IMG/VR virus record: IMGVR_UViG_3300032291_004330
Span: 1-29,358 of that record
Reading direction: 5' to 3' (one strand)
DNA length: 29,358 bases
From: a virus
Shown here: positions 1 to 29,358 of the stretch, one piece after another
Layout of the letters: each line of letters starts with the position of its first letter
How positions within the stretch are numbered: position 1 is the stretch's first letter
The notes under the pieces: model-generated
What the model was told of the DNA's origin: nothing
What the model saw: the letters and a program-made list of their open reading frames with translations, nothing else
Database searches by the model: none
Position numbers and translations under genes: made by a program

Positions 1-350
1 GCGTGTAAAAACTCATCATTACCTATGTAAATTCCACAGTGCCAACCACTTGGACTGACCTTACTCGTAAAATAAACTAAATCTCCAATCCTTAAATCAT
101 TTGAATCAATTACAATCCCGTTTTGGTATTGAGTCCTACAGGTTGGTGGAATTTCTATCTCAAAAACATCCTTGTAAAAACGTTTGGTGAATTTAGAACA
201 GTCTATTCCTTTTCTACTATTACCCCCAAATCTATATGGGACATCTTTCCACTCTTGATAGAACGAGTTAATCGCAGTGTCTAAAATAATTGTTTGTGAA
301 TGACAAATAAATCCCAAACAAACTAACAATATGGTAAATAATAATCTCAT
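1..350 (-). CDS. NlpC/P60-family cell-wall endopeptidase, 3' end cut by window edge
   Basis: The minus-strand reading frame opens at ATG 350 and runs off the window start, giving 116 complete codons. Residues 1-19 form a signal peptide (MRLLFTILLVCLGFICHSQ). The mature part has the NlpC/P60 layout: a PYRFGGNSRKGIDCSKF segment with the nucleophilic Cys, then GDLVYF, then GWHCGIYIGNDEFLH with the catalytic His before CGIY. This family cleaves peptidoglycan stem peptides (family knowledge). A secreted form could act in wall degradation during entry or exit, or could be a host-like periplasmic hydrolase. The C-terminus lies outside the window. The fold is assigned with good confidence, the role only by inference. 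Confidence 0.85.
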   Translation of the reverse strand, partial: MRLLFTILLVCLGFICHSQTIILDTAINSFYQEWKDVPYRFGGNSRKGIDCSKFTKRFYKDVFEIEIPPTCRTQYQNGIVIDSNDLRIGDLVYFTSKVSPSGWHCGIYIGNDEFLH

Positions 351-369
351 CAATCATACTTTAATTTTT

Positions 370-459
370 TCATAAATCTTTGTTTTTTTCTTTATTATAT
401 AAGAATAGAAAAAAACCTAAAAATAAACCATAAACGGCACCAAAAATAATTTCAAACAT
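370..459 (-). CDS. 29-residue single-helix membrane micropeptide (putative)
   Basis: A short minus-strand frame starts at ATG 459 and stops at TGA 370-372, just upstream of the NlpC/P60 gene. Residues 2-21 are strongly hydrophobic (FEIIFGAVYGLFLGFFLFLY) and are followed by a charged KEKNKDL tail, a common shape for phage membrane micropeptides. It sits between the tRNA-Arg gene and the peptidase gene, and both neighbours read the same way. No homology is recognised. It could be a chance frame; the hydrophobic-then-charged pattern and tight spacing argue mildly for a real gene. Confidence 0.4.
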   Translation of the reverse strand: MFEIIFGAVYGLFLGFFLFLYNKEKNKDL

Positions 460-472
460 AAAAGTTTTTTTG

Positions 473-543
473 TAGGTCCACCTAGACTCGAACTAGGATT
501 AGAAACTTAGAAGGTTACCGTTTTTCCCTTAAACTATGGACCC
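473..543 (-). tRNA. tRNA-Arg (anticodon UCU)
   Basis: On the minus strand a 7-bp acceptor stem pairs GGGTCCA (543-537) with TGGACCT (480-474). There is a 4-bp D stem (GTTT/AAAC), and the T arm is perfect (CCTAG, loop TTCGAGT, CTAGG). The anticodon loop CTTCTAA gives UCU, which reads AGA, a frequent Arg codon in these AT-rich genes. The anticodon stem (GTAAC/GTTTC) holds one T-T mismatch. The discriminator is A at 473 and CCA is not encoded. The stem mismatch slightly lowers certainty that it is functional. Confidence 0.85.
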
Positions 544-549
544 AAAAAT

Positions 550-647
550 GTGGTGAACCCTTTTTTAGCTACGAAAAGGAAGGTCTTACTCATTTGTGTC
601 GGAGTATGCGCACTGACCGAATCACTCTTTTTCCGACTATTCACCAC
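550..647 (-). ncRNA. Structured element between two tRNAs, not a canonical tRNA
   Basis: The 98-base spacer between tRNA-Arg and tRNA-Leu is closed by a perfect 8-bp inverted repeat (gtggtgaa at 550-557, ttcaccac at 640-647), which resembles an acceptor stem. Inside are a 6-bp stem GTCGGA/TCCGAC (minus strand) and a long imperfect hairpin from ACC-CTTTTTT paired with AAAAGG-AAGGT. I could not fit a 7-base T loop or an anticodon loop on either strand. It may be a degenerate class II tRNA, a tRNA-like processing element, or a small RNA co-transcribed with the tRNAs. The strand is inferred from its neighbours. Confidence 0.4.
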
Positions 648-652
648 GAAAG

Positions 653-737
653 TGCTCTGAGCCAGATTCGAACTGGCACGGACATTACTGTCCAAATGAT
701 TTTAAGTCATCCTTGGCTACCTTTACAACACCAGAGC
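653..737 (-). tRNA. tRNA-Leu (anticodon UAA)
   Basis: On the minus strand the acceptor GCTCTGG pairs with TCAGAGC (one G-T pair). The D stem is TTG/CAA. The anticodon stem-loop GATGA-CTTAAAA-TCATT gives UAA, which reads UUA, the dominant Leu codon here. A class II variable arm (GGACA-GTAA-TGTCC) and a perfect T arm (GCCAG-TTCGAAT-CTGGC) follow. The discriminator is A at 653 and CCA is not encoded. Its first 15 bases are also the last five codons of the GIY-YIG gene upstream. Confidence 0.95.
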
Positions 738-1376
738 ATTTTTTTCAAAAAACTTCATATAATTTTCATCTTCAAGTGGGTTCCAACCATCTTTCAATAA
801 AGATAAAAATTTTCTAGCGGTGCCCTGACAAACACCATACCTTCTGATGACAAAATCTCTACCAAACCCATACTTTTTTAAATTCCAATTTTCAGTTTGA
901 AAGTCCTCGTAAATTTTTTTTACTTTAACCCAACTTTCAATATTCGAATTTATATTTTCCCAAGGTTTAATTCCAAAATTATGATTATTTACCCCTGAAG
1001 ATTTCAATTTACCTCTTAACCTGTATTCTTCGTTTTCCCATAATTTTCTAACACTATTTGAAACTTGTTTTTTCAAATCATCGTTCCAAATGGTACATTT
1101 ACCCATTGATTTATTTAGTAATTTTGGATTATTTAAATTTTCTTTTATTAAAGAATATTCAAATTCCAAGGCTTCTTGTTTGGAGTCAAAAAAATTAACA
1201 ATAGTGGGTTTGAAATAATCAACACCTTCTTGAATTATCAATTCTTTAACTGTAGTGGATGAAGTGAAATACTTTTTCCACAAATCATTACTTGCCTCAC
1301 CTGTATAATCCCATCTAACACCAAAATAAACTTCATCATTTTTACTCGTTATTTTATATACATATGGTTTAGTCAT
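723..1376 (-). CDS. GIY-YIG-type homing endonuclease with NUMOD3-like motif
   Basis: This 217-residue protein opens with YVYKITSKNDEVYFGVRW, the GIY and YIG strands in the YVY...YFG variant found in phage homing nucleases. A DLWKKYFTSS segment follows, then a conserved Glu in LEFEYSLIKEN (about residues 71-80). Residues about 130-142 (GVNNHNFGIKPWE) resemble a NUMOD3 DNA-binding repeat, and the C-terminal third may be a helix-turn-helix-like recognition region (VIRRYGVCQGTARKFLSLL). Such enzymes cut DNA site-specifically and spread their own gene. The start is next to the ATATTTATT box. The last 15 bases overlap the tRNA-Leu gene, and a tRNA-Leu 5' half lies just upstream, so tRNA-Leu sequence borders it on both sides. 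Confidence 0.75.
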   Translation of the reverse strand: MTKPYVYKITSKNDEVYFGVRWDYTGEASNDLWKKYFTSSTTVKELIIQEGVDYFKPTIVNFFDSKQEALEFEYSLIKENLNNPKLLNKSMGKCTIWNDDLKKQVSNSVRKLWENEEYRLRGKLKSSGVNNHNFGIKPWENINSNIESWVKVKKIYEDFQTENWNLKKYGFGRDFVIRRYGVCQGTARKFLSLLKDGWNPLEDENYMKFFEKNALVL

Positions 1377-1390
1377 ACTAATAAATATTT

Positions 1391-1428
1391 GTGTTTACCA
1401 ATTTGTCTACCAATTACACCACCAAGGC
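1391..1428 (-). pseudogene. 5' half of a second tRNA-Leu gene (remnant)
   Basis: Read on the minus strand from 1428, GCCTTGGTG then GTGTAATTGGTAGACA reproduces the acceptor 5' strand, bases 8-9 and D arm of a bacterial class II tRNA-Leu. It continues as AATTGG, the expected anticodon-stem strand. Similarity ends about where the anticodon loop should begin, and the sequence then passes into the ATATTTATT box and start codon of the GIY-YIG gene. No matching 3' half (CCAAGGC acceptor strand) is visible. It is read here as a tRNA gene truncated at the anticodon loop. Confidence 0.6.
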
Positions 1429-1451
1429 AATTTCTTAAAGAACTATGTCAA

Positions 1452-1500
1452 AGATAAAATAAAAAACCCAAACTTCAAAGTTTGGGTCTATTTTTTTTTA
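1452..1500. terminator. Bidirectional intrinsic terminator
   Basis: A 9-bp stem pairs acccaaact (1466-1474) with agtttgggt (1479-1487). It is flanked by a T run on the plus side (1491-1499) and by an A-rich stretch (1452-1465) that reads as T-rich on the minus strand. On the minus strand it closes the gene ending at 1512 and separates it from the tRNA/endonuclease block. Confidence 0.8.
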
Positions 1501-1511
1501 CTTCAAACTTT

Positions 1512-2216
1512 TTAATAATTTTCTCTAAATAGATTTTCACTAATAGATTCTTCAGTATTATATGTGTGGTCTAATGAAACAGTCTTTTCTTCCATATTGA
1601 ATAAGAAATATCCGTCGCTACCTTCGTTTATTTCCCAACCACCATAATTGTTTTCAAGTTGTCTATAACACCAATCTTCAATATCCGCAGGAACCGATTC
1701 ACCACTATAAAAAGAATCTTCAATATAACCACTATCTCCGCTACCATTATAACTTAATCTAAATTCTTTTTTTTCAGGTCCTATTTCACTCAAAGTTTCA
1801 AAAATTTTATGTAAAATACTACCAGGCTCTTCTTCATCTAAATCCCAAGATATTCCACCACCACTTTCACTACCGTAATAACTGCCGTACAACTCAACAA
1901 TGATTTCTTTTTCTTTGGTATTTATTGTCAAATCTATTCTTTCGTAACTCAATTCTTCATTAATATCTAATTCATAATAAACCTTATACGCCTCTTCCAT
2001 AACTTTATTAATAACAGGAAAAATAAATGGTGGGACCTCAACTCTATAATTATTAGATAAATGAGACGGTATTTCTCCTTTTTTATATTCAAATGTACCA
2101 AAATAGTCTCCGTAGTGCATCTCCATTTCGGCATAACCTTTAACACCCATTGATGTTAAATATTTACTAAAAAAATCCAAAGATTTTATATCCTTTTCGT
2201 CAAAAAAATTATTCAT
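1512..2216 (-). CDS. Acidic protein, DUF6878-like C-terminal half
   Basis: This 234-residue, very acidic protein has a C-terminal region (about residues 150-220) whose pattern YNGSGDSGYIED ... VPADIEDWCYRQLE ... GWEINEGSDGYFLFN ... VSLDH matches my memory of the DUF6878 family. Function is unknown. A Gly/Ser-rich stretch GSYYGSESGGG lies near residue 110. The start sits directly after ATATTTATTA, 11 nt after the stop of the upstream gene, so it may have its own late start signal while also being last in the guaB-like gene cluster. No membrane segment or signal peptide is seen. Confidence 0.7.
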   Translation of the reverse strand: MNNFFDEKDIKSLDFFSKYLTSMGVKGYAEMEMHYGDYFGTFEYKKGEIPSHLSNNYRVEVPPFIFPVINKVMEEAYKVYYELDINEELSYERIDLTINTKEKEIIVELYGSYYGSESGGGISWDLDEEEPGSILHKIFETLSEIGPEKKEFRLSYNGSGDSGYIEDSFYSGESVPADIEDWCYRQLENNYGGWEINEGSDGYFLFNMEEKTVSLDHTYNTEESISENLFRENY

Positions 2217-2227
2217 ATTAATAAATA

Positions 2228-2581
2228 TTAGTCTTCAAACTCAAGTTTCGTAGTTTTTAACATCCACAGGGGTTTATTTCCTTCTTGAATATTCATAACC
2301 CATTCTTTTGCTGTTGGAATATAATTATTACAATCTTCTTTTACGTGTTGTTCTCCAACATAACGAGTATATACTATTTTTCCATCACTATTTCTAAACT
2401 CCGAACCAAACCTTTTTTCAAGCTCAAAAATACCCTCAGAGTGATGTCTAAACATTCTATGCATAGAATCACCAAACCATCCTTTAGTTTCATCTAACCA
2501 TTCGTGAAGATGGATATAATCCTCCCATTTACCACCAAATTTTTTGGCAGAACTTTTTGCGTGTAAAATTGGGTGTGCCAT
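2228..2581 (-). CDS. DUF6915-like small protein
   Basis: The 117-residue product carries AHPILHAKSSAKKFGG, DYIHLHEWLDETKGWFGD, HRMFRHHSEGIFELEKRFG and YVGEQHVKEDCNNYIPTAKEW, the succession I associate with DUF6915, a family common in phages and bacteria and without known function. It has many His and Trp residues but no catalytic signature I can name. Its ATG is 4 nt from the stop of the 58-residue gene upstream, so the two are probably co-transcribed from the promoter ahead of the IMPDH-like gene. Confidence 0.75.
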   Translation of the reverse strand: MAHPILHAKSSAKKFGGKWEDYIHLHEWLDETKGWFGDSMHRMFRHHSEGIFELEKRFGSEFRNSDGKIVYTRYVGEQHVKEDCNNYIPTAKEWVMNIQEGNKPLWMLKTTKLEFED

Positions 2582-2582
2582 T

Positions 2583-2759
2583 TTAAATTTTTCTTATGAT
2601 ATATTCGTAACCTGAATCAGAATTTTCTTGGAATATTTGTCTCATTTTTTCCGCTTTGTTTTCGGAATCAAATTCCCAAATTTCGTGGTCTTCATTCAAG
2701 ATAATAACAGGCATCTTGATACCTTTTTCATTTTCAATAAGTTTTACAATTACCCACAT
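2583..2759 (-). CDS. Small conserved-type protein (58 aa)
   Basis: The minus-strand frame from ATG 2759 to TAA 2583 encodes 58 residues beginning MWVIVKLIENEKGIKMPVII and ending SGYEYIIRKI. Its stop lies just ahead of the DUF6915-like start, and its own start precedes the stop of the membrane-protein gene by a few bases, as expected in a compact operon. The alternating beta-strand pattern with an acidic centre (LNEDHEIWEFDSENKAEKM) suggests a small alpha/beta fold. No function is recognised. Confidence 0.65.
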   Translation of the reverse strand: MWVIVKLIENEKGIKMPVIILNEDHEIWEFDSENKAEKMRQIFQENSDSGYEYIIRKI

Positions 2760-2760
2760 T

Positions 2761-3099
2761 TTAAAATAATATTTGAATTAAGATTATTATACAAGACAAA
2801 ATTAAACATATGATTGTCTTTAGTGTTATCGGTTCTTTAAAAAATATATATGACATTGCAGCAAAAACAATTATTCCAACACCAAAACCTAAAATTCTTT
2901 GTGGCCAAAGCTCTCCTTCAAAGGATTGAATTAATTTTTTTACAGAAATGATGTATAACCAACTAATTGGTACACTGAATAACAAAATCTGTATTGGATA
3001 TTTTTCAAACCAATTATACTTTGCCGAAACATTTAATTGGATAAAAGTCCCAATTTGTGCAACAAACATAAATAATAAACCTTGTAATAAATTAGTCAT
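2761..3099 (-). CDS. Four-helix membrane protein, DMT/SMR transporter-like half
   Basis: The 112-residue protein has four hydrophobic segments (about 4-22, 34-52, 68-86 and 92-112). The last part, FFKEPITLKTIICLILSCIIIL, resembles the final loop and helix of small multidrug-resistance/DMT family proteins (GEP-x-T-x-x-x-x-G...L). It also matches phage membrane proteins of that size. It would act in the inner membrane, possibly as a dimer, with unknown substrate. It starts 2 nt from the IMPDH stop and abuts the 58-residue gene. The missing SMR Glu in helix 1 makes classical proton-coupled export uncertain. Confidence 0.6.
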   Translation of the reverse strand: MTNLLQGLLFMFVAQIGTFIQLNVSAKYNWFEKYPIQILLFSVPISWLYIISVKKLIQSFEGELWPQRILGFGVGIIVFAAMSYIFFKEPITLKTIICLILSCIIILIQILF

Positions 3100-3100
3100 T

Positions 3101-4108
3101 TTAGTAAATTAAGTGTGGTTTAGCTTCACTTTGTCCAGCATTGGTAACTTGAACCCAATCAGGATTGTAGGTTGAAAAATTATCTGCCCCTGCATATGAG
3201 AATGCGGAACGAACCCCATCTAAAAGACCCTCGATAACATACTTTACACCACCTTTATATGGAATAATTGTACTCTCACCCTCAACATTTCTTTGTTCCT
3301 GACCGTGTGTCATTTTGGTTTCTAAAGACGCAGCACCTCTATATCTCTTATATAATCCTGTTGGTTTTTCAATAATTGAACCGGGAGACTCTTCAGTCCC
3401 CGCCAAAAGAGAACCAATCATAACACTACTTGCACCTAAAGCCAATGCTTTTGCAATATCACCACTTGTTCTGATTCCTCCGTCAGCTATCACAGGAACT
3501 GATGAATAAGGAACTATCTCCAACAATGACGAAACATTTGGAAGTCCAAAACCTGTTTTTATTCTTGTAGTACATAACGAACCTCCACCAATCCCCACAC
3601 GTAACCCATCCGCACCCCAATCACATAAGTCTTCGGCAGCTTTACGAGTTGCAATATTTCCGGCAATTACATCTACATTTGAGTTAATCGATTTGATTTT
3701 ATGTATTGCATCTTTAACGTTCTTGTGGTGACCGTGAGCAACATCAATTAAAATGATTTTTACACCCGAAGTCACTAAATCTTGAGCCCTTTCATAAAAA
3801 TCACCATTCGCTCCAACTGCCGCCATAACTAATATATCGGGTGAAGTTCTACTAATGACATTTTGAACCATTTTAATCTGAGAATCAATTGTCATAAATC
3901 TATGAATACAACCAATCCCACCCATAAGAGCAAGTTTAACAGCCATTTCTTCTTCACATACCGTATCCATAGGTGCGGTGACAAAGGGAATTTTAATTTT
4001 ATATCTTTTTGTAACAGTTGTTGTTAAATCTATATTTTTTCTTGAGGTGATTTCTGAATAAGATGGAACAAGTTGGATGTCATCGTAAGTGAGTGCGATA
4101 GGTTTCAT
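3101..4108 (-). CDS. IMP dehydrogenase / GMP reductase family enzyme without CBS domains
   Basis: From ATG 4108 the product is 335 residues, a single TIM barrel. It contains [15 protein letters not shown] near the N-terminus, the active-site loop [13 protein letters not shown] with the catalytic Cys at about residue 179, [21 protein letters not shown], and a C-terminal flap with IIPYKGGV and SAFSYAGA. It ends [15 protein letters not shown], more like IMPDH than GMP reductase. IMPDH makes XMP for GTP synthesis; GMPR does the reverse step from GMP to IMP. The CBS regulatory module of cellular IMPDH is absent. I prefer 4108 over TTG 4126 because it lies 10 nt after a strong promoter. The choice between guaB and guaC is left open. 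Confidence 0.88.
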
Positions 4109-4123
4109 AATATTAATTTTACA

Positions 4124-4154
4124 CAAAAATAGATAAAATGTTTGACATTACAAA
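4124..4154 (-). promoter_or_regulatory. Bacteroidetes-type promoter for the guaB-like gene
   Basis: On the minus strand TTTG (4154-4151), a 19-base spacer and TATTTTTG (4131-4124) match the TTTG-N19-TAnnTTTG consensus fully. The predicted start near 4118 gives about 10 nt of leader before ATG 4108. Confidence 0.75.
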
Positions 4155-4239
4155 GGGTATTGTGATATTTATTATTATCAAAAGGGCAACTTTTGGAAAA
4201 TATATGAGACAGGTGAAAAGAAAAATGGAAAATCTTTAA
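4138..4239 (+). CDS. 33-residue basic/hydrophobic ORF (doubtful)
   Basis: The plus-strand frame runs from ATG 4138 to TAA 4237-4239. It encodes a hydrophobic stretch GIVIFIII followed by a basic tail KRATFGKYMRQVKRKMENL. It is followed 35 nt later by a strong plus-strand terminator, which suggests that something is transcribed here. However, it overlaps the minus-strand guaB-like promoter and no plus-strand promoter is evident. It may be a membrane micropeptide or chance. Confidence 0.25.
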   Translation: MFDITKGIVIFIIIKRATFGKYMRQVKRKMENL

Positions 4240-4273
4240 CCATAAAATTCAAAAAAATACAAAATAAAATTAT

Positions 4274-4298
4274 TGGGGGTTAACCACCCCCATTTTTT
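4274..4298 (+). terminator. Intrinsic terminator
   Basis: The stem TGGGGGT (4274-4280) pairs with ACCCCCA (4286-4292) around a TAACC loop and is followed by six T. It would end plus-strand transcription entering from 4138-4260 and isolates the next promoter. Confidence 0.75.
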
Positions 4299-4299
4299 A

Positions 4300-4331
4300 T
4301 TTGTTTTATTTAAACATATTTCTTACTTTTG
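4300..4331 (+). promoter_or_regulatory. Bacteroidetes-type promoter for the coiled-coil/clpP pair
   Basis: TTTG (4300-4303), 20 bases and TACTTTTG (4324-4331) match the consensus. The start is expected near 4336, about 12 nt before ATG 4348. Confidence 0.8.
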
Positions 4332-4347
4332 TAAAAACATACCAAAA

Positions 4348-4659
4348 ATGAAAAAATTTATTTCAAAATTAACCCATTATTCACGAGAAATTTTAATAAT
4401 CTCAATGTCAATCCTATTATTGGTTTATGTATTAAAATCATATAAAAATGAGATGGAACTCAAGGTAGTAAAAGAATCATTATCAACACAAAAAAAAACT
4501 ATTGATTCATCACGTAAAAAAATTGATAGCCTAAAAACTGAAATTTTTATATTGGAAACGGAAAACACAAGACACGAGATAACAAGGGACCATATTTTTT
4601 ATGTTTATCCTAAAGTAGGAGAAGAATACGATTATTTCATTTCACATTACACCGAATAA
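4348..4659 (+). CDS. Membrane-anchored coiled-coil protein
   Basis: ATG 4348 lies just after a consensus promoter and gives 103 residues. A membrane helix at about residues 15-31 (ILIISMSILLLVYVL) follows a short basic N-terminus. Residues about 35-75 (heptads in VVKESLSTQKKTIDSSRKKIDSLKTEI) look like a coiled coil, and a short C-terminal domain (DHIFYVYPKVGEEYDYFISHYTE) follows. The topology is probably N-in with a periplasmic coiled coil. It is 10 nt ahead of clpP and likely co-transcribed with it. No family is recognised. It could be a small envelope or spanin-like protein, which I infer only from shape. Confidence 0.7.
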   Translation: MKKFISKLTHYSREILIISMSILLLVYVLKSYKNEMELKVVKESLSTQKKTIDSSRKKIDSLKTEIFILETENTRHEITRDHIFYVYPKVGEEYDYFISHYTE

Positions 4660-4669
4660 AAATTTAAAT

Positions 4670-5347
4670 ATGAATATTTCAAGCGAATTTAGTAGTTATT
4701 ACACTAAACATTTAGGAAAGGGGTCTTTAGACCTTCATTACCACAACTCTCAGATTGAGTCCTCAATGACTCCTTATATTTTGGAAGAAAGAGAAATGAG
4801 AGCAACACAAATTGATATTTTTTCAAGATTGATGAGAGACAGAATTTTATGGGTTGCGGGTCCTGTTGACGATAGAATGTCTACCATTGTTCAAGCCCAA
4901 CTAATGTTTTTGGATAATACAGACAAGGCGGATATTACAATGCATATTGACTCCGGTGGAGGCTCGGTCAAATCAGGTCTTTCTATGGTTGATGTTATGA
5001 ATTATATTGCTTGTGATATAAGAACGGTCAATACAGGAATGGCGGCTTCTATGGGTTCCGTATTGCTCGGAGCGGGCACAAAAGGTAAAAGAAGTTCATT
5101 GAGATTTTCAAGAACTATGTTACATCAATCATCAGGGGGGTTTAGTGGTAACATTCAAGATGCCGAAATTGATATGAAAGAGTGGCATAAAGTTAATAAA
5201 ACCCTTTTCGAACTTCTTGGTGAGTATTGCGGAAAACCTGCGGAAAAAGTAATGAAAGATGCTCAAAGAGACTTATGGTTGGATAGTCAGGAATCTTTAG
5301 ATTATGGTATTATTGATGAAATCGTTACATCAAAAAAAGTTAAATAA
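4670..5347 (+). CDS. clpP: ClpP-family serine protease
   Basis: The 225-residue protein has the full ClpP core: MHIDSGGGSVKSGLSMVDVM, the nucleophile Ser127 in GMAASMGSVLLGAG, His152 in MLHQSSGG, and Asp201 in AQRDLWLDSQESLDYGIIDEI. ClpP forms a two-ring peptidase chamber fed by ClpX/ClpA-type ATPases (family knowledge). A phage copy may join host ATPases to alter proteolysis, or may act in virion maturation. A longer N-terminal region (about 45 residues before the core) distinguishes it from typical cellular ClpP. No partner ATPase is in the window. It is the second gene of a host-type promoter unit and is closed by a terminator. Confidence 0.92.
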   Translation: MNISSEFSSYYTKHLGKGSLDLHYHNSQIESSMTPYILEEREMRATQIDIFSRLMRDRILWVAGPVDDRMSTIVQAQLMFLDNTDKADITMHIDSGGGSVKSGLSMVDVMNYIACDIRTVNTGMAASMGSVLLGAGTKGKRSSLRFSRTMLHQSSGGFSGNIQDAEIDMKEWHKVNKTLFELLGEYCGKPAEKVMKDAQRDLWLDSQESLDYGIIDEIVTSKKVK

Positions 5348-5351
5348 AAAA

Positions 5352-5379
5352 AAGGGTGTCTTTCGACACCCTCTTTTTA
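5352..5379. terminator. Bidirectional terminator between convergent genes
   Basis: GGGTGTC (5354-5360) pairs with GACACCC (5365-5371). The tail is TCTTTTT on plus and eight T on minus, with a GAAA tetraloop on the minus strand. It ends clpP and the minus-strand gene finishing at 5451. Confidence 0.88.
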
Positions 5380-5450
5380 GATTTTGGAATACCCCCTCTT
5401 TTTTTTGTTCCCATTTATATCCAAGAGCTTTTAAGCCCGAAGATTCAATA

Positions 5451-6122
5451 TTATGTAGTAGGACTCTGTGACATTATTGGTGATAATGTGTTCTTTAGTG
5501 AGCTCGCATTTGAACTGAATTTATCAAACAAAGAACATATTGTTCCTGAAATACCATTTTCAATTCCTGATACAAAATCACTTTCTCTAATCGTATCTCC
5601 AAGTACGTTTCTTACCAAATCAGGGAAAAATCCACCAAATCCTGATTGTGTTTGTAAATTCATAACCAATCCCTCAACCAACGACCTTGTAAGTAATTTT
5701 GTCATTATTTTACAATCGGAGAAAGATTTTAAGAATTCTGTGGGATTTGTAGTTATGAAAGAGATTAAGAAATTTTTCCAGAACCCTTGTGGCATACCCA
5801 ACTTTGTCAGTATCGCATTTACAAATGGTTCCGCAATTGTCTCTATTGTACTTCCTCCAAATAAGTTCCCTAATAAACCCTTCAAAATACCACCCAAATC
5901 AAAAGATTCACTCACAATTGAATTACTCAAACTATTGTACTCATTAGCGATTGAAAAAAGTAATTTAATTTTTTTATTCTCCGTCAAAGCATAATAATCT
6001 TTTTTTGACTTTATGTCTTTTAGTATGAAAGAAAATCTTTTGGTTGATATTTCTTGTTCAATTAGGAGAATATCTTTTTTTTCTTTTGCCTCTAAAATCG
6101 CTTTTCTTATTTCTTTTTTCAT
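5451..6122 (-). CDS. Probable virion-associated hydrophobic protein
   Basis: The 223-residue protein has a charged helical N-terminus with ILE and LIE triplets (residues 9-11 and 20-22). A Gly-rich hydrophobic segment (FDLGGILKGLLGNLFGGSTIETIAE) and further amphipathic helices (FWKNFLISFITTNPTEFLKSF; TKLLTRSLVEGLVM) follow. The pattern suggests membrane interaction, but no family is recognised. It is the last gene of a minus-strand late group and starts 10 nt after the stop of the upstream gene, behind AATTTATTAAAA, a weak form of the late box. A structural or injected role is inferred from context only. Confidence 0.65.
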   Translation of the reverse strand: MKKEIRKAILEAKEKKDILLIEQEISTKRFSFILKDIKSKKDYYALTENKKIKLLFSIANEYNSLSNSIVSESFDLGGILKGLLGNLFGGSTIETIAEPFVNAILTKLGMPQGFWKNFLISFITTNPTEFLKSFSDCKIMTKLLTRSLVEGLVMNLQTQSGFGGFFPDLVRNVLGDTIRESDFVSGIENGISGTICSLFDKFSSNASSLKNTLSPIMSQSPTT

Positions 6123-6132
6123 TTTTAATAAA

Positions 6133-7164
6133 TTATTGTAATAAACTATAATTATCGGCTCTACTTAATTGACCAATACTGTTAGGTTTGTGTGATAAGA
6201 AATCGATTATTGAATTCAATCTATTTCCCCCACCAAATAAACCTTGTTTCCATTTACCTTCACATTTTCCACCTGATTTTACCTTGTCTTGTGAACAAAA
6301 CTTAACTTTACATCTTTTAACAGTTTCTTTATTAGTTCTAAATTCATCGGTTGTTGAATCAACTCCATTTTCGTAATCCGCATAATAATCATTAATTTGT
6401 TGTGCACATTGGTCAGGAGTAAGAAAGATTGCTTGTCTTTCTTGAGTACCTCTTTCTCTTGAAATTTGTCTTGTTTCTTGAGTACACATAGGATTTCTGA
6501 ATATTTCAACTGTTTCAGTACCATATGCCCCTCCTGCACTTACTTTTTGTGATTTCCATTTAGGTGATGAAACCGCAGGTTGTTCACCAGGAAATGCCCA
6601 ACAAAAAGCATTTAATTTATCAGTATTTAATGAACCATCAACTCTAATACTATAACGTTTTCCATAAGTGGCTGTGAGATAGGTTGATAATTGTTCTTGT
6701 TCTGTAGAAGCTTGACCTGAAATTTCTACACCTTTCTTTTTAAAATATCTGATTCCTGCAAATGATTTTTCATCGTATTGACCCTTTTGAAAAGACACCC
6801 CTTGAGCAATAGCTTGGTCAGCAGTCAACCACCCATCTCTTTCAATTTCTTGTTCTTCCGCGGCAGTCAATACCTGTTTAATTTCTTTTGTTCTACAAGC
6901 CTCAACATCCCATTTTTTTGTAAGTTTACTCAATTTTGTACCATCCCATTCTAAAACATCACCATTATTCAAGAAGTACCTAGATTTACTAGGATTCATT
7001 GTACTGGTATTTTTTATTGCCCATTTCTCAGTGGTCAATTTTGTATTGATTTCTTGAATAGCGCCACCGGTTATACATCCTTTTTTAACCATTGCCTCTA
7101 ATTGAAATTTTGCATCGTCATTAGCATCTTCCTTCAATAATGTTTTTTTGAAGTTGCTATGCAT
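6133..7164 (-). CDS. Probable virion protein; N-terminal leader separated by in-frame TGA
   Basis: The open frame from ATG 7164 encodes 343 residues with Cys residues scattered through the C-terminal half (CTQETRQ, PDQCAQQINDYYADYENG, KRCKVKFCSQDK, GGKCEGKWKQGLFGGG). The same frame continues upstream: an ATG at 7209 behind AATAAATAAA gives MKFKLQENEVK, then TGA at 7174-7176, then ILEMHSNFKKTLLKED. The upstream peptide looks like the leader of sister late proteins, so translation may once have begun at 7209, with an Arg (AGA) codon mutated to TGA. Alternatively 7164 is the true start. Function is unknown; I infer a virion component from neighbours and leader. Confidence 0.7.
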   Translation of the reverse strand: MHSNFKKTLLKEDANDDAKFQLEAMVKKGCITGGAIQEINTKLTTEKWAIKNTSTMNPSKSRYFLNNGDVLEWDGTKLSKLTKKWDVEACRTKEIKQVLTAAEEQEIERDGWLTADQAIAQGVSFQKGQYDEKSFAGIRYFKKKGVEISGQASTEQEQLSTYLTATYGKRYSIRVDGSLNTDKLNAFCWAFPGEQPAVSSPKWKSQKVSAGGAYGTETVEIFRNPMCTQETRQISRERGTQERQAIFLTPDQCAQQINDYYADYENGVDSTTDEFRTNKETVKRCKVKFCSQDKVKSGGKCEGKWKQGLFGGGNRLNSIIDFLSHKPNSIGQLSRADNYSLLQ

Positions 7165-7221
7165 TTCAAGGATTCATTTTACCTCGTTTTCTTGTAATTT
7201 GAATTTCATTTTATTTATTTT

Positions 7222-8277
7222 TTAATAATTAATGTCACTTACATTTATTTTATCTACGTCAGGTTTTTCTTCTTTTGAAGTGGTTGCCCCTCCTGTACCG
7301 CATATTTTTGGAATATCAGAATCTGAGAATCCATTTGGAAACCCTTTTTGTGCTAATTTGTTTTGTGTTTTAGGGCCAAATTTACCATCATCGGTTAATC
7401 CTAAGCATCTTTGAGCTTCCGCAATTTTATCTGATTTACAACCTTTAGTATAGTTAGGTGAACAATCTGTTTTCCATACGAAAGAAGTTTTTTTCTTCTT
7501 GTCTTTATCACTATCTTCATCTCTCTCTTCACTTTTTTTAGGACAGGTTGCTGCTTTTGCGGTTGCTATTTCCTCACTTGTTACTTTGTATTTAACAACA
7601 TAATCAGCCCATTCCATACCATTAACTACCGGATTTGATGCATAAATTACACCGTTTTTAACTGTACACCAAACACTGTTGATGTTTTTTTGTCTTTCAT
7701 CAGTAGTTTCTACTGGTGGTTCTGTTGTTGTTGGTAATGGATTTGCGTCAATTATATCTGCAATAGGTGCCCATATATATTTTGTAACTGAAGAGCCATC
7801 GAAGTCACCATCTAAATCATCTATTAAGTCTCCGTATTTTAAATCATAAACTCTTTTTAATTCACATAAATCAGCAGGGGTCTTCATTGAGCTAAGAGCT
7901 TCTAAAACAGCGTCCTCATCAGTTCCCAATCCATCAATTGCGTTATAAATACTATTTGCAGCGTCTCTATGGTTTACACCTGAAGTCGGCTTCAATTTTG
8001 ATATAACTGCACTACAACCTTCAAAAAAAGTAGTAATCTTTCCCCAAGAACTCGAAGAAGCATTTGCATCATATATCCATTTGGAAATAGCGGCAACTGC
8101 CGTAGCACCTGCACCATAAAGCCAAGGAGCAGCTGCTACTGCAGCAATTACAGGGGCAATTTCGTTCAACGGTTTTTGACTCTCTTGATTCTCAGTCAAT
8201 GTTTTTCTTGTATCATATTTCATCAAAAGTTTAGCCCTTTCTAAAGCCTCTTTTGGTGTTAAGTTCTCTTGTATCAT
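7222..8277 (-). CDS. Annexin-like repeat plus peptidoglycan-binding domain, probable virion protein
   Basis: The 351 residues fall in order as follows. A leader at 1-30 (ERAKLLMKYDTRKTLTEN) contains LTE. An Ala-rich hydrophobic stretch lies at 38-70. Residues about 104-168 read as a single annexin-type repeat, with AIDGLGTDEDAVLEALSS carrying the GxGTDE calcium-loop signature, then CELKRVYDLKYGDLIDDL and DFDG. A Thr/Pro linker lies at 181-192, a Lys/Asp-rich linker at about 248-263, and residues 283-312 form a peptidoglycan_binding_1-like motif (AEAQRCLGLTDDGKFGPKTQNKLAQKG). The start follows ATATATTTATAAA. A wall- and membrane-contacting virion part used at entry is a reasonable inference. 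Confidence 0.7.
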   Translation of the reverse strand: MIQENLTPKEALERAKLLMKYDTRKTLTENQESQKPLNEIAPVIAAVAAAPWLYGAGATAVAAISKWIYDANASSSSWGKITTFFEGCSAVISKLKPTSGVNHRDAANSIYNAIDGLGTDEDAVLEALSSMKTPADLCELKRVYDLKYGDLIDDLDGDFDGSSVTKYIWAPIADIIDANPLPTTTEPPVETTDERQKNINSVWCTVKNGVIYASNPVVNGMEWADYVVKYKVTSEEIATAKAATCPKKSEERDEDSDKDKKKKTSFVWKTDCSPNYTKGCKSDKIAEAQRCLGLTDDGKFGPKTQNKLAQKGFPNGFSDSDIPKICGTGGATTSKEEKPDVDKINVSDINY

Positions 8278-8322
8278 AATGTTTTTTTTTATAAATATAT
8301 CTTCGTATTAGAAAATTGTCGT

Positions 8323-8550
8323 TTAATAATATAAAGAATTAGCCTTTCCTCTTGTAATGTCAGAAACCCAAACATATTTTGGGTCATTCATATATGTTTT
8401 ACCGAATTTTCTACCGGATTCCCATTTTTTTGGGGTTTTACCACTTCCCCCTGTAGAAGTACCCGCATCTTGTTCTGAAACTTCTTTTTTATTAGTTTTT
8501 GATGTGTTTTTCTTATAAAATGATATGAGAAAGTCAATGTCTAAGTTCAT
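8323..8550 (-). CDS. Small basic late protein
   Basis: The 75-residue product has a charged N-terminal half, a Gly/Ser/Thr linker (DAGTSTGGSGKTPKK) and a C-terminal motif WESGRKFGKTYMNDPKYVWVSDITRGKANSLYY. The GKTYMNDPKYxW...RGKAN string looks conserved-type in phage proteins, but I cannot name the family. Its start follows AAATATTTATTACTT, a full late box, and it lies immediately upstream of the annexin-like gene on the same strand. Confidence 0.65.
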   Translation of the reverse strand: MNLDIDFLISFYKKNTSKTNKKEVSEQDAGTSTGGSGKTPKKWESGRKFGKTYMNDPKYVWVSDITRGKANSLYY

Positions 8551-8563
8551 AAGTAATAAATAT

Positions 8564-8594
8564 TTTGTAGTTTCAAAAAAAAGGTATAATTTAG
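8564..8594 (+). promoter_or_regulatory. Possible Bacteroidetes-type promoter
   Basis: TTTG (8564-8567), a 19-base spacer and TAATTTAG (7 of 8 to TAnnTTTG, 8587-8594) precede ATG 8602. The expected start would leave almost no leader, so this is tentative. Confidence 0.35.
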
Positions 8595-8601
8595 CTGAAT
8601 T

Positions 8602-9117
8602 ATGAGAATATTAATTTTTTTATCTTTTTTACTTTCTTCCTGTGAAGTATATTTCACTGAACATTCTGATTTAACACTTAGTGGTAAATATGTTGTGAGT
8701 AAATTACAGATTACAAGTGTTGACCAAAACACAAGTTCGGACTCAACCTACCTTTTAGGTTCTTTTTATAAAAATAACTTTTTGGGGGACCCTTTTGATT
8801 CAATCCAAATAAATAATTTTTATATTCATTTTGATTACTCAACAGTAAGATTTGGTTTGTTAGGAGTTGACCAATTTGGTAGAGATGTTTGGAAATACAA
8901 CGAAGTATTTTACAATGTTCGATTTAACAATTCTTTTTTTTATGGTGTATTACAGTTTGATTACATCACTGAAAATGGTGAATTCAGAAGAATGACTTTC
9001 AACATAGAAGATGATGGTTTTGAAAGTCTTCAATTAAAAAGTTCAGGTATTTGGCCTATGGGTGATTTAGGTGAAAAACAAGTAATGACATTATCCCTAA
9101 CTCGAGTAGGACCTTAA
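8602..9117 (+). CDS. Secreted lipoprotein
   Basis: The 171-residue protein opens with a short signal peptide and a lipobox ending LLSSC at residue 14, so Cys14 would be lipidated and the protein anchored in an envelope membrane. The rest is a beta-rich sequence with many aromatic residues (FYIHFDYSTVRFGLLG; FYGVLQFDYITENGEF) and a C-terminus MTLSLTRVGP. The beta-strand spacing suggests a small barrel or sandwich. It is a lone plus-strand gene between minus-strand late genes. Host-surface modification such as superinfection exclusion is possible but unproven. Confidence 0.75.
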   Translation: MRILIFLSFLLSSCEVYFTEHSDLTLSGKYVVSKLQITSVDQNTSSDSTYLLGSFYKNNFLGDPFDSIQINNFYIHFDYSTVRFGLLGVDQFGRDVWKYNEVFYNVRFNNSFFYGVLQFDYITENGEFRRMTFNIEDDGFESLQLKSSGIWPMGDLGEKQVMTLSLTRVGP

Positions 9118-9413
9118 AGAATCTCTGGTTTAGGTAAAATAGTTGGATTAACCGTATAATATTCATTTAAAAAAGATATTAAAGATTCTTCGTCTAATTC
9201 TATTTCGTCTATTTTGGTATTATCCTCATCATCATCAAATCCAAACAAATCAAATGTTTCAGATTCTAATTCATACCCATATTCTTCAACTAAATTGTAA
9301 TCAATATTGTCAATTCTAACTGATTCATCATCGTCGTTGATTGTTCTAAAATTAACTTCTAAAATATTTTTATCCAAATCCAAAAAGTATGAAACAATTT
9401 CTGTTATCTCCAT
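9114..9413 (-). CDS. Acidic phage protein of unknown function
   Basis: I start it at ATG 9413 (MEITEIVSYFLD), giving 99 residues. An upstream ATG at 9440 would add nine residues drawn from terminator sequence. The protein is very acidic (RTINDDDESVRIDNIDYNLVEEYGYEL; FDDDEDNTKIDEIELDEESL) and ends FLNEYYTVNPTILPKPEIL. It has no Cys, membrane segment or recognisable motif. The last 4 bases overlap the end of the convergent lipoprotein gene. Acidic proteins of this size often are DNA mimics or scaffold-like parts, but nothing here decides that. Confidence 0.65.
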   Translation of the reverse strand: MEITEIVSYFLDLDKNILEVNFRTINDDDESVRIDNIDYNLVEEYGYELESETFDLFGFDDDEDNTKIDEIELDEESLISFLNEYYTVNPTILPKPEIL

Positions 9414-9439
9414 AAAAAACGTTTTATAAACAAATATCA

Positions 9440-9475
9440 TAAAAAAAATAAAAATCCACCCAATTGGGTGGATTT
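9440..9475 (-). terminator. Intrinsic terminator, minus strand
   Basis: A perfect 10-bp stem AAATCCACCC (9452-9461)/GGGTGGATTT (9466-9475) with loop AATT is followed on the minus strand by TTATTTTTTTT. It closes the gene ending at 9498. Confidence 0.85.
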
Positions 9476-9497
9476 CATATTAATTATAGTAATAATA

Positions 9498-10298
9498 TTA
9501 ATTATATTTTGAGAATCTGTCGAACATTTCGTTAATTTTGTTTTTTTGAATTAAAAAAGATTCCTTAATATCATCATCAACATCTTCCCAATCAATATCT
9601 TCAATATCCGCACCCATTCTTATTTTGTCAAAGGCAGAGTATCGTTCTTTTCGTTTATCTTCAGAATAATCGGGTAATTTTTCATAGAAAAGGTCATCAT
9701 CCCAATCACTTGTATCATAGAACATTTCTTCTAAACCCTCCTCACTCAAAGGTCCGTCAGAAACAAAAGAATATGCTGGTTTTACCTCTGAATAAAGTGG
9801 TCCACCAACCTCTTCTTCAATTTTATCAGAAAAAGCAGATGTAAAGTCTTCAAAATCCTCTTCTATGTAATCAAACTTTGCTTTAGGGTCAATATCTTGA
9901 ACATCGTATATGTCTTCATCAATATCTTTTTCTGAACTCGTAGGGCTTTTAATATTACTAAAAGTATCTTTAATTTTTTTTCCAACATCATCCAATTTTT
10001 TTTGTATTTTTGGTGCAATTAAGGGGGCTAATTCAGAACCTACAATTTCACTTGCTAAAGCGTCTGCAGCTAAAAATTGCCATTGTTCATTTATACCTAC
10101 GTTTGTGTATTTTTTTACATCTCCTTTATTTGTGACAACTAATCCTTCTTTATCATTTGCAAAATCTTGCACGTAAAGAGGTTGCTCGTTAGAAACTGGT
10201 TGCCATACTCTCCTATATCCATCATATATTTCTTTATGTTTGTTTAAAATATCCGCTCTTTCTGAGTTTGAAAGTTGTCCTAATGAGTAAAATTTCAT
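9498..10298 (-). CDS. Probable virion protein, long acidic C-terminal half
   Basis: The 266-residue protein starts MKFYSLGQLSNSERADILNK and carries PLYVQDFANDKEGLVVTNKGDVKKYTN near residues 40-66, a string I know only as recurrent in uncharacterised phage proteins. A hydrophobic segment ALASEIVGSELAPLIAPKI (about 80-98) precedes an acidic C-terminal half with repeated DID/EDI patches and several Trp (WDDDLFYEKLPDY; DIDWEDVDDD). The start is preceded by GATATTTATAAG, a late box 18 nt upstream. Function is unknown; a structural or packaged role is inferred from context. Confidence 0.65.
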   Translation of the reverse strand: MKFYSLGQLSNSERADILNKHKEIYDGYRRVWQPVSNEQPLYVQDFANDKEGLVVTNKGDVKKYTNVGINEQWQFLAADALASEIVGSELAPLIAPKIQKKLDDVGKKIKDTFSNIKSPTSSEKDIDEDIYDVQDIDPKAKFDYIEEDFEDFTSAFSDKIEEEVGGPLYSEVKPAYSFVSDGPLSEEGLEEMFYDTSDWDDDLFYEKLPDYSEDKRKERYSAFDKIRMGADIEDIDWEDVDDDIKESFLIQKNKINEMFDRFSKYN

Positions 10299-10342
10299 AA
10301 TAAAAGTTTCTTATAAATATCTTTACTAAATAAAAAAAAATA

Positions 10343-10375
10343 TTGACCGAGTTTCAGTAATTTGTTATACTTTTG
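10343..10375 (+). promoter_or_regulatory. Bacteroidetes-type promoter
   Basis: TTG (10343-10345), a 22-base spacer and a perfect TACTTTTG (10368-10375). The predicted start near 10381 falls at the first bases of an 11-bp RNA stem. Confidence 0.7.
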
Positions 10376-10378
10376 TAG

Positions 10379-10455
10379 AAACAAGTGAACTTTATCTTCT
10401 GATAGTTTATTGGTAGTTTACTAAAGACTGATTTAGTTTCACTTGTTTTCTTTTT
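10379..10455 (+). ncRNA. Structured 5' leader with terminator-like 3' end
   Basis: An 11-bp perfect stem (aaacaagtgaa 10379-10389, ttcacttgttt 10438-10448) encloses two smaller hairpins: TATC-TTCT-GATA and ACTAAA-GACTGA-TTTAGT. The closing stem is followed by tctttttaaac, which is T-rich like an intrinsic terminator, 13 nt before the ATG at 10469. It could be an attenuator, a ligand- or protein-binding leader, or a free small RNA of about 75 nt that partly terminates. Confidence 0.55.
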
Positions 10456-10468
10456 AAACTTTTAATTT

Positions 10469-10684
10469 ATGCAAACATTAGTATTCAACACAACCACAAA
10501 AGTCGTTAAACTTTACGAAGGAAAAGATGAAGAATCACAAATTCTTTACACATTTTATGATTGCCCAACTGTTAAACATCTTGGAGATACAGGTTATTAT
10601 GAAGTGATACAAAAAAATGATGACAAAACAACACCAGTGTTAAGAGTTCCTATATCACAAACAAATATGTTGATTTCTAAGTAA
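10469..10684 (+). CDS. Small phage protein of unknown function
   Basis: The 71-residue protein reads as a small all-beta domain: MQTLVFNTTTKVVKLYEG, ILYTFYDCPTVKHL, GYYEVIQKNDDKTTPVLRVPISQTNMLISK. No catalytic motif is visible. It is the first gene after a host-type promoter and the structured leader, so it is likely expressed early or conditionally. Its stop overlaps the start of the next small gene (TAATG). The strand pattern resembles small phage proteins I have seen but cannot name. Confidence 0.65.
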   Translation: MQTLVFNTTTKVVKLYEGKDEESQILYTFYDCPTVKHLGDTGYYEVIQKNDDKTTPVLRVPISQTNMLISK

Positions 10685-10827
10685 TGGTAAACTTTGAAGA
10701 AATATTTAAAACTTTTATTAATCACAGTGTAATTCTTGATAAAGAATCTGTGTTAAAGGCTATGGAATATTGTTTTGAATTAGGAAAAAAAACCTGTGAG
10801 GAAAAAAATCAAGAAAACTCAATGTAG
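10684..10827 (+). CDS. Small protein (47 aa), translationally coupled
   Basis: ATG 10684 shares its A with the TAA of the previous gene, a typical coupling arrangement. The frame gives 47 residues (MVNFEEIFKTFINHSVILDK ... ALE-like helix AMEYCFELGKKTCEEK) and ends at TAG 10825-10827. Its 3' end overlaps the convergent minus-strand gene by 19 nt. The predicted structure is two helices. Function is not recognised, but the coupling and codon pattern support a real gene. Confidence 0.55.
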   Translation: MVNFEEIFKTFINHSVILDKESVLKAMEYCFELGKKTCEEKNQENSM

Positions 10828-11396
10828 AAAACAACAATTTTAGTTGCAAATTTTTGTAAAAGTCTTTGTACTTGCTCTAGTTCAATTTCTTTGTTTTTAG
10901 ATTTTAAATATTTCACTACTCCTTGTATCATTTTGTCTTTTGATTCGTTAGCCATATCTAATACATCTTGGAAAGCATCTTCATTAGGAGGATTTTCTCC
11001 ATAATATCTATCTATATGTTCCGCGCCACCATATAAAAGTGGGGCGGCACCAAACATATTGATAATCCCACTTTCACGTATTTTCAAAAGATATTCTCTG
11101 AAGAATTTGTGGTCAAAGTTTTCAAATAATTCTTTATTTTCTTTATAAAATTTTTCAGGTCTTCCTTCATTAATTTTTTTACTTCCAACCTTTTTCCATT
11201 TATCGTACTTAGTCATTAAAGACAGTGTACTTCCATTATCCCACATCACCTGAACAAATTTATTATCATCCTCAAAAGGGTCGTTTGTTATACCCATTAC
11301 AACTCCAGGAGTACCTAATCTAATTCCACTTTCCCCCTCCATATGGAGAATTATGATATTATCACCTACTTCCAAGTTTAAATTAAAATCTTTCAT
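10809..11396 (-). CDS. Phage protein with N-terminal KOW/SH3-like barrel
   Basis: Residues about 8-60 (LEVGDNIIILHMEGE ... RLGTPGVVMGITNDPFED ... FVQVMWDNGSTLSLM) have the GTPGxV-G and VxWDNG pattern of small SH3-like or KOW-type barrels that bind nucleic acid or protein. The C-terminal half is helical (RPEKFYKENKELFENF; FFREYLLKIRESGIINM) and includes GGAEHIDRYYGENPPNEDAF. The stop is TGA. The start follows AATATTTATTTAT, a late box shared back-to-back with the divergent gene at 11429. Function is unknown. Confidence 0.65.
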   Translation of the reverse strand: MKDFNLNLEVGDNIIILHMEGESGIRLGTPGVVMGITNDPFEDDNKFVQVMWDNGSTLSLMTKYDKWKKVGSKKINEGRPEKFYKENKELFENFDHKFFREYLLKIRESGIINMFGAAPLLYGGAEHIDRYYGENPPNEDAFQDVLDMANESKDKMIQGVVKYLKSKNKEIELEQVQRLLQKFATKIVVFYIEFS

Positions 11397-11428
11397 ATAA
11401 ATAAATATTAGTTAGTATTTATATAAAT
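11397..11428. promoter_or_regulatory. Divergent pair of late boxes
   Basis: The 32 bases between two divergent ATGs contain ATATTTATT on the minus strand and AGTATTTATAT on the plus strand, each ending within a few bases of its start codon. There is no room for a long leader, so both messages would be nearly leaderless if these boxes are -10-like elements. Confidence 0.5.
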
Positions 11429-12049
11429 ATGAACTTTTTAATAACAGAATCACAACTTAAATTAATTGCTGAATCAGTTGGTAATCCAAAGGTTATGGAG
11501 TCAGTAAGAAAACTAACTTCATTTTCAAATAAGTTATTAAATAGAGTTAGTAAAAAATACAAACTCAACATCAGACTTTTATTAACTTGGGGACCTTCGA
11601 TGGCCGGAATTGTAATGCCATTAGATAATTTTATTAAATCAGGTAATTTTACATTAGACGAAAATCAAACATCTTTAATTCTGTGTGGTGTTGCCGCGGT
11701 TTTATTTTATGACAATTCAGAAAATATTTCGAAGATAAAAGAAAAAATTAAAGAAGAGGGTTTAACAGAAACTTTCAACAGAGTTTTAGAAAAAGGTAAA
11801 GACTTGAAATCTGTTTTTGTCAAATTCATTCAATCCTTAAGAATTTCACTTAACAGTACTTCAGAAATAATATCATACGCCTTTTTAATACCTATAATTC
11901 CTGATTTGACTGCCTTTTTATCACAAAGTCAAAATTTGGAAAAAACAATCACAATGATTACCGCTAGAGTCATCGCATCAGGGCTTGTGTTAGGTGTTGC
12001 GGATGTTTTATCAGAATTATTATTAAGAGCAACCAAAAAGAATCAATAA
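11429..12049 (+). CDS. Probable virion protein with LITE leader and hydrophobic segments
   Basis: The 206-residue protein begins MNFLITESQLKLIAES, with ITE and IAE triplets in the first 15 residues, like the leaders of other late proteins here. Three or four hydrophobic stretches follow (about 51-65, 78-92, 146-165 and 181-198), separated by charged helices (ENISKIKEKIKEEGLTETFNRVLEKGKDLK). It may be membrane-active. It starts directly at a late box. Its stop overlaps the end of the convergent metallopeptidase gene by 7 nt. No family is recognised. Confidence 0.65.
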   Translation: MNFLITESQLKLIAESVGNPKVMESVRKLTSFSNKLLNRVSKKYKLNIRLLLTWGPSMAGIVMPLDNFIKSGNFTLDENQTSLILCGVAAVLFYDNSENISKIKEKIKEEGLTETFNRVLEKGKDLKSVFVKFIQSLRISLNSTSEIISYAFLIPIIPDLTAFLSQSQNLEKTITMITARVIASGLVLGVADVLSELLLRATKKNQ

Positions 12050-12702
12050 AATTCCCAATTAAGAATTGCGTTTTTCAATTTTTTTACCTCTGTGGATGAA
12101 AGATTGTGAATATTTTGATTTTCCTTAAACCACTCATCCATAACCGAATCAATACTTCGTTTTTCTTTTTTTGCTCTTCTTTTGAAACCTTTGTATTGTG
12201 CCTCCAATTCGTGAGGTTGTGTATAATATTCAAAATTACTTTCAGGTTCCTCATCAGGTAGATTTTCACCCCTCTCATATTGTTTTAAATGTGTTAGTTC
12301 GTGAACTAATAATTCATTTAAAGGACCAATCATATTTTGAATATCCTTAAAATAAGTCTTAGGATTTAATACTATGTTTATTTCAAGAGTGTCTTCATCT
12401 TTATAAAAATTGGCATCCATTTTAAATTTATTAATATTTTCGTCGTATTTTAAGTTTACTTCTAAAGAAAATTCCGTGTCAAAATCTTTTGAAGAATATA
12501 ACTCTTCCTCTGAATTTACGTCTGAAGGTAGTTCAAAAGAACCTTCATTTTCTTTTTTTAATAAATTAATAATATCTCTCACTATTTTTCTAACTAATGA
12601 ATTCATTTTTTGTTCTACAATCAATCCTTCAGTAAGAGTTTCATTTCTCTCAAAATCAATAATTTCAGATATTAGAATTTCAAATTTTTTTTTTGTTTCC
12701 AT
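12043..12702 (-). CDS. Putative HExxH zinc metallopeptidase with phage leader
   Basis: From ATG 12702 (METKKKF) the product is 219 residues and ends at TGA. A leader with ISE (11-13), LTE (23-25) and IVE (28-30) precedes a charged middle. The motif LLVHELTHLKQYERG gives the two Zn-binding His and the catalytic Glu. PHELEAQYKGFKRRAKK about 30 residues on could supply the third ligand, as in minigluzincin-like proteases. I chose 12702 over an upstream start because ATATTTATTA ends exactly there. A consensus TACCTTTG lies 31 nt further upstream. It could act in virion maturation or be injected. Confidence 0.75.
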   Translation of the reverse strand: METKKKFEILISEIIDFERNETLTEGLIVEQKMNSLVRKIVRDIINLLKKENEGSFELPSDVNSEEELYSSKDFDTEFSLEVNLKYDENINKFKMDANFYKDEDTLEINIVLNPKTYFKDIQNMIGPLNELLVHELTHLKQYERGENLPDEEPESNFEYYTQPHELEAQYKGFKRRAKKEKRSIDSVMDEWFKENQNIHNLSSTEVKKLKNAILNWEFY

Positions 12703-12732
12703 ATTAATAAATATATTTTTTTTTAATTGACA

Positions 12733-12740
12733 CAAAGGTA
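12733..12740 (-). promoter_or_regulatory. TAnnTTTG promoter element for the metallopeptidase gene
   Basis: TACCTTTG on the minus strand fits the -7 consensus exactly. No clear -33 TTTG lies at the right distance, so it may be weak or used with the late box 25 nt downstream. Confidence 0.4.
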
Positions 12741-12769
12741 AGAAAGTTTTATTTTTTAAAAAAAAAGTA

Positions 12770-13765
12770 ATGTCAAAAATAGAACAATTAAAAAAACAAT
12801 ACCCGACTCTTTCTTTTAGTTTTGTGGATTTAGCAAAAATTATTGATGTAACTAAATCTCACAAGTATACTCCTGTTATTTGTAAAATTCTTTCAGAATC
12901 ACTTACTGTTTTAGAAGATATTAATTATAAAGATAGGGTTAATCATATAAAAAGACTATTTGAAGAACGAAATGTATTATCAAATAATTTGACTGTTCAA
13001 GAGATGTATATCTATAGTATTCTTTTAGACCGGATTGATTCCGATATTTTAGAGACAATTCAAGATTTAATGGAATATGGTGAGAGAAAATTGTTACCAA
13101 CAAAAGATATTCTAAAATACAAATCAATTGAAGAGGTTAAAAGAGATGTTAACATTGCGTCTTTACGAGACTCTGAGAAAAATTATGAGTCTCAAATTTA
13201 TAAAGAATTTGAAAACGAAACTTGGGTTGTTCTAAGACCTTTAACTTATTTAGCTTCAATAAAATATGGTGCATCAACCAAATGGTGCACAACTTCAAGA
13301 TATGAAAAAGAATACTTTGCAAAGTATTGGGATAGAGGAGTTTTAGTTTATTTTATAAATAAAAAAACAGGTTATAAATTTGCAGGGTATAAAGAAATAA
13401 AAAAATCAGATGAATTAAGTTTTTGGAATAGTGTAGATAACAGAATTGATTCTCTTGAAATAGAATGCGAATCTTATCTGTATGACATAATAAAAAATAT
13501 TTTTAAATCTGATAAAAGTAACTCCGACTTATGTGGATTTGAATTGAAATTGGAAGTCGCAAATGAGTGTAAATATATTTTATATGATTCTATAAAAAAC
13601 CTACATATATCAGAACCTATAGAAGAGAATATTAGGATGACAATAAATGCGGATGAAAATTTTACATTAACTAATATCGATTATGAAAATATGATTGATT
13701 ATGGTACAATTACAGATACGACGTATGTAACAAATGAAGCGTTTCAAACTCCAACGAGAGGTTAA
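12770..13765 (+). CDS. Large phage protein with YGxxTKWCT motif
   Basis: The 331-residue protein has a helical N-terminal half (LAKIIDVTKSHKYTPVICKILSES; QEMYIYSILLDRID). A central domain at about 150-210 follows: ETWVVLRPLTYLASIKYGAS, TKWCTTSRYEKEYFAKYW, GVLVYFINKKTGYKFAGY. The YG-x-x-TKWCT ... YF ... G-x-L-V-Y pattern recurs in phage proteins of unknown activity. It starts on the strand opposite the metallopeptidase, possibly from TTG-N20-TATTTTTT within 12727-12757. No leader-like N-terminus is present. Function remains unknown. Confidence 0.7.
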   Translation: MSKIEQLKKQYPTLSFSFVDLAKIIDVTKSHKYTPVICKILSESLTVLEDINYKDRVNHIKRLFEERNVLSNNLTVQEMYIYSILLDRIDSDILETIQDLMEYGERKLLPTKDILKYKSIEEVKRDVNIASLRDSEKNYESQIYKEFENETWVVLRPLTYLASIKYGASTKWCTTSRYEKEYFAKYWDRGVLVYFINKKTGYKFAGYKEIKKSDELSFWNSVDNRIDSLEIECESYLYDIIKNIFKSDKSNSDLCGFELKLEVANECKYILYDSIKNLHISEPIEENIRMTINADENFTLTNIDYENMIDYGTITDTTYVTNEAFQTPTRG

Positions 13766-13769
13766 ATAT

Positions 13770-14036
13770 TTAGAATTCCTCTATTTCTACAATTAATGTG
13801 CTGTTTCCTTTAATGACTCTATGCCAAACAAATTTCGGTATTTCTAAGATTTGACCATCTACCAATTTGTTTGGCAAAGCATTTTCAATCTGAAAATACC
13901 ATCCACCAGATTCAAGTATTTTGACTTTTCTGTCTTTCAAATCTTGATGCCATTTTAATTCTTCTGAATCAACATTTGTAAGAAAAGTTCTAATTATCTT
14001 ACCGTTTTTAATTTCTTGTTCGAAAGGAAATTCCAT
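13770..14036 (-). CDS. Cupin-like small protein
   Basis: The 88-residue protein carries VDSEELKWHQDLKDRKVKIL, GGWYFQIENALPNKLVDGQILEIPKFVWHRVIKGNSTLIVEIEEF, the second half of a cupin barrel, including the conserved H-R-V-x-K-G turn. Cupins bind metals or small ligands; only one candidate metal His of the usual set is obvious, so it may be structural. It lies 3 nt downstream of the next minus-strand gene and shares its transcript. A host or virion role cannot be told from sequence. Confidence 0.7.
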   Translation of the reverse strand: MEFPFEQEIKNGKIIRTFLTNVDSEELKWHQDLKDRKVKILESGGWYFQIENALPNKLVDGQILEIPKFVWHRVIKGNSTLIVEIEEF

Positions 14037-14039
14037 ATA

Positions 14040-14666
14040 TTACCAACTATTACTACTTGATAAACCAAGTTGTTTAGAATATCGACCCACATTACAACTC
14101 CAATAACCTGCAGTAGTTCTGTCTTTTTTTTGTGAACATTTATGTCTTGCTCTGAAAGATTTTGCGGCTTTTGGATTTCTGTTTCTAACTTTTAGATTTG
14201 GGTCACCAAAAGTAACTTTCTTAATTCCTCCTCCAGGTTTTCTTACGTAAACTGCGAACTTTTTAGGTCCACCCGGGGTCCTAAAAGGCTTTCCCAAATT
14301 AACATTTTTACCTTTATGTTTAACCTCCATTAATATATCTTCTTCAGTTTCAAATTCCTCAATGTACGGTGCATCTAAGTATATTTTTTCACCTTCTTCA
14401 ATAATATAAAAACCTAGGTCAGATTTAACCATTAAAGTGTCTTCTTCATTCAATCTGATTAATCCTTTTACCCAAAGTTCTCTCACTTCGTTAACTAAAT
14501 CAAAATATTTTTGACTATATACTCTAAAAATATTATCAGTAAGTGATAATTCATTCTCAATATGATATTTCAACTCATCAGAAACTTTAACATTTTCAGT
14601 CAGAATTAGTGTTTTTTCAGAAAGTTTTTCTAAACTCTCTCTTATTATATTTTTTAATGTTTTCAT
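14040..14666 (-). CDS. Probable virion protein with LTE leader and RARHxC...YWSC motif
   Basis: The 208-residue protein begins MKTLKNIIRESLEKLSEKTL, and LTE lies at residues 22-24, resembling a capsid-targeting leader. The middle is acidic. The C-terminal third (PFRTPGGPKKFAVYVRKPGG, IKKVTFGDPNLKVRNRNPKA, KSFRARHKCSQKKDRTTAGY WSC) is a Cys/His/Trp-containing module that I associate with phage structural genes but cannot name. The Cys and His pairs might bind zinc. A late box (CTATTTATTGAT) lies 20 nt before the start. The cupin gene follows at once. Confidence 0.65.
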   Translation of the reverse strand: MKTLKNIIRESLEKLSEKTLILTENVKVSDELKYHIENELSLTDNIFRVYSQKYFDLVNEVRELWVKGLIRLNEEDTLMVKSDLGFYIIEEGEKIYLDAPYIEEFETEEDILMEVKHKGKNVNLGKPFRTPGGPKKFAVYVRKPGGGIKKVTFGDPNLKVRNRNPKAAKSFRARHKCSQKKDRTTAGYWSCNVGRYSKQLGLSSSNSW

Positions 14667-14705
14667 ACACTTCTTTTTATCAATAAATAGTTTTATTATT
14701 ACGAT

Positions 14706-14903
14706 ATGAAACTTTTTTTTACTTTAGTAATTTTAATAGCGAAATTTTATTTAGGTATAAGAATTTTATGGTGGATTTTTTTAAAATTCTCACATCCTGA
14801 ACAACATCACTTTGATGAAATTGAGGCATATGTTGTTCTTTTAATTTTTGACATATGGGTTGGAGGTCAAAGTGTGGAAATAAATAAAATTGAAGAATCT
14901 TAA
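14706..14903 (+). CDS. Small membrane protein
   Basis: The 65-residue product has two hydrophobic segments, residues 3-27 (LFFTLVILIAKFYLGIRILWWIF) and about 42-53 (AYVVLLIFDIWVGG), with HPEQHHFDEIE between them and an acidic tail. It overlaps the end of the convergent PPK2 gene by 4 nt and is the only plus-strand gene between two minus-strand late genes. No promoter is clear. Function is unknown. Confidence 0.55.
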   Translation: MKLFFTLVILIAKFYLGIRILWWIFLKFSHPEQHHFDEIEAYVVLLIFDIWVGGQSVEINKIEES

Positions 14904-15994
14904 GGTTTCAAAATAGTCAATACTTCAGGATATTCAACATTTACTGCATCTTCGTTTTTATTTTCATAAGGAATATTCTGTAAAATATATCTTATCGCAT
15001 TGAGTCCTGATATTTTTTTATCTTCAGAGTCAATTACAACCCACGGATGATTTACTGTTGAGGTTTTATCAAATAATTTCTCTTTAAATTCTGTAAATCT
15101 GTCCCACAAGTCTTGCATTCTTGCGTCATTGGGTGAATATTTCCAATATTTCAAAGGGGATTGTTGACGAATTTGAAATCTTCTTGCTTGAGTTCCTTTA
15201 TCAATAGAAAACCAAAGTTTGAAAAGGTAATCTCCTTCTTTTACCAAATCATTTTCAAAATCTTCAACATTTTCCATAAAATCTTCATATTCTTCAGGAC
15301 TTCCGTAACCCATAACAGGTTCAACCAATCCTCTGTTATACCAACTCCTGTCAAAAAGATTAATCATCCCTTTTTTAATTTCTCTTTTATATCTGTCCCA
15401 CCAATTTTTTCTATCTTCAGGTGTAGGTACTCCCAAAGCAACAACATTATAATGTCTTGGATTTAAGTTTTCCGTAAATTTCTTAATGGTTGAACCCTTT
15501 CCTGCAGAATCTCTTCCTTCAAAAACAACAATTACCGTTTTTCCAATATTTTTTAACCATTCTTGTAGTTTTAACAATTCAACCTGTAAATAATATAGTT
15601 CTTTTTTGTAGATTTTTTTTGGAATGATTGATGGTTCTTGTGGTTCAAATTCATAGTCTTCACTTTCAGGTTCTACTCCATAACCACTTCTTTCTCTATA
15701 TCTAAGTGATGAGTTAATTTTAGTAAAATACTCTTCAACATTTTTTTTCTTATCACCTTTTTTAAGTAATATTTTTCTAAGTCCTCTCTCAACCATATCA
15801 AAATCAATAATTCTGTCTTCCGCTAAGTAAGACAAATCCATTAACATTTTCTCAATTTTTTTGGTGTATAATTTTAATAGAGTTAGTGTATAAACAACTT
15901 TTTTTAAGTTAATATTCATTTGTTTTCCACTACCTTCCGCTTCATTTATACCCATCACTTTCTTAATTCTTGATATTTCGTTTAAAAAATCCAT
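14900..15994 (-). CDS. ppk2: Polyphosphate kinase 2 with N-terminal phage leader
   Basis: Residues about 125-345 are a complete PPK2 domain. Walker A is FEGRDSAGKGSTIKKF (Gly160-Ser168), followed by the Walker B region INLFDRSWYNRGLVEPVMGY and the lid/substrate region KLWFSIDKGTQARRFQIRQQ plus SPLKYWKYSPND. PPK2 enzymes transfer phosphate between polyphosphate and nucleoside mono- or diphosphates. About 120 residues precede the domain and begin MDFLNEISRIKKVMGINEAE, with LNE and INE triplets as in sister late proteins, so the enzyme may be packaged and injected. The start lies near a late box (AGTATTTATAT); a consensus host-type promoter also points at it from 16115. The PPK2 class cannot be settled by eye. 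Confidence 0.9.
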   Translation of the reverse strand: MDFLNEISRIKKVMGINEAEGSGKQMNINLKKVVYTLTLLKLYTKKIEKMLMDLSYLAEDRIIDFDMVERGLRKILLKKGDKKKNVEEYFTKINSSLRYRERSGYGVEPESEDYEFEPQEPSIIPKKIYKKELYYLQVELLKLQEWLKNIGKTVIVVFEGRDSAGKGSTIKKFTENLNPRHYNVVALGVPTPEDRKNWWDRYKREIKKGMINLFDRSWYNRGLVEPVMGYGSPEEYEDFMENVEDFENDLVKEGDYLFKLWFSIDKGTQARRFQIRQQSPLKYWKYSPNDARMQDLWDRFTEFKEKLFDKTSTVNHPWVVIDSEDKKISGLNAIRYILQNIPYENKNEDAVNVEYPEVLTILKP

Positions 15995-16083
15995 ATTTAG
16001 ATAATTTATTTTAATATAAATACTTGTAATTACTTACTTTCTATAATATTTATATTTTGTAAAAGTAAATAATAAATCTCACA

Positions 16084-16115
16084 CAAAGTTAAAAAAAAAT
16101 AAAATGGCAACCAAA
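16084..16115 (-). promoter_or_regulatory. Bacteroidetes-type promoter toward ppk2
   Basis: On the minus strand TTTG (16115-16112), a 20-base spacer and TAACTTTG (16091-16084) fit the consensus. The -33 end lies inside the start of the divergent gene at 16104. The leader to ATG 15994 would be about 84 nt. Confidence 0.45.
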
Positions 16116-16424
16116 AAAACTACCGAAAAAGCCGAATCAGTTGCTGCTCAAGCAGTTGATAAAATAAAACCACCAATTTCCTTCAAAGAATTTGCAAAAG
16201 AACCTGTTAAGGGTTTGATGTTTATATGTATAATCGCAGTTGGTTATTTATATGTGGACATTAAAATGAGTAATACGTCAAGTCAAGCATCGCAAAACGC
16301 TAAAATTGAAAAATTAGAAACAAAGGTTGATATGTTAACTAATGCGTTAAGAAAATCAGACAGTACATTATCTGCCGCCGCATCTAAAATCGCGGTATTA
16401 CAAGAATTAGGTAAAATTAAATAA
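16104..16424 (+). CDS. Membrane-anchored coiled-coil protein, inner-spanin-like shape
   Basis: The 106-residue protein has a basic/Ala-rich cytoplasmic N-terminus (1-35), one membrane helix at about 36-52 (KGLMFICIIAVGYLYV), and a periplasmic heptad-rich tail (AKIEKLETKVDMLTNALRKS; AAASKIAVLQELGK). The shape resembles inner spanins (Rz-type). It ends 1 nt before the PAS protein start and heads an apparent lysis cassette. Its true promoter is unclear: AATATTTATATTTTG lies upstream at 16045-16059. Assignment is by shape and place only. Confidence 0.65.
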   Translation: MATKKTTEKAESVAAQAVDKIKPPISFKEFAKEPVKGLMFICIIAVGYLYVDIKMSNTSSQASQNAKIEKLETKVDMLTNALRKSDSTLSAAASKIAVLQELGKIK

Positions 16425-16425
16425 T

Positions 16426-17538
16426 ATGAAACAACTATCAAAAGAAGAGTTGTTGAGTAGAATGGAAGCGATAAATAGAAGTAACGCTATTATCTACTTT
16501 GACCTTGCGGGTATCATATTAGGTGTGAATACTATCTTTTTAGAAACGATGGGATACAAGGATGGTGAACACGAAAAGATTATTGGTCAGCACCATAGTA
16601 TTTTTGTTTCTCCTGAATATGCAAAGTCAGATGAGTATAAAAAGTTTTGGGAAACATTAAGGGGTGGAAAGTTTTATGAAGGTGAGTTTGAAAGAATTAA
16701 GTTAGACGGAAGTATTATTTACTTACAGGCAACTTATAACCCAATACTAAATGAAGATGGTGAGGTAACTAAGATAATGAAAGTCGCTAGTGACATTAGT
16801 ACAACTGTAATAGCAAAGAATGAAATTAATGCGGTAAGTAAAAGTAATGCGATTATCTATTTTGATTGTGATGGATACATACTTGGTGCAAATTCCATAT
16901 TTCTAAAGGCAATGGGATTTGACGAAAAAGATGAAAGTAAAATTATTGGAAAGCACCACAGTATTTTTATTAGTTATGAGTATTCAAAATCAGATGAGTA
17001 TAAAGAGTTTTGGGTAAAGTTAAAAAGTGGAAAGTTCTTTGAGGGGGAGTACGAGAGAAGGAAAGTAGATGGAACCCCTATTTTTTTGAAAGCAACTTAC
17101 AATCCAATACTTAGCAACGATGGTACTTGTAAAAAAGTAATGAAAATTGCCAATGACATTACTGAAACCATTAACAGTAAAAAGAGAATAGATGAACTTT
17201 CAAAAAGTTTACAAATTGAGTTAGATAATTCAAACAAACTTAAAGATGCTATAGAGGTAGAAAAGAATGCCGCTTTGAATGATTTAGATGCAACTATTAA
17301 AAAGAGTCAAAGTGAATTAATCAAAGTGATTGTTAAAGTTGCGTTGGCTGTAATAGTAGGTGTTGGGGCTGTTACCACTGTTTTATATTGGTTGGCAATG
17401 ATAACAGGTAAGGACACTCAAATAATCGGGTCAACTTGGAGTAATATGTTTAGTGTTTTACTAACAAATGCTTTTTCAATAGTTGGTACAATTATGGGTA
17501 TTAAGTACGCAACACAAGACGATAAGAAAAACAAATAA
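16426..17538 (+). CDS. Tandem PAS domains fused to two C-terminal membrane helices (possible sensing holin)
   Basis: The 370-residue protein contains two similar PAS domains, at about 15-125 and 137-247. Each has NAIIYFD ... ILG-N-IFL-x-MG(Y/F), IIG-HHSIF, KSDEYK-FW, GKF-EGE-ER and ATYNPIL, ending in a DI(S/T) exit helix. This is the form found in Aer- and chemoreceptor-type PAS. A coiled coil (250-300) follows, then helices at about 300-326 and 337-361, and a charged tail. Nothing like a kinase, cyclase or MCP domain is present. The C-terminal half looks holin-like. It sits among spanin-like genes and the endolysin, so it may couple redox or ligand sensing to lysis (inference). Confidence 0.8.
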   Translation: MKQLSKEELLSRMEAINRSNAIIYFDLAGIILGVNTIFLETMGYKDGEHEKIIGQHHSIFVSPEYAKSDEYKKFWETLRGGKFYEGEFERIKLDGSIIYLQATYNPILNEDGEVTKIMKVASDISTTVIAKNEINAVSKSNAIIYFDCDGYILGANSIFLKAMGFDEKDESKIIGKHHSIFISYEYSKSDEYKEFWVKLKSGKFFEGEYERRKVDGTPIFLKATYNPILSNDGTCKKVMKIANDITETINSKKRIDELSKSLQIELDNSNKLKDAIEVEKNAALNDLDATIKKSQSELIKVIVKVALAVIVGVGAVTTVLYWLAMITGKDTQIIGSTWSNMFSVLLTNAFSIVGTIMGIKYATQDDKKNK

Positions 17539-17544
17539 AATAAT

Positions 17545-17862
17545 ATGAGAAAAATTTTTATATCAATACTATTAATTTCAATAATTGGTTGTGGTGATAA
17601 TGCCCCGATAATGTCCAATTCAGGAATTAATGTTGATTCTTTAATTCAACAAAATAAAGAAACATTTGAAATTGCAACAGAGGCAAGTAAAAAAAGTGAT
17701 ACTACGATAACCAATAAAGTAGATAACACTGTAAAGAAAATTGGTCAATTAGAAAACGAAATAAAACAATTAAAAGAAGAAAACAATGAACTTAAAGATA
17801 AACTTGACGATGCTAGTGATGCTGGTCGCTCTTTTCGTATCCGCGCAATATCCAACAACTAA
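17545..17862 (+). CDS. Coiled-coil lipoprotein, outer-spanin-like
   Basis: The 105-residue protein has a short signal peptide with lipobox IIGC at Cys16, a Ser/Asn-rich segment, and a strong coiled coil at about 60-92 (VKKIGQLENEIKQLKEENNELKDKLDD). The last 77 bases overlap the next gene in a different frame, an arrangement like Rz/Rz1 gene pairs. It starts 6 nt after the PAS protein stop. An outer-membrane lipoprotein partner for membrane fusion at lysis is the best guess. Confidence 0.65.
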   Translation: MRKIFISILLISIIGCGDNAPIMSNSGINVDSLIQQNKETFEIATEASKKSDTTITNKVDNTVKKIGQLENEIKQLKEENNELKDKLDDASDAGRSFRIRAISNN

Positions 17863-18214
17863 AAAAATAAATGGTGTTCAGGTCGTTATTATGACAGTAC
17901 CGCAAGCGGAACAGATTGATAATCAATTTAATATATTAAATGACAGTATTGTTGAATTGAATAGTCAAATTAAAACAAAATCTCATCAGGTAAGGGTAGT
18001 TGACTTTCAACGCGAAAAAACAAATGATAGTTTACAACTATTTAAATCCAATCTTTTTACTGCGAACTATACAATTGATTCTCTAAAAAACGAAACAAAA
18101 AGAATAGAACGTTTAGAATATATAGAAAAAAGAACCAGAAAAAGATTAGGATATGGTATTGGTGGTGTTCTTGTTGTATGGGTGGTATTTGCAATTGGTG
18201 TTATTATTAATTAA
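17786..18214 (+). CDS. Signal-peptide and C-terminal-anchored coiled-coil protein, spanin-partner-like
   Basis: ATG 17786 lies inside the lipoprotein gene and opens a +1-frame gene of 142 residues. Residues 1-21 form a signal peptide ending VSAQ. A periplasmic stretch follows with helices (AEQIDNQFNILNDSIVELNSQI; DSLQLFKSNLFTANYTIDSL) and a basic segment (KRIERLEYIEKRTRKRLGYG), then a single C-terminal helix at about 122-141. It would be inner-membrane tail-anchored, the reverse of classical inner spanins. The overlap and the coiled coils suggest that it pairs with the lipoprotein. Confidence 0.65.
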   Translation: MNLKINLTMLVMLVALFVSAQYPTTKKINGVQVVIMTVPQAEQIDNQFNILNDSIVELNSQIKTKSHQVRVVDFQREKTNDSLQLFKSNLFTANYTIDSLKNETKRIERLEYIEKRTRKRLGYGIGGVLVVWVVFAIGVIIN

Positions 18215-18239
18215 TTTCCCCGATAAAAAGTTTAATTAT

Positions 18240-18278
18240 AAAAATATTTATTAGAAACTAAACCTAATAAATATTTTT
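18240..18278 (+). repeat. Perfect inverted repeat of two late boxes before the endolysin
   Basis: aaaaatatttattag (18240-18254) and ctaataaatattttt (18264-18278) are exact reverse complements, 15 bp with a 9-nt spacer, ending 3 nt before ATG 18282. The left arm holds the late box in sense orientation. In RNA the hairpin would block the start region of endolysin mRNA unless transcription begins inside it. Confidence 0.7.
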
Positions 18279-18281
18279 TTT

Positions 18282-19091
18282 ATGCTATTAAAAAATGGGT
18301 CTAAAGGAGATGACGTAAAAAAACTCCAATCTAAACTAGGATTAACTGCGGATGGCATCTTCGGTCCAGGAACTGAAAAGGCGGTTAAAGATTATCAAAC
18401 AAAAAATGGTTTGACTGCGGACGGAATTGTCGGAGAAGGTACTTGGAACAAAATGTTTGGTGAAGTCATTAAAGAAGATGTTATAATCCAACCTTCAGGT
18501 TCACTTAAACTTGATAAACTGAAAGGTCATATTCCTGATTCAGTTATTTCAATGATTCCCGAAACAGCCGAAAAATTCAAGATTGATACCCCATTAAAAC
18601 TTGCACACTTTTTAGCTCAGTGTGGTCACGAAAGTGGTGGTTTTAAAGTTGTTAACGAGAACTTAAACTATTCTGCGGACGGTTTGAAAAAAATCTTCGG
18701 AAAGTACTTTCCAGGAAATCTTGCAGAATCTTATGCGAGACAACCCGAAAAAATCGCCGCCCGTGTTTATGGAAGTAGAATGGGAAATGGAAGTGAAGAA
18801 ACAAAAGAAGGTTTTAAATTCCGTGGACGTGGATTTATCCAATTAACAGGTAAAGACAACTATTCTGCATTTGATAAATTCGTAAACGAAGATATTCTTT
18901 CAAATCCTGACCTTGTGGCAACCAAATATCCTTTACTATCCGCTGCTTGGTTTTTCCAAAGATGTTTACCAAAATGCACCGACGCATCAGATACGTCTGT
19001 TACATCCGTAACAAAATGTGTGAATGGTGGAACTATAGGATTACCTGATAGATTGAAACATTTCAAAGAATATTACAATTTATTGAAGTAA
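18282..19091 (+). CDS. Endolysin: peptidoglycan-binding domain plus GH19 chitinase/lysozyme-like domain
   Basis: The 269-residue protein has a peptidoglycan_binding_1 domain at 1-60 (LKNGSKGDDVKKLQSKLG; ADGIFGPGTEKAVKDYQ; ADGIVGEGTWNKMFG). Residues about 80-269 are a GH19-type domain: LAHFLAQCGHESGGFKVV with the likely catalytic Glu in HESGG, NYSADGLKKIFGKYF, KFRGRGFIQLTGKDNY, and SAAWFFQRC ... CVNGGTIGLPDR. GH19 endolysins cut glycan strands of peptidoglycan. No signal peptide is seen, so release depends on a holin. It closes the lysis cassette and is preceded by an inverted pair of late boxes. Confidence 0.92.
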   Translation: MLLKNGSKGDDVKKLQSKLGLTADGIFGPGTEKAVKDYQTKNGLTADGIVGEGTWNKMFGEVIKEDVIIQPSGSLKLDKLKGHIPDSVISMIPETAEKFKIDTPLKLAHFLAQCGHESGGFKVVNENLNYSADGLKKIFGKYFPGNLAESYARQPEKIAARVYGSRMGNGSEETKEGFKFRGRGFIQLTGKDNYSAFDKFVNEDILSNPDLVATKYPLLSAAWFFQRCLPKCTDASDTSVTSVTKCVNGGTIGLPDRLKHFKEYYNLLK

Positions 19092-19112
19092 TTAGTTGAC
19101 TTTTTGAGGAAA

Positions 19113-19205
19113 AAAGAATATTTATTCTTTACATCACTCCCCGAGAGTGTTCTCATATATCCATTCCAAAAGGCCCGCTCAGTATTGACGGGTCTTTTTT
19201 TATTT
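19113..19205 (+). ncRNA. Possible short late noncoding transcript
   Basis: A palindrome AAAGAATA-TT-TATTCTTT (19113-19130) contains the ATATTTATT box but no ATG follows. Downstream lie a small hairpin CACTC-CCCGA-GAGTG (19135-19149) and a terminator at 19171-19200. If the box starts transcription, a noncoding RNA of about 70-80 nt results. Alternatively this is simply the 3' region of the endolysin message. Confidence 0.3.
19171..19201 (+). terminator. Intrinsic terminator after the lysis cassette
   Basis: AGGCCCG (19171-19177) pairs with CGGGTCT (19189-19195), one G-T pair, with an inner TCA/TGA extension, and is followed by a run of T. Confidence 0.85.
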
Positions 19206-19219
19206 ACTATATTTTTTCA

Positions 19220-19606
19220 ATGAAAAATAATAACGATTGGTTTGCAGAATTTGAAAAATTTGCAAATAACAAAACTGAGGATAAGAAAATAGAAAAAACA
19301 GAAATAGAAACCCCCAAAGAAATTATTCAGGAACCGAAAAAATTGGAAAAAACCAAGAAAAAAAATTGGTACTATTTTTTTCTTATTCCTTTTTTTTTAT
19401 TAGTTTTGCTCTACATCATCTATCCGAATAAGTTTTCTAATTTTCGTAAAAATATTGAAAATAAAGTAATTTATATTGAAAAAACAATGGACTCAATTAG
19501 ATATAGATTACACGGTGGTGGATATGAACCTAAAACTAAACCAATAATTGATACTTTAAAAGTAGACTCTACAGAGGATTGGGAAAAACAATTTTTAAAA
19601 AAATAG
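19220..19606 (+). CDS. Single-pass membrane protein with charged N-terminal domain
   Basis: The 128-residue protein has a Lys/Glu-rich N-terminal region (about 1-48), a membrane helix at about 50-67 (YYFFLIPFFLLVLLYIIY) and a C-terminal part with IENKVIYIEKTMDSIRYRLHGGGYEPK. The N-terminus is likely cytoplasmic. Its TAG stop is followed by AAATT-ATG of the next gene, similar to the junctions near 26 kb. Function is not recognised. Confidence 0.65.
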   Translation: MKNNNDWFAEFEKFANNKTEDKKIEKTEIETPKEIIQEPKKLEKTKKKNWYYFFLIPFFLLVLLYIIYPNKFSNFRKNIENKVIYIEKTMDSIRYRLHGGGYEPKTKPIIDTLKVDSTEDWEKQFLKK

Positions 19607-19611
19607 AAATT

Positions 19612-20160
19612 ATGAATCGAAACTTTTTTATCAAAATCTATGACCTACTTAGACGTGATATTCCTCGTTTTGTAAAAAATGTGTGGGCATTCAGAAAAGT
19701 ACTTTGGAACTTCAGATGGTATGATTATAGTTATACTCTAAAAATGATGTCAACTTCATTTGAAATAATGGCAAATAATGTTGAAACCAAAGGGATGGAA
19801 GTAGATTCTTCTCGACTCAAGAAAGTTGCAAAAATGAGAAGGGTTGTTGAAATTATTAATAATATGGATGGTATAAATCATATTGAGATGGCAGAAAAAG
19901 AGTTGGGTTCTTTGATTTTTAAAGATTGGGAGTTTGTACCTAAAGGAAATGGCACCTACTCATATAAAGATAATCTGACTAAAAAAGAATCGGAACATAA
20001 TAAGAAAGTTTACAATAGAGCCCGTGAAATTGAAACTCAAGAATGGAATGAACTTTGGGAAATTCTCAGAGGTCAACACCACGAATCATATGCAAAATCT
20101 AAAGGGATTGATTGGGATGATTGGTTTGATGGTAGTGGTATGAACACTTGGTGGGATTAA
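19612..20160 (+). CDS. Conserved-type phage protein of unknown function
   Basis: I start at ATG 19612 (MNRNFFIKIYDLLRRD), 5 nt after the previous stop, giving 182 residues. Features include DIPRFVKNVWAFRKVLWNF RWYDYSYTLKMM, a basic helix SSRLKKVAKMRRVVEIINNM and a Trp-rich end (WDDWFDGSGMNTWWD). The pattern of Trp, Arg and Tyr near the N-terminus is one I have seen in large phages without known function. No membrane helix or catalytic motif is seen. Confidence 0.7.
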   Translation: MNRNFFIKIYDLLRRDIPRFVKNVWAFRKVLWNFRWYDYSYTLKMMSTSFEIMANNVETKGMEVDSSRLKKVAKMRRVVEIINNMDGINHIEMAEKELGSLIFKDWEFVPKGNGTYSYKDNLTKKESEHNKKVYNRAREIETQEWNELWEILRGQHHESYAKSKGIDWDDWFDGSGMNTWWD

Positions 20161-20175
20161 TAATAAAATTTTAAT

Positions 20176-20886
20176 ATGTCATATTTAAACACTCCGCTTC
20201 CTGTAGTCGAAGCATTTATTAGAGGTAATTTTTTAAGAAATCAAGAAGATTCTTTTGATAAAAAATTCCCTTGTTACATTTTTGGAATGTCTTCCATTCC
20301 TGCTCAAGCTCCTTTATTCCATTTTATAATGGAGGACGGTGCATTATGGTGGAGAATGCCAATTCACGCATTTTGTTGGAAAGAAGATGCCCCACAAATG
20401 GAACTTGATGAATTGGTTTTATGGGATTCTTATACTTATCACGTTGGAGTAACTTCCTTCCCAATTTTGAAAAATAAAACTTGTAAGTTCACTTCAAGGA
20501 GAAGAGTTCAATATTCAGGAAGATACCTTTTTACTTTGGATTGGGGTAGTTCTGACGATATGAGTGATACTGATTTTGGTTTGAGCGAATTCCCATCGCA
20601 ACACAAATGTGGTCACTTTATAGCAATGGATAATGGAAACTTCGCAATCCAACCTAACAATAGATTGGTAATGCACGACCCTTCTTTTACAACAAAACAA
20701 GATTTAGTAATTCATAGAAAGTATAACACGACTCTTTGGACTGCAGAAAGAAATTCAAGATGGGTTACTCCCGATACAGACATTATGAATTATGACCATA
20801 CAGATTTAGAATCCGGTGAATCCAATATTGAAAGGTCCGAATATTATAATAAATTAGATTTAGAAAAAAATGAAAATAATATTTGA
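20176..20886 (+). CDS. Conserved-type phage protein of unknown function
   Basis: The 236-residue protein starts MSYLNTPLPVVEAFIRGNFL and contains PCYIFGMSSIPAQAPLFHFI, WWRMPIHAFCWKEDAPQMEL, LFTLDWGSSDD, HKCGHFIAMDNGNFAIQPNN and a C-terminal acidic tail. It is rich in Trp, His and Cys and is all-beta in appearance. The order matches proteins I recall from large phages of marine type, with no function known. It ends TGA, overlapping the next start by 17 nt, so the two are likely translated together. Confidence 0.7.
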   Translation: MSYLNTPLPVVEAFIRGNFLRNQEDSFDKKFPCYIFGMSSIPAQAPLFHFIMEDGALWWRMPIHAFCWKEDAPQMELDELVLWDSYTYHVGVTSFPILKNKTCKFTSRRRVQYSGRYLFTLDWGSSDDMSDTDFGLSEFPSQHKCGHFIAMDNGNFAIQPNNRLVMHDPSFTTKQDLVIHRKYNTTLWTAERNSRWVTPDTDIMNYDHTDLESGESNIERSEYYNKLDLEKNENNI

Positions 20887-21493
20887 CCATAGTAAAGGTC
20901 ACGTAATAGAAGATAGGGTTTTTTGTGAAGCATTTGTGATTCCTGAAGGTGAATCTGAAGATTTTTTATTAGAAAATGGTTGGTTACCTTCCGTTCAACC
21001 ACCAATTTATTGGTATCAATCCCAAAGTATAAGAATTAATTATGAAAAAATTATTTTAGATAAAAGACAACAAAAAACTTTTTCATTAATAAAATGTGAC
21101 TTTTTTGATTACCAAAAACAAAAGTGTGTTGATGACTTCTTTTTCAATTTTTTTGAAAGTAGGTCTCTTGATATGAAAGATTTTTATTTAAAAAATTCTG
21201 AGTTTTTTAAACTAAAAGTTATGTTGATATCCTTAAATGGTGTTGTGGTTGGATATACAAGATTTATGTTACTTGAAAACTCTATCCTTGGATTTGAAAG
21301 TTCTTATTCACTAAATTTACCAAAACATTCTCTTGGAAAAAATTCTATTCTACTTTTATCAAAGTTTGGTAAAGAACAGGGTATAAATTATTTGTACATA
21401 TACGAAGGTTATAAAGATTTATATTCACACAAATTTGAAATTACGGGGGCGGAGTATTGGGAAGGGGAAAAGTGGATTCCTTGTGATATTTAA
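20870..21493 (+). CDS. Arginyl/leucyl-tRNA-protein transferase-like (GNAT-fold) protein
   Basis: The 207-residue protein has LLENGWLPSVQPPIYWYQSQ SIRI near residue 30-50 and, in its last third, SLGKNSILLLSKFGKEQGIN YLYIYEGYKDLYSHKFEI TGAEYWEGEKW. The SLG ... G-x-x-YLYI ... GY ... K-F-x-GxE order is like the C-terminal GNAT half of aminoacyl-tRNA-protein transferases (Ate/Bpt), which add amino acids to protein N-termini. The N-terminal Cys cluster of those enzymes is absent, so the donor could differ. Its start lies within the previous gene. Confidence 0.5.
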   Translation: MKIIFDHSKGHVIEDRVFCEAFVIPEGESEDFLLENGWLPSVQPPIYWYQSQSIRINYEKIILDKRQQKTFSLIKCDFFDYQKQKCVDDFFFNFFESRSLDMKDFYLKNSEFFKLKVMLISLNGVVVGYTRFMLLENSILGFESSYSLNLPKHSLGKNSILLLSKFGKEQGINYLYIYEGYKDLYSHKFEITGAEYWEGEKWIPCDI

Positions 21494-21497
21494 TAAT

Positions 21498-22208
21498 ATG
21501 AGTAATGCAAATTTCAAAAATATTGATAGAACTATAGAAATTCTAAAAGATTTCAAAAAAGTTTTATTTTTAACTTGTTCGAATAGATATTCAGAAATTG
21601 AAGAAAAACAAACCCCTAAGTCTACAATTCTTGCGGAAGTAATTGCGGAAAATTTAGACAATGTTACTTTGATTAATGTTCCTGATTTAAAAATTTATCC
21701 TTGTGAAGGTAATGTTTCAAGGGAAGATGGTAACAAGTGTGGTATTAAAGAGGCTCTCTTAAAAGATGAAGAAAAAAATCCTTCAGGTTATCATAGATGT
21801 TGGGCATCTCTTCATAATGAAGATGATGAACTTTGGAAAATTTCCAAAGAATTATTTGAATCTGATTGTGTAATATTCTTTGCATCGGTAAGATGGGGTC
21901 AGACTAATATGTTTTATCAAAAATTAATTGAAAGACTTAATTGGATTAATAATAGATTTATCCCTCTCGGGGAAGATAATATCATTAAAGATATATCATC
22001 AGGACTAATAATTGTTGGTCAACACGAATATGCCGACAAAATATGTAAATTTCAGTATGAAGTCCACGATTACTATGGTTTCAAACCAAACAAAGAACTT
22101 TATTGGTATTGGATGGCGGAAAACATAGATTATGAGAAAGAAACTTTAAAAGGTTATTTAGAAAGTTATCCAAAATTTTACAAAAATTTCAAGATAGAAA
22201 AATTATGA
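21498..22208 (+). CDS. Flavodoxin/FMN-reductase-like protein
   Basis: ATG 21498 gives 236 residues. The first strand and loop KVLFLTCSNRYSE, followed by STILAEVIAENLDNVTLINV and later DCVIFFASVRWGQTNMFYQKLIERL, follow the flavodoxin-like fold of NAD(P)H-dependent FMN reductases, where the first loop holds the FMN phosphate. Several Cys (YPCEGNVSR, NKCGIKEAL, HRCWASL) may be redox-active. It could supply reducing power or act on quinones. It starts 4 nt after the transferase-like gene and ends in TGA. Confidence 0.65.
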   Translation: MSNANFKNIDRTIEILKDFKKVLFLTCSNRYSEIEEKQTPKSTILAEVIAENLDNVTLINVPDLKIYPCEGNVSREDGNKCGIKEALLKDEEKNPSGYHRCWASLHNEDDELWKISKELFESDCVIFFASVRWGQTNMFYQKLIERLNWINNRFIPLGEDNIIKDISSGLIIVGQHEYADKICKFQYEVHDYYGFKPNKELYWYWMAENIDYEKETLKGYLESYPKFYKNFKIEKL

Positions 22209-22226
22209 TTTCTCATTTTATTAGTT

Positions 22227-22234
22227 TATCTTTG
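22227..22234 (+). promoter_or_regulatory. TAnnTTTG promoter element
   Basis: TATCTTTG is a perfect -7 element. A -33 match is not evident. Expected start near 22240, 10 nt before ATG 22250. Confidence 0.5.
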
Positions 22235-22249
22235 TATTAAAGTAATAAA

Positions 22250-22414
22250 ATGAAAGAAACAATATTTTTTATTGGGATGTTTTTATTTGTCGCAGTTATC
22301 TCTTGGTTATGGGTATCGGGAATAGACAAAATGAAAAATGAACACCCTGATTATAAAGGTGAAGACTTTTTAAATTTTAAAGACGATGAAGACGACAAAA
22401 ATAACATTTATTAG
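22250..22414 (+). CDS. Small single-pass membrane protein (54 aa)
   Basis: From ATG 22250 to TAG 22412-22414 the product has a membrane helix at 5-24 (IFFIGMFLFVAVISWLWVSG) and a charged tail ending in an acidic run (FKDDEDDK). The 3' end overlaps the phosphoesterase start by 29 nt in another frame. It follows a -7 promoter element directly. No family is recognised. Confidence 0.6.
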   Translation: MKETIFFIGMFLFVAVISWLWVSGIDKMKNEHPDYKGEDFLNFKDDEDDKNNIY

Positions 22415-23069
22415 TGACACTCACGGAAAACACGAATATCTTACAAGTAAAAGAATGGGTAATATCCTCGGTAGTGGTGATATTTTAATCCACTGTGGAG
22501 ACATAACTAATACCGGAAAATCGTACGAAATAAAAGATTTTTTAGATTGGTTTAGTAATACTGATTTTACCCATAAGGTGTTTATCGCAGGAAACCACGA
22601 CTTCGGTTTTGAATTGGTAAATACTATTGCTCCTGAATATATTGAGAAGGGTGTTACTTATCTTTTTGATAGTAGTGTTGAAATTGATGGGATAAAGATT
22701 TATGGTAGTCCTTGGCAACCTGAATTTTATGATTGGGCATTCAATCTTCCAAGAGGTGAAAAACTTGCTGAAAAGTGGGTTAAAATACCAGGTAATACTG
22801 ATATTCTTATCACTCACGGTCCAGCATTTAGAATGTTAGACCACGTACCTAACGGTACGATGGTTGGATGTGAAGATTTATTTAACAGAATTATGGATAT
22901 AAAACCAAAAATTCACGCGTGCGGTCATATTCATTGGGCGTATGGACAAAAGTCATTCAATGATGTTGAATTTTTAAACGCTTCAACATTAAACGAAAGA
23001 TACGAGTATGAGAACAAACCAATAGTATTAAATTTTGATACTGAAAATAAACTTATAGATTATGTTTAA
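22386..23069 (+). CDS. Calcineurin-like metallophosphoesterase
   Basis: The 227-residue protein shows all the metallophosphoesterase motifs in order: ISDTHG (D-x-H), HCGDI (GD), AGNHD (GNHD), ITHGP (H) and CGHIHWAYG (GHxH), binding two metals. The size and GSPWQPEFYDWAFNLPRG segment resemble MPPED-type nucleotide phosphodiesterases. The substrate is unknown: cyclic nucleotides, nucleotide signals or DNA ends are possible, and hydrolysis of a host defence signal is an attractive but untested idea. It overlaps the small membrane gene upstream. Confidence 0.88.
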   Translation: MKTTKITFISDTHGKHEYLTSKRMGNILGSGDILIHCGDITNTGKSYEIKDFLDWFSNTDFTHKVFIAGNHDFGFELVNTIAPEYIEKGVTYLFDSSVEIDGIKIYGSPWQPEFYDWAFNLPRGEKLAEKWVKIPGNTDILITHGPAFRMLDHVPNGTMVGCEDLFNRIMDIKPKIHACGHIHWAYGQKSFNDVEFLNASTLNERYEYENKPIVLNFDTENKLIDYV

Positions 23070-23072
23070 TTT

Positions 23073-23375
23073 ATGAAATTTGAAACATTTAAAAAATTAG
23101 TGGAGTCTGAATTTACTCGTACAAATGACCTGTCATTGATAAAAGAAAAAATACGTCAATTATTAAATTTGTATGAGAGTGATTGTGAACAAGATAAGGT
23201 AGATGAAAATTGTAATCTTATACCCTACCACCATTTGTGCGGGTGTAACCCAATAAACGGTGGTAGTGGAGTTTGTGGTTGTGGTATTGGTAATATATTA
23301 GTTAAAAGTGAATATAAAAAAGAAATCTATGAATCAGTTAGAAGAGAAAGAGAAAAATACAAATCAAAAATTTAG
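23073..23375 (+). CDS. Cys-rich small protein
   Basis: The 100-residue protein has a helical N-terminus and a cluster HHLCGCNPINGGSGVCGCGI GN with four Cys and two His, probably a metal site. The C-terminal part is a basic helix (EIYESVRREREKYKSK). It starts 3 nt after the phosphoesterase and overlaps the following gene by 47 nt. Function is not recognised. Confidence 0.65.
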   Translation: MKFETFKKLVESEFTRTNDLSLIKEKIRQLLNLYESDCEQDKVDENCNLIPYHHLCGCNPINGGSGVCGCGIGNILVKSEYKKEIYESVRREREKYKSKI

Positions 23376-23637
23376 TAAAGAAATTTTAGATAAAGTTTCT
23401 GAGTTGATGAAAAATAATTTAAAACTTAGAAAAAAAGAAAAAGTTATAGAAATAAATAAAGAGGAGCTGTACAAACTTTATATGGAATGGGTTAACGAAG
23501 TTTCTGAAGAATGTGATTGGAAAACATCATTTGGTCCTAAAGAGATTGTTAACGCAATTGCAAAAATAATAGAGAAAAATCCTAATCTTGTAGGATTCAC
23601 AAATATTAAAGATGAAAATAGCAATAATTGGGAGTAG
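23329..23637 (+). CDS. Charged helical protein of unknown function
   Basis: I start at ATG 23329 (MNQLEEKEKNTNQKF), 102 residues, rather than the in-frame GTG at 23308. The N-terminal half is a Lys/Glu-rich helix; the C-terminal half has MEWVNEVSEECDWKTSFGPKEIVNAIAKIIEKNPNLVGF, which looks like a small globular alpha domain. It overlaps both neighbours (47 nt and 26 nt), typical of this operon. No function is recognised. Confidence 0.6.
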   Translation: MNQLEEKEKNTNQKFSKEILDKVSELMKNNLKLRKKEKVIEINKEELYKLYMEWVNEVSEECDWKTSFGPKEIVNAIAKIIEKNPNLVGFTNIKDENSNNWE

Positions 23638-23953
23638 AAATTTTAAGGACAAATCTTTATTGGATGAAGTACTAAATTCATACAAAGATAAAGTCACTAT
23701 GATTGTTTCAGGTGGTGCAAAGGGTGCAGACACTATTGGAGAATCTTGGGCAAAAGAGAACAACATACCAACTCAAATATTTTTACCAAAGTGGGAAAAA
23801 TTTGGTAAGTCCGCAGGTTTTATTCGAAATAATTATATTATTGAGAACTCAGATGAAATTATCGCATTTTGGGACGGGGTCTCAAAAGGTACTCAACATA
23901 GTATTTCACTATGTAAAAAATTAAATAAAAACTGTAAAATAATACTCTTTTAA
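23612..23953 (+). CDS. SLOG-family (DUF2493/YspA-like) nucleotide-binding protein
   Basis: The 113-residue protein has MKIAIIGSRNFKD, VSGGAKGADTIGESWAKENN, FLPKWEKFGKSAGFIRNNYI and SDEIIAFWDGVSKGTQHSI. This is the Rossmann-like SLOG/DUF2493 pattern with a GSR turn and a GGAxGAD loop. SLOG proteins bind nucleotides or nucleotide-derived ligands, and some act in stress or defence signalling (family knowledge). Its place downstream of a metallophosphoesterase is notable. Its substrate is not known. Confidence 0.85.
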   Translation: MKIAIIGSRNFKDKSLLDEVLNSYKDKVTMIVSGGAKGADTIGESWAKENNIPTQIFLPKWEKFGKSAGFIRNNYIIENSDEIIAFWDGVSKGTQHSISLCKKLNKNCKIILF

Positions 23954-23955
23954 AA

Positions 23956-24189
23956 ATGAACTACACTATAAAATCACCTCCCGCAGCTTTTTTATCTAGA
24001 TTCGAACCTGTAGATTTTTTTTGGATTGAAAAAAAAGATTTAATAATAGAAAATGAGAACGGTGAAGAGTTCCTCGTAAGAATGACTGAGACTGGGGGGT
24101 CTATTAGTTTTGAAACTTTAGTAAATGAAGATTGGGTGTTAATTTCAGATATTGATTTACTAAATTGGTTATTCGAAAATGTTCGTTAA
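23956..24189 (+). CDS. Small protein, paralogue of the gene at 25331
   Basis: The 77-residue protein has LIIENENGEEFLVRMTETGG SISFETLVNEDWVLISDIDL LNWLFENV. The protein at 25331 repeats this plan (TIEDENGVEYEIRISEHSNG, GWIDITDRGLIDYIIEDL). Both look like a small beta-beta-helix domain. Duplication inside the same operon is likely. It starts 2 nt after the SLOG gene. Function is unknown. Confidence 0.65.
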   Translation: MNYTIKSPPAAFLSRFEPVDFFWIEKKDLIIENENGEEFLVRMTETGGSISFETLVNEDWVLISDIDLLNWLFENVR

Positions 24190-24253
24190 TTCAATAATTT
24201 TAACTCTAATGTTTTTATGAATACAATTAAACAAATCTTTAAACACTAAAAAG

Positions 24254-24787
24254 ATGAAAAAAAATTTTTTAACTTTTATATTATTCCTTTTTTCCTTTGT
24301 GTCATTTGCACAAAATGGGGGTATTTCTGCCGAAAATAACTCCTTAATATTGGAATTTGTCGGTTTTTCAGGTAGTATGGTTATTGTAAAAACCACCAAC
24401 AAAAATAATTGTAATGCAAATATCCGTGTACAATGGGGTTCTTTATCTAAAGAAAAAAACATAGGTCCTTTGGGGTCGGATACATTCCATTTGGAACCAC
24501 AAAGTCAAAGATTTATTAGGGCACATTCTAATTCAAATTGTGGAGGTAATTCAGGAACTGTGGAGATTGATTATTTGATAATTTTACCCATAACATTTGA
24601 ATTTATAACTGTAAAACAAGTTTCCAAAGAGGTTGTGAACATTAAATTTAAAGTTTCTGAGTGTGATGGAACAGATAGATTTAATATTCAAATTTCAAAA
24701 GACGGGAAAAATTACAAAACTGTTGAGGTAATTTTATCAGATGAGATAGTACCAAATAAAATTTATAACGTTAACGTAAAAATATAA
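24254..24787 (+). CDS. Secreted protein with Bacteroidetes-type signal peptide
   Basis: The 177-residue protein has a signal peptide MKKNFLTFILFLFSFVSFAQ with cleavage before NGG, the common flavobacterial FAQ form. The mature part is beta-rich: VGFSGSMVIVKTTNKNNC, ANIRVQWGSLSKEKNI, FHLEPQSQRFIRAHSNSNC and a second strand-rich half (FEFITVKQVSKEVVNIKFKV; KDGKNYKTVEVIL), suggesting two immunoglobulin-like sandwiches. It would be periplasmic or exported. An adhesion or blocking role is possible; nothing specific is seen. Confidence 0.75.
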   Translation: MKKNFLTFILFLFSFVSFAQNGGISAENNSLILEFVGFSGSMVIVKTTNKNNCNANIRVQWGSLSKEKNIGPLGSDTFHLEPQSQRFIRAHSNSNCGGNSGTVEIDYLIILPITFEFITVKQVSKEVVNIKFKVSECDGTDRFNIQISKDGKNYKTVEVILSDEIVPNKIYNVNVKI

Positions 24788-24792
24788 TTAAA

Positions 24793-24981
24793 ATGAAAAA
24801 TTATTCAAAAATATTAGTCTTAGGTTTGATTGTGACATCTGTTTTTTTCTTTTCTTCTTGTAATAAAAATGAAGAGCTCTCAGAATTACAAAAAACTGAA
24901 ATAAATTTCTTTAGGATTGAAACAGTTAGTAAAGTTGGTGACACTACTTACTCCGTTGTAAAAAAAATAGAAATTAAGTAA
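24793..24981 (+). CDS. Small lipoprotein
   Basis: The 62-residue product has a signal peptide MKNYSKILVLGLIVTSVFFF with lipobox FSSC (Cys23) and a short polar mature part (NKNEELSELQKTEINFFRIE TVSKVGDTTYSVVKKIEIK). It follows the secreted-protein gene by 5 nt, so the two are likely expressed together at the cell surface or periplasm. Confidence 0.7.
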   Translation: MKNYSKILVLGLIVTSVFFFSSCNKNEELSELQKTEINFFRIETVSKVGDTTYSVVKKIEIK

Positions 24982-24986
24982 TTTAA

Positions 24987-25184
24987 ATGACGGGTATTCA
25001 AATATACTTTCTTGTATTAATTTTAAGTATTATTACCTCATTTGTATCTTGGGTACTTATGCAAGTATATTTCGAATGGGAAATTTTTTGGCGTAAAATT
25101 ACGACTTTTGCTTTTATTTCGCTTATTATTACTATATTTGTTGGACTATTCTATGTAGTAAGATTTCTTTCTTTTATTTTCTAA
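24987..25184 (+). CDS. Small two-helix membrane protein
   Basis: The 65-residue product has hydrophobic segments at 5-26 (IQIYFLVLILSIITSFVSWVL) and 40-65 (TFAFISLIITIFVGLFYVVRF), with an acidic/basic turn EWEIFWRKI between them. Holin-like in size, but it is far from the endolysin and so not assigned as one. It follows the lipoprotein gene by 5 nt. Confidence 0.6.
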   Translation: MTGIQIYFLVLILSIITSFVSWVLMQVYFEWEIFWRKITTFAFISLIITIFVGLFYVVRFLSFIF

Positions 25185-25220
25185 TAAAAAATGTCTTGAA
25201 CACTAAACTAATCAAATAAT

Positions 25221-25325
25221 ATGGCAGAATTAATCATATCAACAGTTTTAGGTATTCTAATTGGAATATGTTTATTTGGTGTTATTGACATCGAAAGACA
25301 AATTCGTAAAAATGATAAAAAATAA
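25221..25325 (+). CDS. 34-residue membrane micropeptide
   Basis: From ATG 25221 to TAA 25323-25325. Residues 3-23 are hydrophobic (LIISTVLGILIGICLFGVI) and are followed by a charged tail DIERQIRKNDKK. The stop is 5 nt from the next start. The pattern matches the other micropeptides in the window. Confidence 0.5.
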   Translation: MAELIISTVLGILIGICLFGVIDIERQIRKNDKK

Positions 25326-25330
25326 AATAT

Positions 25331-25573
25331 ATGACATACAAATTAAAGACAGAACCTGAATTGGTTTACTTTATGGAAACCAAGCAATGTACAATCGAAG
25401 ATGAGAATGGTGTTGAATACGAAATCAGAATCAGTGAGCACTCTAATGGTAGTGATTTTCTTATTCTGGACGATACTGGTTGGATAGACATAACAGATAG
25501 AGGATTAATAGATTATATTATAGAGGATTTACCTTTTGAAGAAATAAAAAATGACACCGAAACAGGCATATAA
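25331..25573 (+). CDS. Small protein, paralogue of the gene at 23956
   Basis: The 80-residue product aligns by eye with the protein at 23956 across its whole length: ENG-x-E(Y/F), RIS/RMT-E, Gly-Ser, W-x-x-I-x-D, L-x-x-(Y/W)-(I/L)-x-E. It has an acidic C-terminus. It overlaps the next gene by 23 nt in a different frame. Function is not recognised. Confidence 0.65.
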   Translation: MTYKLKTEPELVYFMETKQCTIEDENGVEYEIRISEHSNGSDFLILDDTGWIDITDRGLIDYIIEDLPFEEIKNDTETGI

Positions 25574-25754
25574 AATATACCTCGACTATTACCGAGATAA
25601 TACTTGGAAGTGGGAAGATATTAGTACCTATCTTAAACCTACTTTGATAGACTATGAGGAATACTCATTCGAAGAGTTCAAGGATAAAGTATTAACTGAT
25701 GATAAGTTTAATGAGCGGTGGGGTAATGGATGTAGGGAAGAATTAAAAAAATAG
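25551..25754 (+). CDS. Mini-protein of the ThyA-related array (first-segment type)
   Basis: The 67-residue product ends in YSFEEFKDKVLTDDKFNERW GNGCREELKK. The EEF-x-x-K-x-x-TD-x-x-F-x-x-R-(W/F)-G segment is shared with proteins at 26005 and 26795 and with residues 118-137 of the thymidylate synthase at 27806. The N-terminal part (MTPKQAYKIYLDYYRDNTWKW) is unrelated to the others at sequence level. The last bases run into the repeated junction (TAG-AAAGTT-ATG). Confidence 0.65.
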   Translation: MTPKQAYKIYLDYYRDNTWKWEDISTYLKPTLIDYEEYSFEEFKDKVLTDDKFNERWGNGCREELKK

Positions 25755-25760
25755 AAAGTT

Positions 25761-25820
25761 ATGAATAACGAACAACAGCATATTATTGATGAGGTATATG
25801 AGAACTTCACTAATTATTAA
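25761..25820 (+). pseudogene. Truncated 19-residue copy of the MNNEQQ protein family
   Basis: From ATG 25761 the frame encodes MNNEQQHIIDEVYENFTNY and then stops at TAA 25818-25820. It matches the first 16 residues of the proteins at 26005 and 26795 and nothing more, so it looks like a decayed or cut copy left by unequal recombination. It might still be translated as a short peptide. Confidence 0.7.
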
Positions 25821-25836
25821 ATTTAAATAAAAAAAT

Positions 25837-25998
25837 ATGGAAAACAAAAATTGGACAAGAGAAGAAGCAGAACAAAACAAAAATAAATTGATTGAAGAAT
25901 TACAACAATTACCTATATCAGAAGACAATTTAGATTGGGTTACTAAAGAACTTAATCAACTTATTGATGAAGAAGAAGTGAGACAAATAAAAAAATAG
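25837..25998 (+). CDS. Small charged helical protein (53 aa)
   Basis: From ATG 25837 to TAG 25996-25998 the product MENKNWTREEAEQNKNKLIE ELQQLPISEDNLDWVTKELN QLIDEEEVRQIKK is two charged helices. It sits between the truncated and full copies of the MNNEQQ family. Its stop is part of the junction repeat. No function is recognised. Confidence 0.6.
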   Translation: MENKNWTREEAEQNKNKLIEELQQLPISEDNLDWVTKELNQLIDEEEVRQIKK

Positions 25999-26004
25999 AA
26001 AGTT

Positions 26005-26364
26005 ATGAATAACGAACAACAACAGATTATTGATGATGCGTATGAGAACTATTGGGATATCAACCCTGATGCGGAGAAAACATTTCAGTATGAAGGACAT
26101 AATATTGAAACAAGAAGAATGACCAAGGACGAGTTTGTTGAAATGGTTAAAACTGATGAAGAGTATGCTAGAAGGTGGGGATTAAGGATTGAGGAAAAAG
26201 AGCTGAGTTTGGAAGAAAGAATTATTTTTGCTGGATATGATTATGAAAATAGAGGTGGTATTGGGTGGAATATGTTAAAAGAGTCAGTTGATTTAGACAA
26301 TTCAATACCTAGAAAATTAATCACAATAACATACAACGATAAAACAATAGAAAGTTATGAATAA
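26005..26364 (+). CDS. ThyA-related mini-protein, two shared segments
   Basis: The 119-residue product has three parts: MNNEQQQIIDDAYENY; then at 39-59 MTKDEFVEMVKTDEEYARRW G, matching ThyA 118-137 (10 of 20 identical by eye); then at 65-111 KELSLEERIIF ... SIPRKLITITYN, matching ThyA 226-266 (RELSMEERNKW ... EVPKRAISLMYN). The catalytic and dUMP-binding parts of ThyA are missing, so it is not a synthase. Its C-terminus TIESYE is encoded by the junction repeat itself and overlaps the next start by 8 nt. Function is unknown; it may bind ThyA or be a decayed paralogue. Confidence 0.7.
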   Translation: MNNEQQQIIDDAYENYWDINPDAEKTFQYEGHNIETRRMTKDEFVEMVKTDEEYARRWGLRIEEKELSLEERIIFAGYDYENRGGIGWNMLKESVDLDNSIPRKLITITYNDKTIESYE

Positions 26365-26788
26365 GATACAAGTAAAACAACCAACATTTTTAATCAACTT
26401 AGATAACTCAACAGAAGTTAGTTATGTACCGATGGATGGTAATTGGAAGACGATTACCGTACAAACATACCAACACGGGTTTCCTGAAATAAAAGACGAT
26501 GAAATGCTCTACTATTTTACAGAAAATAGAGGATATATCGGAAGACACTATGTGCTGAATAAAAAATACACAGAAGGTAATATTGAATATGAATACACTA
26601 AATTAGGTTCAAATACATTAATGGGTATTTCTTATCGTGGAGACAACGACCCTGTTATTAAAATAGATGAATTTATAAGAAACAAAATTTCAAACAAAGA
26701 TTATACTGAATTTATTGATACGAATATGGATAATCCTTTCGTTAGAATTATAGTAATTGGTGATGAATCTAAATTTTTATTTAAATAG
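26357..26788 (+). CDS. Phage protein of unknown function
   Basis: The 143-residue product begins MNKIQVKQPTFLINLDNSTE and is beta-rich with aromatic residues (SYVPMDGNWKTITVQTYQHG; MLYYFTENRGYIGRHYVLNK). It lacks both ThyA-shared segments, so it is an unrelated cargo gene in the same array. Both ends use the ATAGAAAGTTATGAAT junction. No catalytic motif is seen. Confidence 0.65.
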   Translation: MNKIQVKQPTFLINLDNSTEVSYVPMDGNWKTITVQTYQHGFPEIKDDEMLYYFTENRGYIGRHYVLNKKYTEGNIEYEYTKLGSNTLMGISYRGDNDPVIKIDEFIRNKISNKDYTEFIDTNMDNPFVRIIVIGDESKFLFK

Positions 26789-26794
26789 AAAGTT

Positions 26795-27355
26795 ATGAAT
26801 AACGAACAACAACAGATAATTGATGATGCGTATGAGAATTACCGCACCACTTTAATAGGTTCAATTACTTTTAGTGAGAGGGGTAAACATTTCAAATCAG
26901 ATGGACTTGAATTTAATAGCGGGTATCCTAATTATGTTCATTACTCGCAAGAAGAGTTCATCAACAAATGTAAAATAGACCCGGAGTTCAGTGAAAAGTG
27001 GGGATTAAAGATTGAGGAAAGAGAGTTGAGTTTGGAAGAGAGAGTTGTAATCTTTAATCAAAAGAAAGAAAAGGGTGAGATTGTAATACCCGAATTCAAA
27101 TCAGTTGGAGATATGAACGCTTGGACGAATAGATTACTTGATAATGATATCCCAACCAAACTAATCACAGTAACTAGAGAGTTGAGTGAAGACGAAATAT
27201 GGGATTACATTCACAAAAATAAAATTGAAATCCTACATCAGCATGCTGTACTATATAGTCACGCAGTTGGAAGTGAATATAGAAAATCATTTATACCAAC
27301 ACTAATAGTACATTATAACATCCCAACTAAAGAAACAATAGAAAGTTATGAATGA
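26795..27355 (+). CDS. ThyA-related mini-protein, longer form
   Basis: The 186-residue product begins with the same 16 residues as the protein at 26005. It then has a different insert, then YSQEEFINKCKIDPEFSEKW GLKIEERELSLEERVVIFN, then IPTKLITVTRELSEDEIWDY and a C-terminus ending in TIESYE. The order of shared segments is the same as in ThyA and in the shorter copy. The C-terminal codons again overlap the next start by 8 nt. It probably arose by duplication with insertion. Function is unknown. Confidence 0.7.
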   Translation: MNNEQQQIIDDAYENYRTTLIGSITFSERGKHFKSDGLEFNSGYPNYVHYSQEEFINKCKIDPEFSEKWGLKIEERELSLEERVVIFNQKKEKGEIVIPEFKSVGDMNAWTNRLLDNDIPTKLITVTRELSEDEIWDYIHKNKIEILHQHAVLYSHAVGSEYRKSFIPTLIVHYNIPTKETIESYE

Positions 27356-27608
27356 ATTTTACCAACAAATGAAGAGCGAGTGTAAATTACCAGTCGCACA
27401 ATTAACATACACATACCGAGATTTTGAAGGTGGTTTATATCCATTTGCTAAAATTCATATTAATTTTAGAGATAGTGATGAAATCAACATTCAAAAAATG
27501 GAAAAAGTGAAAAGTAAGTATGGAGAATTTTTTATGTTCTTTAATAATAGTAAGGAAGGTAGAGAATTTTGGAAAAATAACCCAATAACAATAACACAAA
27601 AACAATAG
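27348..27608 (+). CDS. Small protein of unknown function
   Basis: The 86-residue product (MNEFYQQMKSECKLPVAQLT ... YPFAKIHINFRDSDEINIQK) is an alpha/beta sequence without known motif, ending at a TAG that belongs to the junction repeat. It carries no ThyA-like segment. It is translated from the junction start shared with the previous gene. Confidence 0.6.
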   Translation: MNEFYQQMKSECKLPVAQLTYTYRDFEGGLYPFAKIHINFRDSDEINIQKMEKVKSKYGEFFMFFNNSKEGREFWKNNPITITQKQ

Positions 27609-27614
27609 AAAGTT

Positions 27615-27809
27615 ATGAATATAAACATAGATGGAAACGATTTATTAAAACACTTATCTTTCTGGCACAACAAAACAGATGACGAGTGTATTGAAATGGC
27701 GATGGGTGAATATGGGGTTGATGCCGAACAAGCACTAATGAATATGCTCGAAAGAGATTTTTGTACGCAGATGAATAACAATGTAGTTGAAAAATTAAAA
27801 AAGTTATGA
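27615..27809 (+). CDS. Small protein coupled to thyA
   Basis: The 64-residue product MNINIDGNDLLKHLSFWHNK ... ends VEKLKKL at TGA 27807-27809, which overlaps the thyA start as ATGA, so the two are translationally coupled. It is helical and acidic, with HNKTDDECIEMAMGEYGVDA EQALMNML. Function is not recognised. Confidence 0.65.
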   Translation: MNINIDGNDLLKHLSFWHNKTDDECIEMAMGEYGVDAEQALMNMLERDFCTQMNNNVVEKLKKL

Positions 27810-28909
27810 ATATAGACAAACAATACCAAAAATTACTTCTAGATATAATCCACAATGGAGTTGAAAAGAAAGACAGAACCGGTACAGGGACCATAAGCGT
27901 ATTCGGTAGACAAATCCGCCACAAAATGAGTGAAGGATTTCCATTATTAACAACAAAGAAGGTGCATTGGAAGTCAATCGTAACAGAATTACTATGGTTC
28001 TTAAAAGGTAGAAGTGACTTAAAGTACTTACTTGACAATGATTGCAACATCTGGACGGGGGATGTGTATAAGAACTTTCAAAAAACCTATGAAGGTAGAG
28101 ATGGTGAGATTATATTACCACCAGATGATTATATTAATGATGATGGTGAATTACTATCAAAAGAACAATTCATAGAAAAGATTAAAACAGACGAATCATT
28201 CGCTAAACGATTTGGAGAGCTCGGGCCCGTGTATGGTAAGCAGTGGAGAAGTTGGGAAACTAAAGAAAAAATAGATTTTAAAATACTAAATAATTCTGAT
28301 GGTTTAAAAATAGGACAATCATCTCTATATACTCCTCCAACTGTAGACCAAATCGCAAACCTAATCTCTGAACTCAAAACAAATCCTGACTCAAGACGAT
28401 TAATGGTTAATGCTTGGAATGTAGGTGAGTTAGACCAAATGGTACTTCCACCCTGTCATTATGGATTTCAAGTTTATACGAGAGAGTTGAGTATGGAAGA
28501 GAGAAATAAATGGTCTTGGGATAATTGGGGTATTACTTGTGAAATGGAAAGTGTTTTAGATGAGCAAGAAGTTCCTAAACGAGCAATCTCTTTAATGTAT
28601 AATACTAGAAGTCAAGACGTTCCGTTGGGCACCCCATTCAACATCGCAAGTTATGCTCTACTTTTAGAAATCATAGCCAAAGAAGTTAATATGGTTCCTG
28701 ATGAATTAATTGCTAATATGGGAGATTGTCATATCTACCTGAATCAAAAGGAAGGTGTTGTAGAACAATTAACAAGAGAACCATATCCATTACCGAAGTT
28801 AAAAATATTAGATAGTAAAGTTGATGATATTGCACATTATGAAATCGGTGATTTTATCATAGAAGGATACCAAAGTCATCCTGCAATACGAATGCCACTT
28901 TCTAATTAA
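27806..28909 (+). CDS. thyA: Thymidylate synthase (ThyA), with two extra segments
   Basis: The 367-residue protein is a ThyA. It contains DRTGTGTISVFGRQIRHKMS, HWKSIVTELLWFLKG, NIW, GELGPVYGKQWRSW, PDSRRLMVNAWNVGELDQM, the catalytic Cys217 in LPPCHYGFQVY, RSQDVPLGTPFNIASYALLL, GDCHIYLNQ and the C-terminal half. Compared with the usual family of about 265 residues it has an insertion at about 95-137 (with LSKEQFIEKIKTDESFAKRF GELG) and another at 225-260 (RELSMEERNKWSWDNWGITC EME ...). ThyA makes dTMP from dUMP using methylenetetrahydrofolate for phage DNA synthesis. It ends a translationally linked array and may be co-regulated with it. Confidence 0.95.
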   Translation: MNIDKQYQKLLLDIIHNGVEKKDRTGTGTISVFGRQIRHKMSEGFPLLTTKKVHWKSIVTELLWFLKGRSDLKYLLDNDCNIWTGDVYKNFQKTYEGRDGEIILPPDDYINDDGELLSKEQFIEKIKTDESFAKRFGELGPVYGKQWRSWETKEKIDFKILNNSDGLKIGQSSLYTPPTVDQIANLISELKTNPDSRRLMVNAWNVGELDQMVLPPCHYGFQVYTRELSMEERNKWSWDNWGITCEMESVLDEQEVPKRAISLMYNTRSQDVPLGTPFNIASYALLLEIIAKEVNMVPDELIANMGDCHIYLNQKEGVVEQLTREPYPLPKLKILDSKVDDIAHYEIGDFIIEGYQSHPAIRMPLSN

Positions 28910-28970
28910 ATAACCCACCAATTAAATCACCTTTTTCATAAATTATGGATATTTATAATAAAGGAAAATT

Positions 28971-29099
28971 ATGGCGGTACTTTATTTACATAAAAGAAAA
29001 GATAATAATGAAGTTTTTTATGTTGTGATTGGTAACAATATTAAAAGAGCATTTGATACTAAAAAAAGAAAAAATAACCCTTATGAAAATAATAGTTGA
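28971..29099 (+). pseudogene. Truncated GIY-YIG endonuclease N-terminus
   Basis: From ATG 28971, behind GGATATTTATAATAAAGG, 42 residues read MAVLYLHKRKDNNEVFYVVI GNNIKRAFDTKKRKNNPYEN and then stop. VLYLHKR...NEVFYV-x-IG-x-x-x-KRA is the N-terminal half of the phage GIY-YIG nucleases that begin VYLHRR...FYVGIG, with VV for VG. The catalytic Arg/Glu region is missing, so it is a relic. Its tail overlaps the next gene. Confidence 0.6.
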
Positions 29100-29295
29100 A
29101 ACGGAAGAGCAAAAGCAAGATCTTCTTAAGCAAAGTGAATATATCCACAATTTTTTAATTAATAAAGATGATATTAAAGGTCTCGGTAGAAATTGGTTAA
29201 TTGGATTGGATTCAGATAAATCCGGGACACTTATGCACTTATACACGGCGCCTGAAATAATCGAGGTTGATCCCACAATTAAACTTAAAAAATGA
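29083..29295 (+). CDS. Small protein of unknown function (70 aa)
   Basis: I start at ATG 29083 (MKIIVETEEQKQDLLKQSEY), within the tail of the GIY-YIG relic. The product is a mixed alpha/beta 70-mer with NWLIGLDSDKSGTLMHLYTA PEIIEVD. It ends at TGA 29293-29295, overlapping the start of the next gene. The family is not recognised, but the pattern looks conserved-type. Confidence 0.6.
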   Translation: MKIIVETEEQKQDLLKQSEYIHNFLINKDDIKGLGRNWLIGLDSDKSGTLMHLYTAPEIIEVDPTIKLKK

Positions 29296-29358
29296 AAGTA
29301 CAAATAAACGAGGTTTGTTATCAATTCTATTTAATTCCATTTATTAAAGTAACGCATA
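29292..29358 (+). CDS. Start of a further gene, cut by window end
   Basis: ATG 29292 overlaps the TGA of the preceding gene (ATGA). Twenty-two codons are visible: MKVQINEVCYQFYLIPFIKV TH. Too short to assign. Confidence 0.5.
   Translation, partial: MKVQINEVCYQFYLIPFIKVTH

Follow-up and report, generated by a model that had tools for sequence, protein, structure and literature searches.

In many uncultivated phages a membrane hairpin, usually encoded beside lysis enzymes, is joined either to PAS sensors or to a kinase and regulator that retain their catalytic residues. One gene of this family lies at positions 16426..17538, on the plus strand, of the stretch of DNA analysed here (the window, a virus record of 29,358 bases that may be a fragment). 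Its best explanation is a signal-controlled membrane regulator of lysis with an output inside the membrane, a reading that we consider about as likely to hold as to fail. For the family as a whole, it is tentatively proposed, with confidence just short of even, that a near-invariant and phage-only hairpin, driven either by PAS domains or by a two-component system, tunes lysis to redox, oxygen or metabolic state without transcription. If the lysis role is true, protein signalling would let these phages derive the decision to lyse from the state inside the cell, with the hairpin as a compact and directly testable output.

The gene is an open reading frame of 370 amino acids, from ATG to TAA, and Pfam and AlphaFold2 resolved its product into two PAS domains, a coiled coil and a transmembrane hairpin, all read from the plus strand. 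PAS domain 1 occupies 16471..16803 (residues about 16-126; PF08447 at 16525-16785, E 3.0e-15) and PAS domain 2 occupies 16837..17169 (residues about 138-248; PF08447 at 16891-17148, E 5.3e-9); both adopt the fold in the AlphaFold2 model, and they are 59% identical over 119 amino acids. Over the whole protein, PF08447 (E=1.9e-21, two stretches), PF13426 (3e-19), PF00989 (3.1e-18) and PF08448 were above the curated Pfam cut-offs. A signalling helix or coiled coil with the conserved motif AxxDLDxxxKKxQxELI follows at 17161..17325 (residues about 246-300) and runs unbroken into transmembrane helix 1 (17326..17400, residues about 301-325), after which comes transmembrane helix 2 (17437..17505, residues about 338-360), both membrane helices being predictions from hydropathy and AlphaFold2. 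The model, built on a 36-row alignment with a mean pLDDT of 84, shows two PAS folds, a continuous helix at residues 246-327, a short turn and a second helix at 332-368, and nothing soluble follows the second membrane helix except about ten mostly charged residues.

No kinase, receiver, GGDEF, EAL, cyclase or MCP domain was matched in the protein by Pfam, and its NCBIfam matches were confined to the PAS part, plus one weak unrelated row. The preliminary description had seen tandem PAS domains, a coiled coil and two membrane helices lacking a kinase, cyclase or chemoreceptor output, and this architecture was borne out by Pfam, NCBIfam, AlphaFold2 and hydropathy. With no soluble output domain left, the protein would have to act within the membrane. 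The protein shares the PAS fold and its tandem arrangement with the PAS modules of chemoreceptors, DosP, MmoS, NifL and FixL, whereas it is devoid of MCP, kinase, EAL and AAA domains and has the C-terminal hairpin as its output. As the nearest folds of the window PAS domains include heme, FAD and flavin sensors, no cofactor is claimed for them. A match of PHROG 1544 to the C-terminus (E 0.0076) was too weak for use.

The hairpin is the best conserved part of the protein. Among 56 dereplicated hairpin sequences (<85% identity), helix 1 showed conservation along a single face (entropy moment 0.62, with 0/5000 permutations as high), and helix 2 had no variable face (moment 0.11, p 0.84), with 17/23 positions nearly invariant (under 0.3 bits) and a stripe of polar or small residues formed by S336, N340, S343, T347, S351, G354 and G358. 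This pattern suggests that one side of helix 1 faces lipid and that helix 2 may be buried in an oligomer or in a complex with a partner. Silent sites were saturated among 34 two-PAS relatives, for which the median dN/dS ranged from 0.07 to 0.13; the hairpin, at about 0.07, was the most constrained part, with values of 0.09-0.13 in PAS and coiled coil. Ratios in this range with saturated silent sites indicate that the open reading frame in the window is not a chance one.

Searching with the entire protein gave 39 IMG/VR loci, whose products carry PAS once or twice, and alignment of the last 110 residues gave at least 580 candidate encoding stretches in the same collection. A stand-alone form of the hairpin used as query retrieved 278 encoding stretches and the neighbouring regulator retrieved 542, the best 80 loci being kept in each case; after removal of near-duplicates, 151 neighbourhoods with 151 detected hairpin open reading frames were available. 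Thirty long records (84-430 kb) contained exactly one hairpin gene each, and some carrier records exceed 300 kb. The carriers are metagenomic contigs whose completeness is not shown, and absences are provisional; motifs and families that go beyond Pfam and PHROGs are all defined by our own clusters.

The hairpin family appears to be restricted to phages. No relative was confirmed in one pattern-based GTDB scan of 84,980 bacterial and archaeal genomes, in which distant relatives could be missed; a bacterial origin of the hairpin was set aside on this result, and its function is therefore likely phage-specific. This also bears on the idea that the gene is a captured host sensor, i.e. a fragment of a chemoreceptor or kinase that lost its output and is carried as a passenger. 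The window PAS domains do resemble plasmid PAS-containing methyl-accepting chemotaxis proteins (about 50% identity), but purifying selection across the family, strongest in the hairpin, the number of phage candidates and the lack of a confirmed bacterial hairpin relative make a passenger gene very improbable.

Neither the hairpin nor the regulator matched anything in the GenBank phage collection, and the PAS matches found there were discarded, as they came from unannotated records with chemoreceptor-type, bacterial-looking open reading frames. None of the profile libraries names the C-terminal hairpin family. Two UniProt entries from uncultured Caudovirales phages are apparent members, A0A6J5PRT3 being 49-51% identical to hairpin proteins and A0A6J5L941 showing 37% identity over the PAS pair; they are labelled as uncharacterised or 'histidine kinase' and were deposited without a hairpin function, and as far as the search shows, the arrangement of kinase, regulator and hairpin described below has apparently gone unrecognised. 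No description of a PAS-holin or of a phage lysis module made of kinase, response regulator and hairpin was found in the open-access literature, outside which most subscription journals lie. PADLOC models matched neither the window protein nor a 190-aa hairpin protein nor the response regulator, and a known anti-phage defence system was set aside on that ground. Compared with solved structures, the 190-aa hairpin protein gave, among the rows listed, common helical arrangements with Z under 8.

The family occurs in two forms. PAS domains and hairpin are one protein, as in the window, in 64/151 neighbourhoods (the fusion form), and most of the other 87 carry a trio in which genes for a histidine kinase and a CheY-like response regulator precede the one for the hairpin protein. 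The earlier statement that no kinase is involved thus holds for the window gene itself, but not for relatives of its C-terminal half, whose genes seem to share an operon with those of a kinase and a response regulator. The trio kinases often have PAS domains of their own and 0-2 membrane helices; the regulator, of about 143 amino acids, has no DNA-binding domain, and the hairpin protein (190-228 aa) carries its own conserved N-terminal domain in place of PAS. The two-component domains of the trio were matched as HATPase (PF02518, 1.6e-12) and receiver (PF00072, 2.1e-8). The kinases retain the RHDMHSG H-box and the N and G boxes, and the regulators retain the DD pair, D61 and K114, so that the trio has both an HATPase domain with H-box and a receiver with its Asp and Lys; the window gene has neither a kinase nor a receiver domain. 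In carrying these catalytic residues the trio resembles bacterial histidine kinase and CheY-like regulator pairs (PF02518, PF00072), from which it differs in being phage-encoded, often near lysis genes, and in having a membrane hairpin in place of a DNA-binding or motor output. The family also contributes many phage kinase-regulator pairs for which there is an obvious candidate for an output other than transcription.

Fusion and trio replace each other, with one hairpin copy per record. Of the 15 trio-type long records 14 had the regulator, compared with none of the 15 fusion-type ones, and in a tree of the C-terminal 125 residues the fusions fell on one side of a branch with 100/100 support, the single row labelled 'cassette' on that side (L088) being a fusion truncated where its contig stops. 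That the same output takes either of two inputs is the strongest reason to regard the hairpin as the output of signal transduction. The PAS domains of the window match those of trio kinases with up to 57% identity and 147 bits, next after other fusions, and the best listed places among 72,556 plasmids reach 125 bits; this suggests that PAS domains may have been exchanged within the system, in a comparison of collections and programs that differ. A neighbour family (c13/P0004) is also common to both forms. Variants of the trio were observed as well. At several loci (L207, L220, L239, L258 and others) a c13-type signal-peptide protein is flanked by two histidine kinases, and in four (L180, L183, L185, L196) an extra membrane protein of about 162 amino acids (cluster c86) lies between response regulator and hairpin gene. 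At two loci (L187, L154) the hairpin gene adjoins neither kinase nor regulator and is placed beside apparent structural genes; no regulator was found in the record of the former, and the latter was read in its neighbourhood only.

In the window, the hairpin gene sits in a lysis cassette that encodes, in order, a one-helix coiled-coil protein, the PAS-hairpin protein, a lipoprotein-like coiled-coil protein, an overlapping protein with signal peptide and membrane helix, and a GH19 endolysin. The first of these (16104..16424, plus strand, 106 aa) has one membrane helix and a coiled coil, an anatomy like that of an i-spanin, which may also be its function, and its relatives (cluster c40) adjoin the PAS-hairpin gene in other phages. 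Downstream, at 17545..17862 (plus strand), a 105-aa coiled-coil protein with a lipoprotein signal, including a lipobox-like IIGC read from the sequence, is o-spanin-like. Spanin-like genes had been described as bracketing the PAS gene, and the anatomy agrees on both sides; the one supporting profile match is a weak one, of the downstream protein to the Rz-like spanin family phrog_1267 (E=0.0094). Overlapping this gene in another frame, 17786..18214 (plus strand) encodes a 142-aa protein with signal peptide, coiled coil and C-terminal membrane helix, distantly related to the c13 proteins (c13 HMM E 1.7e-6) that are found near kinase genes in trio-type phages. The endolysin at 18282..19091 (plus strand) combines PG_binding_1 with a GH19 domain of chitinase/lysozyme fold (PF01471 1.1e-14, PF00182 1e-7, phrog_181 E=7.3e-64). 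It does lie downstream of the PAS gene, as had been stated, but not immediately, as two genes and 744 bases intervene.

Just before the endolysin start, a perfect A+T-rich inverted repeat was noted at 18243-18275, with 12-bp arms as tested, 15 pairs in the fold, a 9-nt loop and a fold z of -3.3. A terminator is one possible role, and a hairpin that blocks translation, such as that of T4 gene e, is another. Promoter and terminator scans of the cassette gave chance level only. Immediately ahead of the lysis module the window encodes, on the opposite strand, a polyphosphate kinase 2 (14900-15994, minus strand; PF03976, E 3.4e-72), which is also found near the PAS-hairpin gene in a few related phages.

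A position next to an endolysin, which the preliminary description had left to be checked in other phages, recurs there. Among 28 long records with a Pfam-detected endolysin, the hairpin gene lay <=3.5 kb from it in 20, where chance would give 1.6 (P about 7e-20 if placement is random and records are taken as independent, which related phages are not). This applied to 12/13 fusions and 8/15 trios, so the link to the endolysin is strong for the form present in the window and partial for the trio, whose low count is a point against the reading as a lysis regulator. The neighbouring endolysins are of GH19, GH24 and M15 types; in neighbourhoods with both genes, 92/96 are co-oriented, and the nearest endolysin is 1-3 genes away in 81/96. 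The claim of a sensor with membrane output is supported, as is that of a family tied to lysis genes.

A different role in membrane signalling of the infected cell, for instance superinfection exclusion or redox- or oxygen-responsive control of the membrane potential, with the place beside lysis genes kept for reasons of expression, is considered unlikely. The near-invariant hairpin would suit it, suggesting a conserved partner, and several trio-type copies are indeed far from endolysins (some by 37-81 kb) or beside structural, baseplate-like genes. Against it, the gene recurs far above chance next to endolysins of three unrelated types and next to a small two-helix protein (C3tm, below), and both forms have the same c13/P0004 neighbour family. 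A further observation concerns two cultured Cellulophaga phages, phi18:3 (gp090, L278:39102-39620) and phi19:1 (gp108, L279:4203-4925), which encode, near an endolysin or lysozyme gene, proteins without a Pfam match that have an N-terminal membrane helix, a coiled coil and probably a PAS-like fold, judged from Foldseek rows of the same phages and lengths; their domain order is opposite to that of the window protein.

It had been proposed that the window protein is itself a sensing holin, and this identity was not supported. The profile comparison placed PAS above cut-off in two copies, but no holin family of Pfam, PHROGs or NCBIfam matched; by the tests run, the protein appears to lie outside every described holin family. 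Separate candidates were found in relatives. C3tm, a sequence-variable protein of about 85 amino acids with two membrane helices, is present once in 27/28 distinct fusion-type records and lies <=2 kb from the hairpin gene in 12/14 of the long ones carrying it, compared with 0.55 expected. It forms a loose cluster of two sub-groups with no convincing match in the profile libraries, and its size, topology and place make it a likelier holin candidate than the hairpin. Another cluster (c6) occurs in 15/151 neighbourhoods, one member (L051:6622-7032) passing the PF05105 holin cut-off. By a short DNA match, the cultured phages closest to the window are the Flavobacterium phages 'immuto', in which a PF05105 holin follows the endolysin and nothing matches the hairpin family; they point to Flavobacterium-type hosts for carriers of the gene.

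S21 of phage 21 is an example of the class II holins, which have two transmembrane helices with both termini inside (PMC9636201). The two C-terminal helices of the window protein, predicted by hydropathy and in the model, agree with them in number and in their location in a lysis cassette, and from charges and the cytosolic type of the PAS domains they may have N-in/C-in orientation. Such holins are short and variable, whereas the window protein has 370 amino acids, about 300 of them in a large soluble part before helix 1, and a near-invariant hairpin that in the family usually lies beside another candidate holin. A hairpin acting as holin or gated pore, in which the PAS state or the phosphorylated regulator triggers oligomerisation of the membrane helices and opens the membrane to the endolysin, might nevertheless be imagined: helix 2, invariant on all faces with its polar and small stripe, and helix 1 with a variable lipid side are what would be expected of an oligomeric pore, and the gene adjoins an endolysin. 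We regard this as a rather doubtful account, given the separate candidates, the near-invariance, unusual for holins, and the lack of a holin profile match. The hairpin is probably not the hole-former in most carriers, and a reading as dedicated holin was rejected for want of profile support and because separate candidates lie nearby. A dedicated holin elsewhere, named beforehand as something that would refute the sensing holin, is thus probably present in relatives; in the 29 kb of the window neither C3tm nor a PF05105-type holin was found, so that in the window phage the hairpin may still be the holin.

For the preferred reading, a regulator of lysis, the input would be direct, through occupancy of the PAS domains, or a phosphorelay through the phosphorylated CheY-like regulator, and the input state would alter the long helix and thereby the packing of the hairpin. 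The most likely output would be the timing of holin firing by gating of the C3tm holin candidate, with a role as sensory antiholin or trigger as the alternative and, less likely, a channel opened by the hairpin itself. A contact of the regulator with the holin is put forward as a candidate from the genomic proximity of C3tm.

The timing of lysis is usually pictured as a holin clock, and the best-known case of sensing is lysis inhibition in T4. There RI exerts its effect on the periplasmic side and RIII on the cytoplasmic side, and neither is known to use PAS or a phosphorelay. Both are antiholins acting on the holin T (PMC9636201). Like them, the family to which the window protein belongs would be a phage-encoded, condition-responsive regulator that sets the time of hole formation, this being its proposed role; the likeness would be one of function, and the input differs, being PAS or a kinase-regulator pair. 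A response-regulator-like protein has also been linked to a lysis cassette in a bacterium, as RoeA, a PhoB-like regulator, controls the lysis cassette in Yersinia entomophaga (PMC10101115). RoeA acts by transcription, whereas the phage trio regulator is without a DNA-binding domain.

Elsewhere in the window, an annexin-like repeat just under the Pfam cut-off was seen at 7222-8277 on the minus strand (PF00191, 24.7 bits vs 25). Genes for an IMP dehydrogenase/GMP reductase (3101-4126, minus strand), a ClpP protease (4670-5347, plus strand) and a thymidylate synthase (27806-28909, plus strand) were also found.
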